From NCBI RefSeq assembly GCF_013408175.1, contig NZ_JACBYW010000001.1:744001-808000 (forward strand): 64,000 nucleotides of DNA, written 5' to 3'. The position numbers and the translations under genes were made by a program. Under the pieces are notes generated by a model, which ran no database searches, was not told the DNA's origin, and saw nothing but the letters and a program-made list of their open reading frames with translations. The first letter of the stretch is position 1; each line of letters starts with the position of its first letter. Below, piece by piece: positions 1-64,000 of this stretch. This DNA is from Actinopolyspora biskrensis (lineage in GTDB: Bacteria; Actinomycetota; Actinomycetes; Mycobacteriales; Pseudonocardiaceae).

Positions 1-792
1 GATCGCTGAGAGCGTCACGGACGGGTGATTGACGTTCCCGAGGGGTAGAGGTCCGCTAGACACGAGAAGGCCCCCGGTTCGTTCCGGGGCGTTGGAGCGG
101 GTGATTTTCGCGCGTCGGGCAGCGCAGGATCCGGGCGGCTCCGGTCCTGTCGGTCGTAAGTCCCGGCGCTCAGGTTCGCGCACTGTCGGCCCGTCTTCGC
201 CGCTCTGCGCGTAACTCCCGGTACGGCGGGCCCGTGGCACGACTCGTGGGGTGAAGTTCCGAAGTCACAACTCCGGTACACGGAAGGCAGCCGGACACCC
301 GTGTCCGGTGCTCCTGCGGCGTTTCCTCTTCCCCCGGCTCGGGTGATCTCTGTCAGTTCGACGGAAGTCGCTCGAACAGAGGGGGCACAGCCTTACGCGT
401 CCACACGGTGCCGGAAGAAGCTTTCCGCGCCCCCTCCGGGGCCCGGCGACGTCTTCCTGGCTCTCACCGGCAGCGCCGGGGATGAGAGGGTGACCTCCTG
501 ATGAGCATCGCTACCCCGGGTATTTGCGTGAGTCCGTTACGTGAATCGGCGACGATGCTGCGCGGGCCCTCGAGCACTGGCTGCGGTAGCCGTCGATGAC
601 GCTGATGCTCCCCGGGCCGCCGAGCACCTTCCTGCTGCTGTTGCCCCACGTGCTCGGCAGCATGCCGGGTGTCGGGCTCGGAGGGATCTCCGGCTGACGT
701 GCCGAGCACGTCAGCCGCGTGCCGCCGACGATCACCCCGAGGGCCGTGGCGGCGACCGACGCAGTACCGCGACCGACCAGAGAGGAGATCCG
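1..792. other. Non-coding or unresolved region upstream of a P450
   Basis: No reading frame here has a recognisable domain or a convincing ribosome binding site. The short frames on both strands are arginine/proline-rich, as expected for non-coding high-GC sequence. It precedes the P450 gene, whose ribosome binding site lies at about 782-787. Confidence 0.5.
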
Positions 793-2019
793 ATGAGTCG
801 AACGGTTCCCGTCCCGCACGGCCTGCCCACGGAACGCGATGCGGGGCCCTTCGCCCCGCCCCGCCGGATCACCCGGCTGCGCGAGGCGCGCCCGGTCAGT
901 CCCATGGTCTTTCCCGACGGTCACGAGGGCTGGATCGTCACCGGCTACGACGCGGTCCGCCAGGTCATGGCCGACACCCGGTTCAGCTCCCGCCAGGACC
1001 TCGACGTTCCCCACGTGCCGTACGAGACCCCCGAGATGTCCGCCCTCACCGAACCGTCCCCGCAGGTGCCGGGCATGTTCGTCACCATGGACCCGCCGGA
1101 CCACACCCGGTTGCGGCGCAGGCTCACTGGCACTTTCACCGCCAAGCGCATGAAGCAGCTCGAAGAGCACGTCATCGGCATCGCCGAGCGGCGGCTGGAC
1201 GAGCTGGCACGTCTGACCCCGCCGGTCGACCTGGTCGAGGAGTTCGCGCTGCCGGTGCCTTCGCTGGTGATCTGCGAACTGCTCGGTGTCCCCTACGCGG
1301 ACCGGGAGAACTTCCAGGGCAACTCGGCCAAGTTCTTGGAGAAGGACGTGTCGCTCGACGAGAAGATCGCCGCGTACAGCGGAATGACCACGTACCTGTC
1401 CGAACTGATCACGAGCAAACGCGCCGCCCCCGGCGAGGACGTACTGTCCGACCTGGCCCGTCATGACGACCTCACCGTCGAGGAACTGACCGGCATGGCC
1501 GTCCTGCTGTTGCTCGCAGGCCACGAGACCACCGCCAACATGCTGGCGATGGGCACCTTCGCGCTCCTGGAGCACCCCGGGAAGCTTGCCGAACTGCGCG
1601 CCGAACCGGACCTGATGCCCGGTGCCGTCGAGGAGCTCATGCGCTACCTGTCAGTCGTCGACACCGTCTACCGCTACGCCACGGAGGACGTCGAAGTCGG
1701 TGGTGAAACGATCGGCAAGGGAGCGACCGTCGTCGTCTCGTTGCTGGCCGCCAACCACGATCCCGAGCGCTTCGACGATCCCGACACCCTGGACCTCCAC
1801 CGCGAGGCCCGCGGTCACCTGACCTTCGGCCACGGCGTCCACCAATGTCTCGGTCAGCAGCTGGCCCGCGTCGAGATGCGTGCCGGGTTCGACGGGTTGC
1901 TGCGTCGCTTCCCGGACCTCGAGCTCGCCGTCCCCGCCGGCGAGGTGAAGCTCAAGACCGACATGAACATCTACGGCGCGCACGAGCTGCCGGTCACCTG
2001 GGCGGAACCGTCCCGGTGA
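793..2019 (+). CDS. Cytochrome P450
   Basis: This is a bacterial class I cytochrome P450 of about 408 residues, the usual length for a soluble actinobacterial P450 that takes electrons from a ferredoxin. The I-helix oxygen-activation motif AGHETT is near residue 242. The K-helix ExxR motif (EELMR) follows, and the haem-binding loop FGHGVHQCLG places the ligand cysteine near residue 352. The ATG at 793 is chosen because GAGGAGAT lies just upstream; extending the frame further 5' adds only low-complexity arginine/proline residues. The gene converges with the downstream MFS exporter and no biosynthetic partner sits beside it, so the substrate is unknown. Family assignment is firm; CYP105/107-like grouping is only an impression. 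Confidence 0.93.
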   Translation: MSRTVPVPHGLPTERDAGPFAPPRRITRLREARPVSPMVFPDGHEGWIVTGYDAVRQVMADTRFSSRQDLDVPHVPYETPEMSALTEPSPQVPGMFVTMDPPDHTRLRRRLTGTFTAKRMKQLEEHVIGIAERRLDELARLTPPVDLVEEFALPVPSLVICELLGVPYADRENFQGNSAKFLEKDVSLDEKIAAYSGMTTYLSELITSKRAAPGEDVLSDLARHDDLTVEELTGMAVLLLLAGHETTANMLAMGTFALLEHPGKLAELRAEPDLMPGAVEELMRYLSVVDTVYRYATEDVEVGGETIGKGATVVVSLLAANHDPERFDDPDTLDLHREARGHLTFGHGVHQCLGQQLARVEMRAGFDGLLRRFPDLELAVPAGEVKLKTDMNIYGAHELPVTWAEPSR

Positions 2020-2049
2020 AACCGGCGGCCGAGCGCGTCACTCGTGGGA

Positions 2050-3357
2050 TCACCCGCATCTCCTCGTGCGAGACGGTCCGTGGTGATCGCGATCGACCTC
2101 GGGGACGGTGCTCGGCACCGGCACGTCCGGGGACGTTGGATTGGCCGACGCGGAAGAACGCGAGCCGTGGGGGCGAAGAGCGGTCCCGAGGACGGCGGCT
2201 GCTGCGGCGGCGAGGAAGGCGCTGGTGGGGCTGTTGATGTCGCTGAGCAGGCCCACCAGCGGGGAACCGAGGGCCTGGCCTGCGGCGATCAGCAGAAAGG
2301 CGGCACCGACGCCGAAGGAGGGAGCGGTGGGGTAGACGTGCGTGCCCCACAGCAGCAGGAGGCCGGTCAGCACGATGTAGACGACACCGAAGAGCGCGGC
2401 GGCGACGAAGATGCTCGGCGAGGAGCCGGCGGCGAGGGCGAGACCGGCGGTGGCCGCGGCCAGGGTCAGCATGGCCGCGATCCATGCGCGGCCGAGGCCG
2501 GTGCGGGTGGTGAGGTCTCCGGTCAGGGCGCCGAGGAGGCCGGCGGCGCCGAGGCCGATCCACATCAGGGTGGAGGTCAGCGGGCCGGCACCGTGGAGCA
2601 CGGCTATTTCGCGGCCGAACGTCCAGACCGCGGAACTGGCCATGCCCATGACACCGGCGGCGATCAGCAGTCGCGGCGCTCCGGGAGGCAGCCAGGACGA
2701 GGGTGACCGAGTCGTGGTGCGGTCCGGGGCGGAGTCGTCGTCCCCGCTGTGCACGCGGTGAACGGGGATGGTTCTGGCGGTCCATACGGTGATCACGGCT
2801 GCGGCCAGCGCGAACGCCGCCCAGGCCAGCCGCCAGCTGTTCCCGAACAGCAGGGCGACCGGTCCGGAGACCATGACTCCGAGACCGGTCCCGGCGTTGA
2901 CCACGGTCTGGATCCGACCTGCTCGGTCGGCGGCGACCCAGCGAGCCACCGCGTCGGCCAGCGGCGGGGAGGCAAGCCCGGTGCTGGACCCCGCGAGCAC
3001 CACCCCGGCCGCGAGGACACCGGCGTGCGGGGCGGCTGCGATCAGCCCCGTGCCCAGCGTCGCCGTCGCTCCGGCGGCGACCGCCACCACGCGCGGGCCA
3101 CATCGTGGAGTGGTCACCGTTGCGAGCACGATCGCCACGCAGTAACCCCCGTAGCTGCCGGAGGCGATGGCACCTGCGGTGGCGGAGTCGAGGGAGAACT
3201 CGGCGCTCAACACCGGAACGAACAACCCGTAGGCGAACCGCGCCAGCCCGTAGCAGACCGCGATCAGCGACAGGCCCGCGGCGGCCAGCCCGGCCGTGTG
3301 CACGGGTGAGCCACCAGTGCGTTCTCCGATGCTCCTGCCTCGGCGATGGTTGGGCAT
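2050..3357 (-). CDS. MFS transporter (YbfB/YjiJ-like)
   Basis: This 435-residue protein has about twelve hydrophobic segments, the usual size and shape of a major facilitator. The first helix carries CYGLARFAYGLFVPVL, a pattern seen in the YbfB/YjiJ group. The loop between helices 6 and 7 (around residues 200-225) is hydrophilic and rich in Asp, Ser and Arg. It is divergent from a TetR regulator across a roughly 100-base gap that holds an operator-like sequence. That arrangement is typical of a ligand-inducible exporter and its repressor. The substrate cannot be read from the sequence. The end of the gene lies close to the convergent P450 stop at 2019. Confidence 0.85.
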   Translation of the reverse strand: MPNHRRGRSIGERTGGSPVHTAGLAAAGLSLIAVCYGLARFAYGLFVPVLSAEFSLDSATAGAIASGSYGGYCVAIVLATVTTPRCGPRVVAVAAGATATLGTGLIAAAPHAGVLAAGVVLAGSSTGLASPPLADAVARWVAADRAGRIQTVVNAGTGLGVMVSGPVALLFGNSWRLAWAAFALAAAVITVWTARTIPVHRVHSGDDDSAPDRTTTRSPSSWLPPGAPRLLIAAGVMGMASSAVWTFGREIAVLHGAGPLTSTLMWIGLGAAGLLGALTGDLTTRTGLGRAWIAAMLTLAAATAGLALAAGSSPSIFVAAALFGVVYIVLTGLLLLWGTHVYPTAPSFGVGAAFLLIAAGQALGSPLVGLLSDINSPTSAFLAAAAAAVLGTALRPHGSRSSASANPTSPDVPVPSTVPEVDRDHHGPSRTRRCG

Positions 3358-3373
3358 GCTCGCCTCGCTTTCT

Positions 3374-3400
3374 TAGTATACCGACCGGTGTGGTTACCAC
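3374..3400. promoter_or_regulatory. Candidate TetR operator in the divergent MFS/tetR gap
   Basis: The segment contains TATACCGACCGGTGTGGTT. ACCGACCGGT is the core type often seen in TetR-family operators, and related ACCGGTGGGTATA follows near 3432-3444. The dyad is imperfect. Position between the divergent exporter and regulator genes supports autoregulation; binding itself is inference. Confidence 0.4.
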
Positions 3401-3440
3401 AATGTACGGCACGGCGTGGATAAGTCAACTCACCGGTGGG

Positions 3441-3446
3441 TATAGT
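3441..3446 (+). promoter_or_regulatory. Candidate -10 box for leaderless tetR transcript
   Basis: TATAGT ends 7 bases before the GTG at 3454, and there is no ribosome binding site in front of that GTG. This spacing would place the transcription start at or next to the start codon, as in leaderless actinobacterial mRNAs. No clear -35 box was seen. Confidence 0.35.
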
Positions 3447-3453
3447 TTCGGGT

Positions 3454-4029
3454 GTGGCGATACGAGCGGAGATGACCCCGGCCGGGCAGCGCGTGCTCGA
3501 CGTGGCAAGCAGGCTGTTCTACAGCGACGGGATCAACGCCGTCGGCGTGGCCCTGGTCGCCGAGACCGCCGGGGTGACCAAAAAGACCCTCTACGACTGC
3601 TTCGGTTCCAAGCGGAAGCTGGTCGTGGACTATCTCCGGCATCGCCATGAGATCTGGTGGTCCCATCTCGAGCAGCGCCTCTCCGGGGCCGTTCCGCCCC
3701 GGACGCTCACACTGGTCGAGGCCTACCTCACCCATCCGGACCTGCACGTCAACCGCGGCTGCGCGTTCCTCAACGCCGCAGCCGAGCTTCCCGCCGACCA
3801 CCCGGGGCTGGACGTGATCCGAGAGCACAAGAAAGCCGTCCGCACCCGGCTCGCCGAACTGGTCGCCGAAGACGCTCCAGCCGTCGACTCCGAGAGCGTG
3901 GCTGAGCACATCTTCCTGCTCATCGAAGGGGCCATCGCCCACATCGGCATCGATGACCACGACAACCGGGCCCAGCAGGCTCGGCAACTCGCCGCCGCGC
4001 TCCTCAACAGCGGTCACGGAGACCGGTGA
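3454..4029 (+). CDS. TetR/AcrR family transcriptional regulator
   Basis: This is a TetR-type repressor of about 191 residues. The N-terminal HTH spans roughly residues 12-50, with AGVTKKTLYDCFGSKRKLV giving the recognition helix. The C-terminal ligand domain includes HVNRGCAFLNAAAELP, a pattern common in one subgroup of short TetR proteins. It is divergent from the MFS gene at 2050-3357 and probably represses both. The start is uncertain: GTG at 3454 fits a leaderless transcript, and an in-frame GTG at 3436 would add six residues. Neither has a good ribosome binding site. The inducer is unknown. Confidence 0.88.
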   Translation: MAIRAEMTPAGQRVLDVASRLFYSDGINAVGVALVAETAGVTKKTLYDCFGSKRKLVVDYLRHRHEIWWSHLEQRLSGAVPPRTLTLVEAYLTHPDLHVNRGCAFLNAAAELPADHPGLDVIREHKKAVRTRLAELVAEDAPAVDSESVAEHIFLLIEGAIAHIGIDDHDNRAQQARQLAAALLNSGHGDR

Positions 4030-4326
4030 GGGGACCGTGCGTGCTTCCTGCGATCAACACGCCTGCACGGACTCGCTGCCGCCGATGAACGGATCTACCT
4101 CGCCCACGCGCTGACCGGCGATCAAGAGCTCGGCGTTCGCTTTCCCGCGGTTCTTCCCGGGGGCCGATTTCCACCGCGAGCGGCCGGCTACGTCGTTGAA
4201 CGAGCCGGAGCGAAGGCCGGGGAATTCGGCTGTTACTCGTGGAGGTGCCGCTCGATCGAGTAGTACCGTGCCCGGATCCGGGCCGCCTTCGGTTTCGGAT
4301 CGGGAGCATTATGATCGGATGGCGGA

Positions 4327-5607
4327 GTGGCAACTTCGAGAAGCACATCCACTGCGCCATCGGTCGTTCCCGGGGCCCCGGATTCGCGGGAGCGGTTGCA
4401 CGCTCTGATGACACGGTACTCGCGTGTCCTCGTTGTCGCTTCGATACCGCTTTTGGTCATCTCGGTGTGGTTCGTGCTCCCGCCCTTCCTCTTTCGCGGG
4501 GAAGACGGGGGCTTCCACCTCCGGGGCGATTTCGAGGTTTACCGCTGGGCCGTGCACACCTGGTTGGCCGGGGGCAACACCGTCGAGAACTGGGCCCCGA
4601 TGCGGAACGGCGAGCTGTTGCCCTGGGTGTACCCCCCGTTCGGGGTGTTGCCGCTGAGCGTGTTCGCCCTACCGCCGGTCACGGTGGGAGTGTTCCTGAT
4701 GTGGGCCGCGGACCTGGCGGCCATCGGCATGACGCTCTACTTGATCGTGCGGTACCGCTGGCCCAGCGTGGGGCCTCGCGGCGCGTTGGCCGTCGCGGCC
4801 GTCGTGCTCCCGTTCACCTTGTGGTTGGAGCCCGTCTACTCGTGCTTCGCCCAGGGGCAGGTCAATCTCGTGCTGATGGGGCTGGTAGCCGCGGACTGCC
4901 TCGTGCCGAATCCGCGGTGGCCGCGCGGACTGCTGGTGGGCATCGCCGCCGCGACCAAGCTCATGCCCGCGGCCTTCCTGGTGTTCTTCTTGTTCCGCAG
5001 GGATTTTCGAGCCGCGGTGACCAGCACGATCACCGCGGTGGTGTGCACGCTGATCGGTTTCGTGATCGACTTCGAGTCCTCGATGGACTACTGGTTCCGC
5101 TACGGCCCGGCCTCCTCCGTGGCAGGTCATGCGCTCGACAGCAACCAGTCGATCATGGGCGCGGTCGCGCGTTGGGGATTCCAGCCGGTGGTGCAGCACG
5201 GGATCTGGGCGGGGGTGTGCCTCGTGCTGACCGTCGTGCTCGTACGCACGGTCGGGCGGGTCGACCCGTCGGTGGCGATGACGCTGACCGGGTTGTTCGC
5301 GCTGCTGGTCTCGCCGACGTCCTGGTCGAGTAACTGGGTTTGGGTCGTTCCCGGGCTGCTGATCCTGCTCGGATCCGCGGTGCGATCCCGCAGCATCAGC
5401 CGGTTCGCACTCGTCGTGCTGATCGTCATCGCGGCCAGGCGGATACCGTTCACCGCGCTCGCGAACGAGAACGTCCCCGCGCTGCTGTGGGTACCGCAGC
5501 AGCTCGTCGGCAATGCCTACGTCGTTCTCGCGGCGGCGTTGTTGCTGCTGACGGGCTGGCAGGCGAACCGGTCCCGCGCGGCCGGGCCCGGATCGGGGGG
5601 TCGGTAG
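4327..5607 (+). CDS. GT87-type polyprenyl-phosphomannose-dependent glycosyltransferase (membrane)
   Basis: This is a polytopic membrane protein of about 426 residues with ten or so hydrophobic helices. An early acidic loop (GDFEVYRWAVHTWLAGG) is followed by WVYPPFGVLPLSVFALPP. This is the layout of GT87/DUF2029 enzymes such as PimE-like alpha-1,2-mannosyltransferases, which use polyprenyl-phosphate-mannose on the outer face of the membrane. GQVNLVLMGLVAADCL and AAATKLMPAAFLVFFL are further family-like segments. The putative catalytic aspartate is in the GDFEVY loop. The start is unclear: GTG at 4327 lacks a strong ribosome binding site and ATG at 4408 is an alternative. It stands alone. The preceding 300 bases (4030-4326) hold no recognisable gene. 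Confidence 0.8.
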   Translation: MATSRSTSTAPSVVPGAPDSRERLHALMTRYSRVLVVASIPLLVISVWFVLPPFLFRGEDGGFHLRGDFEVYRWAVHTWLAGGNTVENWAPMRNGELLPWVYPPFGVLPLSVFALPPVTVGVFLMWAADLAAIGMTLYLIVRYRWPSVGPRGALAVAAVVLPFTLWLEPVYSCFAQGQVNLVLMGLVAADCLVPNPRWPRGLLVGIAAATKLMPAAFLVFFLFRRDFRAAVTSTITAVVCTLIGFVIDFESSMDYWFRYGPASSVAGHALDSNQSIMGAVARWGFQPVVQHGIWAGVCLVLTVVLVRTVGRVDPSVAMTLTGLFALLVSPTSWSSNWVWVVPGLLILLGSAVRSRSISRFALVVLIVIAARRIPFTALANENVPALLWVPQQLVGNAYVVLAAALLLLTGWQANRSRAAGPGSGGR

Positions 5608-6141
5608 GGGCGCTGTCGACCGCCGCTCTGCGTGGATCGGACCGCCCCGCCCCGGTTGTCGGCTCGTCGTGGGGGGAGGTGCGTCGACTTCGGACCGATC
5701 GGCTGTGGTCGTCCGCATCGGCGGAGTCCACCGGTGTCCGTGTTCGGGTACCACCGGGGAGCTCCGCCGGGGGCGGGAAGTTCGGGTACCGGCCGTGGAT
5801 CCGAGAACGGCGCGGGAGACTTTTCCCGGAATCGTGGTGTTCGGTGACCGCCGACGAAATCGCCGAGCACTTCGGAATTTCGCGACGAACGCCGAAGAGC
5901 CGAAGCACGCTCGCGCAGCACTGCTCGCCGAGGTCCCGTCGCAGGTGTGTGCCGAGGTACTCGGGGCCTCCGGTCGGTTGTCCGGACCGGATGCGTCCGT
6001 TGTCCGCCAGAGGCCACGGCGGGGCCGGGCGTGGTCACGGTGCTGGTCAGACGGGTGACCGCCTCGGCCGTGAGGCGGTCCCGCCGGGTGTACATCGACT
6101 CTCCGGCCGTGGCCTCGCGGAGGACGGACCGGCAGCGCGGG
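5608..6141. other. Intergenic region without a supported gene
   Basis: No frame shows a convincing coding pattern. A short stretch near 5844-5890 translates to an HTH-like segment (TADEIAEHFGISRRT), but no complete domain surrounds it. It could be chance or a remnant of a regulator. Confidence 0.4.
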
Positions 6142-6441
6142 TTATGCCTTTTGCGTGGCGGCTTTCTCCAGAACCGCGGCGACGTGCTTCTGGTTGTCCC
6201 AGTCCTCGGCCAGGACCTGGGCGTGCTGCTCGGCTTCCGCCAGCGCCGCCGACAACTTCGCCCAGCTTTCACTCGGCGTCACGCCGTCCGGAAGCTGCTG
6301 CAGTTCGTCCTCGGAGAAGCCCTCGACGTGCAGGACTTTGCCCAGGCCGTTGACGATGGCGCCGTTGACCCTGGCGTTACCGTTCAAGATGGCCTCTCCT
6401 ACCTTCTTGAAGCCGTTACCGATGTCATCGAAGATCGACAT
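6142..6441 (-). CDS. Small uncharacterised protein
   Basis: This encodes about 99 residues starting MSIFDDIGNGFKKVGEAI. The ATG at 6441 is preceded by AGGAAG at good spacing, so the gene is probably real. The first 40 residues are rich in Gly, Asn and Val with amphipathic character. The rest is predicted helical and rich in Ala and Glu (AALAEAEQHAQVLAEDW). There is no signal peptide, membrane segment or cysteine. I do not recognise the family. No neighbour on the same strand is close enough to be an operon partner: the next minus-strand gene ends at 6737. Confidence 0.65.
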   Translation of the reverse strand: MSIFDDIGNGFKKVGEAILNGNARVNGAIVNGLGKVLHVEGFSEDELQQLPDGVTPSESWAKLSAALAEAEQHAQVLAEDWDNQKHVAAVLEKAATQKA

Positions 6442-6736
6442 TTTCGCTTCCTTTCGGCGATTCGTGTGGCAGCCGGCTGGTGCCGCCGTGCCACCGCAGG
6501 CTAGTTGATCTTGGAGGGAACGAGGGGGAGCGCGAGGTATATTCACACGAAGGTGTTTCAGGGCTCGCTCGAACGTCGACGGTCTTCGACGGACAGCGGG
6601 ACATCGCGGTGGGAAGCGGACGGATACCCGCGGTCCGGGGACGAGCTGCTCGGCAGTGCTCGTCCTGCCGCCGGAAGATCCGCCCCCCTTCACGACGGCC
6701 CAGCCCCGTTGGCAGCAACGTCGTGCCCCGCGGTGC

Positions 6737-9700
6737 CTAGGCCTCACAGCAGATTCGGCGTGCCCATTCCGGCTCGTGCCACCACAGGGCGGGATCGCGC
6801 TCGGTCGCGGCGCTGTGGGTTCCGCGGACGGCCGCGGTGCCTGCCGGGCCCTGTGGTCGCGCGAAGGGCCGCATCAGTCGCTCGGGGGTGTGCACCTCTC
6901 CGCCCCGGACGACTCTCCGCACTGCTGCTGCTGCGGTGATGTCGTCGAGCGGGTCGCCGGACACCAGGGACAGGTCGGCGTAGGCACCGGGGCGGACCTC
7001 GCCCAGTTCGCCCTCCAGCCCGAGCCAGCGGGCCGGGTTCCGGGTGGTGATGATCAGAGCCTCCCGTGGGGTGAAGCCGTACCGGACCATGGCGCGCATG
7101 TTCATGTGCAGGGAGATGGCGACGTTGTCCAGCGGCGCGTCCGTCCCGGCGATGACGTACCCACCGCCTCGGTGGATGCGCAGCAGCATGTCCACCTTGT
7201 TCGCCAGCTCGCGGCGCTTCGCCTCGCCTTCTGGGCCGGACGCCTTCTCGGCCTCCGCGCGCAGCCGGTCGTATTCCCACGGGGGGAACAGCACCTTGGT
7301 CCGCCTGTCCTCGATGAGGGAGCGGTCGAATGCGTACAGCGCCGTGGAGGTGAACAGCGTGGGGGTGATCGACATGCCGCTGTTGACGAACAGCTGGATC
7401 GCGTCGTCGTAGGAGTGGCCGAGTTCGCTGACGGTGTGGGAGTAGCCGAGACGGTTGGTCGCACCGGTGTGCTCCATCCCGTCCATGCCGATGTTCGCCG
7501 CGGGGTACACGTAGTGGGAACTCAGCGGCAGGCCTTGCCGGTGCGCCAGTTGAACGGCCTGCTGCTGCAGGTGCACGGACAGCCGCACGTAGGTTTTCAC
7601 CATGTCGTAGTCCAGCGCGAGCGCACGTTCCATCTCCCGCTGAAGCTGCTCGGCACTGAGCGTCGGCCGCATGAAGTTGTAGTAGATCCGGCTGCCGTCG
7701 ATGGCCTCCCCGGTGGCGTAGTAGCGGGGTCCGATGCGCTCGCCGGAGGTCAGCGCTTCGCGCGTTTCCTGCATCTGATAAGCGGGATCGCCCGGCGAAC
7801 GGGTGGTGGTGATGCCGTAGGCCAGCCACGCCCGCCCCTGCCGGTCGCCCCACTGTCGTCCGCGTAGGTGCCAGTGGTTGTGTGCGTCGATCAGCCCGGG
7901 GATCGCGGTCAGGTCCCGCGCGTCGACGGTGGGGCGACCCGTGTGGTGAGACCGCACGGCGGCGATGCGATCACGCGCGAGGACGATGTCGACGTCCCGC
8001 TGCAACGTCTCGGTGTGCCCGTCCCACAGGGCCCCGACCCGCACCACCTGATGTTCCTCGGTGCGTGCCGGTTGCCACGAGAGGTGCAACGGGATGTCGG
8101 AGACGTCGCCGGTGCCGATGTGCACCGAACGCAGGTTGCCCCCGTTGAGGAACAGCAACCTCTCGGAGTCCTGCCAGGACAGCGAGTCGGTCACTTCGCT
8201 GGTCACCCGACGCGGTTCGCCGGTGAACCGGCCTGTGGCGTCCACCGGAACCACCCAAGCCTGTGATTCCACCGAGAACGCGAGGTGCGCCCCGTCCGGT
8301 GACCACACCGGACCGTCATCGCCCCTGGTGCTGATCGAGCGGAACGGCATCACTTCGGTGTACTGCAAGGTGCCGCTGTCCAGCTCGACCCGCAGCACTT
8401 GGCTGGTTCCCTCCCGGAAGCGCTTGCTGTGCGGCTTCACCGCGGCCAGCACCAGCACCCGGCCGTCCGGGGACCAGTCCGGCCGTCCCGGCAGGAACAG
8501 CGGTGGAGTCACTTGCCGGGTCCGACCGGTCCCGAGGTCGGCCACCCAGGTCGCGCCGTCCTGGTCCTGGTAGGCGATGCGGTGGCCATCCGGTGCGAAT
8601 CGGGGGGTGATCTGGGCTCCGTTGAGACCGGTGACCCTGCGCTCGGTGCCGGACTCCAGCTCGTGCAGCCACAGATCGGCCGTGCCCGTTCGGTCCGACG
8701 CGTAGACGATCCGGCGCCCGTCGGGGGAAAAATCCGGGTCGGAGGCGAAGTAGCCGTCGGCGACGATCTTGCGGGGTCGTTCGCCGATCTCCATCAGCCA
8801 CAGCGCGTTGAGTGCCCGGAACGCGATCCGGGTTCCTTCGGGGGAGCAGACCGGACCGGCGATGCCGGTGGCCTTCGGGCCGCGTGCCCCCGGGCGGCGT
8901 TGTCGGTACGAGCGGTGGGGCAGCACCGGAACGGTCGCTGTGAAGGGCACGTCGGTGGCCCCGCTGGTGAGATGGCGCTTGCGCACTCGGCCGTCGGCCG
9001 TGTAGAGCAGTTCGTCGGCGGACAGCCAGCGCGGCGCGAACCCGAACACGTCCTCGCCGGCGGTGATCTCGCTCCGATCCACCATCAGGTCGGACCGAGT
9101 ACCGGTTCGCCGCACGTAACTCAGCGTCGAACCGTCCGGTCCGAGGCTCGGTCCGTGCAGCGTGGTCGTCGAATCGGCTTCGACGAGGCGGCGCACGGTC
9201 CCGCTGGCGAGCTCCACCCGTTCGATGGTCGTGCCGCCCGCGAGGTAGACGACAGCGGTGCCGTCCGGAGACCAGCTCGGCATCGCGGTTTCCGTCCGGT
9301 CGGTGGCGATCGGCGCGATCCGGCCGTTGGACACCGCGAGGGTGTAGAGCTGATAACCGTGCCCGGCCCGATCCGAGCTGAACACGACGTGTCGGCCGTC
9401 CGGGGAGAACCGGGGTTCGCGGTGGTCGTGCGGACCACGGGTGAGCTGCCGCAACGCGGAACCGTCCGTCTCGACCAGCCACAGCTGGAAGTTGCCGTCC
9501 CTGTAGGACTGGAACACCACACTGCGGCCGTCCGGGGACCAGTCCGGCTGCGTCGCGTCCTGGAGTTCACCGGTGAGCTTGCGGGCCTGTCCACCGGAGG
9601 CAGGCACCAGCCAGATGGCGTTGACCAGGTCGAAGGCGATCCCCGCGCCGTCCGGGGACGACGCCGCGCAGATGTTCGTGCCCCCGGTGAGCCGGACGTC

Positions 9701-9865
9701 CCCGGAGCCCGCGCCAGTCGGTTCCGCGACGGCCGCCCCGGACCACTCACCGTGGGGGGTGAGCGTGAAGGCCGCTACCGCACCCGTGCCCACCTGCAGC
9801 GCCTGCCTCCGGTTGAACGTGTGCCGCCCGCCGCGATCCGGACTCCCGGTGTCCGTGGTGTTCAT
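6737..9865 (-). CDS. Tat-exported TolB-like beta-propeller/amidohydrolase fusion
   Basis: The protein is about 1042 residues. The N-terminus carries a twin-arginine signal (FNRRQALQVGTGAVAAFTL), so export by Tat is expected. Residues of about 70-640 contain many TolB/PD40 repeats with the signature SPDGRxVVFxSxRxG and form one or two beta-propellers. The last 400 or so residues are a metal-dependent amidohydrolase: DAHNHWH gives the HxH metal ligands, and VIAGTDAPLDN and NPARWLGLEGELGEVRPGAYADL are canonical for the imidazolonepropionase-like group. The ATG at 9865 is preceded by TGGAGTG. Such fusions occur in secreted hydrolases; the substrate is unknown. The gene is monocistronic. Confidence 0.88.
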   Translation of the reverse strand: MNTTDTGSPDRGGRHTFNRRQALQVGTGAVAAFTLTPHGEWSGAAVAEPTGAGSGDVRLTGGTNICAASSPDGAGIAFDLVNAIWLVPASGGQARKLTGELQDATQPDWSPDGRSVVFQSYRDGNFQLWLVETDGSALRQLTRGPHDHREPRFSPDGRHVVFSSDRAGHGYQLYTLAVSNGRIAPIATDRTETAMPSWSPDGTAVVYLAGGTTIERVELASGTVRRLVEADSTTTLHGPSLGPDGSTLSYVRRTGTRSDLMVDRSEITAGEDVFGFAPRWLSADELLYTADGRVRKRHLTSGATDVPFTATVPVLPHRSYRQRRPGARGPKATGIAGPVCSPEGTRIAFRALNALWLMEIGERPRKIVADGYFASDPDFSPDGRRIVYASDRTGTADLWLHELESGTERRVTGLNGAQITPRFAPDGHRIAYQDQDGATWVADLGTGRTRQVTPPLFLPGRPDWSPDGRVLVLAAVKPHSKRFREGTSQVLRVELDSGTLQYTEVMPFRSISTRGDDGPVWSPDGAHLAFSVESQAWVVPVDATGRFTGEPRRVTSEVTDSLSWQDSERLLFLNGGNLRSVHIGTGDVSDIPLHLSWQPARTEEHQVVRVGALWDGHTETLQRDVDIVLARDRIAAVRSHHTGRPTVDARDLTAIPGLIDAHNHWHLRGRQWGDRQGRAWLAYGITTTRSPGDPAYQMQETREALTSGERIGPRYYATGEAIDGSRIYYNFMRPTLSAEQLQREMERALALDYDMVKTYVRLSVHLQQQAVQLAHRQGLPLSSHYVYPAANIGMDGMEHTGATNRLGYSHTVSELGHSYDDAIQLFVNSGMSITPTLFTSTALYAFDRSLIEDRRTKVLFPPWEYDRLRAEAEKASGPEGEAKRRELANKVDMLLRIHRGGGYVIAGTDAPLDNVAISLHMNMRAMVRYGFTPREALIITTRNPARWLGLEGELGEVRPGAYADLSLVSGDPLDDITAAAAVRRVVRGGEVHTPERLMRPFARPQGPAGTAAVRGTHSAATERDPALWWHEPEWARRICCEA

Positions 9866-10127
9866 CGAGCACTCCAGGTGCCTGTCGACACTGCCGTGTT
9901 GACGTCTTCCTACCGCCCGCACCCGGCAGGTTCAACGTCCATTGGGGGCATGTTCACCAGCGGAAATGCTCTCGGTTCCTGTTGATGGGAACCGCAGTCG
10001 TCGATTTCGGGCGTGGCACTGCCGGCAGGGGTGCTCGGCGTGCTGGTGGAGGGCGTCCTGCGGGGAGTGCTCTTTGCGCCGCCGCTTCGGGGGTCGCTCC
10101 TGCGGACTCCGGGAGGACGGGGTCGAG

Positions 10128-10721
10128 TCACGCCGGTGCCGAGCCCTTCCGCGCGGCCGCGGGGAGTTCGGTATCGGGTGCTGCCGGCCAGCGTCGTGCG
10201 TCGGGGCCGAGGGCGCGGAGCTGGTGTACCTGTTGGACGCACCAGGGGGAGAGGTCGGGCATCTCGTCGGCCGCGGCGGTTTCCGCGAACTCGTCCCAGG
10301 GCGTCCACCGGAGGGCGTCGACTTCGGCGGGGTCGGGGTGCGGCACGGCGCGGGTTCGGGCGCGAAAGACCGGGCACATCTCGTTTTCCACGGTGCCGTT
10401 GTCCATGACGGCGCGGTAGCGAAATGCGGGCAGGATCAGCTCGACGGCCTCAGTGGACAGGCCCAGCTCCTCGTGCAGCCGCCGCGTGACCGCCGTGGTG
10501 AGGGGTTCGCCGGGGGAGGGGTGCCCGCAGCAGGAGTTGCTCCACACCCCGGGCCAGGTCGTCTTGCTCGTGGCGCGCCGGGTCAGCAGGAGCTGGTTGT
10601 CCCCGTTGATGACGTAGCAGGAAAAGGCCAGGTGCAGTGGGGTGTGCTCGTGGTGCACGGTGGCTTTGTCGGCGACGCCGCTGGCGTGACCGGACTCGTC
10701 GAGCAGGACGACTTCTTCCAC
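10128..10721 (-). CDS. idi: Isopentenyl-diphosphate delta-isomerase, type I
   Basis: It interconverts IPP and DMAPP, the precursors for polyprenyl diphosphates. The protein is about 197 residues with a Nudix-like fold. WSNSCCGHPSPGE contains the active-site cysteine, and ENEMCPVF carries the glutamates that bind the divalent metal. Both motifs are diagnostic for type I Idi. The GTG at 10721 is chosen because AAGGA lies six bases upstream; an in-frame ATG at 10748 would add nine residues. It is divergent from the encapsulin/geosmin genes, with a 291-base shared upstream region. Together with the farnesyl diphosphate synthase gene at 17000 it would supply the precursor for geosmin. Confidence 0.95.
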   Translation of the reverse strand: MEEVVLLDESGHASGVADKATVHHEHTPLHLAFSCYVINGDNQLLLTRRATSKTTWPGVWSNSCCGHPSPGEPLTTAVTRRLHEELGLSTEAVELILPAFRYRAVMDNGTVENEMCPVFRARTRAVPHPDPAEVDALRWTPWDEFAETAAADEMPDLSPWCVQQVHQLRALGPDARRWPAAPDTELPAAARKGSAPA

Positions 10722-11012
10722 TGTGGTTCCTTCCTGGCGTGCCGGCAAGCGTGATCATCGTGGCGTTGGCGACGTGTCGTGTCGACCTCTCGCTCGTGTA
10801 TGTGACTGGCCAAACACGACTTGTGCTAGCTCGTATTGATCAATTAGCTTACCCCATCAGGTGGCTGCTGATCACCTTTTCGGGTGATTACCAGCAGTCG
10901 CCCTCCGACTGGGAAGAGCACGTTCGGAACCTGCTGGGGAGAGTTCGGCGCGCAGGTATCAACTGGTCTGACTGGACGGACGGGAATGTGACATACGTCT
11001 AATTGGTGGTGT
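10722..11012. promoter_or_regulatory. Divergent control region between idi and the encapsulin/geosmin genes
   Basis: This stretch is less GC-rich than its surroundings and must hold the promoters of both idi and encapsulin A. An inverted repeat at 10866-10896 (TGCTG-ATCACC, short loop, GGTGAT, then CAGCA) could be an operator or an RNA hairpin in the leader. I could not assign -35/-10 boxes confidently. Confidence 0.4.
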
Positions 11013-12434
11013 GTGGTGACAAGCACGGAGTCGGCCTTCGGGCAGCAGAACGGTGACGGACAGTCTCCGTTGAGTCTGGGTACGGCGGCGGCGCGGAATC
11101 TGTCGACGACGACGAAGACGCCGCCGCAGATGCAGTCGATCACTTCGCGGTGGTTACTGCGCCTGCTGCCGTGGGTGCAGGCCTCGGGCGGGGCCTACCG
11201 GGTGAACCGCAGGTTGAGCTACCAGCTCGGGGACGGGCTGGTGACGTTCTCCAACACCGGATCGACGGTGCGGGTGATCCCGGGCGAGTTGTGCGAGCTG
11301 CCCGCGCTGCGGGGTTTCGACGACACCACGGTGCTGGAGGGGTTGGCCGAGCGCTTCGTGCAGCGCGAGTACGCCGCGGGTGATGTGATCGCCGAGGCGG
11401 GACGCCCGGACGAAGAGGTCGTGCTCATCGCGCACGGCAAGGTGAACAAGCTCGGCACGGGGCCCTACGGGGAGCAGACGGTGCTGGGAGTGCTGGCCGG
11501 TGGGGAGCACTTCGGCGGTCAGGTGCTGGCCGAGGGGCAGGGTAGCTGGGAGTTCACCGCCAAGGCCGTGACTCCGTGCACGGTGCTGGCGCTGCCGCGC
11601 CGGTCCGCCCAGGAGGTGGTGGATCGCTCCGAGGCGCTGCGCGGCCACCTCGCCCAGCTCCGGAGCGGTCCGCAGGGGGCGCACAACGAGGACGGCGAGG
11701 CCGCGGTCTCGGTGGCCGCCGGGCACGCCGGCGAGCCGGACCTGCCGGGCACGTTCGTCGATTACGAGCTCAAGCCCCGCGAGTACGAGCTCAGCGTGGC
11801 CCAGACGGTGTTGCGCGTGCACAGCCGGGTCGCGGATCTGTACAACAAGCCGATGGACCAGACCGAGCAGCAGCTGCGCCTGACCATTCAGGAGCTGCGC
11901 GAGGAGCAGGAGCGGGAGCTGGTCAACAACCGCGAGTTCGGCTTGCTGCACAACGCCGACCTGCGCCAGCGCGTCCACACCCGCACCGGCCCGCCCACCC
12001 CGGACGACATGGACGAGCTGCTGTCGCTGGTGTGGAAGGACCCCGGCTTCTTCCTGGCGCACCCGCGGGCCATCGCCGCGTTCGGCCGCGAGTGCAGCCG
12101 CCGCGGGTTGTATCCGGCCAATGTGGATGTCGGTGGGCACCAGGTGCCCGCGTGGCGGGGTGTGCCGCTGTTCCCGTGCAACAAGTTGCCGATGAGCAGT
12201 CAGCGGACCACCTCGATCATGCTGATGCGCACCGGTGAGGCGAACCAGGGCGTGGTCGGGCTGCACCAGACCGGTCTTCCGGACGAGTACGAACCGGGCC
12301 TGTCGGTGCGTTTCATGAACATCAGCGAGAAGGCCATCATCTCGTACCTGGTCTCCACCTACTACTCCGCCGCGGTGCTCGTGCCGGACGCGCTGGCGGT
12401 GCTGGACGACGTCCAGACGGGCCGGGAAAGCTGA
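11013..12434 (+). CDS. Family 2B encapsulin shell protein A (cNMP-binding insertion)
   Basis: This about 473-residue protein is a nanocompartment shell protein with the HK97 fold, often misannotated as a Crp-like regulator. The N-terminal arm contains [15 protein letters not shown] followed by [19 protein letters not shown] cyclic-nucleotide-binding beta-barrel is inserted at about residues 100-215 ([27 protein letters not shown]). The remaining HK97 region is typical of family 2B ([53 protein letters not shown]). There is no HTH. It lies 3 bases upstream of the geosmin synthase gene, so translational coupling is likely. Codon 48 is TTA (11154-11156), a rare leucine codon. Either of two tandem GTG codons (11013, 11016) could be the start. 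A paralogous shell gene follows the synthase. Confidence 0.92.
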
Positions 12435-14786
<2,352 letters not shown>

Positions 14787-14848
14787 CCGGAACGGTGCCG
14801 TTCCCGTTCCCGCTTCCCGCCCCGACACACGATGGGTGACTACACAAC

Positions 14849-16261
14849 ATGACCGAGAGCGCGCCGGACGCGGCGTCCCTCCCCGCCCACGACGCCCAGC
14901 AGCAACTCAGCCTGGGGACCGCGGCAGCACGCAATCTGGCGACGACGACGAAGACGCCGCCGCAGATGCAGTCGATCAGCCCGCGGTGGCTGCTGCGCAT
15001 GCTGCCCTGGACCGAAACCACCAGCGGTTCCTACCGGGTCAACCGCAGGCTGACCTACGAGCTCGGCGACGGGCGTCTGACGTTCTCCAACACCGGCGAT
15101 CAGGTTCGCGTGCTGCCGCCGGAACTCCGCGAGATCGCCTCCCTGCGCGATCTCGACGACGAGACGGTGCTGACCGCGCTGGCCGACAGGTTCACCCAGC
15201 ACCACTACGCGGCGGGGGAGAGCATCACCACCGCGGGCCAGCCCGCCGATGAGCTGATGCTGCTGGCCCACGGCAAGGTCAACACCCGGACCCCGGGGCC
15301 CTACGGGGACGAGACCTCGCGGGACGTGCTCGCCGACGGCGAGTACTTCGGCGAGCACGTCCTCACCGGCGGCCGGGAGACCTGGCCCGTCACGGCCACC
15401 GCGTTGACCCCGTGCATCGTGCTGAGCCTGTCCCGCCGTGCCGTGGACGAGCTCGCCGACCGCTCCGAGCCGCTGCGCACCCACCTCGAACGGGTGCGCA
15501 ACCGCGCTCGGCCCGCGCAGAACAAGCACGGCGAGGCCGTCATGCGGCTGGCAGCCGGGCACGACGGCGAGCCCGAGCTGCCCGGCACGTTCGCCGACTA
15601 CGATCTCAACCCTCGCGAGTACGAGCTCAGCGTCGCCCAGACCATCCTGCGCGTGCACACCCGGGTCAACGACCTGTACAGCCAGCCGATGAACCAGCTC
15701 GACCAGCAGCTGCGGCTCACGGTGGAAGAGCTGCGTGAGCAGCAGGAGGCGGACCTGATCAACAACCGCGAGTTCGGGCTGCTGCACAACGCCGACCTGC
15801 GTCAACGCCTCCAAACCACCGGGGGTCCGCCCAGTCCGGGCGATCTCGACGAGCTGCTGTCCCGGCGGCGCAAGTCCGAGTTCTTCCTCGCCCATCCGCG
15901 CACCATCGCCGCGTTCGGCCGCGAGTGCAACCGCCAGGGCGTCTACCCGGACAGCATCGACGTGGACGGCACCCGCGTGACCGCCTGGCGTGGTGTGCCG
16001 CTGCTGCCCTGCAACAAGATCCCCATCAGCGAGACCAACACCAGCTCGGTCCTGGTCATGCGGACCGGGGAGGACCACCAGGGCGTGGTCGGGCTGCACC
16101 AGACCGGTATCCCCGACGAGTACGCTCCCAGCCTCAACGTGCGGTTCATGGGCCTCAACGCCAAGGCCGTCACTTCGTACCTGGTCAGCGCGTACTACTC
16201 CGCCGCCGTGCTCACCCCCGACGCACTCGGCGTGCTGGAGAACGTCGAAATCGCCAGTTGA
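14849..16261 (+). CDS. Family 2B encapsulin shell protein B (cNMP-binding insertion)
   Basis: This 470-residue paralogue of the shell protein at 11013 has the same arrangement: an N-arm with [15 protein letters not shown], an inserted cNMP-binding domain ([24 protein letters not shown]), and an HK97 region ([49 protein letters not shown]). Both copies share nearly identical DNA around 11105-11145 and 14939-14980, pointing to duplication. The ATG at 14849 follows a 62-base gap after the synthase. The stop codon TGA (16259-16261) lies inside TTGA, the complement of the TCAA right-end cleavage site of an IS200/IS605 element. The native C-terminus may therefore have been altered by that insertion. 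I saw no TTA codon in this copy. Two shell genes could form a mixed shell. Confidence 0.92.
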
Positions 16262-16985
16262 CTTCCTCCCCGCCCCAGGGGGCGGGGGTTCCCGTCGGGC
16301 TCGCGTCCGATGTTTCCTGCTTCGTTGCCGACCGCCGGAGGGAGGACCCTTGCGGACTCACGTCAGCTCCACAGGCTTCGCCGGGGTTCTGCCCGGCTAC
16401 GGCTCGACCAGCGGCACGGATGTTCTTGGCCGCGTTGACGTCGCGCTCGTGCCGGGCGCGGCAGCCCGGGCACGTCCACGCCCGCACGGACAGCTTCGGA
16501 TGGCTCAGCAGGTGCCCGCAGGCCGAGCACGTCTTGCTGGACGGGTACCAGCGGTCGACCACCACGAGGATCTTGCCCGCGCCCTGCGAAGGAGTTCGCA
16601 AACGCGGTGTGCCGGTGCCGGAGCGTCTGTTGCAGCGGCACGGCCGAGACCTCGGACGGGAGCCCCGGGCCCTAGGCTCTCTTCCACGCGGCGAGGTTCG
16701 CGTCGGTTTCTTCGCACGAGGTGGACCGACCCTCGGTGCGCCGGCGGCGGTGCCGCGCATCGAGGGGCTCGTTCCACACCAGGCGGACGCAGCCGAACGT
16801 GCGGCCAAGCCGGGCCGCCTGCTCGGGGCCCGGGCAGGTCCGGCACTTGCACGCCGTCCGCGCACCGATCATTTTGCACGACTACCGATCACGAGTAAGC
16901 ACGGGTGCGTGGACACTGAACAGCACTCGGGACCGGCTCCTCCCCGGCGTGAACGCCGGAGCTTCCGCCGATCGGAGAAAAGGTG
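16258..16985 (-). mobile_element. Decayed IS200/IS605-type element with tnpB relic
   Basis: The element is oriented on the minus strand. Its right end is a GC hairpin (CCCCGCCCC pairing with GGGGCGGGG, 16268-16287) followed on the minus strand by GAGGAAGTCAA, where TCAA is the usual right cleavage site of this family. Its left end has a matching hairpin (CCGGCGT/ACGCCGG, 16944-16959). A broken tnpB lies between them and no tnpA was seen. The exact left boundary is uncertain. It separates shell B from the polyprenyl diphosphate synthase gene. Confidence 0.75.
16262..16872 (-). pseudogene. tnpB: TnpB (OrfB) remnant with internal deletion and frameshifts
   Basis: Three pieces of an RNA-guided TnpB nuclease are visible in different frames. 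The N-terminal piece (from ATG at 16872) has PEQAARLGRTFGCVRLVWNE and SCEETDANLAAWKR. A short following piece reads VPLQQTLRHRHTAFANSFAG. The C-terminal piece has CSACGHLLSHPKL and CPGCRARHERDVNAAKNI, which are the zinc ribbon and the RuvC-III aspartate segment. Roughly the middle half of the protein, including the RuvC-I aspartate and RuvC-II glutamate, is missing, so it cannot be an active nuclease. The C-terminal frame reads through the element end into shell B antisense. The 3' end, where TnpB guide RNAs arise, is preserved. Confidence 0.82.
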
Positions 16986-16999
16986 AAAGGAATACGCAC

Positions 17000-18043
17000 A
17001 TGGCAACCCCCGATGTGCTCCCGCACGCCGTCCCGGCCCAGGAGGCATACCGAGCTCTGGACGTCGCGCGCGGCCAGGTGGAGCCCGCGCTGCGGACCGC
17101 CCTCGACACGCTGCCCGAGGACATGCGCCACATCGCTCGGTACCAGTTCGGCTGGATCGACGAGCACGGCCACCCCAGCGACGCCTCCGGTGGTAAGGCG
17201 CTGCGTCCCGCGCTGGTCCTCCTCGCCGCCGAGGCCGTCGGCGGCACCGCCGAGGAGGCCCTGCCCGCCGCGGTCGCCGTCGAGCTCGTGCACAACTTCT
17301 CGCTGCTCCACGACGACGTCATCGACACCGACGCCACTCGCCGTCACCGCCCCACGGCATGGACCGTGTTCGGGGCCAGCGCGGCGATCCTGGCCGGCGA
17401 CGCCCTGCTCTCGCTGGCGTCCGGAGTGCTCGCCGACAGCGGGCATTCGGCCGCCCTGCCCGGCATGCGGCTGCTCAACACCACTGTCCAGGAGCTGATT
17501 CAGGGCCAGGTCACGGACCTGGCCTTCGAGCAACGCAGCGATGTGGACGTCGCAGAGTGTCAACGCATGGCCGAAGCCAAAACCGCCGCACTGCTGGCGA
17601 CCTCCTGCGAACTCGGTGCCCTGTTCGCGGGCGCCGGCCCGCAGCGAACCGAGCACCTGCGCCGCTTCGGTCACGATCTGGGGCTGGCCTTTCAGCACGT
17701 CGACGACCTGCTCGGAATCTGGGGTGATCCCGACGTGACCGGCAAATCCGCCTATTCCGACCTGCACGCCCGCAAGAAGACCCTGCCCGTGGTGTTCGCG
17801 TTGAACTCCGGCAGTCCCGCCGGGCAGCGACTCGCCGACCACTACCACCACCCTCCGGCCTCGGAAGCCGATCTGACCGACACCGCGGACCTCGTCGACA
17901 CGGCCGGGGGGCGCGCCTGGAGTCATGCCCAGACCGACCAGCTACTCACCCACGCCCTGCGTCAGCTCGAGGAGGCAGGTCTCATCGCCCGGACGCGTGA
18001 ACTGACCGCACTCGCGCACCTCGTCACCCAACGCGACCACTAG
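17000..18043 (+). CDS. Polyprenyl (probably farnesyl) diphosphate synthase of the encapsulin locus
   Basis: This 347-residue trans-prenyl diphosphate synthase condenses DMAPP/GPP with IPP. GGKALRPALVLLAAEAV precedes the first aspartate-rich motif (LLHDDVIDTD, around residue 102). GQVTDLAF and the second motif DDLLGIWGD follow. The family is commonly found next to family 2 encapsulins as a polyprenyl transferase partner and presumably feeds FPP to geosmin synthase. Chain length cannot be read with certainty. The ATG at 17000 has GAAAGG upstream, immediately after the left end of the decayed IS element, which now separates it from shell B. I see no GPTGLGT tag in it. Confidence 0.9.
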   Translation: MATPDVLPHAVPAQEAYRALDVARGQVEPALRTALDTLPEDMRHIARYQFGWIDEHGHPSDASGGKALRPALVLLAAEAVGGTAEEALPAAVAVELVHNFSLLHDDVIDTDATRRHRPTAWTVFGASAAILAGDALLSLASGVLADSGHSAALPGMRLLNTTVQELIQGQVTDLAFEQRSDVDVAECQRMAEAKTAALLATSCELGALFAGAGPQRTEHLRRFGHDLGLAFQHVDDLLGIWGDPDVTGKSAYSDLHARKKTLPVVFALNSGSPAGQRLADHYHHPPASEADLTDTADLVDTAGGRAWSHAQTDQLLTHALRQLEEAGLIARTRELTALAHLVTQRDH

Positions 18044-18242
18044 CAGGACGTGTTTTGGACGTGGAGGGTGGGAGCGAGCCGGGGCCCGGGCGCGAGACCG
18101 CCTCGGCAGCCGCTACCGGTGGTGTCCCGGATTCGACGGCACTGTTCGGTCGCTGTCCACAGTGCTCAGGGGTTTCGCTCTTGGCTCGGACGGTGTTCGC
18201 CGGGGTCCTGTCCGCGTCGTTCCGGTGAGGGCGACGCGGTTC

Positions 18243-19064
18243 TCAGGTGAGCTTGATCTGGCGGTTGACATCCTTGTAGAGCAGGTACCGGAACTTGCCG
18301 GGACCACCGGCGTAGCAGGCCTGAGGGCAGAACGCGCGCAGCCACATGAAGTCGCCGGCTTCGACCTCGACCCAGTCGTCGTTGAGGCGGTAGACCGCCT
18401 TGCCCTCCAGGACGTAGATACCGTGTTCCATCACGTGCGTCTCGGCGAAGGGGATCACGGCGCCGGGATCGAACGTGACGATGTTGACGTGCATGTCGTG
18501 GGAGAGGTCGTCGGGATCGACGAATCGGGTGGTCGTCCACGCACCGTCGGTGTCCGGCATCGGAGTGGGGGTGATGTCCTGCTCCTGCACGGCGAAACCC
18601 TCGGGAGTCGGGTGCCCCCGCAGCGGCTCGTAAGCCTTGCGGACCCACTGGAAGCTGGCCGTCTCGTCCGACTCGTTGCTCACCGACCAGTCCGCGCCTG
18701 GGGGCAGGTAGGCGTAACCGCCGGGGGAGAGGACGTGGGGCTCGCCCTCGATCACGACGGTGAGCGTGCCGGAGAGCAGGAACAGCACCGATTCGACACC
18801 GCGCTCCGGTTCCGGTTCATCACTGCCCCCGCCGGGGGAGACCTCGACGATGTACTGTGCGAACGTGGTGGCGAACCCGGCCACGGGCCGGGCCAGGATC
18901 CAGGACCGCGTGCGGGTCCAGCCGGGCAGGTTGCTGGTGACGATGTCGCGCAGCACGCCGCGGGGGATGACGGTGTAGGCTTCCTTGACCACTGCCCGGT
19001 CGGTGAGCAGCGTGTCCTGCGACGGGAGTCCTCCCTGCGGGGTGTGGTACGACGGTGCGTCCAA
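18243..19064 (-). CDS. allE: (S)-ureidoglycine aminohydrolase (bicupin)
   Basis: This 273-residue two-cupin enzyme hydrolyses (S)-ureidoglycine to ureidoglycolate and ammonia in allantoin degradation. The C-terminal cupin carries IPFAETHVMEHGIYVLEGKA with the Mn-binding His/Glu set, then EAGDFMWLRAFCPQACYAGG, which is near-diagnostic for AllE/UGHY. E. coli AllE is 261 residues. The start chosen is TTG at 19064, because AGGAG sits six or so bases upstream; an in-frame ATG at 19133 would add an arginine-rich leader that looks non-coding. No other allantoin genes are in the window, so it stands alone here. Confidence 0.93.
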   Translation of the reverse strand: MDAPSYHTPQGGLPSQDTLLTDRAVVKEAYTVIPRGVLRDIVTSNLPGWTRTRSWILARPVAGFATTFAQYIVEVSPGGGSDEPEPERGVESVLFLLSGTLTVVIEGEPHVLSPGGYAYLPPGADWSVSNESDETASFQWVRKAYEPLRGHPTPEGFAVQEQDITPTPMPDTDGAWTTTRFVDPDDLSHDMHVNIVTFDPGAVIPFAETHVMEHGIYVLEGKAVYRLNDDWVEVEAGDFMWLRAFCPQACYAGGPGKFRYLLYKDVNRQIKLT

Positions 19065-19791
19065 GGTCTGCTCCTGTCCTGATCGGAGTTCGCGTGCTCG
19101 GCCCCGCGGTTGTGGTACGGGGCTTTTCGCCATGTCCGTCCGCGAGCGGTCAGCACATCGGACCGCCGTTGGCACGAGGGGCGAACCCCTTCAGCGGTCG
19201 GGAAGGGTCGTTGGCGGTGGTGATCGCTTCTCGCGCGCTCGACGTGCCCGTGTCGGAACCGGTGCCGGTCGTCGTCGACGAAGCACGACACCGCGCCGGG
19301 AAGCGGCGACTCCGACGGACGCGGTCTCTCCGCGCGGGGCGCCGCGCACGTGTGGTTCGTACGTCTGGACGAGCGCGATCGGGCCTGGTTTCGGCGGCGG
19401 CCGACTTGGTGCCGCCCCCTGCACGGTATCTAGTTTCGCAATTCGAAAAAACTATTTCACATTAAGGATAGTTTAGCCAGTCCTGTGATCCGGGTCAACG
19501 CCGCCGTGCGCAACAGCGGAGAAACCGTCGCGTGCCGGTGAAGGGGATGCGGATCGGCAGCCTGCGGTCCTCCAGCCGGGGTGCGGTGTTCTGACACACC
19601 GATGTCGGCGGCCGGAACCGGTCGGGAACCGAGCTCGCCCCGGTGCGTCGTTCGGGAGTCCGTCGTGCTCCAAGCCGAGCAGCCTCCGGGCGGGGTGCGA
19701 CGGCAAGTCGTCGGTTACGGTCGAGTGGATCAACGCCCATTGCGCGCAAGGGCTGTGACCGCTGCCGACCAACGGGTTTCGGAGAACGCTG
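19065..19791. promoter_or_regulatory. Intergenic region with an AT-rich nested operator
   Basis: No gene is supported here. An unusually AT-rich patch at 19431-19474 contains three ACTA/TAGT half-sites about 18-19 bases apart: TAGTTT at 19431, AAACTAT at 19449 and ATAGTTT at 19468. Consecutive pairs form inverted repeats. It probably marks a regulated promoter for the methyltransferase gene at 19792 or for allE. Confidence 0.45.
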
Positions 19792-20457
19792 ATGAGCGGA
19801 CAGGTGCGGGTGGACCACGAGCTGGCCGAATACGTTCGGCAGTGCTCCCTGCGCGAGGATGACGTGCTCCGCCGGTTACGTGAGGAGACCGCGCGGCTAC
19901 CCGAGCAGGACATGCAGATCTCACCGGAGCAGGGCCAGTTCCTGTACCTGGTTGCTCGCCTCCTGGACCCGGCCCGTGTGCTGGAGATCGGGGTGTTCAC
20001 GGGCTACAGCACGCTGTGCACGGCTCGTGCGTTGCGTGCCGGTGCGCGTCTCGTAGCCTGCGACACGAGTGCGGAGTGGACGTCGGTCGCCCGCCGCTAC
20101 TGGGACGAGTCGGGCGTGAGCGACCGCATCGACCTTCGCATGGGTGAGGCGACGGAAACGCTCGACTCGTTGTCCTCGGAGTTCGGCGTGGAAACGTTCG
20201 ATCTCGCTTTCGTGGACGCGGACAAGAGCGACTATCCGGAGTACCTGGAGCGGACGCTCGAACTGCTGCGTCCGGGTGGGCTCGTGATCTTCGACAACAC
20301 CTTGTGGGGCGGCAGGGTCGTGCGGGAAGACGCGGAGGACGAGGACACGAGGAGTGTCCGGCGGTTCAACGGGATGATCCGTGAGGATGCACGGGTCGAT
20401 ATCAGTCTTCTGCCGTTCGCGGACGGGTTGACCCTGGCCAGGAAGCGTGAACGGTGA
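19792..20457 (+). CDS. SAM-dependent O-methyltransferase (class I, CCoAMT-like)
   Basis: The 221-residue protein has the O-methyltransferase family 3 pattern. VLEIGVFTGYSTLCTARAL is the SAM-binding motif I (about residues 64-82). DLAFVDADKSDYPEYLE contains the metal-binding aspartate and the catalytic-lysine region. GGLVIFDNTLWGGRVV completes the metal site. Such enzymes are Mg2+-dependent and methylate catechol-like hydroxyls, and sometimes nitrogen, in secondary metabolism. The ATG at 19792 has GGAG upstream. It faces the MFS gene tail to tail and begins the probable small-molecule cluster at 19.8-28.0 kb. The substrate is unknown. Confidence 0.9.
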   Translation: MSGQVRVDHELAEYVRQCSLREDDVLRRLREETARLPEQDMQISPEQGQFLYLVARLLDPARVLEIGVFTGYSTLCTARALRAGARLVACDTSAEWTSVARRYWDESGVSDRIDLRMGEATETLDSLSSEFGVETFDLAFVDADKSDYPEYLERTLELLRPGGLVIFDNTLWGGRVVREDAEDEDTRSVRRFNGMIREDARVDISLLPFADGLTLARKRER

Positions 20458-20491
20458 GTACCTCGGGCCTGCTGAGAACCCCGTTCGGGAG

Positions 20492-21736
20492 CTACGGCGT
20501 GTTCGTGCGTTCGTGGTAGCGGGTCAGCTTTCGCGCCGACGGAACGGTGGCGACGACCAGGATCACCGCGAACACCAGGTAGACGAGACGGATGCTCAGC
20601 AGGGTGGTGAGAACGGTGCCGACGAGGAAGACCAGAAAATGAGAAGCAGCCTGCGTGGCACCGAGTATCGCGTAGTTCCGGCCCTCCGTCAGCGGGTCGA
20701 GCTCGTGCTGTATCAGGGTCTGGTAATATGCCCAGAATTGCAGCACCACTCCGACCAGGAGATACGAAACGGCGCTCTGCGCTGATGTCTGCGACTGGCT
20801 GAAGACGACTATGGCCGCTCCCGCGAACGGCACGGCCCCCTGGATCAGCAACTTGCGCGGGAGCCTGCTCGCCAGTACCGGGATGAGGACGCCTCCCACC
20901 AGCGCGCCTGCGGCCAGAGCCCCCTGGATGAGGCCGTACTCCAGTGAGCTCGCCCCCAGCTCGCCTTCCACGAACGGGGCGACCTGCCCGATGAGGAACC
21001 GCTGGGCCCCCGTCAGTGCGAGGAACAGCACGGCGGCGTCTCGCAGACCCGCGGATCGGCCCATGAAGCGCAGAGTCGACACGAGTTCCTTCCGGAGTCC
21101 GGGCCCCAGAACCGGGGTGCTCGTCCTGCGCGGCTGTCGAAAACGCCGTCCACCGATCGAGAGGATCCCGAGTGCCGACAGGGCGAACGTCGTGGCGTTC
21201 ATGACCATCGCCGCGTAGGGGGACCAGATCGATACCACCAGACCCCCCACGAGCGCGCCCAGGGTGTTGCCGAGCTGGTAGACGAAGGCGGTCACGCTGT
21301 TCGCCGAGAGAAGCAGCTCGGGGGGAACGATGTTGCGGACGAACGAGAGCGTCGCCGAGAAGAACACCGTACCGCAGAAAGCGATGGCGAACTCCTGAAC
21401 GTAGAGCTGCCAGGCTCCCAGCACTCCGAGTGCGCTGGTGAGCGGGATGGCCAGGACGAGACCCGCTTGTACGATGTCGAGGACCAGCAGGACGAGCCGC
21501 TGGTCATAGCGTTCGACGATGCGTCCCACGACCGGGGCGAGGACAACACCCGGCACGGCCGAGACCAGGAAGAGAGCGGGAACCGAGGCGGGGTTTCCGG
21601 TGATTTCCAGCAGCAGCCACGTGGCGGCCACCAGGTGGGCCAGGTTCCCGAGGAACGATACGAGGATGCAGACGATGTATCGGCGGTACGCGGACACCGA
21701 GAGGGCGGCGAGGCCGCTTCCGATGGATCGGGACAA
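20492..21736 (-). CDS. MFS transporter, MFS_3/EntS-like exporter
   Basis: The 414-residue protein has twelve predicted membrane helices. FRRY-like openings (AYRRYIVCILVSFLGNLAHLVAATWLLLEITG) and VLAPVVGRIVERYDQR resemble the MFS_3/enterobactin-exporter group. The predicted start is a TTG at 21736 without a strong ribosome binding site, so the N-terminus is uncertain. It lies 42 bases downstream of the glycosyltransferase on the same strand, so it is likely the last gene of that operon. It is a plausible export or self-resistance pump for the cluster product. Confidence 0.85.
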   Translation of the reverse strand: MSRSIGSGLAALSVSAYRRYIVCILVSFLGNLAHLVAATWLLLEITGNPASVPALFLVSAVPGVVLAPVVGRIVERYDQRLVLLVLDIVQAGLVLAIPLTSALGVLGAWQLYVQEFAIAFCGTVFFSATLSFVRNIVPPELLLSANSVTAFVYQLGNTLGALVGGLVVSIWSPYAAMVMNATTFALSALGILSIGGRRFRQPRRTSTPVLGPGLRKELVSTLRFMGRSAGLRDAAVLFLALTGAQRFLIGQVAPFVEGELGASSLEYGLIQGALAAGALVGGVLIPVLASRLPRKLLIQGAVPFAGAAIVVFSQSQTSAQSAVSYLLVGVVLQFWAYYQTLIQHELDPLTEGRNYAILGATQAASHFLVFLVGTVLTTLLSIRLVYLVFAVILVVATVPSARKLTRYHERTNTP

Positions 21737-21778
21737 TGCGGGACCGTCCGGTATCAGTCGGGTGTTCCGGAAGAGTGG

Positions 21779-23089
21779 TCAAGAAAGACGCAACAGGCCC
21801 AGTTCCTGTTGCAGTACCTGTTCGACGAGGTAGTTCTGGCGCACCTTCTCGCGAGCACGTTCGCCCCAGGTTCTTCTCCTGTCACCCGAGTTCACCGCAC
21901 GATCGAGCGTTCTCCGCCATTCCGGCCCGCCTTCGGCGCCGGTGAGCAGCAATCCGTTGTGCTCGTGGTCGATCTGCTCGGGTATTCCGCCGACAGCTGT
22001 GGCGGCGACCACCGCCTTCTTCCACATCGCCTCGGTGACGGTGAGCCCGAACGCTTCCCTGCGGCTGTTCTGGACCACCACGTGGGCACTGCGCTGCAGG
22101 AGATTGATGGCCAGGTCCTGGGCCGGGCGGGAAACGTCCGCGAACTCCCACACGTGGACGCGGCGGGCGACCTCGTGCGGGAGGTTCGCACGTGCCCTGA
22201 GCACCGAGTCACGGATCTCGACGTCCATCGGGTAGTTGCGTCGGGTGTCGATGTGGTGGCCGACGATCACGAGTTCCAGCTCCGTGTTGTCCAGCGCTGT
22301 CGGAAGGAAGCCCTCGACGAGCTCGGGAAGTCCTTTGAGGGGGTCCCAGCGGGACACCTGCAGCAGGAACGGAGCGTCCGCGTCCCGGAGGTAGCCGGTT
22401 CCGTGCTCGTGCACGACATTCGCGCTCCGCCGCGGGCCGTCGGCGTGGGAGCGGGGACCGGTTACGGCGTTGGGCAGCTGCCCGGTCGTCGCGAGCAGGG
22501 GCCAGGCCTGCTCGGCTGCCGTGTTCGAGAGGTCGGCGTTCTTGGCGGAACGACCGTCCAGTCCCGGCGGCAGGAGGTGCACTCGTGCGTCGTCGCTGAG
22601 CTCGGGCCAGACGTAGGATCGGTTCAGGAAGCAGACGGCGTCCACGCTGTCCAGGTACGGAACCAGGGCGTCGCGGGCTCGCACCGTTGTACCGGTGTGC
22701 TCCGCGGTTCCGAGGTGGCAGCGCCACAGTATCTGTCCGGCGTGTTCCCGCAGCCGGGGAGCCAGTGTCAGACACAGCGGGTCGTGCAGGACGAGTCCGT
22801 CCACCTCGCCCATCGACCGGATGAGCCGCTCCGCACAAGCGTCCTGGTACTCGCGCAGCGCGCTGTCCAGGTCGAGCTCCGCGGCGATGTCGTTCGTTCC
22901 GTACAGCGCGAGGTGCAACGCCAGCGCGGCCTGTTGTGCTTCACCGAAGGCGGGTGCCTCGTGCCACTCGGCAGCGAAACCGTGTTCCTCCGCGTACGGG
23001 AGCTCCGCGCGGATGACTTCCGCGACCCCGCCCAAGGCTTTGCTGACGCTGACGTGCGCGATTCGTGGTGAAGTGCTCGTGCTGCTCAT
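21779..23089 (-). CDS. GT4-family glycosyltransferase (trehalose synthase-like)
   Basis: This GT-B protein is about 436 residues. The N-terminal domain begins IAHVSVSKALGGVAEVIRAELPYAEEHG, and LVLHDPLCLTLAPRL and LWRCHLGT match the trehalose synthase (TreT)/trehalose phosphorylase type of GT4. The C-terminal donor domain has LQVSRWDPLKGLPELVEGF and VQNSRREAFGLTVTEAMWK, where the EX7E-type motif (E...GLTVTE) binds the nucleotide sugar. The ATG at 23089 has GAGG upstream. It sits among the cluster genes and may glycosylate the product, or make trehalose-like sugars; cluster context favours the former only weakly. Confidence 0.82.
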   Translation of the reverse strand: MSSTSTSPRIAHVSVSKALGGVAEVIRAELPYAEEHGFAAEWHEAPAFGEAQQAALALHLALYGTNDIAAELDLDSALREYQDACAERLIRSMGEVDGLVLHDPLCLTLAPRLREHAGQILWRCHLGTAEHTGTTVRARDALVPYLDSVDAVCFLNRSYVWPELSDDARVHLLPPGLDGRSAKNADLSNTAAEQAWPLLATTGQLPNAVTGPRSHADGPRRSANVVHEHGTGYLRDADAPFLLQVSRWDPLKGLPELVEGFLPTALDNTELELVIVGHHIDTRRNYPMDVEIRDSVLRARANLPHEVARRVHVWEFADVSRPAQDLAINLLQRSAHVVVQNSRREAFGLTVTEAMWKKAVVAATAVGGIPEQIDHEHNGLLLTGAEGGPEWRRTLDRAVNSGDRRRTWGERAREKVRQNYLVEQVLQQELGLLRLS

Positions 23090-23198
23090 GCTCTGCCTCG
23101 AAGAAGTCCGTGGTTTGGGGGCTCGTCGTCGCCTGCGGAGGAATTCCCCGCCCGGGCGCCTCGGCTCGGAGTGGAAGACGTGGTTGCCGCGGAACCGA

Positions 23199-23891
23199 TC
23201 AGAACGGCTCCCCGAGCAGCTCGTGCAATGCCGCCGGTCCGATGCCCTCCAACGAGTCGAGCCGTAGTCGTGCCTCGGGAAAGCTGCTGTCACGAGTCAG
23301 CGAGGTGGGGTTGGCCACGCTCACCAGTCCCGCGTTCGCCGATGCCGTCACGCCGAGCGGCGAATCCTCGAACGCGATCGAGTTTTTCGCCGAAGTCCCC
23401 AGCAGTTCGACGAGCCGGAGATAGATCTGTGGATCCGGTTTCGGCCGGTCGACGTCGTCTCGGCAGCGAATGCCGTCCCAGCAGTCGACGAGTTCCATTC
23501 GTCGCAGGTGGGGCAGCACCCAAGCTCGGGTCGAGTTGGAGGCGACTGCTGTTCGGCAGTGCTGTTCGCGTGCCTGTCGGAGTAGCTCCCGCAGACCAGG
23601 GCGGGGGGCCACTCGGTCGACGAGGCAGGTTTCTCGTTCCTGCCTGCGGCGCGCGAGTTCCGGTCTGTCGAGCGGTGCTGCGAGACGGTGCTCCAGTTCG
23701 GCGAGCACGTCGATCGTGCCTGCGGGCTTGCCGAGGACGTTGTCAACCCACCAACGTGTCTCGAGCTCCTGGCCGAACTCGCGGTAGAGCTCCTGCCAGC
23801 TCTGGAGGACAGCTGCCTCGGTGTCCGCGATCACACCGTCGAAGTCGAAGATCAGGAGTCGGTTCACAGCCGCGGTCTCGTCTCGGCCCAT
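23199..23891 (-). CDS. HAD-superfamily hydrolase (beta-phosphoglucomutase-like)
   Basis: This is a 230-residue HAD phosphatase. Motif I is LIFDFDGVIADTEAAV with the DxD nucleophile, motif II is VASNST, the motif III lysine lies in DRPKPDPQIY, and motif IV is AFEDSPLGVTAS. The cap domain at about residues 30-95 is of the helical C1 type. Enzymes of this group dephosphorylate small phosphorylated metabolites, and HAD phosphatases supply the missing dephosphorylation step of riboflavin biosynthesis. Beside a GTP cyclohydrolase II-reductase fusion it could remove the ribitylaminopyrimidine 5'-phosphate; that is inference. It ends 109 bases before the glycosyltransferase start. Confidence 0.9.
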   Translation of the reverse strand: MGRDETAAVNRLLIFDFDGVIADTEAAVLQSWQELYREFGQELETRWWVDNVLGKPAGTIDVLAELEHRLAAPLDRPELARRRQERETCLVDRVAPRPGLRELLRQAREQHCRTAVASNSTRAWVLPHLRRMELVDCWDGIRCRDDVDRPKPDPQIYLRLVELLGTSAKNSIAFEDSPLGVTASANAGLVSVANPTSLTRDSSFPEARLRLDSLEGIGPAALHELLGEPF

Positions 23892-23895
23892 GCGT

Positions 23896-24564
23896 TCAGG
23901 TGGTCCGTGTCCGGTCGCTGTGCTGCTGCCAGCACAGCAGGTCGTAGAGCCGCAGTGGTGTGAGCGTGCGCAACGGGTGCGACCGCCGCTCCAGCTCCTG
24001 CTGGAGCTTTTCCAGTGCGGTTCTTTCGGTGGCCAGTACTCGTCCGAGCGCGAAGGAGACCTCGGTCAGTTCCGCGCTCGTCCAGTCATCGGAGGGGGCA
24101 GTGGTCAAAGCCGGCCACATGCATTCCTCGTCGACGACGGGAAGGAGGAAGGGGCGTTTCCGGTGCAGGAGTTTCGTGACGTGCGAGACGGAGAAGCCGG
24201 GGAGCGCGCACTCCGAGTACAACCGCTCGAGTTTTCCCCGGTTCTCCGCGGAGTCCTCCCATGCCCAGAGGTCGGTGTCGGTGGGAATGTCCCGAAGAGC
24301 TCGTGACATGTCGTCGAGTTTCTCGGCGACGCCGGAGAATCCGTCGGCCGAGAGCTCGTCGAGCGCCGCTTCGAGCGGGGGCGGGGCTCCCAGGAACGAG
24401 GCGATCGTCAAGTCCGTCAGCCTGACCTGCTGGGGATCGCTCTGGATGTGGTCGTAGGAGGCGGTGGTCGGCGGGAGCGTGCTCACCGCCTCGGTGATGC
24501 TCAGTGCCCGAACCTCGTCGGCCGACATCAACCGGAGGTCCTCACCTGGTTGTCGTGGCTCCAT
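23896..24564 (-). CDS. DUF6308-like protein of unknown function
   Basis: This 222-residue soluble protein contains FSVSHVTKLLHRKRPFLLPVVDEE, a pattern I associate with the DUF6308 family (an HhH-like helical fold with a conserved LLHRKRP). There is no signal peptide or membrane segment. The ATG at 24564 is preceded by GAGGAGACC, so the start is good. Its stop lies 4 bases before the HAD gene start, implying tight co-transcription. Its role in the cluster is unknown. Confidence 0.7.
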   Translation of the reverse strand: MEPRQPGEDLRLMSADEVRALSITEAVSTLPPTTASYDHIQSDPQQVRLTDLTIASFLGAPPPLEAALDELSADGFSGVAEKLDDMSRALRDIPTDTDLWAWEDSAENRGKLERLYSECALPGFSVSHVTKLLHRKRPFLLPVVDEECMWPALTTAPSDDWTSAELTEVSFALGRVLATERTALEKLQQELERRSHPLRTLTPLRLYDLLCWQQHSDRTRTT

Positions 24565-24854
24565 GGTCTCCTCGGGAAATGATCTCGGTCCGCCGGCCGG
24601 CGGTTCGGAGCGATCTCCTCGTGGCCGAGTGCTGTCCGTGCCCGGTTCTCACTCGCCGTACTGTCGCACCTGTGGTCCTGCGTGGCCCGGGAGGCCTTGC
24701 CGCGCCGGGACGACACGCGCGAGTCGCCACGGGCGGCAAGAGCTCTCCGCCGGTCTTCTGTTCGAGGGAACTCGTCCGGAAGACACCGGAACTGCTCGGG
24801 AGCGGTCACCACCCTGCCGCGATCGTGAGGGGCCGGTGTCAACGCGTGGTGGTA

Positions 24855-26225
24855 TCACGCGTCCAGATCGGGTACCGGCCGCTTGACGTGAGGAGTTCCG
24901 AAGAGGACGGAATCCCGGTCCACTCGTATCATGGACGTCTCGGACAGGTGCAGAGCGTCGTCGACCCACCGAATGTTGAGATCGCCGACAGCCGATCGTC
25001 CCTCTCCGACGATGACCGGTGACGTGGAGACCGCGATGCGATCAACAGTTTGATCACACATCGCCGAGGTTATCACTTCTGCTCCGCCCTCGATGAGCAA
25101 AGTGCGCACTCCGAACTCGCCGAGCGCGCGAAAGGCGTCGTTCAGATCTACGCCCTGCGGGCCCTTCCGCGCACGAAGTACCGTGACACCGCTGCTCTCC
25201 AGCGAGCGTTGCTTTTCGGGATCGCAGTCGCTCGTCGTGATCACCACCGTGCGACTGCCGTCGTCGAGCACGCGGGCATCCGTCGGTGTCCGGCCGCGGG
25301 AATCCAATACCACTCGGAGCGGTGAATTTCCGGGAACCATCCGCACCGTCAGTTGTGGATCATCGGACAGCACGGTTCCTATCCCGACCAGCACCGCGTC
25401 ACAGGCGGCCCGCATCGAGTGGGACAGGGTCCGTTCCTTCTCCGAGCTTATCCACTTGGAGTCGCCAGTGCTCGTCGCCAGGCGTCCGTCCAGGGTCTGC
25501 GCGTACTTGACGATCACGTAGGGGCGGTTCTGCCGTTGTGCCGGCAGGCCGAGCAGGTCCGGAACGTCCCGGATGACTTCGTCGTCGGTGAGGAACTCCC
25601 CTCCCCGGGGAGCAGAGTGCCCGAGTTTCTCCCGCTTCGTCTCGCTGTATCTGGCGTGGCGTGAGTGCGACGCCACATGGGCGGGTACCGTGCACTCGAC
25701 GTCGACGCCTTCAGCCTTCAACGAGTCGGCCTTGTCGTCGTTGTTCGTGATGAGGCGAACACTGTTCACCCCCAATTTCTTCAGAACCGCGGCCGCTCCG
25801 CTGAACTCACGCGTGTCCGCCGCGAAACCGAGGATCGTGTTGGCCTCGACCGTATCGGCTCCCTGTTCCTGGAGGGCGTACGCGCGCAGCTTGTTCAGCA
25901 GGCCGACTCCGCGCCCCTCGTGTCCGAGAACGTAGAGCAGCACGCCGCGCCCCTCGTTCCGAATCGTGCTCAGGGTCGCGTGGAGTTGTACTCCGCAGTC
26001 GCAGTGCAGCGATCCCAGCGAGTCTCCCGTCAGGCATTCGGAGTGTATGCGAGTGAGTACCGAATCGCCGTCCGCGATGTCGCCCACGATCAGCGCGAGA
26101 TAGGTGTGCACGTTGTCGCCGGAGGGCTGAAAAGCCTTTGCCCGAAATTCTCCGTGCGTTGTTCCCAGTAAGAATTCCACTTCTGTTCTGAGGTCTTTTT
26201 CCGTGGTTTTTTCTTCGTGCTGCAT
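24855..26225 (-). CDS. GTP cyclohydrolase II fused to RibD-type reductase domain
   Basis: The 456-residue fusion has two domains. Residues 1-200 are GTP cyclohydrolase II: C64, C75 and C77 (HSECLTGDSLGSLHCDCG) are the zinc ligands, GHEGRGVGL and VRLITNNDDK follow. It opens GTP to the 2,5-diamino-6-ribosylaminopyrimidinone phosphate. Residues about 235-450 are a RibD C-terminal NADPH reductase (VKYAQTLDGRLA, DAVLVGIGTVLSDDPQLTVR). No zinc deaminase domain and no DHBP synthase domain is present. This differs from the housekeeping RibBA and RibDG, so it is probably a dedicated secondary-metabolism enzyme. The ATG at 26225 has GGAG upstream. It follows the WD40 gene by 60 bases. Confidence 0.93.
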   Translation of the reverse strand: MQHEEKTTEKDLRTEVEFLLGTTHGEFRAKAFQPSGDNVHTYLALIVGDIADGDSVLTRIHSECLTGDSLGSLHCDCGVQLHATLSTIRNEGRGVLLYVLGHEGRGVGLLNKLRAYALQEQGADTVEANTILGFAADTREFSGAAAVLKKLGVNSVRLITNNDDKADSLKAEGVDVECTVPAHVASHSRHARYSETKREKLGHSAPRGGEFLTDDEVIRDVPDLLGLPAQRQNRPYVIVKYAQTLDGRLATSTGDSKWISSEKERTLSHSMRAACDAVLVGIGTVLSDDPQLTVRMVPGNSPLRVVLDSRGRTPTDARVLDDGSRTVVITTSDCDPEKQRSLESSGVTVLRARKGPQGVDLNDAFRALGEFGVRTLLIEGGAEVITSAMCDQTVDRIAVSTSPVIVGEGRSAVGDLNIRWVDDALHLSETSMIRVDRDSVLFGTPHVKRPVPDLDA

Positions 26226-26285
26226 GGCGTGCTCCTGTGTCGGTGGTGGAGCATGTGCGAGTGGCCGGTTCGGCTGGTGCGAAAC

Positions 26286-27992
26286 CTATGCGGCACTGCT
26301 CGAGGCCCGCTGCTCGACCTGGTACACATTTCCGTCGTAGGAGCTGGCGAGGAAGTTCCGGTTCACTCCGTCGTAAATGATGTCCGATATTCCCGCGGCC
26401 GTGGGGCGGGTCACCGTTGGCCAGCTGTCGTCGTCACGATCGTAGATGCCCACGACCCCGTCGTAGGCGCCGATGGCGATTCTGCGCCCGTCCGGGCTCG
26501 CGGCGACGCACTTGTGCGAGTGCTCGTGCGGTGTCTCCAGAACCCGGACGTCGAATTCGGGGGACCAGACGCGAAGCTTGAGGTCCCGCCCCACGCTGGC
26601 GAACCACCCGTCTCCCAGGGCGACGCAGTCGTCGGCGATCATGCCGTGGGCATCGGCCTTCGTACGCAGGTGCTCGAATGTGCTGACCCTGTGCCAGGCA
26701 GCGCTGTGGTCGGCGCAGACGGAGAAGATGAGATCGCCGGAGACCGCCACGCCCTTGATCGCGTTGTCGTGCAGGGAGAGGTCCCCGACGTGCTCGAGCC
26801 GGCCGGGCTCGTCGAAGCGAAAGACCAGCCCCTCGCCGGTGTAGGAACCGATGACGACGTGCTCGATCCCGTCCTTCCAGAACTTGGCGGCACAGTTCAA
26901 CGGTGATTTGTGCTGGTACAGGTTCCTCGCGAAGAGCGCGTCGAAGACCTTGCCGAGCTGGCCACCGGCGAGGACGAGTCCACCGGTGGAGATCAGGAAG
27001 TTGCACAGACTCCCCACGTCCGCGAGCTGCCGGTCCTCCTCCCGGACCCTTCCGGAGTCACCGACCGTGAGTCTCCTGCCGTCGTGCAGGCCTACCGCGT
27101 TCACACCGGGGGTGGGAGGAGCGCCTGTGGAGTCCCACTGGCGGCTTTCGTAGTCATAGGTGCGGTAAGTCGCACCGAAGGTCGCGAATACCAGCGTGGA
27201 GTTCGCCCCGAAGGCACAGGACCGGGGCCACACGTCGTCGGGTATCTCGGCGCTGTTCAACCATGTCGGCTCCGGGGACGTGACGTCCCAGAGGTGCATG
27301 CTCCGGTCGTAGCTGAGGCTGACGAGCAGACCGTGTTGCTGTCCGAGCACCAGACGCTTGATTCCGGCCGCATGGGCCTTGACGGTCCGCTGCCCGTTCG
27401 AGGTGAGAACGATCAGTTCGCCTTCGTCGTTGCCCGCGTAGATCGTCCCGTCGGTGCTGATGGCTACGGTGTCCGTCTCGGCGCCTCCCAGGTCGATGTC
27501 CGCGACCAGATCACCGCTTTCCAGGGACCAGCGTTTGATCGTTCCGTCGTCGCTGGAGCTGATGAGCTCGTCTCCCGAATGGGACCACTCGACGGAGATG
27601 ACGTCGGCACTGTGCCCGACGAACTTTCTGACTAGTTTTCCGGAGAAATCGTACGCCCGGACGATGTGGTCGCGAGACGCGGTCGCTACGTACTCGAGAG
27701 TCGGGTGGAAAGTCGACATCTCCACGTCGTCGTCGTGATCGTTCAGGACCGCTCTCAAACGCATGTCCGGGACGGACCACAAACGCGCCGTGTAGTCGCT
27801 CGAGGACGTGACCAGCAGAGTCCCGTCCCGGCTGAACTGGCACTGGTTGGCGAGGTGGTCGTGGAGGATGCGCCGAAGAGGCTCCCCGTTCCGCTGATTC
27901 CACAGGATCACCTGGTTGTCGTATCCCGCGGTGGCCACATACTTGTCCGAAAATGCCGCGATTCCACTAATAGGACTGTGGTGCTGTATCAA
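26286..27992 (-). CDS. WD40-repeat protein (two beta-propellers)
   Basis: About 568 residues consist almost entirely of WD40-type repeats. Examples are YVATAGYDNQVILWN, LLVTSSSDYTARLWS, YVATASRDHIVRAYD, ELISSSDDGTIKRWS, WFASVGRDLKLRVWS and RIAIGAYDGVVGIYD. I count twelve to fourteen, enough for two propellers. There is no signal peptide. The start chosen is TTG at 27992, four bases after a strong GGAGG; upstream in-frame sequence is arginine-rich and unlikely to be translated. A WD-repeat protein (ToxC) accompanies GTP cyclohydrolase II and a RibD-type enzyme in toxoflavin clusters, so this gene probably belongs to a related pathway. Its molecular role is unknown. Confidence 0.85.
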   Translation of the reverse strand: MIQHHSPISGIAAFSDKYVATAGYDNQVILWNQRNGEPLRRILHDHLANQCQFSRDGTLLVTSSSDYTARLWSVPDMRLRAVLNDHDDDVEMSTFHPTLEYVATASRDHIVRAYDFSGKLVRKFVGHSADVISVEWSHSGDELISSSDDGTIKRWSLESGDLVADIDLGGAETDTVAISTDGTIYAGNDEGELIVLTSNGQRTVKAHAAGIKRLVLGQQHGLLVSLSYDRSMHLWDVTSPEPTWLNSAEIPDDVWPRSCAFGANSTLVFATFGATYRTYDYESRQWDSTGAPPTPGVNAVGLHDGRRLTVGDSGRVREEDRQLADVGSLCNFLISTGGLVLAGGQLGKVFDALFARNLYQHKSPLNCAAKFWKDGIEHVVIGSYTGEGLVFRFDEPGRLEHVGDLSLHDNAIKGVAVSGDLIFSVCADHSAAWHRVSTFEHLRTKADAHGMIADDCVALGDGWFASVGRDLKLRVWSPEFDVRVLETPHEHSHKCVAASPDGRRIAIGAYDGVVGIYDRDDDSWPTVTRPTAAGISDIIYDGVNRNFLASSYDGNVYQVEQRASSSAA

Positions 27993-28053
27993 CGATCCTC
28001 CTCGCGCGAACCGGGGAAGTCCTGGTTTAACCGGGTGCTGCCTCCGAGAGCGT

Positions 28054-28083
28054 AGTGTGCACTTCCGCACAAAGCGGGTCAAG
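28054..28083 (-). promoter_or_regulatory. Candidate promoter for the WD40/GTP cyclohydrolase operon
   Basis: On the minus strand TTGACC (28078-28083) is followed after 18 bases by ACACTA (28054-28059), about 60 bases upstream of the TTG start. The -10 box is weak. Confidence 0.35.
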
Positions 28084-28154
28084 AGAAAGGTTTTTCGTTC
28101 GAGTACGATGTGGACTCTTGACGGGACGTTCCGGTTCTGGGAAGGTGTGGACAA

Positions 28155-29028
28155 TTAATCGACTGCTCATGCGTCCGAAAACGGAGGTATGGATGCGCGA
28201 CGGGTGAGGTTAACGTCGATGCCCCGGTCGTGTGCCGCCGGGGTTTGCGCTTTCAGTCTTGTTCTGGTTAGTATTCCCGTGGATTTCCGGAAAGATTCGG
28301 CGAAACCGTTTGTGCGGTAGGAGGGACCGATTGTTGCCCGGAGTCCCGGCCCGTCGGGGCAGGAGTCCCGTTGTGGCGGTGAGGTGTGAACGTTGCCAGG
28401 CGATCCGTTCGCGATCCCCCGGATGACGGTGTCCGGCTGTGGTGAGCTCCACCTCGTCGAGTGCGATGAGTACGACCGAGCTGGTGCGCTGACGTGCCGA
28501 CATCGGGATCAGGCCGTCATCAGCCGCCATCATCGGACTGGCCGGTCTCGGCCGGAGCGCGGTGCATGCTCGTTGTTCGGTACCGGTGACGGAGTTCGGG
28601 CTTTCAGTCGGGGGTTGCCTGTCCGATTCGGCTGTTCGGCGAGCGCGTCCCGATGCTCACGATCCCGTATTTCCCGTATTTCATTCGGTGATCCGCGGGT
28701 GAGGCCGAGATCCAGCGTTGCAGCGGCTCCTCGCTCCTCGGGTGTCGATGAGCCCGGGGCGGCTGTCGTCGGTGGCCTGCTGCGGGACAGGCCCTCCGAG
28801 GTCCGCCGTGGACCAGGACCACGCCCTGGCGGAAGCGCGGGCCGACCATCCGCGACCGTGCCCGACGCTCTCCGAGATGATCGCGGCGACCATTCCGCTC
28901 GACGATCGCCTCGAGGGGCGGTTGCCCGTCCGGCCCGGTCCAGGCTCGATCGAGAGATCCGGTGCACAGCCCGGGGCGTGATGTCGGACGAGTGCACCGC
29001 CCTCCCGAGAATCCGGCAACCCACCGGA
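28155..29028. other. Gene-poor region left of the CbxX relic
   Basis: I see no frame with a recognisable domain. The first 200 bases are less GC-rich than usual. Long frames here are arginine/serine-rich and look non-coding. The region lies between the WD40 cluster and a broken ATPase gene and may be decayed sequence. Confidence 0.45.
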
Positions 29029-29682
29029 TCACCCCGGTGTGCTCGCCCTGACGCCGTCGAGGTCCTCGGCGGTCAGCCGGGTGAGGTCCGCGGTGGAGGT
29101 GTCCGGTGAGACCGACAGCCGTGAGGCCTGCTGGTCCACCATCCGCTCGAAGGTCTTGCGTGCGGTCCGGCCGTTGCCGAAGGCGCCGTCCTTGGGCAGC
29201 GCCTCGAAGTGCTCGAGCAGCGCGTCGGCGGCGTTCTCCTCGAGTTGGTAGTCGTGCTTGGCGCACTCCTGGCGCACGATCGTGACCAGTTCCTCGGCGG
29301 TGTAGTTGGTGAACTCGATGGTCCGGCTGAAGCGGGACTCCAGCCCGGGGTTGGTGGCCAGGAACTCGCGCATCTCCTCGGAGTGGCCCGCCACGATCAC
29401 CACCACCTCGTCCCGGTGGTCCTCCATCAGTTTGACCAGGGTGTCGATGGCCTCCTTGCCGAAGTCCGGCCCGGAACCACCGGAGGAGCTGCTCAGCGTG
29501 TAGGCCTCGTCGAGGAGGAGCACGCCACCGAGCGCCTTGTTGAACTCCTCGGTGGTCTTGATCGCGGTCCCGCCGACGATGTCGGCGACCAGGTCGGCGC
29601 GGGAGACCTCGACCAGGTGCCCGGAGGTGGGCACGCCCAACTCGGCCAGCACCGCGCCGTAGAGCCGGGCCACATCGCCCAC
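29029..29682 (-). pseudogene. 5'-truncated CbxX/EccA-like AAA+ ATPase
   Basis: The visible 217 residues match the latter part of a CbxX/CfqX/EccA-type AAA+ domain. VARLYGAVLAELGVPTSGHLVEVSRADLVADIVG is followed by Walker B (GGVLLLDEAYTL), VIVAGHSEEMREFLATNPGLESRF (sensor and arginine-finger region) and NGRTARKTFERMVDQQ. In intact members VARLYG is preceded by the Walker A GxxGTGKT. Here the upstream sequence does not encode it in this frame (SLTVGD instead), and the N-terminal TPR-like domain is absent. A 5' truncation removing the nucleotide-binding loop is therefore likely, making it a pseudogene. No ESX/type VII partner is nearby. Confidence 0.75.
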
Positions 29683-29794
29683 AGTGAGCGATCATGACGC
29701 TACGGCGAGCCGCGGCGCCGTGCCGGTCGCCGCCGTGGACGCGGTGATGGGTGTGGTTTCGGCGCCGGGGTCGCTCGGGCTCGTGTCGAGCCGT

Positions 29795-30610
29795 TCAGCC
29801 GGGGGCGCGGCAGAGCACCTCGCCGTGCGGGAGGGCGAGCCAGCCGTCGGGGTGCCGCGCCCACTCGCTCCAGGCCGCCGAGATCGCGACCAGTTCCTCG
29901 CGGTTGGCGTGACCGCCTGACACGGCCTGCTCGGCGATGCGCGAGTCCAGGATCCGCTCCGCCCACATCTCGCCCCACCACGCGCGCTCCTCGGGAGTGG
30001 CGTGGCACCAGATCGACGCGCTCGGAGTCACCTCGTCCGCCCCTGCGGCGCGCGCCCAGGCCAGCAGCCGCCGCCCGGCGTCCGGCTCGGTGCCGTTGGC
30101 CCGCGCCACCGATCGGTACACCTCCTGCCAGCGGTCCAGCCTCTCGTCGGCGGGCCACCAGATCGCTCCGGCGTAGTCGGTGTCGCGGGCGGCGACGACC
30201 CCGCCGGGGCGAACGACCCGCAGCATCTCCCGGAGAGCGCCCACCGGATCGGTCAGGTGCAGCAGCACCTGGTGCGCGTGCACCACGTCGAAGGTGTCGT
30301 CGTCGAAGTCCAGCTCGTGGACGTCGCCCCGGCGGAACTCCACGTTGTCGGTCCTCGCCGCCGCGGCGGTCGCACGTGCCTGGGCCAGCACCGACTCGCC
30401 CGGGTCCACGCCCACCACACGGCCGGGCGTCACCCGCCCGGCGAGGTCGACCGTGATCGTTCCGGGGCCGCAGCCCACGTCGAGCACGGCCTGTCCCGGC
30501 CGGAGTCGTTCGACCAGGTAAGCGGCGGAGTTGTCCACTCTTCGCCAGCGCTGTGAGCGAATCACGCTTTCGGCGTGGCCCTGGCCGTAGTCCTGGTCGG
30601 AAGTCTGCAC
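29795..30610 (-). CDS. Class I SAM-dependent methyltransferase
   Basis: The 271-residue protein has the UbiE/Methyltransf_11 pattern. VLDVGCGPGTITVDLA is SAM motif I, VVGVDPGESVLAQAR contains the ribose-binding acidic residue, FDVVHAHQVLLHL is motif II/IV and LREMLRVVRPGGVVAARD is the post-motif. The tail DEVTPSASIWCHATPEERAWWGEMWAERI is typical of a common actinobacterial group with unknown acceptor. The start near 30610 lacks a strong ribosome binding site. It is monocistronic and separated from the CbxX relic by about 110 bases. Confidence 0.9.
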   Translation of the reverse strand: MQTSDQDYGQGHAESVIRSQRWRRVDNSAAYLVERLRPGQAVLDVGCGPGTITVDLAGRVTPGRVVGVDPGESVLAQARATAAAARTDNVEFRRGDVHELDFDDDTFDVVHAHQVLLHLTDPVGALREMLRVVRPGGVVAARDTDYAGAIWWPADERLDRWQEVYRSVARANGTEPDAGRRLLAWARAAGADEVTPSASIWCHATPEERAWWGEMWAERILDSRIAEQAVSGGHANREELVAISAAWSEWARHPDGWLALPHGEVLCRAPG

Positions 30611-30823
30611 CGCTGATCCTCCCCGCCGCGCCGTGGTGGTACCGCTGCTCGGATGTCGGGATCCGCCACGTTTTTCTCATTATTTGGGTGATTCAGTTCA
30701 TTTTGTGGGAAATATTAGGGGGAGCGCCGCGACCGCCACAAGTAGCCGCCCACGATCACACGGCGGTGTCGTGGGAAGAACCGGCTCGCCGCGGAAGCAC
30801 GACAGCGGTCAGCGGGCTCGCGT

Positions 30824-31612
30824 GTGGTGCGATTTCGCGGGCGAGCCGAGCGGTTCCTCTACTACTCTTCCGGTGTGGACCCGTCGTGGGCGCAGGAGAC
30901 GTTCACTCCCTACGGCGTCTCCCACTGGGCTCTCCTCGGGGTGGCGGCGGTAGGGGCGGGGCTGCTCGTCCGTGCCGGACGCCGACAGCGCGGAACGCGC
31001 TCGGGGGTGCTGTTCGCCAGGGCGTTCGCGTTGCTGCTGGGGCTGTTCGCGGTGGCGATGCAGATCTACCGGCTCCTGCCGCCGCAGTGGGACATCGCTG
31101 TCTCGCTGCCGTTGCACCTGTCCGACTTCACCTGGCTCGTGGCGGTTTGCGCGTTGTGGACGCGGTGGCAGTGGGCGTACTCGCTGACGTACTACTGGGG
31201 TCTCACGCTCAACCCGCAGGCCATGATCACTCCGGCGCTGGACGCGCCGGGGTTTCCGCACGTCGACTTCGTCGACTTCTGGACCCAGCACGTCCTCGTG
31301 GTCTGGGCGGCCATCTACCTGACCTGGGGACTGGGGTCGCGTCCCGACTGGCGGAGCCTGGCGACCGCCGCCGTCGTCACGATCGCCTGGGGGGTGTCCG
31401 TGTTCGGGTTCAACCTGGTCACCGGGGCGAACTACGGCTTCCTCAACGCCAAGCCCGACAATCCCTCGCTGCTGGACGTCATGGGGCCGTGGCCGTGGTA
31501 CCTCGCCGTCGAGTTCGCGGTGGGGATCGCCGCGTGGGCGTTGATCACGTGGCCGTGGACGCGCTCGGCCGGGCGGTCGACGCGGCGAGCCCGGGCCACA
31601 CCGGCGAGGTGA
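30824..31612 (+). CDS. TIGR02206/YwaF-like integral membrane protein
   Basis: This approximately 262-residue protein has about seven hydrophobic helices. FTPYGVSHWALLGVAAVG, LPLHLSDFTWLVAVCALW, YYWGLTLNPQAMITPAL and WPWYLAVEFAVGI fit the YwaF/TIGR02206 family. The HLSDF and NPQAMITP segments are conserved signatures. The function of the family is unknown. The start is uncertain: GTG at 30824 and GTG at 30875 are both in frame, and neither has a good ribosome binding site. Confidence 0.8.
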   Translation: MVRFRGRAERFLYYSSGVDPSWAQETFTPYGVSHWALLGVAAVGAGLLVRAGRRQRGTRSGVLFARAFALLLGLFAVAMQIYRLLPPQWDIAVSLPLHLSDFTWLVAVCALWTRWQWAYSLTYYWGLTLNPQAMITPALDAPGFPHVDFVDFWTQHVLVVWAAIYLTWGLGSRPDWRSLATAAVVTIAWGVSVFGFNLVTGANYGFLNAKPDNPSLLDVMGPWPWYLAVEFAVGIAAWALITWPWTRSAGRSTRRARATPAR

Positions 31613-31953
31613 TCGCCACTTGGAGCCCGTTGTCCGAGTCGGGGCCGTTCGCTTGACGATTCGACCGATGGCGCCCCGACACAGGTGGCAGAGCCCAGCC
31701 GCCGAAAATGTCACTGACAGACATCGGTCGTTCAGCGACGAACGATATCGGGCGGCGGAAGGAGCGGCCACGACGGCTCTGCCGGGCTTGCGGACCTGGT
31801 TGAACGAGAACCTGCCCACCTCGCTCGCGCCCGCGGGCACCGTGCCGGCGATGGCTCCCCGCTCACGAGGCGCCCGGGGTGAGTGGCTCGCTGCGGGAAC
31901 GGCGGAAGGGCGGTCGTCGACCGCGGGTGATCGAGGGGCGGTGGTGCCCGGAA
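31613..31953. other. Intergenic region with a TGTCA palindrome
   Basis: No gene is supported. The 11-base palindrome TGTCACTGACA (31709-31719) resembles a TetR-type operator core, but no regulator gene lies beside it. Confidence 0.35.
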
Positions 31954-32976
31954 TCAAGTCCGGCCGGGTTCGGCGGTCGTCCGCGGGGGGAAGAGCCCTT
32001 TCAGCATGTCCGAGATGGTGACCACCCCGATCGTTCGTTCGGGGGTTCGGACGAGGGCCAGTTGGGTGCTGGTCCGGCGCATCCGGGAGAGGGCGTCGAG
32101 GACGGTGGTGTCCGGGGCCAGTTCGGAGCAGCCGCGGACGAGCCCGTCGAGGGATCGCTCGGGGGCGGTGGTGAGGGTGTCGCGGACGTGCACCAGACCG
32201 CCGGGTTCCTCGGGGGTGCCCACGAGGATCCGCAGGTGTCCGGACCGCCGGCTGGCGGCCTGCACGTCGGCCACGGTGGCCGTGCTCGGTACGGAGGCGA
32301 TCGGTTCCTCGCCGGTGAGGTCACCGATCCGCAGCCGGGTCAGTTCGAGCGCGCCGGCGAGCTGGTCGGAGGACCAGGAGTCGAGGTCACCGCTCTCGGC
32401 GGAGTGCCGCACGAGTTGGCGCAGTTCGTCGGGGTTCTGCTCGATCGCGACCTCGTCGACCGGCTGCACCCCGACGGCCTCGACGAGTTTGTTCGCGGCG
32501 TTGTTGAGCAGCATCAGCACGGGGCGGAACAGCCACATGAAGCCGCGCATGGGGAAGGCGAGCAGGACGGCCGAGCGCTCGGGGTGCGCGATCGCCCACG
32601 ACTTGGGCGCCATCTCTCCCACCACCAGGTGCAGGAAGGTCACCAGCAGCAGCGCTAGGACGAACGCCATCGCGCCGCCGAGCCAGTGGGGCAGGCCGAG
32701 TGCGATGAGCACGGGGGCCAGGGCGTGTTCCACGGCCGGTTCGGTGATCGCGCCCAGTGCCAGGGTGCAGGCGGTGATGCCGAGCTGGCAGCCTGCGAGC
32801 AGGACCGAGATCTCCGAGGTGCTGCGCAGGGCTGCCCGGGCCGCGCGGCTCGTGGTCGCCTGTTCCTCCAGACGGGTCCGGCGCGCGCCGATGGTGGCGA
32901 ACTCGATCGAGACGAAGACCGCGCTGGCCGCGATGATCGCGATGGTGGTCAGGATGGCCGTCCAGGGGCCGTGCAT
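31954..32976 (-). CDS. CNNM/CorC-type transporter-associated protein (DUF21-CBS), short form
   Basis: This 340-residue protein has an N-terminal DUF21/CNNM domain with three or four membrane helices (IIAASAVFVSIEFATIGARRTRLEEQ, GCQLGITACTLALGAITEPAVE, LLLVTFLHLVVGEMAPKSWAIAHPE). A CBS pair follows at about residues 215-325. Proteins of this family are linked to Mg2+/Co2+ efflux or membrane homeostasis. It lacks the C-terminal CorC_HlyC domain found in its neighbour. Its ATG overlaps the upstream gene's stop (TGATG), so the two are translationally coupled and may form a heteromer. Confidence 0.9.
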   Translation of the reverse strand: MHGPWTAILTTIAIIAASAVFVSIEFATIGARRTRLEEQATTSRAARAALRSTSEISVLLAGCQLGITACTLALGAITEPAVEHALAPVLIALGLPHWLGGAMAFVLALLLVTFLHLVVGEMAPKSWAIAHPERSAVLLAFPMRGFMWLFRPVLMLLNNAANKLVEAVGVQPVDEVAIEQNPDELRQLVRHSAESGDLDSWSSDQLAGALELTRLRIGDLTGEEPIASVPSTATVADVQAASRRSGHLRILVGTPEEPGGLVHVRDTLTTAPERSLDGLVRGCSELAPDTTVLDALSRMRRTSTQLALVRTPERTIGVVTISDMLKGLFPPRTTAEPGRT

Positions 32977-34403
32977 CAGGACTCCTCGTGGCCGGGATCG
33001 GTCGGCTGGCCGTCAGCCGTTGCCGAGTTCTCGTTCGGGGTGCTCTCGAGCAGCTCCAGCGTCAGGAGCGCGGGCACGTGCTGCTCGATCTCGGTGACGG
33101 TGGCGCGCAGCACCCGGTCCGGTGGGTGTTCCTGGTGAGCGAGTTCGACCGGATCGCCCGGAAGCCCGATGTCGACCACCGTGTTCTCGTCGGGCAGCGT
33201 TCCGTGGCTGGCGATGACGAGGCCGGAGACGGTCTCGTAGTCCCCGCGGGGGAGGACGTGGGCGAGCTCGCGTTCGACCTCGTCGAGCGGGGCGTCACCC
33301 CGGACCCACCACTGCTCGCCGTCGTCGCCGGCGAGCAGGTGGGGTTGTTCGTCGACGTCGTGTTCGTCGGTGAGCTCGCCGACCAGTTCCTCGGCCAGGT
33401 CCTCGACCGTGACGATGCCTGCGAAACCGCCGTACTCGTCGACTGCGCAGGCCAGCTTGCCCCGGGACTCCGTCATCGCGGTGACCGCCTCGGGCAGTGA
33501 CATCAGCGTGGGGATGACAGTGGCGGGGCGGGCGACCTCGGTGACCGGGCGCTCGTCGGCCTTCGCGCCCTCGGCGACCGCGTCCAGGACGTCGACCAGG
33601 TGCACGACGCCCTCGATCCTCCCGTCGTCGTTGAGCACCGGATACCGGGAGTGCCCCCGGCTCATGGTCTCGCGTACCTCGGCGAGCGTGACATCGTCGC
33701 CGAGCACGTCCACGCGGGAGCGAGGCACGAGAGCGTGCTCGACGTCCCGGTCCGGAAAGTCCAGCACTCGGTCCAGCAGCAGGGAGAGTTCGGCGGGAAG
33801 TTCTCCGGCCTGGCGGGAGGCGGCTACGATTCGTTGCAGGTCACGCGGGCTGGCCGCGTGCTCGACGTCGTGCACCGGCTCGATCCGCAGCAACCGCAGC
33901 AGTCCGGCCGAGGCCCGGTCGAAGAACCAGATCAACCAGCCGGCCAGGCGCAGGTACAGCACCGTCGAGGCCGATAACCACCGTGCGAGTTGATGGGGTC
34001 GGGCGATGGCGAGGTTCTTGGGGAACAGCTCGCCGAAGAGCATCTGCACGAAGGTGGACACCACCAGCACCCCGACGGTGCCGATCGCGATGCCGGTGGT
34101 CGTGGACACCCCCGTGGTCCCGAGAAGCGTTCCCACGGCGTTGCCGACCAGCGGCTCGGCCACGTAGCCGACCAGCAAACCGGTCACGGTGATGCCCAGC
34201 TGGGCGCCGGACAGCATGAAGGACGTCCGACGGGTCACCCGCAGCATCCGCCCGGCGACCCGGTCACCCTGTTCGGCCTGGGCCTCCAGCCGTGCCCGGT
34301 CGACGGTGATGAAGGCGAACTCCTGGGCGACGAAGTACCCGTTGGCCGCGATGATCACGGCGATCAGCAGCAGACCGCCGAGCAGGGAGAGAGCCAGTAC
34401 CAC
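32976..34403 (-). CDS. CNNM/CorC family protein (DUF21-CBS-CorC_HlyC)
   Basis: This approximately 475-residue protein has the full architecture. A DUF21 transmembrane domain (ANGYFVAQEFAFITVDRARLEAQ, GAQLGITVTGLLVGYVAEPLVG, MLFGELFPKNLAIARPHQLARW) is followed by two CBS motifs (LVPRSRVDVL, RYPVLNDDGRIEGVVHLVDVLDAV, GKLACAVDEYGGFAGIVTVEDLAEELVGEL). The C-terminal CorC_HlyC domain carries WVRGDAPLDEVERELAHVLP and ETVSGLVIASHGTLP. It is associated with divalent cation export or resistance. The GTG at 34403 is chosen because it opens the first membrane helix. It is first in a two-gene operon. Confidence 0.92.
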   Translation of the reverse strand: MVLALSLLGGLLLIAVIIAANGYFVAQEFAFITVDRARLEAQAEQGDRVAGRMLRVTRRTSFMLSGAQLGITVTGLLVGYVAEPLVGNAVGTLLGTTGVSTTTGIAIGTVGVLVVSTFVQMLFGELFPKNLAIARPHQLARWLSASTVLYLRLAGWLIWFFDRASAGLLRLLRIEPVHDVEHAASPRDLQRIVAASRQAGELPAELSLLLDRVLDFPDRDVEHALVPRSRVDVLGDDVTLAEVRETMSRGHSRYPVLNDDGRIEGVVHLVDVLDAVAEGAKADERPVTEVARPATVIPTLMSLPEAVTAMTESRGKLACAVDEYGGFAGIVTVEDLAEELVGELTDEHDVDEQPHLLAGDDGEQWWVRGDAPLDEVERELAHVLPRGDYETVSGLVIASHGTLPDENTVVDIGLPGDPVELAHQEHPPDRVLRATVTEIEQHVPALLTLELLESTPNENSATADGQPTDPGHEES

Positions 34404-34722
34404 GCGACCATTGTGCCGAATGCCCGATTCTGGCGGGTAGGTCGGTACCCGGGTGAGAGACGAGCGCGGTCCGACCCGCGGACACATCCTGGCAGTGGGA
34501 GCGCTGTCGGCCGATCTCCCGGTTTGCCGGCTACAGTCAACCGTCGGCTACGCGTGCCTCAGGCCCGTCGACCGTCGCGACCCGACCGGAAGAGCGTCGC
34601 AGTGTCCTGTTGCGGGCGTAGAGCGGTTCATGCATAGCCTGGCCTGCGTTGCGCGACGTGGGAAGACCACGCGCATCACCGTCGCGAGCCCGCACACCTG
34701 GCGGGCTATCGATCCGATGCGG

Positions 34723-35062
34723 CGCCGGTTGAACCGTCTACTCCGAACCGGCTGTGGGTTGTGGGGAGCCGACATCACCTGTGTCTCCCCGTGGTCGCGG
34801 TGGGGATACGTAGCCGTTCGTGCTCGAGACCTACGCCCACCACATCCGAACCTGCTCGCTACCACGAGCAATGACACGACGCAGCGGCCGAGACAATCAA
34901 CGGGCTGCGCAGGATCGGATCACGGAAACCCTGGTTGCGCCGCTGTCCCAGGTCGAACTCGTCACCACCGAACGGGTTGATCGGGGCAGCTTCCGACGCC
35001 TCCACCAGCGATGCGGCGATATCCTGGTAGTCGAAACCGAAGCCGCCAACTACGGTCACGAC
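34723..35062 (+). pseudogene. IS3-family transposase (OrfB) remnant
   Basis: Short pieces of an IS3-type DDE transposase occur in all three forward frames. NRLLRTGCGLWGADITCVSPWSRWGYVAV resembles the start of the rve catalytic core (34723-34819). AETINGL (34887-34907) is the conserved C-terminal motif. QVELVTTERVDRGSFRRLHQR and EAANYGH (34949-35060) match the C-terminal tail. The second catalytic acidic segment is unrecognisable and several frameshifts separate the pieces. No orfA or terminal repeats were identified. Confidence 0.6.
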
Positions 35063-35217
35063 CGGCCCCCACCACACCGCAAAGCCGACACACCGGTAAG
35101 TCCCCGGGCACCGTCGGGGCGGGCTCACAGGTGGGCGACCTACGGTCACCCCCGTCGGGGTCGGCGCGCACACTGAAACGTTGGAACACGGTACGAATAC
35201 TGAGGTGATGGTGACGA

Positions 35218-36570
35218 ATGACTCTGACGAACGGTAGGACCGATCTGACCGCCGAGGAGCGCAAAGCCGAGATCATCGATACGTTCGTCGAGGCGTTCGG
35301 CGACATGATCCGGGCCGATCCGGACGCGTTCCGCAAGAAGTTCCGCAAGATGTCCGACAACCCGTTCGCCTTCTACCGCGGCGCGGCGTGCCTCTTCTAC
35401 CGCGACATGGGCGGCGCGGCCGATCTGTGGGTCGACGAGCGCACTTCTCGGGTGTGGGTCCACGGGGATCTGCATGCGGAGAACTTCGGTACGTACATGG
35501 ACTCGGCCGGTCAGCTGGTCTTCGACGTCGTGGACTTCGACGAGGCCTACCTGGGACATTTCACGTGGGACATCAAGCGGTTCTGTACGAGCGTGGCGTT
35601 GTTGGCGCGGCGCAAGGCCGTCTCCGACGCTGACATCGAAGAACTCATCGAAACCTACGTACGTGCCTACTTGCGCTTGGTTCACGCGTTTCATGAGGGT
35701 GCCCGCGACGAAGAGGCGTTCAAGCTCCACCTGAGCAACACCGACGGCGCCGTGCGCGACGTACTGCTCGACGCCAAGATGAACACCCGCATCGCCCTGT
35801 TGGAGGAAGCCACCGTCGTCGAGGAATACGAGCGGCACTTCAGGTCCGGTAGAGGTGTGCGCCGTCTCGACGAGGCCGAATACGCCGAGGTGCTGTCCGC
35901 GTTCAACAAGTATCTGGACACAATTCCGGAGCACAAGCGGTTCCGCAATGTCAATTATCAGGTCAAGGACATCGTGGGCCGCAAGGGATTCGGCATCGGC
36001 TCGGCTGGTCTGCCCGCCTACAACATCCTGGTTGAGGGGCCGACCGAGGCGCTGGAAAACGACGTCATCCTGTCACTGAAACAGGGCAACGTGGCCGAAC
36101 CCAGCCGCATCGTGCACGATCAGAAAATCCGTGACTACTTCGTCCACCACGGGCACCGCACCGCCGTGTCCCAACGGGCGCTGCAAGCTCACGCCGACCC
36201 ATGGCTGGGCCACACCGAACTCAATGGAACCGGCTATGTCGTCTCCGAACTCTCCCCCCACGTCAAGGAACTCGACTGGTCCGACCTCACCGAACCAGCC
36301 GAAATGCGACCTGTCATCAACTATCTCGGTCAAGCCACTGCGGGGATGCACTGCATCTCCGACATCGACTCCGATCAGACCCTGGTCGACTTCCAGAGCG
36401 AGCAGGCCATCATGAACGCCATCGGTAGCGACGAGGACGCTTTTGTCGCCGACATGGTCCAATTCGCGCAGAACTACGCCCAGCAGACTCGTCACGATCG
36501 CGAGTTGTTCGTCGACGCTTTCCGCAACGGCAACATCCCCGGCCTCGAATCCGCCACCGCAGGGGGCTGA
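35218..36570 (+). CDS. DUF2252 protein (kinase-like fold)
   Basis: This 450-residue protein belongs to DUF2252. NPFAFYRGAACLFYRDM is followed by VWVHGDLHAENFGTYMDSAG and VFDVVDFDEAYLGHFTWDIKRF. HGDLHxENFG and DFDE resemble the catalytic and metal-binding loops of aminoglycoside phosphotransferase-like kinases. LVEGPTEALENDVILSLKQG and GHRTAVSQRALQAHADPWLG are also family signatures. The substrate is unknown. ATG 35218 is preceded by GAGGTGATGG. The gene is monocistronic and lies just after an IS3 relic. Confidence 0.9.
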   Translation: MTLTNGRTDLTAEERKAEIIDTFVEAFGDMIRADPDAFRKKFRKMSDNPFAFYRGAACLFYRDMGGAADLWVDERTSRVWVHGDLHAENFGTYMDSAGQLVFDVVDFDEAYLGHFTWDIKRFCTSVALLARRKAVSDADIEELIETYVRAYLRLVHAFHEGARDEEAFKLHLSNTDGAVRDVLLDAKMNTRIALLEEATVVEEYERHFRSGRGVRRLDEAEYAEVLSAFNKYLDTIPEHKRFRNVNYQVKDIVGRKGFGIGSAGLPAYNILVEGPTEALENDVILSLKQGNVAEPSRIVHDQKIRDYFVHHGHRTAVSQRALQAHADPWLGHTELNGTGYVVSELSPHVKELDWSDLTEPAEMRPVINYLGQATAGMHCISDIDSDQTLVDFQSEQAIMNAIGSDEDAFVADMVQFAQNYAQQTRHDRELFVDAFRNGNIPGLESATAGG

Positions 36571-36989
36571 CTGAGGTTTTCCGGTCAGTTGTTGGTGGGC
36601 GCGGACTTCTCCGTCGTAGCAGTGGCGTTGAAACGGTCATGTCGTCCCGGCGCCGGCGAGGAAGGCCCCGGCATTGTGTAGTGACTCCCGATGTCGGGGC
36701 TTCCGCGGCCGGCGCAAGCGGGAGGTTTCCGCTCATCAGAACCACCCACGATAGGGGGAACGGAATACTTCGATCACGCCCGAACGCGCCGGTTGCTGGT
36801 GGGCGGGGTCGGATCGTGACGCGTTGGACCGACGCCCCCGGGTGACGGTGCGTGGGGCTTTGGCTGACAAGTGGTTGGCGGTGTCGAGGCACTGCCAACC
36901 GAGCTTCCTCGTCGTCGGTGTCTCGTGGCTGTGGGCGAGAGGTGGTGTCAGAGCTGGTCGCGACACCACCGTGATGAGCGGCTGGTTGG
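36571..36989. other. Intergenic region, nothing recognised
   Basis: This 419-base gap lies between convergent genes (DUF2252 and spo0M). I saw no domain-bearing frame and no strong terminator hairpin. Confidence 0.4.
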
Positions 36990-38003
36990 TCACTCCTCTT
37001 CCATTTCTTCTTCCATGTCGGCCATTTCTTCCTCCATCTCTTCCATCTGTTCGTCCTCGTCGCCGTCGAGCATCTCTCCGACGACCATGCCGCCCACCGC
37101 ACCGGCGGCCAGTCCGCCCGCACCGGCGGCGATCATCCCGCCCATACCGGGGCCGGAGCCTTCCTCCTCGTGTTCCGAGTGCCCATGGTGCTCGTGCACG
37201 TGGTGCGTGTGGATGCCGCCGCGACCGTGGATGCCGCTCGCGTGACTGGTGGCCACGGCGTCGAGCCAGCGGGTGATCTCGGCGTGCCAGTCGGTGTTGA
37301 CGGCTTCCTCGTGGCTCCGGTGGATGCGACCGATGGCCTCACCCTCGGGTGTGAACAGTCCGCCTCGCTTGTCGGCCTGCAGCACGATGTCGATGCTGTC
37401 CGGGCGTGCGACGAAGGTCAGTTCGATCTCCTCGATACGTCCGGCGAACTGGGCGGGTGGGAAGAACTCGATCTCCTGGTGGAACGGCAGTTCCTGCGGG
37501 GTACCGTGGAGGTGGCCGTGTTCGATCTCGGCGTCCTTCACCCTGGCCCCCATGTCCAGCAACGTCTTGATCACCGGAAGCTGGGAGTCCAACGGTTCGA
37601 CGTGGAGCGGGTCCATGTCACTCGTGTCGACAGCCTTGGCCACCGCGACCTCGGTGCTGATGCCCAGACGCATTCCGCGCAACGTTTCACCGAACACCGT
37701 CGTGATCGGTGTTTCCCACGACACGGGCATGCTGAACGGGATGGTCTGGTACTCCTCAGCCGCCAGGTGCAGATCTTCGGCGACGGTGACCTGCTGCAGT
37801 GGCATCCCCCGCTTCTCGTCGTCGCTGGTTTCCACTTCGGCCACCAGCGTCAGCACGATCCGCTGGATGTTCGTCTCGGCGCTGGCACCGCCGATCCGGA
37901 CCTCACCGAAGGCGGCCCCACCCGGTCGGACCGGCTCGCTACTCAGGACGGTGTCCACCGACGGCCCGCCCACGCCGACTGCCTGCAGCATCTTCTTGAA
38001 CAT
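36990..38003 (-). CDS. Spo0M-like sporulation-control protein with His-rich and acidic tail
   Basis: This 337-residue protein is an arrestin-like Spo0M homologue. MFKKMLQAVGVGGPSVDT, RPGGAAFGEVRIGGASAETNIQRIVL and FFPPAQFAGRIEEIELTFVARPDSIDIVLQAD match the family in order. After about residue 255 it differs from short Spo0M proteins: a histidine cluster (HTHHVHEHHGHSEHEEE), a Gly/Ala-rich stretch with possible membrane propensity (GGMIAAGAGGLAAGAVGGMVVGE), and a Glu/Met acidic tail. The ATG at 38003 is chosen over two tandem upstream GTG codons because AGGAG lies five bases before it. Spo0M has been linked to sporulation or development in other bacteria; its role here is inferred. Confidence 0.88.
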   Translation of the reverse strand: MFKKMLQAVGVGGPSVDTVLSSEPVRPGGAAFGEVRIGGASAETNIQRIVLTLVAEVETSDDEKRGMPLQQVTVAEDLHLAAEEYQTIPFSMPVSWETPITTVFGETLRGMRLGISTEVAVAKAVDTSDMDPLHVEPLDSQLPVIKTLLDMGARVKDAEIEHGHLHGTPQELPFHQEIEFFPPAQFAGRIEEIELTFVARPDSIDIVLQADKRGGLFTPEGEAIGRIHRSHEEAVNTDWHAEITRWLDAVATSHASGIHGRGGIHTHHVHEHHGHSEHEEEGSGPGMGGMIAAGAGGLAAGAVGGMVVGEMLDGDEDEQMEEMEEEMADMEEEMEEE

Positions 38004-38289
38004 CACCACTCCTGTTCACTGTGATATCGAATCCGCGCCGGGCAACGTGTACCCGTTGTCAGTGGTTCCTCGTCGATCATGTGGAGTCGTCGATCGTTAT
38101 CGGGTCGTAAGAAATGGGGCGTACCGGTGCGGGGGCCGCGGAGTCGTTTCGTCACAGACGATCGTGTTCTGCGCCATAAGTTCGCGGTGGTGTGTGACCT
38201 GTGGGAATCAGCTTCCCGGGCGTGCTCGTTGGGCCGAGAGGGTCGCGTTTCGTCCAGTGCGTCCCGATTCCGCGCGAGGTGAGGTAGAG

Positions 38290-39156
38290 GTGCATCGACT
38301 CCGCAACGGATTCAAGACCGCGGTGCTGCTGGGAGGTCTGTCGGCGCTGATTCTGCTGATCGGGCAGGTTCTCGGCGGCACTGTCGGCCTGCTGCTCGCC
38401 GCCGTGGTGGCGCTGGGACTCAACGGTGTGTCGTATTTCTACTCGGACAAGCTCGCGATCCGGGCGATGCGCGCCGAGGAGGTCGGTCCGCACCAGGCGC
38501 CGCGGCTGCATGCGATCGTGGCCGAGCTCGCCGCTACCAAACGGATGCCCATGCCTCGCCTGTATCTGAGCCCCACGGCCAATCCCAACGCGTTCGCCAC
38601 CGGTCGCAACCCGTCCCACGCGGCGGTGTGTGTGACGTCGGGAATTCTGGAGGTTCTCGACGAGCGGGAGCTGCGAGGTGTGCTGGGGCACGAACTCAGT
38701 CACGTCGGTAATCGGGACATTCTGATCTCCTCGGTAGCCGCGGGGCTGGCCAGTATGATCATGATCCTGGTCAACATCGCCCAGCTGGGAGCGCTGTTCG
38801 GGTTCGGTGGTGACGAGGATGGTCCGGGGTTCCTCGAGATCATGCTCATGGCGGTGCTGGGGCCTGTCGCCGCTGGTCTGATCCAGGCCGCGATCAGTCG
38901 CTCACGGGAATACGCCGCCGATGCCTCCGGCGCGGAGGCCACCGGCGATCCGCTGGCCCTGGCCAGTGCTTTGAACAAGATCGAGCGCGTCGCTCAGGGA
39001 CGCCCGTTGCCGGACAATTCCGAAACCGCTCCGGTCAGTTCGTTGATGATCGCCAATCCGTTCGTGGGCCGGGCGGTGATGCGTCTGTTTTCCACTCATC
39101 CCGACACACAGGAGCGCGTCGCCCGGTTGCGCACCATGTCCGGCGAACACCGCTGA
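38290..39156 (+). CDS. htpX: HtpX-family membrane zinc metalloprotease
   Basis: This is a 288-residue M48B protease. Two N-terminal helices (FKTAVLLGGLSALILLIGQVL, TVGLLLAAVVALGLNGVSYF) precede the catalytic domain, where LGHELSHVGNRD contains HExxH. Two further helices follow, and the third zinc ligand is in SREYAADASGAEATGDP. It degrades misfolded membrane proteins. The GTG at 38290 has GAGG just upstream and matches the usual length of about 285-295 residues. No regulator is adjacent. Confidence 0.95.
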   Translation: MHRLRNGFKTAVLLGGLSALILLIGQVLGGTVGLLLAAVVALGLNGVSYFYSDKLAIRAMRAEEVGPHQAPRLHAIVAELAATKRMPMPRLYLSPTANPNAFATGRNPSHAAVCVTSGILEVLDERELRGVLGHELSHVGNRDILISSVAAGLASMIMILVNIAQLGALFGFGGDEDGPGFLEIMLMAVLGPVAAGLIQAAISRSREYAADASGAEATGDPLALASALNKIERVAQGRPLPDNSETAPVSSLMIANPFVGRAVMRLFSTHPDTQERVARLRTMSGEHR

Positions 39157-39311
39157 ACACGACAGTCACGAGAACTATCCCGGAGCACCTCGACAGCGGC
39201 CGTGGACGCGCCGAACAGGAGACAGGGGGCCTACGCGTTGCTGCGGTCCCGAGTGGCTGTCGAGTACGACGTCTGGAACAGCGGAGCTCCCGTCTCAGGA
39301 CTCACTCGGTG

Positions 39312-39575
39312 TCAGCGCATCGCCCACAGCATCACCATGATCGATACCAACACATGTCCGGCGCCGAGTGCGGTGCCCAGCAGCGCTGTGGCGTCGCGGC
39401 GGTAGTGGCCACGGGTGGTCACAGAGGCCGTGCCAGAGATCACGGCGGCGACAGCACAGACCGTGCCCGCCACGACGAGCATCCAGCTCACGAGTCCCAG
39501 ACACAACGCGATCGGGCCAAACCAGGCACACGGGCCGGGACGGTGCCGGGCGGGAATCCGCTGCCCTTGATTCAT
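39312..39575 (-). CDS. Small DUF4190-like membrane protein
   Basis: This 87-residue protein has two membrane helices: ALCLGLVSWMLVVAGTVCAVAAVISG and ATALLGTALGAGHVLVSIMVMLWAMR. A proline-rich N-terminus is followed by a loop carrying TTRGHYRRDA. The layout is typical of small DUF4190-like proteins found widely in actinobacteria. Function unknown. It ends the minus-strand pair with the DedA gene (40 bases away). Confidence 0.65.
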   Translation of the reverse strand: MNQGQRIPARHRPGPCAWFGPIALCLGLVSWMLVVAGTVCAVAAVISGTASVTTRGHYRRDATALLGTALGAGHVLVSIMVMLWAMR

Positions 39576-39615
39576 GCCGTCTTCTTCCGGAGGCAGGCCG
39601 TCGAGTCGGTGCTGC

Positions 39616-40317
39616 TCAGCGTGTCGACGAATTCCGGTGGGAACGTTGTGCCGAATTCGAGGGGCATTCGGTTTCGTGAGCGCCTTCGTTCACCGGGGCG
39701 GTATTTGCCCCACGGCGGTACCGACGCCAGATCATCGCGCTCGCGAGAACGACGGCGAGGACGGCGAACAGGATCCAGCTCGCACGTCCGAGAATGTCTT
39801 CGAGATAGGTGGCCGAGGTCCCGGCTGCCGTGCCGAGACCGATGTGCAGCAACGCCCAGCCACTCGCTCCGAGCAGTGCGGCGGGCAGAAAACGACGGAA
39901 CGCCACGCCGCTCGCCCCGGCCGCCACCGGGGTCAGGGTGCGTACGACGGGCAGGAACCGGGCGGTGAACACCGCCCCACTGCCGTGGCGGCGCAGCATC
40001 GCAGCGGCACGGTCCCAGTGACCACGTCCCAGCCTGGTTACGATGCGTGTTTCCCGCATGCGGGTGCCGAAGCGGCACCCCAGCCAGTATCCGAAGCAGT
40101 CACCGGTGCACGCGCAGCCTGCGACGACGGCGACCATGCCCAGGAACTGGTCGGGTTCGGTCACGCTCGCACCGGCGATGAACAGAGCGGTTTCACCGGG
40201 GATGAGAAACCCCAGCCCGAGAGTGCACTCGCTCAGGGCCAGCATCCCGGCCAGTGCGATCACCAGCGGCCACGGAAGCTCCGTCAGGACGGTGAGCCCC
40301 TCGCCGATGTCCGGCAT
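39616..40317 (-). CDS. DedA family membrane protein
   Basis: This is a 233-residue DedA/SNARE-associated membrane protein, a family implicated in lipid carrier flipping (undecaprenyl phosphate and phospholipids). FLIPGETALFIAGA, YWLGCRFGTRMRE and FTARFLPVVRTLTPVAAGASGVAFRRFL carry the conserved Glu and the RFxPxxRT/G signature. The ATG at 40317 follows GAGGAG. The C-terminal 30 residues are hydrophilic. It is divergent from the LCP gene, which also uses a polyprenyl-linked substrate. Confidence 0.92.
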   Translation of the reverse strand: MPDIGEGLTVLTELPWPLVIALAGMLALSECTLGLGFLIPGETALFIAGASVTEPDQFLGMVAVVAGCACTGDCFGYWLGCRFGTRMRETRIVTRLGRGHWDRAAAMLRRHGSGAVFTARFLPVVRTLTPVAAGASGVAFRRFLPAALLGASGWALLHIGLGTAAGTSATYLEDILGRASWILFAVLAVVLASAMIWRRYRRGANTAPVNEGAHETECPSNSAQRSHRNSSTR

Positions 40318-40466
40318 GCACACTCCTCGTAAACGGGGGCGGTGCCGCCACCGTACCGGCGGCGGTGCTCGTGCGCCGCAGCGATCGAGGACGCTGTGCC
40401 GGTATCCTCACCGCGAGGTGAGGCCACGACGCCAACGTGGGGATTGTCGTAGACACGGAGGTCACC

Positions 40467-42155
40467 GTGCCGGGCGAGGAAGATCCGAGGTTCAGTCGCG
40501 ATCAGCGCGGACCCTACCGCGGTTACCGCTCCGACTCGCGACGTTCGGGCTCTCCCGCGGACGGCTGGCAGCACCAGGTCCCGGGCAACACCCCGCAGCG
40601 CTCCTCCGATCCCGACCACCATCGGTCAGGACAGGAATCGCGGCAGTGCCCCGACGACACAGCCACACGCCCTATCCAGGCCGTGTCGGCGCGCCGCACT
40701 CGGTCACGCCGGGCTCTGCGTGCCGCACTGCGCTCGACGCTGGCGCTGGTGTCATTGACCGTGTTCCTCATCAGCGGCTATGCGTGGCTGATCCTCAACG
40801 ACCTCGACGGCCGCCTCAACACCAGTGATGTCACCGCCAACGCCGGTGCCGACGGATCGATGGACATTCTGCTGGTCGGCAAGGACAGCCGCACCGACGC
40901 CAACGGCAACCCGCTGCCCGAGGACGTGCTGCGACGGTTACGTGCTGGGGACAACGAGGCCGAGCTCACCGACACCCTGATCCTGCTGCACATTCCCCGC
41001 GACCGTTCACGGGCCGTGGCGTACTCGATTCCGCGGGACACCTACGTGTCGATGCCGGACGGCTATGGAAAACACAAGATCAATTCCGCGTTCGGGCGTG
41101 CCAAGGCCCAGACCGCCGAGGAACTTCGTGCCGAGGGCGTGTCGGATTCGGCCGAGTTGGAGCGCCGCTCGGCCGAATCCGGCCGCGAACTGCTCGTGGA
41201 CACGGTCACCGAGCTGACCGGTGTCGGCATCGACCACTACGCCGAGGTCAACCTGCTCGGCTTTTACCGACTGACCAAGGCCGTCGGCGGTGTCGAGGTG
41301 TGCTTGAAGGACGCCGTCGACGATCCGTACTCCGGAGCCGACTTCCCCGCGGGCCGACAGACCATCTCCGGTGGCGACGCGCTGGCCTTCGTACGGCAAC
41401 GCCACGGTCTGCCTCGCGGTGACCTCGACCGCGTGGTGCGCCAACAGGCCTTCATCGCCGGACTGGCACGCTCGATGCTCTCCAGCGGAACGTTGTCCAA
41501 CCCCGCCAGGCTCGAACGTCTGTTCAGCTCGATCGAACGTTCGGTGGTGCTGGACGCCGGATGGGATGTGCTGGAATTCGCACAGCAGATGCACGACCTG
41601 GCGGGCGGAAACATCACCTTCGACACGATCCCCGTGCAGGACCCCGCCTACGACACCCCCGACGGGCTGGCCGTCAAAGTCGACCCGGACGAGGTCGGCG
41701 ACACCATCCAGCGCGTCAACGACGGACGCCCACCGCAGCCGGTGCCTCCACGCCAACTCGCCGCCACCACGGTCGACGTGCGCAACACCACCACCGTCTC
41801 CGGCCTCGCCGGACGCGTCCGCGACGACCTGGCCGAGGCCGCCGTGCCCGTCGGCGACGTGGGCAACGCCGCCGAACGGGACCGTTCCCGAGTCACCTAC
41901 GGACCGGGCACCGGCACCTCCGCCCGCTACGTCGCCGACCAACTCGACGATCTTCCCGTCGTCGAGGACGACGAACTCGACCCCGACGAAATCCGGGTGC
42001 TGCTGGCAGCCGACTACGATGGTCCCGGCGCCAAGCGAAGTCTCACGGCCTCCGACCCGCTGGCGCTGAACCCCGAAACGCACCCGCCCCGGGCGAATCC
42101 GTCCACTCCCAGCGACGACGCCATCACCGCCGAAGACGTCCCCTGCATCAACTAG
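40467..42155 (+). CDS. LytR-CpsA-Psr (LCP) family cell-wall glycopolymer ligase
   Basis: This 562-residue type II membrane protein has a basic N-terminus of about 90 residues, one helix (LALVSLTVFLISGYAWLIL), and an extracellular LCP domain. Signatures are MDILLVGKDSRTD, DTLILLHIPRDRSRAVAYSIPRDTYV, HKINSAFGRA and ALAFVRQRHGLPRGDLDRVVRQQ, containing the arginines and aspartates that bind polyprenyl pyrophosphate. A LytR_C domain follows (TVDVRNTTTVSGLAGRVRDDLAEA). It attaches glycopolymers such as arabinogalactan or teichoic acid to peptidoglycan. The GTG at 40467 has GGAGG five bases upstream. Confidence 0.94.
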   Translation: MPGEEDPRFSRDQRGPYRGYRSDSRRSGSPADGWQHQVPGNTPQRSSDPDHHRSGQESRQCPDDTATRPIQAVSARRTRSRRALRAALRSTLALVSLTVFLISGYAWLILNDLDGRLNTSDVTANAGADGSMDILLVGKDSRTDANGNPLPEDVLRRLRAGDNEAELTDTLILLHIPRDRSRAVAYSIPRDTYVSMPDGYGKHKINSAFGRAKAQTAEELRAEGVSDSAELERRSAESGRELLVDTVTELTGVGIDHYAEVNLLGFYRLTKAVGGVEVCLKDAVDDPYSGADFPAGRQTISGGDALAFVRQRHGLPRGDLDRVVRQQAFIAGLARSMLSSGTLSNPARLERLFSSIERSVVLDAGWDVLEFAQQMHDLAGGNITFDTIPVQDPAYDTPDGLAVKVDPDEVGDTIQRVNDGRPPQPVPPRQLAATTVDVRNTTTVSGLAGRVRDDLAEAAVPVGDVGNAAERDRSRVTYGPGTGTSARYVADQLDDLPVVEDDELDPDEIRVLLAADYDGPGAKRSLTASDPLALNPETHPPRANPSTPSDDAITAEDVPCIN

Positions 42156-42176
42156 GCCCGCGCTTTCCGCCGGGCC
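42155..42176. terminator. Candidate bidirectional terminator hairpin
   Basis: GGCCCG (42155-42160) pairs with CGGGCC (42171-42176), right after the LCP stop and before the convergent TetR gene. There is no U tract; the stem is short. Confidence 0.35.
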
Positions 42177-42262
42177 GGTGAGACTTGATCAAGCGACAGT
42201 CGAGGCCGCGGGGCCCCGGCGCTCGTCGGCCCGGCGAATCTCCGAGTGTCTCGTAATTCGTC

Positions 42263-42991
42263 TCAGATATTGTCCTGCCCGGTTTTGAGATGGCGGTAGA
42301 CCGTGGCCCGGGAGACGCCCAGTCGGGACGCGATCTCCTCGGCGGAGTGCTGTCCGGAGGCGTGCAGTTCGCGGGCGAGTTCGGCGTCGGCGGCGGAGAG
42401 CGTCCGGGGGCGCCCACCGCGAGTGCGCCGGGTGTCTCGTGTCCTCGTGGATTGCTGCCCGAGCAGGCGCCACACGCCGGCGAGGACGTGCTCGCGCAGC
42501 ACCTCGTCCGACAGGTCCGGCAGCAGCGCGATCGGGTCGGTGGCGGCCGAGATCGCCTGCGCGAGCGCGACCCGCTCGGCGGGGCCCGCCTCCGTGCCGG
42601 CCGCGATGTCGACGGCGTGTTCCATCACCGCCAGCATGCGGGTGAACGCCTCCGACGGGACGGAGGCCAGCTCGCGCAGCAGCGCGAGCAGGGTCCCGCG
42701 GTAGCGCAGGAAGATCTCCACCCATCCGGTCATCAGCTCCGTCCGCACCGTGCCGATGTCCTCCTGCTGCGCCGCGTCGGCGAGCACCTGCTCGAGTTCG
42801 GTGGTCATCGGATCGAGCAGGTGGGCGAGGATCTCCGCTTTCGAGGTGAAGTGGTGATACAGCGCGGGTTTGGTGATGCCGACCCGGACGGCGACCTCCT
42901 GCAGGGTCGTCGGGTGGTAGCCGTGCTCGACGAACAGCCGCTCCGCCGTGGCCAGGATCCGCTCCCGCGTGTCCGACTGTCGATCCACCAT
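42263..42991 (-). CDS. TetR regulator with extra C-terminal Hin/resolvase-like HTH
   Basis: This 242-residue regulator has two DNA-binding regions. Residues 9-55 are a TetR HTH (GYHPTTLQEVAVRVGITKPALYHHFTSKAEIL). The middle is a TetR ligand domain. Residues 192-236 (GGRPRTLSA, then LARELHASGQHSAEEIASRLGVSRATVYRHL) match the HTH_7 domain found at the C-terminus of Hin/Gin invertases and resolvases. TetR proteins are normally about 190-220 residues with one HTH, so this is an unusual fusion. The GTG/ATG start at 42991 is supported only by frame. It is divergent from a P450, with a perfect palindrome in the gap. Confidence 0.9.
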   Translation of the reverse strand: MVDRQSDTRERILATAERLFVEHGYHPTTLQEVAVRVGITKPALYHHFTSKAEILAHLLDPMTTELEQVLADAAQQEDIGTVRTELMTGWVEIFLRYRGTLLALLRELASVPSEAFTRMLAVMEHAVDIAAGTEAGPAERVALAQAISAATDPIALLPDLSDEVLREHVLAGVWRLLGQQSTRTRDTRRTRGGRPRTLSAADAELARELHASGQHSAEEIASRLGVSRATVYRHLKTGQDNI

Positions 42992-43031
42992 GCCGCCACT
43001 TTACCTCCGGTCGGCACGAGGCGTACCTTCG

Positions 43032-43046
43032 CTTACCAAAGGTAAG
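43032..43046. promoter_or_regulatory. Perfect palindrome operator between tetR and P450
   Basis: CTTACCAAAGGTAAG is a perfect inverted repeat (CTTACC-AAA-GGTAAG), 26 bases before the P450 start and 41 bases upstream of the regulator. A second related site, TTTACCTCCGGTCGG, overlaps the regulator's 5' end near 42999. It is the likely TetR binding site. Confidence 0.6.
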
Positions 43047-43071
43047 TAGCTTCTTCGAGGAGATGAGAAGC

Positions 43072-44340
43072 ATGACGACCAGCCCCACAGCAGGAGACGG
43101 TCCGGCGGTCTCCGCGCCCGGGACGTCCGTTTCGTCGGTCAGCCATCCGATCACGCTTGACAGCCCGGAGTTCGTGGTCGATCCGCAGGCGCACTTCACC
43201 TGGCTACGGACCCACGCCCCGGTGTATCGGGGCCGGGTGGATTCTTCCCTGGTCGATCAGGACGTCTGGATCGTGTCCCGGTACGCCGACTGCAAGAGTC
43301 TGCTCACCGACGACCGGTTCCCGCGCTCACCTGCCGGAGGTCCGGCCATCGCTTCCGGGATGCCCGATCACCTTCGGTTGCTGACCGAATCGATGATCTA
43401 CAAGGATTCCCACGAGCATCGACGGCTGCGCAGGTTGGTGGCCAAGCCGTTCACCCCGCGCGCCATCGAACGGCTGGGGCAGCGGGTGAGCGAGCTGGCC
43501 AACGGACTGCTCGACGACCTCGAGGCCCGTGACGTAGTAGATTTGCGCACCGAGTTCGCGTTGCCCGTCCCGATGACCGTCATCAGCGAGATGGTCGGTG
43601 TCGACGAAGCCGACCGCGAGCGGTTCCATCGTGGTGTGCAGGGGCTCTTCGACGGTATGGCCGGGCCCGAGCAGGAAGCGGACCACGACGAGGGAGCCGC
43701 GCTGGCGGAATTCGTGCGCGAGCTGATCGAGCGGCGCAGGAGCGTCCCCGGCGATGACCTGCTCACCGGCCTGATCCAAGCCGAGGAGCAGGGCGAGCGA
43801 CTCGCCGACGACGAGCTGGCGGCGATGGTGTTCACGCTGATCACCGCGGGCTACGAGACCACGTACAACCTGATCACCAACGCGGTCGTCACGCTGCTGG
43901 ATCACCCTGAGCAGCTCGCGCTGCTGCGGGCGGACCCCTCGCTGATGAGCTCGGCGGTCGAGGAAATCGTTCGCTACGCCGGGCCCGTGCAGAGCAGCGA
44001 AGCGCTCACCGCGGCCGAGGACGTCACCTGGCACGGTCGGACCGTCCCCGCCGGTTCCCTGGTGCTGCCGCTGCTGGCCGCGGCCAACCACGATCCCGAG
44101 GTGTTCGCCGCGCCCGAGACGTTCGACATCACTCGCGGCCCGAACCACCACCTCGGGTTCGGCCATGGGGAGCACTTCTGCCTCGGGGCCAACCTCGCCC
44201 GGATGGAGGCTCGGGTGGCGCTGGACGCGTTGCTGCGGCGCAATCCCGGTCTCACCCTCGCCGTTGATCGGGAGCAGCTGACCCTCGACCCCGTGCCGAT
44301 GCTGGTCCGTTACCGTTCCCTTCCCGTCCGCTTCGGCTGA
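43072..44340 (+). CDS. Cytochrome P450
   Basis: This is a 422-residue bacterial P450. The I-helix motif is AGYETTYN (near residue 259), with Tyr where His is more usual but with the conserved acid-threonine pair kept. The K-helix has EEIVR, and the haem loop FGHGEHFCLG places the cysteine near residue 370. The ATG at 43072 has AGGAG nine bases upstream; ATG 43063 is too close to that site. It is divergent from a TetR regulator that probably represses it. No ferredoxin gene is adjacent. CYP107-like is an impression; the substrate is unknown. Confidence 0.93.
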   Translation: MTTSPTAGDGPAVSAPGTSVSSVSHPITLDSPEFVVDPQAHFTWLRTHAPVYRGRVDSSLVDQDVWIVSRYADCKSLLTDDRFPRSPAGGPAIASGMPDHLRLLTESMIYKDSHEHRRLRRLVAKPFTPRAIERLGQRVSELANGLLDDLEARDVVDLRTEFALPVPMTVISEMVGVDEADRERFHRGVQGLFDGMAGPEQEADHDEGAALAEFVRELIERRRSVPGDDLLTGLIQAEEQGERLADDELAAMVFTLITAGYETTYNLITNAVVTLLDHPEQLALLRADPSLMSSAVEEIVRYAGPVQSSEALTAAEDVTWHGRTVPAGSLVLPLLAAANHDPEVFAAPETFDITRGPNHHLGFGHGEHFCLGANLARMEARVALDALLRRNPGLTLAVDREQLTLDPVPMLVRYRSLPVRFG

Positions 44341-44584
44341 CCCGCCGGTCACCGGTAGCGGCGCTCGGCCGTGTCTTCGGTGGGGTGTGCTGCGCGGCGG
44401 CGGAATCCTGCGGAGGTGCGGGCGGGGAAGTACCGTTGCGGTCACGCGACCGCCGTGACCGGACCGGGCTTCGCCGGTGGTGGGCAGGACCGTGCGGGAC
44501 ACGCGGCGATCCTCCCGGCAACAGGGGTGCGGAGCTTCCGGGGCCGCTCCGGTGGGGCAGAACTCCGATCCGTGGAGGTGCGGG

Positions 44585-45238
44585 GTGAGTGGGGACTCTT
44601 CGGAAGCCGGTTCGGCCCGGCGGCCGCACCCGGTTCGCTTCGACGTCGAGTACCCGGACCGGGAGCTCAACCGCGTGGGCACGGCATTCCGGTTGATTCT
44701 GGCCGTGCCGATCCTCGTCGTGCTGAGCAGCGTCGGCGGCCGGGCGATGCACCTCGACGAGGGCTCGACGGAGGTGGTCGTGTCCAGCGCCGGTGGGCTG
44801 CTCTTCGTTCCGCCGCTGCTGATGCTCCTCTTCCGGCGCAAGTACCCGCGCTGGTGGTTCGACTGGAACCGCGAACTGCTGCGCTTCGTCAACCGGGTGA
44901 TCGTCTACCTCGCTCTGCTGGACGACCGGTATCCCTCCACCGACGAGCACCAGGCGGTGCACCTCGATTTCGACGCCCCCGAGGACCGCACGCTCAACCG
45001 GTGGCTTCCGCTGGTGAAGTGGTTGTTGGTCGTTCCGCACTACGTGGTGTTGTTCTTCCTGGACATCGCGGCGGTGGTGGTCGTGGTGGTCGCGTGGTTC
45101 GCGATCGTGTTCACCGGTCGCCATCCACGGGGGTCGTTCGACTTCCTGGTGGGGGTGGGCCGCTGGCACAATCGTGTCATCGCCTACGCCTGGATCCTCG
45201 TCACCGACCGGTATCCGCCGTTTCGGCTGACACCGTGA
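44585..45238 (+). CDS. DUF4389 membrane protein
   Basis: This 217-residue protein matches DUF4389. A cytosolic start VRFDVEYPDRELNRVGTAFRLILAVP is followed by membrane helices separated by YPRWWFDWNRELLRFVNRVIVYLALLDDRYPSTDE. Another pair of helices (WLLVVPHYVVLFFLDIAAVVVVVVAWFAIVFTGRHP) and a final WHNRVIAYAWILVTDRYPPF follow. The GTG at 44585 has GGAGG six bases upstream. It overlaps the next gene by four bases (GTGA). The function of the family is unknown. Confidence 0.85.
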   Translation: MSGDSSEAGSARRPHPVRFDVEYPDRELNRVGTAFRLILAVPILVVLSSVGGRAMHLDEGSTEVVVSSAGGLLFVPPLLMLLFRRKYPRWWFDWNRELLRFVNRVIVYLALLDDRYPSTDEHQAVHLDFDAPEDRTLNRWLPLVKWLLVVPHYVVLFFLDIAAVVVVVVAWFAIVFTGRHPRGSFDFLVGVGRWHNRVIAYAWILVTDRYPPFRLTP

Positions 45239-45621
45239 TCGGAGAGGGGCCCGGTATCCGGTCGTCGACGGATTCGCCGTCGGCAGGGTTCCCGGTGGCC
45301 GTCCGCATCGAGATCTCCGACGGGGACGAGACCTGCTGTCTCGATGCGGGCAGCGATGAGCCCGAGGTCAGCCCGGCCAGCCTGGTGAGGATCTTCGAGT
45401 CCGACGGTTCGGACCGGCAGAAGTGGTGCGTCCGCGGGGACGGATCGGGCACCGATGCGATCAACATCGCTCCGCACCTGAACCGGGGTGCCGGGCTGGG
45501 GCTCCGGGACGGCTTCGGGCACCACTCCTACGACGAGGCCGTGCTGGTGCGGAACTTCTCGGCCATGAACCAGCTGTGGTACTGGAACGGCGCCGATTAC
45601 CACGACATCATCCCGAACTAG
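45235..45621 (+). CDS. Small uncharacterised protein coupled to DUF4389
   Basis: This encodes about 128 residues from GTG 45235, whose codon overlaps the DUF4389 stop, so expression is likely coupled. The sequence looks genuinely coding, with aromatic and acidic residues rather than arginine/proline bias: LVRIFESDGSDRQKWCVRG and LVRNFSAMNQLWYWNGADYHD. The spacing of Trp-containing segments faintly resembles a beta-trefoil (ricin-B-like) repeat, but no QxW motif is clear. There is no signal peptide. I do not recognise the family. Confidence 0.6.
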   Translation: MIGEGPGIRSSTDSPSAGFPVAVRIEISDGDETCCLDAGSDEPEVSPASLVRIFESDGSDRQKWCVRGDGSGTDAINIAPHLNRGAGLGLRDGFGHHSYDEAVLVRNFSAMNQLWYWNGADYHDIIPN

Positions 45622-45780
45622 TGATCCAGCGTCACGTTGTGACCCTAGCTGGTACTCAGGGATGCGAGAACAGCGCGTTCACCCCGTGATCAGGCAGTTT
45701 GGTGCGGAACATCCGAGGATCACGGGATGGTAGCAAGCTGGCTGTGGTGTTGGTCGGGCTCCTGCGGGACCTCCGAACGG

Positions 45781-46995
45781 CTACGAGAGACCGGAGCCGC
45801 GCGGTTCGTAGGCCCAGTGCATCGCCGATTCGAGCGGGCCGCGCCGGAAACGGCGCAGCCACCACGACGCCAGCACCATGAACGTGCCGACGACCGCGCA
45901 CCACGCGACGATGACCCACCACGGACGGGCGGGGTCGAGACTCGTCGCGAGTCCGAGCCCCCAGCCGTAGCACAGCGCGCTGCTCATCAGGTTCTGGAAC
46001 ACGTAGCAGGACATGGCCGTCCGCCCGGTCGAGGCCAGACCGCTGCGCAGCGGCCCAGGGCGGCCGCGGGTGCGATACGCGAGCTCGACGATCAGCCCGA
46101 GCAGGCCGAACGCGACCACGGGCGGCAGGACGTAGCGATCCACGAAGAACCATTCCTGCCCGGCGAAGGTGGTCACCAGGTTCACCGGAACACCGAAACC
46201 GAGGCCCCAGCGGATCAGCCGGGCGCGGATCGCGGTCCCGTGCGGTGTTTCGGTGAACGCGCCCGCGCGCATCAGTTCGATGCCGGCCAGGAACAGGACC
46301 GTGCTCATCGGAATCACGATGACCAGCTCGGATCGGTACGTCCCGATGTCGGCGATGCGGGCCTGGACCTGTTCGAGCCAACCGCCGTGGCTGTACAGCG
46401 GGGTCCCCGTCCAGCCGCGGGGTGACAGAGCGACGTGTCCGGTGTGCATCCCGAGGGTGAGCACCGTGATCATGCCGGTGTGCAGCAGCGCCGCCGTGGC
46501 CATCCACCAATACCGCACCTTCGTGCGGGCCCCGACGAGCACGGACACGTACATCGCCACCAGCGCGTAGCCCATGAGCACGTCGAACTCGAAGATCAGC
46601 AGGTAGTGCAGCGCTCCCTCGAGCAACAGCAGTACGCACCGCCACAGGTACCTGCCGGGCCAAGCTCGCCCCCGGCGGCGCGCGGAACGGTACTGCAGCT
46701 CGAGGCCGACCCCGAACATGATGGACAGCAGCGCGACGGACTTGCCGTTGACGAGGAACAGCAGCAGCGATTCGACCACCTCGGCGAGTGATCCGTCGCG
46801 GTTTCCCATCGCCCGCAGCCACCCGGCGGGGCCGGCGGGATCGGTGAAGATCCAGATGTTGGTCCCGAGCGTGCCCAGGATCGCCGTGCCGCGTACCAGG
46901 TCGAGCGCCTCGATGCGCTGCGTCGTGCTCGTCGTCGCGGCTTGATCCGGGTTGTGCGCGGGGTGAGTGCTGGTTGCGGGTCGCTGCCGTTTCAC
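45781..46995 (-). CDS. DUF418 membrane protein
   Basis: This 404-residue polytopic protein has about ten helices. RIEALDLVRGTAILGTLGTNIWIF opens the DUF418 family. GKSVALLSIMFGVGLELQ, LLLEGALHYLLIFEFDVLMGYALVAMYV and the C-terminal LASTGRTAMSCYVFQNLMSSALCYGWGLGL are typical. It is distantly related to membrane acyltransferases; the substrate is unknown. The GTG at 46995 is chosen because the preceding in-frame sequence is short. It is upstream of, and on the same strand as, the two-component genes but separated by 77 bases from the response-regulator stop. Confidence 0.85.
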   Translation of the reverse strand: MKRQRPATSTHPAHNPDQAATTSTTQRIEALDLVRGTAILGTLGTNIWIFTDPAGPAGWLRAMGNRDGSLAEVVESLLLFLVNGKSVALLSIMFGVGLELQYRSARRRGRAWPGRYLWRCVLLLLEGALHYLLIFEFDVLMGYALVAMYVSVLVGARTKVRYWWMATAALLHTGMITVLTLGMHTGHVALSPRGWTGTPLYSHGGWLEQVQARIADIGTYRSELVIVIPMSTVLFLAGIELMRAGAFTETPHGTAIRARLIRWGLGFGVPVNLVTTFAGQEWFFVDRYVLPPVVAFGLLGLIVELAYRTRGRPGPLRSGLASTGRTAMSCYVFQNLMSSALCYGWGLGLATSLDPARPWWVIVAWCAVVGTFMVLASWWLRRFRRGPLESAMHWAYEPRGSGLS

Positions 46996-47072
46996 GCTTG
47001 CCGAGCTTAGGAATTCGTGCGCACGGACACCTGCACCCGCGGGTGGATTCGTGGGTGGAGATCCGGCGGGAG

Positions 47073-47756
47073 CTAATTCCTCGTCAAACCGTGCTCGTAG
47101 GCGTAGCGCACGGCCTCGGCCCGGTGCCGTGCCCCGATCTTGGAGAACGCGTTGTTGATGTGGGACTTGACCGTGGCTTCGCCGATGAACAGCTCGCCCG
47201 CGATCTCGGCGTTGCTCAGCCCCGCGGCGATGAGCGCGAGCACCTCGCCCTCCCGGGCCGTGAGGCCGGCGGGCGGCTCGGGGGAGCGGGCAGCGTGCTC
47301 CCCTTCGGTGGAAGGCGGGCCGGACGGTTCGGTCAGCGCCGCGACGAGTCGCCGCGAGACGGGCGCGTTGAACGTGGACTGCCCGGTGACGGCGGCGCGC
47401 AGCGCGGCCTCGATCTCCCCGCGCCCGGTGTCCTTGGTCAGGTAGCCGAGCGCTCCTGCCCGCAGCGCCGCGCTGATCGATTCGTCGTCCGAGTACGTCG
47501 TGAGCACGACGACCGCGACCTCCGGGTGCTCGGCGCGCAGCCGTTTCGTCGCCCGGGTGCCGTCCAGGACCGGCATCCGCAGGTCCATCAGCACGACGTC
47601 GCAGGTGACCGCGGTGATCAGGTCCAGCACCTGGCGACCGTCGGCGGCGCTGCCGACCACCTCGACGCCGTCGATCAGCCCCAGCAGCGCGACGAGTCCC
47701 TCACGGGTGACCTGCTGGTCGTCGGCGACGATCACCCGGATCGCGTTCGCGGTCAC
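47073..47756 (-). CDS. NarL/LuxR-family response regulator
   Basis: This 227-residue regulator has a receiver domain (VIVADDQQVTREGL with the acidic pair, the phosphoacceptor Asp in VVLMDLRMPVLDG, a Lys in LTKDTG) and a C-terminal LuxR HTH (LTAREGEVLALIAAGLSNAEIAGELFIGEATVKSHI). The GTG at 47756 overlaps the stop of the histidine kinase gene (GTGA), so the pair is translationally coupled. The target genes are unknown. The nearest candidate promoter is the 49.0-49.3 kb gap upstream of the kinase. Confidence 0.95.
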   Translation of the reverse strand: MTANAIRVIVADDQQVTREGLVALLGLIDGVEVVGSAADGRQVLDLITAVTCDVVLMDLRMPVLDGTRATKRLRAEHPEVAVVVLTTYSDDESISAALRAGALGYLTKDTGRGEIEAALRAAVTGQSTFNAPVSRRLVAALTEPSGPPSTEGEHAARSPEPPAGLTAREGEVLALIAAGLSNAEIAGELFIGEATVKSHINNAFSKIGARHRAEAVRYAYEHGLTRN

Positions 47757-48970
47757 CGGCAGCTCCCCTCCGTCACCGGTGCATCGGCGGTCACCGACCA
47801 TCCTCCCGCGTCGTCCGGTCCCGCCGTCAGGCGTCCGTCGACCAGCGCGAGGCGTTCGCGCATCCCCGTGAGCCCGAACCCGTCGTCGCGGTCTGCTCGG
47901 CCGTTCGCGCGGTCGTCGTCGGGCGCGGCCGGGGAGTCCGCCGAGTCGGGCGCACCGGCGTCGCGCACCCGCAACCGGATGGAGGACGCATCGTACTCGA
48001 GGGTGATGGCGATCGCGGCCCCCGGAGCGTGCTTGGCCGCGTTGGTCAGCGCCTCGCGGGCGGTGTCGAGCAGGGCCACCGTCGTGGCCGACGGCAGGGA
48101 GCGGCCGGTTCCCGTGGTGCGCACCGACACGTCGGCGCCCTGGTCGCGTCGGTGGTTGTCGGCCAGTTCGTCGAGCGCTTCCGGCAGCGACGGGACGTCG
48201 CGGCGCAGCGCCGCCACCGCGCTCCGCGCCTCGGCGAGTCCGTCGGCGGCCAGTCGGCGGGAGCGGCGCACGTGCTGCAGCGCGGTTGCGGGGTCCTCCT
48301 TCTCGCTCAGCAGCGCTTCGGCGACCTCCAGCTGCACGCCCAGGCCTCCCAGGGAGTGCGCGAGCACGTCGTGCATCTCCCTGGCGATCCTCGCGCGCTC
48401 GTCCAGCGCGGCGGCTCGTGCCTGGGCGTGCTGTGCCTGGCGGAGCTCCTCGAGCAGCTGTGCCGTGCGCTGCGCGTGGATCTGGTACTGCCTCCTGCTG
48501 AGTCCGAGCAGGACGAGCACGAGCATCACGGGGATCGCGCTGAGCAGCACGGCCGGAGACATCTCCGAGATCAGGACGGATGCGCTGACCAGCGTCATGT
48601 CCAGCGCGCAAACGCCGGTGATGATCCGGGGTCCGGGTGTGGGGTGCGAGGCGAGGATCCCGAGGGAGACCGCGGCGATGATGATCGCCACGCCCTGCAC
48701 GGTGCCGGCGGTCGCCGAGGCCAGCACCGAGCACACGGCCAGCGCGGTCGTGGCGAGACGTGGCGAGTACCGCTCAGCTCCCACGAACGTCACCCAGCAC
48801 AGCAGGCTCGTGACGAGCGCGGTCGAGATCCACGGCGGCGGACCCTGCCGCAGCACGGCGAAGAGGGGCCAGGCCAGCAGCACGGTGCTGAGCAGCTCGG
48901 CGATCCACCAGCTCCTCGAGTAGTGGTCCATGAAACGCGACGTGCGGGCAGGACGTGCGTCCGTGGTCAT
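47753..48970 (-). CDS. NarL-type sensor histidine kinase
   Basis: This 405-residue kinase has five or six N-terminal membrane helices (residues about 20-165), the HisKA_3 dimerisation box (LDERARIAREMHDVLAHSLGGLGVQLEVAEALL, with the phosphorylated His) and a HATPase_c domain (TAREALTNAAKHAPGA, then DDGFGLTGMRERLALVDG). A low-complexity Asp/Ala insertion lies between the N and G boxes. There is no extracytoplasmic sensor domain, so the signal is probably perceived within the membrane. The ATG at 48970 has GGGAGC upstream. Confidence 0.95.
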   Translation of the reverse strand: MTTDARPARTSRFMDHYSRSWWIAELLSTVLLAWPLFAVLRQGPPPWISTALVTSLLCWVTFVGAERYSPRLATTALAVCSVLASATAGTVQGVAIIIAAVSLGILASHPTPGPRIITGVCALDMTLVSASVLISEMSPAVLLSAIPVMLVLVLLGLSRRQYQIHAQRTAQLLEELRQAQHAQARAAALDERARIAREMHDVLAHSLGGLGVQLEVAEALLSEKEDPATALQHVRRSRRLAADGLAEARSAVAALRRDVPSLPEALDELADNHRRDQGADVSVRTTGTGRSLPSATTVALLDTAREALTNAAKHAPGAAIAITLEYDASSIRLRVRDAGAPDSADSPAAPDDDRANGRADRDDGFGLTGMRERLALVDGRLTAGPDDAGGWSVTADAPVTEGSCR

Positions 48971-49314
48971 GCGCTGCTCCCGGGATCGACGTCGTCCGCG
49001 GCACTTCGGCGTCACGGCGACCGTCCGGCCCGCCGTGCCCACCGCCTCGGCGTCCGGCGTCGTTGTTCGATCGCCTGTGGAGGCCGCCGGTTCGGGGATA
49101 CGATCGTATTAGTGATCGTGGTTCTGGGGGTGTCCGTGGTGGAGACACCGCTGCCGGCGAACGTGCGGTCCGGAACGGACGGTGCGCCGAACGGAGGGAC
49201 TTCGCGCCGGAATCGATCGAGCGCCCCGCGCCGCGGGGACGTCGAAGGCCCGGCCCGACGTTTCGCGCGGGGCCTTCGACAGCCGAATCGAGCACTGCTC
49301 AACTGGGAGGATTC
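48971..49314. promoter_or_regulatory. Divergent gap with a 12-base palindrome
   Basis: No gene is seen. ATACGATCGTAT (49098-49109) is a perfect palindrome, followed by TTAGTGATCG. It lies between the kinase/regulator operon and a small membrane protein gene and may be an operator or promoter element. Confidence 0.35.
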
Positions 49315-49524
49315 GTGTCCGCCAACGTGAAATCGCTGTTCATCGGTGCGGTCCTGCTGATCGCCGGTCTGGTCCTGGCGTTCACCGCGCGAGGAGTGCG
49401 GCTGCCCGTCGTCGCCCCGGACAAGGTCGGTGTCGTGCTGGCGGTTCTGGGAGGGATCGAACTGGTCGTCACGGCCGGGGTGATGCTCCTTCCGCCGCGG
49501 AGCGGTGATCTCGGCCGCGAGTAG
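49315..49524 (+). CDS. Small two-helix membrane protein
   Basis: This encodes about 69 residues from GTG 49315, with GGGAGG four bases upstream. Two hydrophobic segments (SLFIGAVLLIAGLVLAFTARG and VGVVLAVLGGIELVVTAGVMLL) flank VRLPVVAPDK, and the tail is basic and acidic. The strong ribosome binding site and clean topology support a real gene. It resembles small actinobacterial membrane proteins of unknown role. Confidence 0.7.
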   Translation: MSANVKSLFIGAVLLIAGLVLAFTARGVRLPVVAPDKVGVVLAVLGGIELVVTAGVMLLPPRSGDLGRE

Positions 49525-49802
49525 CGGTCGGTCGCGGGCCGCCGGCAGCGCCCGTGCCCGTCGCCTCGGTTCACGCGGGTGCTGTGGCGGCGGCGATTCC
49601 TTCGGCGGGGCGTCTCGGCAGGGGGCCTGAATCCCGCGTGAACGTCATCGCGCGAACGGATGACCGTCAGTGGGCGGGGGCGTCAAATGGGGGTCGGCTC
49701 TGTTGCTCCGGAGCGGTCAGCGGGTCCACTGTGTGCGGCGAGACCGATCGAGGCGATACCCGGCACAGCGGGTATGAGACGGGGAAGAAGGGGGCGCTGG
49801 AC

Positions 49803-50498
49803 GTGCCGCTGCGTTCGTACGGGGTCGTGACGGCTCGAGTGGTGGACACCCGCCGCGAGGGCGGTTCCGATGACACGCCGCACTACCAGATTCACCTCGC
49901 CGACGACGAGGGGACGCACTACCGCGCCGCCGTCAACGTCAAGTCCGCGCAGCCTCCGTGGGAGCTGCTGTACCTCGCCGTCGAGGACTTTCGGCATTCG
50001 CTGATCGAGCAGCTGCCGGCAGCGGGTTCGGGGTGGAACGCCCTGCCGTCGGAGCAGGGCGGTGCGAGTCTGGACTACATCCGTGCCGACCTGGTGGAGC
50101 GTTCGCGGATGCGTCCCGTGCCCCCCGACGTCGAGGGGGCCAACAACGATCTGGCCGACTTCCTGGACCGCTACGTGCGCCGGGCGCAGCAGGACCCCTC
50201 GGCGTGCGCCTACGTGTTCGGTGAGCCGTGGGGGCCCGAGGAGGAGCCGGACAAGGTGTTCGGATTCGAGCCGGGCAACGGTGTGCACAGCGTGCACATG
50301 AACCAGGGCAACAGCGAGGAGTACCGCGAGGACGACGGCGTGTGGCAGGACGGCGGACTGCTGCTGCACTTCGCCGAGGAGGACCGCTGGGTGGCCGTCT
50401 TCCTCGCGTTCCAGAGCCAGTCGTGGAACACCGACGACCGTACCGGGCACGCCCTCGGGAGCGGAGCGCCGCAGCCGGAGCAGACGTCCGCGGTGTGA
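49803..50498 (+). CDS. DUF2278 (YukJ-like) protein
   Basis: This 231-residue protein starts MPLRSYGVVTARVVDTRREG, the opening typical of DUF2278. HYQIHLADDEGTHYRAAVNVKSAQPPWELLYL and the C-terminal VHSVHMNQGN with WQDGGLLLHFAEEDRWVAVFLAFQSQSW complete the pattern. Members are small soluble proteins of unknown function, sometimes beside toxin-like proteins. The GTG at 49803 is preceded by AGAAGGGGG. No partner is obvious. Confidence 0.85.
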   Translation: MPLRSYGVVTARVVDTRREGGSDDTPHYQIHLADDEGTHYRAAVNVKSAQPPWELLYLAVEDFRHSLIEQLPAAGSGWNALPSEQGGASLDYIRADLVERSRMRPVPPDVEGANNDLADFLDRYVRRAQQDPSACAYVFGEPWGPEEEPDKVFGFEPGNGVHSVHMNQGNSEEYREDDGVWQDGGLLLHFAEEDRWVAVFLAFQSQSWNTDDRTGHALGSGAPQPEQTSAV

Positions 50499-50942
50499 GC
50501 GACGGCGTCGCGTTGGCGGCTCGCGGCGTCTCGGCGGGCTCGGCGATCGCCCGGTTCGCCCCGCCCGGTGCCGATTCGGCGCTGCCCCGGAAGGGGGAGT
50601 TCGGGATCGTCGACCACGAGGGGCTCTTGTTCCCCGATCCGGCCGTCGGCGTCTTCGAGCTGCGCGGCCTGGACAGGCGGGAGGGGGCTCTCCGGCTCGA
50701 CGCTCGTCGCGAGCGGGGCGACCTCCTCGGCGGAACACTGGTCGAGGTCGCCCCACCCACCGCTCCGCCCGGTCGTGGCGGTGCCGGTGCGGCGGCCCCG
50801 TTCCGCGGCGCACGACCAGCGCGCCGCCTCGGGGCGACGGGGCTGCCGCACCTGACGTGCCACCGGCGCATCCGGAGCGGTCGTTGGGCCGGTGGCGCAC
50901 GTCCACCGAGTACCGATCTCCGAGAGCACCTCGCCTGGAGTT
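50499..50942. other. Gap between DUF2278 and marR, nothing assigned
   Basis: A forward frame starting with GTG right at the DUF2278 stop runs through this gap and then antisense to marR. It has no recognised domain, so I do not call it. Confidence 0.35.
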
Positions 50943-51527
50943 CTAGGGGGTACCGGTCTCACCCACGTGGGACACGCCGTGGTCGCCCTGCCGTGCTTGG
51001 ACGTCGCGCAGCAGGGTTCGCAGCAGATCGCCCAGCTGGTGACGTTGCTCGTGGTCCAGCCCCTGGAGCAGCTCGAGCTCACGGCTGAGCACCCTGTCGA
51101 CCGTTCGTTCCACGAGCGCGTGGCCGGTTCGCGTCAGCTCCACCCACATGCAGCGGTCGGGGCCGGGGTCCGGCCAGCGGACCACCAGACCGTCGCGTTC
51201 GGCCTTGGCCACCCGCTGGGAAATGGCCCCCGCGCTGACCAGGGTCAGCTCGGACAGCTGGCGCGTGGTCAGCCGATACGGAGTCGAACTGCGACGAATC
51301 ACGCTCAGCAGGTCCAGGGTCGCGGAGTCGACTCCGGAATCGGACAGCACGCGCCGACGGTCCTCGCCGAACAGCTTGGCCAACCTCCACAGTCGTGTTA
51401 CCACTCCGATCGATTCGACGGGTGTCCCCGGGCGCTCCTGGCTCCATGCCTCGGCTATCTCGTCGGCCGCGTCCGGAGGGGCCTGCTCTGCTCGCGTGCT
51501 TCGGTCGCCGGGGTCGTTCTCCGTCAT
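50943..51527 (-). CDS. MarR family transcriptional regulator
   Basis: This is a 194-residue MarR protein. The winged HTH spans about residues 85-135 (YRLTTRQLSELTLVSAGAISQRVAKAERDGLVVRW), followed by the wing (DPGPDRCMWVELTRTGHALVE) and C-terminal dimerisation helices. A 45-residue acidic/alanine-rich N-terminal extension precedes it. It is divergent from a short-chain dehydrogenase. Two GTTTxAG-type palindromes, one near each gene's 5' side, suggest it controls both itself and the dehydrogenase. The ligand is unknown. Confidence 0.92.
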   Translation of the reverse strand: MTENDPGDRSTRAEQAPPDAADEIAEAWSQERPGTPVESIGVVTRLWRLAKLFGEDRRRVLSDSGVDSATLDLLSVIRRSSTPYRLTTRQLSELTLVSAGAISQRVAKAERDGLVVRWPDPGPDRCMWVELTRTGHALVERTVDRVLSRELELLQGLDHEQRHQLGDLLRTLLRDVQARQGDHGVSHVGETGTP

Positions 51528-51570
51528 CGCCGCGTACCTCCTGCCCTGTCCGAATTCAGGATACTGTGGT

Positions 51571-51584
51571 GTTTGAGCCTAAAC
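51571..51584. promoter_or_regulatory. MarR operator O1 (near marR)
   Basis: GTTTGAGCCTAAAC is a near-perfect inverted repeat 44 bases upstream of marR. It matches the O2 site at 51824 in both arms except one base. Confidence 0.65.
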
Positions 51585-51823
51585 AAAAAGCCCTCTCCGG
51601 GGGGTGTGGTCTGGCGGGGCGAATCCTTCGGCGCTGCGTGGGGAGGTCTGATCTGTGGTGTGTGTGCAGCGCACTCCGGCAGTGTTCGCCCGCTGATCGA
51701 GTCTCGTGGCCCCGCTCCGCGCTCGATGCTCGACTGTTTTGCGGCCGCAGTTCGGTTTTTCCGGGGGAGCACGGCGGCGCGCATCCGGACTTTCTTGCTC
51801 TTCCGAAAGGATTGATCTAACCT

Positions 51824-51837
51824 GTTTAGGTCTAAAC
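51824..51837. promoter_or_regulatory. MarR operator O2 (before the SDR gene)
   Basis: GTTTAGGTCTAAAC is a perfect palindrome 23 bases upstream of the dehydrogenase start. The repeat in both intergenic flanks points to one regulator, most simply the adjacent MarR protein. Confidence 0.7.
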
Positions 51838-51859
51838 ATCAAGCGGAGGGAAGTGCTCC

Positions 51860-52585
51860 GTGAACAGGACAGTGCTCGTGACCGGCGGGTGTACCGGTTT
51901 CGGCCATGCCATCGCCGCCAGGTTCGCCAAGGGCTCGGACCACGTGTACATCACGGGGCGGCGCACGCACGTGCTCGAGGGGGCCGTTCGCGCACTCGGG
52001 GACAACGTGCACGCCCTGTCCTGCGACGGGACCGATCCGGAAGCGGTCGAACGTGCCGTGGCGAGCATCGACGGCCCGCTGGACGTGCTGGTCAACAACG
52101 CCGGGGGCAACACCGACTTCGGCATGCCCGCCGACGGTGGTCTCGAAGGCAGCCTGCGGCGCTGGCGGGCCAACATCGACGCGAACCTCATCTCCGCGGC
52201 CCTGATGACGGAAGTGTGCGACGCCAAGCTCAACACCGGCGGAACTTTGGTCCACATCGGATCGATCGGCGCCGATCAGGGGGGCGGTTCCTACGGAGCC
52301 GCGAAGGTGGCGCTGGCTTCCTACAACGTCGGTTTGGCCGAGCAGTTCGGTCCCCGCGACATCACGTCGAACGTGGTGGCCCCCGGCTACTTCCCCGACA
52401 CCGAGTTCTTCGGTTCCGGGCTCCCGCGGGACGCCCACGACGACCTGGTGTCGCTGACCGCGCTGGAGCGGCACGGGGATCCCGCCGAGATCGCCGAGGC
52501 CGTGGCCTTCCTCGCGTCTCCCGGCGCGCGCTTCATCACCGGTCAGGTGATCAACGTCAACGGGGGCGCGTCCACCATCCGCTAG
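51860..52585 (+). CDS. Short-chain dehydrogenase/reductase
   Basis: This 241-residue classical SDR has LVTGGCTGFGHAIAARF for the nucleotide-binding TGxxxGxG, and an Arg after beta-2 (YITGRRTHV) that favours NADP(H). NNAG follows. The catalytic Ser and YxxxK are in HIGSIGADQGGGSYGAAKVAL, and the C-terminus (FITGQVINVNGGAS) is typical. Length is normal. The GTG at 51860 has GGAGGGAAG upstream. It is probably induced when the divergent MarR repressor releases operators O1 and O2. The substrate is unknown, perhaps a quinone or oxylipin-like electrophile. Confidence 0.92.
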   Translation: MNRTVLVTGGCTGFGHAIAARFAKGSDHVYITGRRTHVLEGAVRALGDNVHALSCDGTDPEAVERAVASIDGPLDVLVNNAGGNTDFGMPADGGLEGSLRRWRANIDANLISAALMTEVCDAKLNTGGTLVHIGSIGADQGGGSYGAAKVALASYNVGLAEQFGPRDITSNVVAPGYFPDTEFFGSGLPRDAHDDLVSLTALERHGDPAEIAEAVAFLASPGARFITGQVINVNGGASTIR

Positions 52586-52828
52586 TTGTCGCGGAGCGGG
52601 GCGTTCACGGTGCTGACCGACGTGGGATCCGGTTGCGCCGCGGCCGGGGCGGTTGAGTAGCGCGCGGGGCGTGTCGAGTCCGGAGAGTTCCAAGGTGGGG
52701 GCTGTCGGTCACGCCGTCAGCCCCCTGAACCGCTAGGTTCTTCGTTCGCGTCCCGACCGCTTTCCCCGGTCGGGTCCGCTGCGCGCATCGTCGGGTGCTG
52801 ACCGCGGTGACGAGACGTCGTCTGTTCG

Positions 52829-54006
52829 TTGCTCTCCTCATCTCGGAGTCCTCTGATACCTCTTGCGCTGTCCCTGCTCGCCGTGTCGGTCTTCGCCACG
52901 GGCACCTCGGAGTTCGTGCTCGCCGGCCTGTTGCCGGACATCGCCTCGGGCCTGGGCGTCTCGGCCGGCACGGCCGGGCTCGCGGCCTCGGCGTTCGCGG
53001 TCGGGATGATCCTCGGCGCTCCGCTGATGGCCGGGATCACCCGGCGCTGGTCCGCTCGGAGCAGCCTGCTCGGGTTCGTGCTGGTGTTCGCGGCGGCCCA
53101 CGTCGTGGGTGCGCTGACCTCGAGCTTCCCGGTGCTGCTGGGCACCCGCGTGGTCGCGGCTGTGGCGAATGCTGGCTTCCTGGCCGTGGCCCTGGCGACG
53201 GCGTCCGCTCTCATGGCACCCGACCGGGAGGGGACGCGCTCTGGCGGTGCTGCTGTCGGGCACGACGGTGGCCGTCATCGCCGGGGTTCCCGGTGGGGCG
53301 GTGCTGGGCACCGTGCTGGGCTGGCGAGCCGTCTTCTGGGCGATCGTCCTGCTGCGCCCGCCCGCGGCCCTCGGTGTCGTGCGGGGGGTTCCGGCCCGAG
53401 CCTGCGCACCGAGATCGTCCAACTCGCCCGGCCCCGGTTGGTGCTGGTCATGGTGTTGGCTGGGCTGGTCAACGCCGCCACTTTCGGCAGTTTCACCTTC
53501 CTGACCCCGATCGTCACAGGTACCGCCGGGCTGGCAGAGCTCTGGGTTCCGGTCGTGCTGGTGCTCTTCGGGATCGGGTCCTCGCTGGGAGTCAGGGTCG
53601 CGGGGCGCCTGCCGGACCGGCGTCCCGGCCAACTCGTCGCGACCGGGGGGCGCTGGTGCTGCTCGGCTGGATCGTGCTGGCCGCCCTGGCCGCTCATCCG
53701 GTCGCGCTGCTGGTTCTGGTGCTCGTTCAGGGGCTGCTCTCCTTCGCGCTGGGCAGCACCCTGATCGCCAGGGTGGTTCACGAGGCGTCCGGCGCTCCCA
53801 CCATGGGCGGCTCGTATGCGACCGCGGCCCTCAACCTCGGTGCGGCCGGAGGCCCCGTGCTCGGGACGGCCCCCCTCGAAACCGGTCTCGGTCAGCTCGG
53901 CCCGGTCTGGGCCAGCAGCCTGCTGGTCGCTATCGCGTTGAGCATCGCCCTACCGTTCCTACGGATCATCGCGCCCCGTGCCGGCGGGAAGCCCGCGGCC
54001 CGGTGA
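52829..54006 (+). pseudogene. Frameshifted Cmx/CmrA-type MFS drug exporter
   Basis: The translation follows a Cmx/CmrA chloramphenicol-efflux-like MFS protein of about 390 residues, but the pieces lie in different frames. PLALSLLAVSVFATGTSEFVLAGLLPDIA through VANAGFLAVALATASALMAPDREG is in one frame. ALAVLLSGTTVAVIAGVPGGAVLG is in a second. RPRLVLVMVLAGLVNAATFGSFTFLTP returns to the first. LVLLGWIVLAALAAHPVALLVLVLVQG to the end is in a third. At least three indels are needed, near 53230, 53385 and 53645. It is most likely a recent pseudogene, since the amino-acid sequence is otherwise well preserved. Sequencing error is the alternative. The start codon is unclear. Confidence 0.8.
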
Positions 54007-54748
54007 CCCGGGCCGGCGCTCCGCTGGACGTCGAGGGGCGGCGACGCCTCCTCGGACGGTGCCGCAACCCGCCCGGGCGTCCACGTAGCCGGCGGTCAGC
54101 CACCGGCAACGCGCCGTTGGACTAGCGTCACCAACGTCCGGGCCTCCTGCGGCGAGCGCGGCCACCGTGGCACGAACCAGTCGCGGCCCTGCTGCCGCGC
54201 CGTTTCACGCTTCGCGTGAGCAGCGTGCTCGTCGTCCGATGGGGTTCCCGGGGCGGGGTTTTCCGCGAGTTCCCCGTTCGTCCGGCCACCGGACAGGCGT
54301 CAGCTTCCGGTGCCGCCGACTCCGCCCGGCGGTTGGGAGGGGAGCGGCGGACGGGAGGGGCGGGGAAGCGGGCGTGCGGCGCCGGGTTCTCGCGCGGCCG
54401 AGCTGTCCGTCGGGAACGGACCTCCGGGGTGGTTCGCGCAGCGGGCGCACTCGTCGGTGTCCGCGAGCAACGTCCTCCGAGACGTTCACGCGGCCGGGTC
54501 CGGGAGACCCGGTGGAGTCGGCTCGGTCCCGGTCGCGCGAGACACGTCGAGCGCACCACACGGGACACGGGCGCGTGCGCGCGCACCACCGCTCGTTGAT
54601 CATGCGGGGAGATCGCTGGTGTGGAAGAGTGCTCTTCGGGGTAGCAGGGGGGGCGGTGAGTGGATCACGGTGTCGGGGCCGAGCTGACCGGGGGTGCGCT
54701 CCACTCGTCCGGCGCAGTCCTGAGCGGAGCTGAGCGAGGAGAGGCCAC
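54007..54748. other. Gene-free region upstream of the complex I operon
   Basis: This 742-base stretch has no frame with a recognised domain on either strand. It must contain the promoter of the nuoA operon, but I could not assign boxes in this very GC-rich sequence. Confidence 0.4.
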
Positions 54749-55102
54749 ATGGGCAGCGGATTCGGCGCGGTGCTGGTCCTGCTCGGGGTGGGGCTCGTGC
54801 TGGCCGGTGCCGGTTACGGGGCGGCGCGGCTGCTGGCTGTCGCGTCTCCAGCCGGTCCCGTCGGCCCGTTCCTGTCCGGCCACGAGCCCGCCGAGCACGC
54901 CGTGTCCCGGTTCCACGTGCGCTGGTACGCGCTGACGCTGATCTATCTGGCCTTCGAGATGGAGATGCTGTTCATGTACCCGTGGACGCTGGTCGTGGCT
55001 GCGGAGGGGGCGAGCGCGGTCGTCGAGATGTTCGTGTTCCTCGGGATCCTGCTCGCCGGCGTGGTGTACGCGTGGCGGGAGGGGGCGCTGCGATGGAGCT
55101 GA
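54749..55102 (+). CDS. nuoA: NADH-quinone oxidoreductase subunit A-like
   Basis: This 117-residue membrane protein has three helices. YxSG-type segment PFLSGHEPAEHAVSRFHVRWYALTLIYLAFEMEMLFMYPW matches NuoA, including the conserved FE(x)E-type acidic residues in helix 2 (DVE/FEMEM position). VEMFVFLGILLAGVVYAWREGALRW ends it. The ATG at 54749 follows GAGGAGAGG. It overlaps the next gene by 10 bases. It opens an eight-gene operon lacking the nuoC, E, F, G and I genes. Confidence 0.9.
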   Translation: MGSGFGAVLVLLGVGLVLAGAGYGAARLLAVASPAGPVGPFLSGHEPAEHAVSRFHVRWYALTLIYLAFEMEMLFMYPWTLVVAAEGASAVVEMFVFLGILLAGVVYAWREGALRWS

Positions 55103-56433
55103 CCCGCGCTCTGCTGCGGTTCGCCGCCGGGCGGCCACACGTGCTGCTGCTGGAGTTCCCCGGCGGCACCGCGGCTCGGCTGGCTGTGGAGGCCGAGCTG
55201 CGCCGCCGTGGTTGGCCGGCCGCGGCGAGTCCCGCCGAGACCGACGTGCTGGTCCTGACCGGCCCCGTCGGTGCGTGGCCGGAACCCCTGCTGGACCGGC
55301 TGTGGCGGCAGGTGCCCGAACCGCGGGTCCTCGTGCGCGCGGAGAGCTCCGCGGCGGTCCCGCGGGTGCTCGAGCGGGCACGTCGCAGGCTGGCGACCGG
55401 GGGAGAGGCGCGGGAGTCCTCCGCTGGTGCGGGCGGGCACGGCGCCACCGCCGAGGGGCAGCCCGGTTCCGGACGGGACGACGGTTCCGGCCACGGTGAC
55501 GGGAGCCGTGCGGGCTCGGGCCCTGCCGGTGACGAGGATGCGCGCGGCCACGGCGGTGCGGACGAGCAGGGCGGTGGGCAGGACCACGGGCACCACCACG
55601 GCGGCGGGCACGGGCACCACCACGGCGGCGGCGCGGAGCTGCCCGGCGGGCTGGCGATGGCCGACCGCGGACCGGACCGCGACGGTCTCCGGCTCGACCA
55701 GCTGCACGTGCCGCTCGGTCCGCTGCTGCCGGACTGGCCGCCGGGACTGGTGGTGCACACGACGTTGCAGGGCGATGTCGTCCAGCGGGCCCGGGTGGAG
55801 GTGCTCCGCGCGGACGGCGGCCACGAGGACTTCTGGAGCGAGCCCCGGCGTCGCGCCGCGGCCGGGCAGGAGGTGAGTCGTGGTGCGCAGGCGCGGCGCC
55901 GCGTCGCCGCGTACCTGGACGGCCTCGCCGGGTTCCTGCGGGTGGCGGGGTGGTCCGATCCCGCCTTCGGGGCCGGGGCGCTGCGCGACGAGGTGCTCGC
56001 CGGAGCGCGCGTCGACCGGGTGCGGCCCCGGCTGCGGCGGCTGGCCCGGCGACTGCGTCGAGCGTGGACGCTGCGCCGGCTCACCGACGGGATCGGCGTG
56101 CTGCCTCCGGACCGGGCCGAGGACGCGGGGTTCGGAGGTCCCGTGCTCCACGCGAGCCGTCGCGGTGGTGATGTCACCGCGCGCTGGCGGGCGTGGCTGT
56201 CCGCGGTCGAGCGAGCCCTGCCGGACCTCGAGGACACCGGCGCGCTGTCCGTCGAGGAGGCGCTGTCGCGGTCTCCCCGGAGCGGGGCCGCGCACCCGGC
56301 GCCTGTCCCGGCCGTGCTGCCCGAGTTGCTGGAGGGCTGCGAGCTCGCCACCGCGCGACTGATCGTGGCCAGCCTCGGTCCGGAGCACGCGACGCCGGAC
56401 AGCCGGTCGATCACGGAGGCGAGCGGTGGCTGA
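55093..56433 (+). CDS. Degenerate NuoB/NuoD-like fusion without Fe-S cysteines
   Basis: This 446-residue protein sits where nuoB-nuoG should be. Residues 12-100 follow the NuoB fold: TDVLVLTGPVGAWPEPLLDRLWRQVPEPRVLVRAESSAAV aligns with the NuoB segment around the MPEP...GVCASSG loop, but the cysteines that bind cluster N2 are absent. Residues about 103-186 are a low-complexity Gly/His/Asp linker (DHGHHHGGGHGHHHGGG). The C-terminal half (LRLDQLHVPLGPLLPDWPPGLVV and long helical segments) faintly resembles NuoC/NuoD. Only one Cys is present, near the C-terminus. It may be a structural cap for the membrane arm. ATG 55093 overlaps the nuoA stop. Confidence 0.7.
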   Translation: MELTRALLRFAAGRPHVLLLEFPGGTAARLAVEAELRRRGWPAAASPAETDVLVLTGPVGAWPEPLLDRLWRQVPEPRVLVRAESSAAVPRVLERARRRLATGGEARESSAGAGGHGATAEGQPGSGRDDGSGHGDGSRAGSGPAGDEDARGHGGADEQGGGQDHGHHHGGGHGHHHGGGAELPGGLAMADRGPDRDGLRLDQLHVPLGPLLPDWPPGLVVHTTLQGDVVQRARVEVLRADGGHEDFWSEPRRRAAAGQEVSRGAQARRRVAAYLDGLAGFLRVAGWSDPAFGAGALRDEVLAGARVDRVRPRLRRLARRLRRAWTLRRLTDGIGVLPPDRAEDAGFGGPVLHASRRGGDVTARWRAWLSAVERALPDLEDTGALSVEEALSRSPRSGAAHPAPVPAVLPELLEGCELATARLIVASLGPEHATPDSRSITEASGG

Positions 56434-57355
56434 GGCTCCACTCTGGTCGGTGCTGGTGCTGCCCGCGGTGCTGGCGGTGGTCACCGCGGGGGCGAGTGCG
56501 TTCGACGCCGTGCTGGAGGCGCGGGCGGCCGGCGCGGCGGGCTCCCGCGCGCGGGCGGTCGCCTGGCCGCTGCGCGAGGCGGCTCGACTGCTGGTGGGGC
56601 AGCGCCGCGTGACCACGGCTGCCGACGGGCTGCTGTGGCGGGTCGGCGTGCTGACCGTTCCGCTGGCGGCGCTGCTGGCGGCCCTGGTGCTGCCGCTGGG
56701 CGGGGTCGCCGTGGCCGATCCCGGTGTCGGTGTCGTGTGGTTCAACGCGATGGAGATCCTGTCCTGGGCGGCGGTGTGGCTGGCCGGCTGGGGACCGAAC
56801 TCGGCGCTGTCGCTGGTCGGCGGCTACCGGTTCGTCGCCCAGGGGCTGGCGTACGAGCTGCCGCACATGTTCGCCCTGATCACGGCGGCCACGGCCGCGG
56901 GCACGCTGCGGGTCGGCGGCATCGTCGAGGCGCAGTCGCACCTGTGGTTCGCCGCGTGGATGCCGGTGGCGTTCCTCGTCTACCTGCTCAGCGCCGTGGC
57001 CATGGCGTTCCGGAGGCCGTTCGACGCCCCGCTCGGGCGCGACCTGGCCGGTGGTGCGGCCGGGGAGCTGTCCGGTGTGGACCGCTTGGTGCTGCTGGGC
57101 GGGCGCTGGTTGCTGCTCGTGGTCGCGGTCGCCATGTCGGTGCCGCTGTTCCTGGGGGGCGGTCAGGGGCCGCTGCTGCCGTCGTGGTTGTGGACGCTGG
57201 TCAAGACGGCGGTCGTGCTGGCGGCGGTGGTGTGGCTGTCCCGGCGGTTCCCGACGGTGCGCATGGAGCGGTTCGCGGAGTTCGCCTGGGTGGTGCTGCT
57301 GCCGCTGACCGTGCTGCAGGCGCTGGTCGTCTCGGTGGTGGTGCTGGCGTGGTGA
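56426..57355 (+). CDS. nuoH: NADH-quinone oxidoreductase subunit H-like
   Basis: This is a 309-residue polytopic protein with about eight helices. GGYRFVAQGLAYELPHMFALI and AMAFRRPFDAPLGRDLAGGAAGELSG correspond to NuoH segments around the quinone-binding loop, but several glutamates of the canonical [21 protein letters not shown] motif are missing or replaced. That suggests the quinone site is altered. The GTG at 56426 overlaps the upstream stop by 8 bases. Confidence 0.85.
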   Translation: MAEAPLWSVLVLPAVLAVVTAGASAFDAVLEARAAGAAGSRARAVAWPLREAARLLVGQRRVTTAADGLLWRVGVLTVPLAALLAALVLPLGGVAVADPGVGVVWFNAMEILSWAAVWLAGWGPNSALSLVGGYRFVAQGLAYELPHMFALITAATAAGTLRVGGIVEAQSHLWFAAWMPVAFLVYLLSAVAMAFRRPFDAPLGRDLAGGAAGELSGVDRLVLLGGRWLLLVVAVAMSVPLFLGGGQGPLLPSWLWTLVKTAVVLAAVVWLSRRFPTVRMERFAEFAWVVLLPLTVLQALVVSVVVLAW

Positions 57356-57368
57356 GGAGGTGGTTCGC

Positions 57369-57932
57369 GTGCTGAGCGCGGTGCTGGCCTGGGTCTTCGG
57401 TGTGCTCGCCCTGGTCTCGGGTGCTCTGGTGTTCCGGTTGGACTCGATGGCGCGGGTGACGTTCGCGCTGCTGGCCTCGTTCCTGTTCGTCGCCGGTGAG
57501 GTGCTGCTGCTCGGCCTGGGCTACCTCGGCGCGGTCATCATCCTCATGATGGTCATGGAGATGGTGATCATGGCGGTGTTCATGATCATGTACATGATGA
57601 ACCCCGCCGGGCTGATGCCGATGGCGATGTTTCACAACACCCGCGGGGCGGCGGGGATCGCCGGGGGCGTCTTCGTCGCGTCGGCCCTCGGGATCCTGCT
57701 CGTCGACTGGCCGCGGCGCGCCGGGAGGCCTCCGGCGGATCCCACGCGCGCGCTGGGCGAGGCCCTCATGGGTGGTCAGATGCTGACGATGATGACGCTC
57801 GGCCTCGCGCTGTTCGCCACGATCGTGGCCACGGTCGTGCTCGCCACGCACCGCGGCCGCTACGACCGGTTCGGCGACGACCTGCGCGCGGACCGCCCCG
57901 CGGACCCGGTTCCCGGCGGGGTGGACGGATGA
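57369..57932 (+). CDS. nuoJ: NADH-quinone oxidoreductase subunit J-like
   Basis: This 187-residue membrane protein has five helices, with the NuoJ pattern VTFALLASFLFVAGEVLLLGLGYLGAVIILMMVMEMVIMAVFMIM (helix 3 with the pi-bulge region). The GTG at 57369 is chosen for GAGGAGG eight bases upstream. Its stop overlaps the nuoK ATG (ATGA). Confidence 0.9.
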   Translation: MLSAVLAWVFGVLALVSGALVFRLDSMARVTFALLASFLFVAGEVLLLGLGYLGAVIILMMVMEMVIMAVFMIMYMMNPAGLMPMAMFHNTRGAAGIAGGVFVASALGILLVDWPRRAGRPPADPTRALGEALMGGQMLTMMTLGLALFATIVATVVLATHRGRYDRFGDDLRADRPADPVPGGVDG

Positions 57933-58234
57933 GCCTGGAGCTGTTCCTCGTGCTCGGCGCCGGGTTGTTCTCCATCGGCCTGTTCGGAGCGCTGACCCAG
58001 CAGTCGGTGGTGATGCTGATGATGGGCCTGGAGCTGATGATCAACGGGATCGTCGTCGCCGCGGCCGCGTTCTGGTACCACGTCGCTCCGTCCGCTGCGG
58101 ACGGTCAGGTCCTCGTCGTCGTGGTGATCGCGGCGATGGCGGTGGAGATGGCGGTGGGTTTCGCCGTGGTCACGGCGATCTTCCGGGCGCGGGACGTGGA
58201 CATGACCGACATGGCCGCCGATCTCAGGGGGTAG
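57929..58234 (+). CDS. nuoK: NADH-quinone oxidoreductase subunit K-like
   Basis: This 101-residue protein has three helices. SVVMLMMGLELMINGIVVAAAAFW holds the first conserved membrane glutamate and VVIAAMAVEMAVGFAVVTAIF the second. Both carboxylates needed for proton transfer in NuoK/MrpC are retained. Length is typical. Confidence 0.95.
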   Translation: MSLELFLVLGAGLFSIGLFGALTQQSVVMLMMGLELMINGIVVAAAAFWYHVAPSAADGQVLVVVVIAAMAVEMAVGFAVVTAIFRARDVDMTDMAADLRG

Positions 58235-58239
58235 TGGTG

Positions 58240-60111
58240 ATGGGCGCGCTGATGTGGTCGCTCGTCGCGGTGCCGCTGGGTTCCGGGGCGGTGCTGGGCT
58301 GCACCGGTCGCCGCGGCGACCGGGTCGCTCCCGCGGTGGGCGTCGTCACGGCCCTGGTGACGCTGGCGCTGGCCGCGGCCGCGGCCGTGCTGCGCCCGGC
58401 CGCGTCGGCGCCGCTGTTCAGCGGGATCGGGGCGGGGCTGGCCGTCGACGGGCTCTCGGCGGTCCTCGTGGTCACCACCGCCGCGGTGACGCTGTTCGTG
58501 CTGCTGTTCGCCGCCGACGGCGCCGGCTCCGCCCGGTCGGGGGCGCGGTTCACCGGGCTGATGCTGCTGTTCTCCGGGGCGATGCTGGTCACCGTCACCG
58601 CCACCGGGCTGGCGCCGCTGCTGATGGGCTGGGAGGTCATGGGCGCGACGAGCTGGGCCCTGATCGGGTACTGGTGGCGCGAGCCGGACCGGGTGCGCGC
58701 GGCCGACGTGGCGTTCCTGACCACCCGCGCCGCCGATCTCGGGCTGTACCTGGCGGCCGGGGCGTCCCTGGCGGGCGGGGTCGCTTCCCTCGCGCTGGTG
58801 GAACTGCCCGGCGCGGCCGCTCCGTGGCTGGACCTGGTCACCGCCGGAGTCGTGGTGGCCGCGCTGGGCAAGTCCGCGCAGCTTCCGTTGCACTTCTGGC
58901 TCTCGCGCGCGATGGAGGGCCCGAGTCCGGTGTCGGCGCTGCTGCACTCGGCGACGATGGTCGCCGCCGGGGCGTACCTGCTGCTGCGGCTGCGGCCGTT
59001 GCTGGTCGCCTCCGGCTGGGGCGAGCCGGTGGTGGCCTGGACGGGTGCGGCCACGGCGGTGGTGCTCGGCCTGGTCGCCGTGGCCCAGTCCGATCTCAAG
59101 CAGTTGCTGGCCGCCTCCACCTCCGCCCAGGTCGGCTTCGCGGTGCTGGCCGCCGGTGCGGGAGGGGTGGCGGGCGGTGCGATGCACCTGGTCGCGCACG
59201 CGGCCACCAAGTCGGCGCTGTTGTTGGCCGCGGGCGCGTGGTTGACCGCGCTGGGGACCAAGGCGCTGCCCGGGTTGCGCGGTGCCGCGCGCCGGTACTC
59301 GCTGGTCGGGGTGACGTTCACGATCGCCGCCGCCGCTCTGGCCGGGGTTCCGCCGCTGTCGCTGTGGGTGACCAAGGACGAGGTGCTCGCCGCCGCCCTG
59401 CGGGAGAGCCCCGGGCTCTACGCCGCGGGGCTGGCTGCCGCGGTGGTGGCCGCGGTCTACAGCGCCAAGGCGGCCTGGTTCGCGTGGCGGCCGCGGCCGG
59501 AGGACGCCGCTGCCGGGTGGGACACCGAGGGCACCGGCGTCCGCGAGGTCTCGGCGGGCGCGCGGTCGGCGCTGGTCGTGCTGGCCGGGTCCGCGGGCCT
59601 GCTCGGGCTGCTGGGGCTCGCGCCGGTGGCGCACGCCGTGCGGTCCCTCGTCGGGGCGGAGGACGCGGCCGCACCGGGGGCGTGGGAACCGGTGCTCTCC
59701 GCGCTGCTGGCGCTCGCCGCCGCCTCCGCGGCTTGGTGGTGGGGCGACCGGCCGCTGCCGGTTCCGGCGGTGGTGGGCCGCTCGCTGCGGGGGTGGTTGC
59801 ACCTCGAACGCGGCGCCGAGCTGCTCGTGGTGCGGCCGGTGACGGCCCTGGCCCGGGCGCTGGCGGCCTTCGACGACCGGGTGCTGCATCGGGCCGTGCT
59901 GGCCGTGCCCGTCGCCGGATCGCGGTTGGCGCGGCTGGTCGACCGCGGCGCCGAGGTCCCGATCGATGGGGTGGTGCGCCTCGTGGCTCGGGCCGCCGGT
60001 GGGCTGGGCGCGCTCGCGCGTCGCCCGCAGACCGGCCAGCTGCACCAGTACTACGCCCAGGCCGCCGTGGTGCTGGCCGTGCTGGCCCTGTTCCTCGTGT
60101 TCGTGAGGTAG
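58240..60111 (+). CDS. nuoL: NADH-quinone oxidoreductase subunit L-like antiporter subunit
   Basis: This is a 623-residue Mrp-type proton-channel subunit. LLMGWEVMGATSWALIGYWW contains the channel glutamate. GKSAQLPLHFWLSRAMEGPSPVSALLHSATMV has the broken-helix lysine and histidine, and HAATKSALLLAAGAW carries the second lysine. It is close to the usual 610-650 residues. The C-terminal segment is amphipathic, like the lateral helix of NuoL. ATG 58240 is preferred over GTG 58234 for ribosome-binding-site spacing. Confidence 0.95.
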   Translation: MGALMWSLVAVPLGSGAVLGCTGRRGDRVAPAVGVVTALVTLALAAAAAVLRPAASAPLFSGIGAGLAVDGLSAVLVVTTAAVTLFVLLFAADGAGSARSGARFTGLMLLFSGAMLVTVTATGLAPLLMGWEVMGATSWALIGYWWREPDRVRAADVAFLTTRAADLGLYLAAGASLAGGVASLALVELPGAAAPWLDLVTAGVVVAALGKSAQLPLHFWLSRAMEGPSPVSALLHSATMVAAGAYLLLRLRPLLVASGWGEPVVAWTGAATAVVLGLVAVAQSDLKQLLAASTSAQVGFAVLAAGAGGVAGGAMHLVAHAATKSALLLAAGAWLTALGTKALPGLRGAARRYSLVGVTFTIAAAALAGVPPLSLWVTKDEVLAAALRESPGLYAAGLAAAVVAAVYSAKAAWFAWRPRPEDAAAGWDTEGTGVREVSAGARSALVVLAGSAGLLGLLGLAPVAHAVRSLVGAEDAAAPGAWEPVLSALLALAAASAAWWWGDRPLPVPAVVGRSLRGWLHLERGAELLVVRPVTALARALAAFDDRVLHRAVLAVPVAGSRLARLVDRGAEVPIDGVVRLVARAAGGLGALARRPQTGQLHQYYAQAAVVLAVLALFLVFVR

Positions 60112-60114
60112 CCC

Positions 60115-61620
60115 GTGCTGTCACTGATCGTGTTCCTGCCCCTGGCGGCGGCCGCGGTGCTGGCCGCGGTGCCGCCCTCCGCCGGCCGCCGGGTGTTCAC
60201 GGGCGGCTGGGTGGCCGTGGCCGCGGTCGATCTCGTCCTGGTGGTGGCTGCCTGGAGCGGCTACGACGCCGGGGGCGGGCTGGACTACGAGCAGCGGCTG
60301 CCCTGGATGCCCAGCGCCGGGGTGAGCTACCACGTCGGCCTCGACGGGCTCTCGCTGCCGCTGGTGGCCGTGACCGCGGTGCTGTTCCTGGCGTGCGCGG
60401 TCCACTCGCTGCGCCGGACCGACCGGGTGAAGAGCTTCGTGCTGCTGTTCCTGTTCCTGCAGACGGTGAGCCTGGGGCTGTTCACCGCTCTGGACCTGAT
60501 CCTGTTCTTCGTCTACTTCGACCTGTCCATCGTGGGCATGTACTTCGTCATCGCCCGCTGGGGGCACGGCGAGGCGCGGCGCTCGGCGCTGACGTTCTTC
60601 CTGTACACCTTCGTCGGCTCGCTGGCGTTGCTGCTGGGGTTCATCGGCCTGTACCTGTCCGCCGAGCCCCACACCTTCGACATCGTGGAGATAGCCCGGG
60701 CCGACCCGCTGGCGGGCAGTGGTGCCCGCGGCGCGCTGGTGCTGCTCGCCATCGGGGTCGGCCTGGCGGTGAAGACCCCGACCGTTCCGTTCCACACCTG
60801 GCTGCCGCCGGCGCACACCGACGCCCCCGCGGCCGGGTCGGCGATCCTGGCCGGAGTGCTGCTGAAGATGGGCACCTACGGGTTCGTGCGCGTGGCGATG
60901 CCGCTGCTGCCCGCCGTCTGGCGCCAGTACGCCGCGGTGGTCGTGGTCCTGGGGGTGGTCTCGGTGCTCTACGGCGCGCTGGTCGCGCTGGCCCAGGAGG
61001 ACTTCAAGCGCATGGTCGCCTACACCTCCGTCAACCACATGGGTTATGTGGTCCTGGCCGTCGGGGCGGCCGGGCTCGTCGCGGGCAGCGACGAGCAGGC
61101 CCGTTCCCTGGCGGTGGTCGGCGCGGTGACCCAGATGGTCAGCCACGGACTGCTGACCGGTGCGCTGTTCCTGCTCGCCGGGGTGCTGCACGACCGGGCG
61201 GGCAGTTACGACATGAACGCCTATTCCGGCCTGGCCGGACCCGCTCCCGTCTTCGCCGCGGTGACCGGGCTCGTCGTGTTCGCCTCCCTCGGCCTGCCGG
61301 GCTTTTCCGGGTTCGTCGCCGAGTTCCAGATCTTCACCGGCAGCTTGGCCTCGGCGACGATCGCCACGGCCTTGGCGCTGCTGGGGATCCTGATCACGGC
61401 GGGCCTGCTGCTGCGGGCGCTGCACCGGGTCTTCCTCGGCCGGCTCCGCCTTCCCGGTGCGCCCGGTGCCGCCGGTGGTTTCACCGACCTGCGGCCGAGC
61501 GAGGCGGTCTCGATCGTACCCCTGCTGGCGCTGGCCGTGGTCATCGGTGTGCTCCCGCGCTTCCTGCTGGACGTGGTCGAACCCGCGGCGAGCGCGCTGG
61601 TCGGGGTGGTCGCGCGATGA
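60115..61620 (+). CDS. nuoM: NADH-quinone oxidoreductase subunit M-like antiporter subunit
   Basis: This 501-residue protein has about fourteen helices. VGLDGLSLPLVAVTAVLFL is followed by FVYFDLSIVGMYFVIARWG (channel acidic residue), VKTPTVPFHTWLPPAHTDAPAAGSAILAGVLLKMGTYGF (lysine pair) and AQEDFKRMVAYTSVNHMGYV. All are typical of proton-translocating NuoM. It begins at GTG 60115, three bases after the nuoL stop, and overlaps nuoN by ATGA. Confidence 0.95.
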   Translation: MLSLIVFLPLAAAAVLAAVPPSAGRRVFTGGWVAVAAVDLVLVVAAWSGYDAGGGLDYEQRLPWMPSAGVSYHVGLDGLSLPLVAVTAVLFLACAVHSLRRTDRVKSFVLLFLFLQTVSLGLFTALDLILFFVYFDLSIVGMYFVIARWGHGEARRSALTFFLYTFVGSLALLLGFIGLYLSAEPHTFDIVEIARADPLAGSGARGALVLLAIGVGLAVKTPTVPFHTWLPPAHTDAPAAGSAILAGVLLKMGTYGFVRVAMPLLPAVWRQYAAVVVVLGVVSVLYGALVALAQEDFKRMVAYTSVNHMGYVVLAVGAAGLVAGSDEQARSLAVVGAVTQMVSHGLLTGALFLLAGVLHDRAGSYDMNAYSGLAGPAPVFAAVTGLVVFASLGLPGFSGFVAEFQIFTGSLASATIATALALLGILITAGLLLRALHRVFLGRLRLPGAPGAAGGFTDLRPSEAVSIVPLLALAVVIGVLPRFLLDVVEPAASALVGVVAR

Positions 61621-63044
61621 GCGCGGAACTCGCGGCGCTGCTTCCCGAGCTCGCCCTGGCCGCCGGCGCCGTCTGCGGGCTCCTGCTGGGGTCCTGGCTG
61701 CCCCGGTACCGGCAGTGGCCGGTGCGGCTGCTGGCCGCGCTGGCCTGCCTCGTCGGTCTGGTCACCACCGCCTCGGCGGTGGGCACCGCCCCGCGACTGG
61801 TTTTCGGCGGCAGTTACGCGGTGGACACCGCCACGAACGCCGGGCGGTTCGTCGTGCTCGCCGCCACCCTGCTGACGATCTGCCTGTCCGTCGGGGCCGT
61901 CGGCGCGCACCACCGGGAGACCGAGTTCCACGTCCTGGTGCTGCTGGCGGCGCTGGGAACGGTCGTGCTCGTCGGTGCCTGCGATCTGCTGCTGCTGTTC
62001 GCGGGCTACCTGCTGGCCTCGGTTCCGCTCTACGCGCTGGCCGGGTTCGGCAAGGACTCGCCGGGGACCGAGGCCGCGCTGAAGTACTACCTCGTGGGGG
62101 CGCTGCTGGGCGTGACCACGCTCGCCGGCATCACCGTCCTCTACGGAGCCGGCCGGTCCACGGGGTACGCGACCCTGGCCCAGACCCTGCCCGCCGGGCC
62201 GCGGTCCGCTGTCGCGGTCGGGTTCGTGGCGGTGCTGGCGGGGCTGCTGTTCAAGTCCGGTGCCGTGCCCGGGCACTTCTGGATTCCCGACGTCGCCGAA
62301 GGGGCGAGCGCCCCGGTGGCCGCGTTCGTGACGACGGTGCCCAAGGTCGGCGGGTTGGTCGCGGTCCACCGGCTGGTGACCGCGGTGCTGCCCGCGGTGG
62401 AGGTGAACTGGCCGCTGCTGCTGGCCGTGCTGGCCGCGGTCTCGATGAGCCTGGGCAACCTGGCGGCGTTCTTCCAGGACGACGTCCGCCGCCTGCTGGC
62501 CTACTCCACCGTCAGCCAGGTCGGCTACCTCCTGCTCGCCCCCGTGGTGGCCACCGGCAGCGCCCTCGCCCTGCCGAGCCTGCTGTTCTACCTCGGCGCG
62601 TACGCGGTGACCAACCTCGGCGCGTTCGCGGTCGTGGCGGAGCTGCCCCGCGCTCGGAGACCGGACGACTACCGCGGCCTGGCCCGGCGCCACCCCGGGA
62701 TGGCGGCGGTCCTCGTCCTCTGCCTGCTCGGTCTGGTCGGCACGCCGCCCACCGCCGTGTTCCTCGGCAAGCTCGAGGTGCTCAGCGCCGCCGTCGACGG
62801 CGGCTACGCCTGGCTGGCCGTGTTCGCCGTGGTCAACACCGTCGCCAGTCTCTTCTACTACCTGCGCTGGATCGCCCCCGCCTTGCTGCGCCCCGAGCCG
62901 GAGCGGGGGGAGCGCGAGGACGTGCTCGCCCCCGCCGGGAGCTGGTCGGCTCTGGGCGCCTACGCGGCCGGAGCGGCCTCGCTGGGGCTCGGACTGGCGG
63001 GGGGAGCGGTGCTTCCGCTGGTGAGCGGGCCGCTGCTGCCGTGA
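61617..63044 (+). CDS. nuoN: NADH-quinone oxidoreductase subunit N-like antiporter subunit
   Basis: This is a 475-residue third antiporter-like subunit. LLLLFAGYLLASVPLYAL, LLFKSGAVPGHFWIPDVAEGASAPVAAFVTTVPKVGG and FFQDDVRRLLAYSTVSQVGYLLL show the conserved lysines and broken helices. The operon ends here, followed by a terminator hairpin. All ion-translocating subunits of complex I are therefore intact although the electron-input modules are absent from this locus. Confidence 0.95.
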   Translation: MSAELAALLPELALAAGAVCGLLLGSWLPRYRQWPVRLLAALACLVGLVTTASAVGTAPRLVFGGSYAVDTATNAGRFVVLAATLLTICLSVGAVGAHHRETEFHVLVLLAALGTVVLVGACDLLLLFAGYLLASVPLYALAGFGKDSPGTEAALKYYLVGALLGVTTLAGITVLYGAGRSTGYATLAQTLPAGPRSAVAVGFVAVLAGLLFKSGAVPGHFWIPDVAEGASAPVAAFVTTVPKVGGLVAVHRLVTAVLPAVEVNWPLLLAVLAAVSMSLGNLAAFFQDDVRRLLAYSTVSQVGYLLLAPVVATGSALALPSLLFYLGAYAVTNLGAFAVVAELPRARRPDDYRGLARRHPGMAAVLVLCLLGLVGTPPTAVFLGKLEVLSAAVDGGYAWLAVFAVVNTVASLFYYLRWIAPALLRPEPERGEREDVLAPAGSWSALGAYAAGAASLGLGLAGGAVLPLVSGPLLP

Positions 63045-63084
63045 GGAGGTCCCGGGGAGGGCGTCCCACGTGCCCGCGCATGCG

Positions 63085-63118
63085 CCACGCCCCCGACCTC
63101 GTCGGGCCGGGGGCGTGG
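63085..63118. terminator. Bidirectional terminator-like hairpin
   Basis: CCACGCCCCCG (63085-63095) pairs perfectly with CGGGGGCGTGG (63108-63118) over 11 bases with a 12-base loop. It lies between the convergent nuoN and DUF397 genes. There is no U tract. Confidence 0.6.
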
Positions 63119-63132
63119 TCGTGGTGGGTGCT

Positions 63133-63324
63133 TCACTCGAAGCGGTCGGTTTTCACCGCGTCGAGGAAGGCCTGCCACTGCTGCCGGTCGGCGGTGAAGT
63201 AGCCGAGCGAGCGGTCCTTGGTGTCGCGCACCGCCGCACCGTCACCGACCCGGCCGACCTCGACGCAGTGCGAGTGCTGGTTCGAGCGGCTGGACTTTCG
63301 CCATCCTCGGGGGTGTACCGTCAT
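63133..63324 (-). CDS. DUF397 protein
   Basis: This is a 63-residue DUF397 protein: WRKSSRSNQHSHCVEVGRVGDGAAVRDTKDRSLGYFTADRQQWQAFLDAVKTDRFE. Family hallmarks are WRKSS-S, the CVEV strand and VRDSK/F. In actinomycetes these small proteins pair with a DUF5753 HTH regulator and modulate it, as in abaA/WhiJ-type systems. The ATG overlaps the stop of the upstream regulator gene (ATGA). The partner lies directly upstream. Confidence 0.95.
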   Translation of the reverse strand: MTVHPRGWRKSSRSNQHSHCVEVGRVGDGAAVRDTKDRSLGYFTADRQQWQAFLDAVKTDRFE

Positions 63325-64000
63325 TTCTGGTTGTCCTCCAACTCCGTTGCGATACTGGCGATGAGCTCCGCCGAGTCCTCTGGACTCATCGCCACGTCAC
63401 GGAGGTTAGTCGCTGCGTCGTGGTACGCCTCGATCTCCCCGGGGCTGCTGAGAAACGCGTCGGAACGCAGGTGTTCCACGTGTACGACCGGGGCTGCTTT
63501 GGCGAACTCGAACAGCAGGAAGTGACCTGCGTGCGCCGGTGTCCAGTAGCCGGTTCTGCTGGGGACCACTCGCATGGTCACGTTGTCGAGTTCGGCCATC
63601 TTGATGAGGTGTCGCAGCTGGTCGGCCATGATTTCCGCGCTGCCTATCGGCTCGCGTAGCGCCCATTCACCGATGTACGAGTAAAGCTGTGGGGCGTTGC
63701 GTCGTGTCAGCACATCGCGGCGGCCGACGCGCATGGTGACCTGTGCTTCGAGCTCTTCGGGCGGTGTTCCTCCCGCCATGACTGCTCGTGCGTAGTCGGC
63801 GGTTTGCAGTGGTCCCGGAATCATGATCGGGGAGACGTCGATGATCGAGGTGGCTGTTCGCTCGAACTCGATCAGCGTGGTCAGGTCCTGATTCACCGAG
63901 CGGGTTTTCGGCTTGATCCAGTTCGATTCGTCTGTCGCATCGCGGGCCATTGTCGCGAGTCTGTCGCGTTCGGACTCAGAGGCTCCGTACGTCGTGAGCA
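63321..64000 (-). CDS. HTH/DUF5753 regulator, C-terminal part (runs off the window)
   Basis: The visible part is the DUF5753 domain: IIDVSPIMIPGPLQTADYARAVM, QVTMRVGRRDVLTRRNAPQLYSYIGEWALREPIG, MADQLRHLIKMAELDNVTMRVVPSRTGY and HFLLFEFAKAAPVVHVEHLRS. The frame continues upstream past 63950 (LTTYGASESERDRLATMARDATDES) to the window edge. The N-terminal XRE-type HTH therefore lies outside and the gene is incomplete here. It forms a regulator pair with the DUF397 gene. Typical length is about 280 residues. Confidence 0.9.
   Translation of the reverse strand, partial: LTTYGASESERDRLATMARDATDESNWIKPKTRSVNQDLTTLIEFERTATSIIDVSPIMIPGPLQTADYARAVMAGGTPPEELEAQVTMRVGRRDVLTRRNAPQLYSYIGEWALREPIGSAEIMADQLRHLIKMAELDNVTMRVVPSRTGYWTPAHAGHFLLFEFAKAAPVVHVEHLRSDAFLSSPGEIEAYHDAATNLRDVAMSPEDSAELIASIATELEDNQK

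Follow-up and report, generated by a model that had tools for sequence, protein, structure and literature searches.

The window, a stretch of 64,000 nucleotides of Actinopolyspora biskrensis DNA, contains a geosmin synthase gene placed between two genes for family 2B encapsulin shell proteins, one assigned by its sequence motifs to the Enc1 type and the other to the Enc2 type, and followed by a gene for a polyprenyl transferase. The reading that we hold with good confidence is that the locus encodes a mixed-shell compartment holding the geosmin synthase, with the transferase nearby, and that the synthase gene is portable. The locus is real, well formed and conserved, and loci of this kind have already been published; as the gene order is already in print, the locus is less new than the first-pass annotation of this DNA supposed. 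The additions made here are signs that the cargo gene has been exchanged and the finding that synthase and shell occur together across genomes.

Gene Organization of the Locus

The features of the locus, in positions of the window, are given below.

10128-10748, minus strand: idi, isopentenyl-diphosphate isomerase (NCBIfam NF002995, 254 bits, cut-off 127; NUDIX/IPP isomerase domain)
11013-12434, plus strand: shell A, family 2B encapsulin assigned to the Enc1 type (473 aa; NF041163, 774.6 bits)
11364-11627, plus strand: inserted CNB-fold domain of shell A (PF00027, residues 118-205, 52.6 bits)
12438-14786, plus strand: bifunctional germacradienol/geosmin synthase, putative cargo (782 aa; two PF19086 (Terpene_syn_C_2) stretches)
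12700-14700, ends approximate, plus strand: apparent exchanged tract within the synthase gene (sliding identity, protein identities and AU tests)
13488-13520, plus strand: cargo-tag copy in the interdomain linker of the synthase (consensus from the available text of PMC8346489)
14706-14738, plus strand: cargo-tag copy at the C-terminus of the synthase (same consensus)
14849-16261, plus strand: shell B, family 2B encapsulin assigned to the Enc2 type (470 aa; NF041163, 754 bits)
15200-15463, plus strand: inserted CNB-fold domain of shell B (PF00027, residues 118-205, 54.6 bits)
16255-16981, boundaries approximate, no strand given: decayed IS200/IS605-type insertion (TnpB C-terminal fragment; PF07282, 64 bits; NF038281, 65 bits)
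17000-18043, plus strand: encapsulin-associated polyprenyl transferase, PT, possible second cargo (347 aa; polyprenyl_synt; NF041169, 464.6 bits, cut-off 450)

The order first described for this locus, that is, a divergent idi gene, shell A, the geosmin synthase, shell B, a decayed insertion sequence and a prenyl-type gene, was confirmed by these coordinates. The idi gene is divergent from the operon genes, all four operon frames are open, and the synthase gene begins 3 bp after the stop of shell A and is separated from shell B by 62 bp. Twelve loci have a synthase with 68% or more identity to that of the window, and all of them show the same arrangement, Enc1-synthase-Enc2-transferase; they come from 10/10 sampled Actinopolyspora (window included), a Halosaccharopolyspora (G014) and G021. 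The recurrence of the order throughout the sampled genus and in two other genera indicates that the arrangement is not due to chance.

The decayed insertion sequence between shell B and the last gene was verified as a fragment of TnpB, carried on a minus-strand ORF at 16212-16865 that holds the C-terminal piece only. Among the 12 loci, the insertion is seen in the window only, where the gap from shell B to the transferase gene is 738 bp and where shell B differs only in its last codons. The gap is 13 bp in G001 and G005, which have no insertion there, and the open frames of shell B and the transferase overlap or abut in the other nine loci. The separation of the two genes by an insertion unique to the window, together with a second synthase with intact motifs elsewhere in the genome, could mean that the locus is a redundant relic. 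We regard this as quite improbable, because the four frames are open, the catalytic motifs of the synthase are intact, and a ribosome-site-like stretch is kept before the start of the transferase gene; in addition, in G001, G005 and G006, the only full-length synthase found is the one at this locus.

The last gene had been read as a farnesyl diphosphate (FPP) synthase, and this identity is not supported by its FPPsyn score of 177 bits, which is under the cut-off of 275. Its score for the GGPP IdsB model is 338 (cut-off 475), and the best match is the encapsulin cargo polyprenyl transferase model, NF041169, at 464.6 (cut-off 450). By these scores, the gene encodes an encapsulin-associated polyprenyl transferase, which may be a second cargo. 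The proposal that precursor supply is encoded in the same locus holds for idi and is not supported for FPP synthase; moreover, idi is an optional neighbour and not a constant part of the locus, as it adjoins the operon in only 3/12 same-architecture loci (the window, G001 and G014).

Shell Proteins

The earlier description of two intact family 2B shells around the geosmin synthase, each with a cNMP-binding insert, is borne out by the domain matches. In the search against family 2 encapsulins, shells A and B fell inside the family, with 774.6 and 754 bits for the family 2B encapsulin model NF041163 against a cut-off of 400. In both proteins, the last 250 residues score as an SrpI-like HK97 shell domain (PF19307; 456 and 450 bits), the PF00027 insert occupies residues 118-205, and the SrpI-like block begins at about residue 220; the insert-free family 2A shells align to shells A and B in two separate stretches. 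Aligned with each other over 454 positions, the two shells share 64% identity. Their top PDB matches are nearly full length, with 9bje for shell A (E 1.9e-211) and 9bix for shell B (E 6.8e-189).

Two diagnostic motifs distinguishing Enc1 from Enc2 are defined in the available text of PMC12407261. Shell A has the Enc1 forms of both, LVWK (VWK) and GGHQVP, and shell B has the Enc2 forms of both, RRRK and DGTRVT. From the same motifs, we infer that 9bje and 9bix are the Enc1 and Enc2 of S. lydicus in that source. The AlphaFold model of shell A was of low confidence (pLDDT 47.5, from an alignment of 10 rows), so that the HK97 fold is assigned to the shells from sequence homology only. The two shells also resemble 9bhu, which belongs to the same shell family and has the inserted CNB domain; we take 9bhu to be the Streptomyces griseus shell of the 2-methylisoborneol system, presumably a system with a single shell and another cyclase.

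Since both proteins contain a CNB domain, and since their equivalents (cnb genes) are labelled Crp/Fnr-type regulators in the available text of PMC7251104, they might be transcription regulators of that type lying beside the geosmin gene. This interpretation is hardly credible, because no DNA-binding domain was found in them by Pfam at E 0.001, the last 250 residues of each are of the SrpI-like shell family, and their matches to solved family 2B shells extend over the full length.

The CNB-fold domains had also led to the suggestion that the compartment is gated by a cyclic nucleotide, which is unlikely judging from the pocket residues. The comparison was made at the position that we take to be that of the phosphate-binding arginine of the CNB pocket. 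Across the phosphate-binding stretch, an alignment judged by eye shows no arginine in shell A; in shell B, a glutamate stands opposite the arginine of the kinase, but the alignment there is of low confidence and has a gap next to an arginine. According to the available text of PMC12407261, the family 2B CNB domain had earlier been found not to bind a cyclic nucleotide, and the CNB-fold domains in the S. lydicus structures sit over the two-fold pore. Nucleotide gating was set aside as unlikely, less firmly so for shell B, on the grounds of the pocket of shell A and of this published non-binding. The domains over the two-fold pore may instead tune access to the pore, probably without binding cAMP or cGMP.

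Geosmin Synthase and Cargo Tags

The synthase matches PDB 5dw7 with an E value of 1e-134, and its N-terminal domain aligns with 5dw7 and 5dz2, both of them structures of germacradienol/geosmin synthase. The pairs of metal-binding motifs, located at what we take to be the metal-motif positions of geosmin synthase, are intact in both domains (D94 D95 E99 and N238 S242 E246; D474 D475 and N617 S621 E625). As far as its sequence indicates, the enzyme is a complete bifunctional geosmin synthase, whose predicted product is geosmin. Its score for NF041168, the model of encapsulated geosmin-synthase-like cyclases, is 1168.9 bits, just under the cut-off of 1200. This cut-off favours phyla other than Actinomycetota, as it is passed by 0/12 synthase genomes of the actinobacterial sample, compared with 8/8 cyanobacterial and 6/9 Myxococcota genomes.

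The published cargo tag occurs twice in the synthase, once in the interdomain linker and once in the C-terminal tail. The available text of PMC8346489 places the tag of geosmin-synthase-like cyclases at the same two sites, between the two domains and again at the C-terminus. Among the best 80 of at least 476 confirmed relatives, the strict tag GP[TS]GLGT is present in the linker of 26/37 synthases with a shell gene nearby, three of which (L070, L098 and L121) gave no clean linker, against 5/34 synthases without one, where 9 of 43 no-shell loci had been excluded for short flanks. The relaxed tag, in the linker or the tail, is present in 31 of these 34 synthases without a shell gene nearby, again among the best 80 of at least 476. 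The tree-aware test of tag against shell adjacency, which took 68 of the best 80 relatives (L064, L070, L098 and L121 being among those left out), had four usable independent pairs and gave no significance, so that the association may be due to descent alone. In shuffled segments, the strict tag occurred in 0/30800 and the relaxed tag in 18/30800. Another terpene synthase of the own genome, L010, has neither the strict nor the relaxed tag (L011 was not covered by this search). The tag was rejected as a marker of encapsulation, because it is common also without a shell nearby and the tree-aware test was not significant.

Proposed Mixed-Shell Compartment

In two-component family 2B operons, as described in the available text of Dutcher, Andreas and Giessen 2025 (PMC12407261), the cyclase gene may be flanked by Enc1 and Enc2, with a transferase gene downstream of Enc2. 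The window has this TC/PT operon type, with the cyclase between the two shell genes and the transferase after Enc2, and it shares with such operons both diagnostic motifs and the shell family (9bje, 9bix). Unlike the locus studied here, the S. lydicus pair of that source belongs to a system of the xylulose-kinase type and was examined with no cargo present; in the window, the cyclase is a geosmin synthase and an insertion precedes the transferase gene. The family 2B geosmin-synthase-like operons of Andreas and Giessen 2021 (PMC8346489) likewise have a two-domain cyclase with a tag in the linker and at the C-terminus, and no difference in kind from the operons in the available text was found. 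The association of geosmin synthase with family 2B shells is also shared with the geoA-cnb-cnb clusters of PMC7251104 and the myxobacterial clusters of PMC12224551 (a preprint). In loci of those groups, the two shells come after the synthase, in most cases with no related transferase, whereas in the window the shells bracket the synthase.

In the mechanism that we propose, the Enc1-type and Enc2-type shells would co-assemble into a mixed closed compartment, and the tags in the linker and the C-terminal tail would hold the synthase inside. Farnesyl diphosphate would enter by the shell pores and geosmin would leave, and the transferase would be a second cargo or would act just outside the shell. 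The synthase gene would be a portable module, exchanged across genera while the shells and the transferase stayed with the genus. The mixed-shell terpene factory envisaged in the first-pass annotation is consistent with the gene set, the motifs and the tags, and its co-assembly is carried over from the S. lydicus pair. By this analogy, mixed-shell packaging of the synthase is the likely mechanism, because the S. lydicus pair co-assembles according to the available text of PMC12407261.

The presence of two putative cargos could instead mean that each has a homogeneous compartment of its own, the synthase in one and the transferase in the other, as Enc1 and Enc2 differ in the lumen-side loop (diagnostic motif 2) and the same text suggests two loading routes. 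We consider such a division unlikely, because S. lydicus Enc1 alone formed no shells and mixed shells were preferred (PMC12407261, available text), and because both diagnostic motifs are conserved in the shells of the window.

Apparent Exchange of the Synthase Gene

The protein identity between the window and the Halosaccharopolyspora locus (G014) is 92% for the synthase, 84% for Enc1, 79% for Enc2 and 70% for PT. Between the window and the seven Actinopolyspora outside the group of the window, G001 and G005, the corresponding values are 75-76%, 88-90%, 83-86% and 82-87%. The sliding DNA identity, for which 7/11 relatives were aligned, shifts sharply at about 12.65-12.75 and 14.6-14.75 kb, inside the synthase gene, and the tract at about 12700-14700 is closer to Halosaccharopolyspora (G014) than to most of its own genus. 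The AU test on the synthase rejects the genus as one clade (p 7.6e-5), and the AU tests on Enc1 (p 0.0013), Enc2 (p 0.012) and PT (p 0.005) reject the grouping of the window with G001, G005 and G014; these p-values are weakened by the fact that the groups were picked after the identities were known.

From these comparisons, it seems that only the synthase gene was exchanged with another genus, and that the shells and the transferase were inherited with the genus. The apparent exchange across genera, in which the synthase retained both tags, suggests a modular relation between shell and cargo. None of the paper titles retrieved on the subject deals with a cargo exchange of this kind.

Distribution and Co-Occurrence of Synthase and Shell

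Among the best 80 of at least 476 confirmed relatives, 11 loci have shells on each side of the synthase at a distance of no more than 4 kb, ten of them actinobacterial and one from Sorangium; two of the 11 (A. alba and H. lacisalsi) were already counted among the 12 same-architecture loci. In the same best 80, the shells come after the synthase in 17 loci (two shells in 13 and one in 4), before it in 7 and at another place in the locus in 2; the other 43 loci contain no shell. The contig stops in or at the shell in three of the four one-shell loci of this set. According to the available text of PMC7251104, geoA is accompanied by two cnb genes in cyanobacteria and deltaproteobacteria, and the gene order around geoA in actinobacteria is not widely conserved; that of PMC12224551 (preprint) reports encapsulins in all geosmin clusters of the analysed myxobacteria.

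Across 41 genomes (the own genome and 40 relatives), 20 have a strong match (>400 bits) to the synthase and 20 to the shell, and these are the same 20, with G016 counted on a divergent two-domain cyclase only. In a phylum sample of 296 genomes, the synthase was found in 12, all of which encode a shell; among the 284 synthase-free genomes, a shell scores over the cut-off in 2, in one case only if its pieces are summed. As a control, 15 of the 296 genomes have a family-2 terpene synthase but no geosmin synthase, and a shell is encoded in 1/15. The difference between 12/12 and 1/15 gives p 7.5e-7 by the Fisher test, a value that ignores kinship, since 8 of the 12 belong to one genus and 12 of the 15 to one family.

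All 43 genomes with no shell in the locus, among the best 80 of at least 476, nevertheless encode a shell, 42 over the cut-off and 1 in two fragments; in 9 of the 43, the flanks are short and the shell may really be near, and a few of the 43 also belong to the 41-genome sample. When the shell was sought in the synthase genomes of two other phyla, it was found in 8/8 for Cyanobacteria (synthase in 8/292 genomes) and in 9/9 for Myxococcota (synthase in 9/377 genomes). Every geosmin-synthase genome checked in the three phyla thus encodes a family 2B shell, and this includes the genomes with a lone synthase.

This co-occurrence suggests that lone synthases are packaged in trans; alternatively, the shells may just be used for other terpenes in these lineages. 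In the parts of the literature available, no discussion of a lone synthase without an adjoining shell was found. The further generalization that geosmin is obligately shell-linked, with lone synthases packaged in trans by shells encoded elsewhere and the synthase being an exchangeable cargo that works in the shells of another lineage, is speculative, and we consider it rather doubtful.

Geosmin is a widespread odorant with the smell of earth, and it taints drinking water. If geosmin synthases generally work in shells, the usual view of the enzyme as free in the cytosol needs completing. The S. coelicolor enzyme, which was reportedly found by Jiang in 2007 to make geosmin on its own, counts against this. 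In the available text of PMC7251104, a geosmin synthase expressed in E. coli gave other terpenes and no geosmin; if these enzymes generally work in shells, this missing geosmin could have a testable cause. The apparent cargo-gene exchange and the co-occurrence make packaging in trans directly testable.

The own genome contains two further loci of relevance. On contig 8 (L023), there is a second Enc-cyclase-Enc-PT locus, whose cyclase has kept the motifs of the N-terminal domain and has altered ones in the C-terminal domain, with DE for DD and a cysteine for the serine of the second motif. As both motifs of the C-terminal domain are altered, the L023 cyclase probably makes no geosmin. A third synthase, on contig 6 (L031), also has its motifs intact; neither a shell nor a transferase was found within the 16 kb examined around it. 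The own genome offers a natural comparison between a synthase lying between shells and an intact-motif synthase with no shell found beside it.

Related loci

A second two-shell locus, L023, is located at 60.2-65.3 kb of contig 8 in the same genome (G000). Its cyclase is a divergent, two-domain protein encoded by an open frame of 976 aa, and the motif comparison shows that the metal motifs in the C-domain are altered. Among relatives, both C-domain metal motifs were lost in the cyclases of L024-L027, and they were retained at L029. On these motif losses, the C-terminal half of the L024-L027 cyclases looks as if it were a pseudoenzyme.

Both shells of L024 (9438-11003 and 5786-7192) carry RRRK, the Enc2-type motif. 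Judged by this motif, the L024 pair is an exception to the Enc1/Enc2 rule, and the two Enc2-type shells perhaps arose by gene conversion.

At L028, runs of N flanked by near-identical ends stand in place of both shell genes (2055-5520), which were left out of the analysis. The runs may represent an assembly gap separating near-identical copies, or else sequence that was withheld.

Genes adjoining the operon and lone synthases

The gene directly downstream of the operon belongs to purine breakdown:

18243-19175, minus strand, (S)-ureidoglycine aminohydrolase

Of nine further Actinopolyspora loci examined, five have a homologue close to the operon; the gene is probably unrelated to the operon.

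The window's genome also contains a geosmin synthase with intact motifs (L031; contig 6, 246.6-248.8 kb), and no shell gene was found in its 16 kb neighbourhood. A lone copy resembling it is present in some Actinopolyspora, and in others none was found. In G002, the lone synthase (L050) is divided between two frames, so that either this gene is damaged or its sequence may contain an error, whereas the synthase gene that G002 carries between shells is intact.
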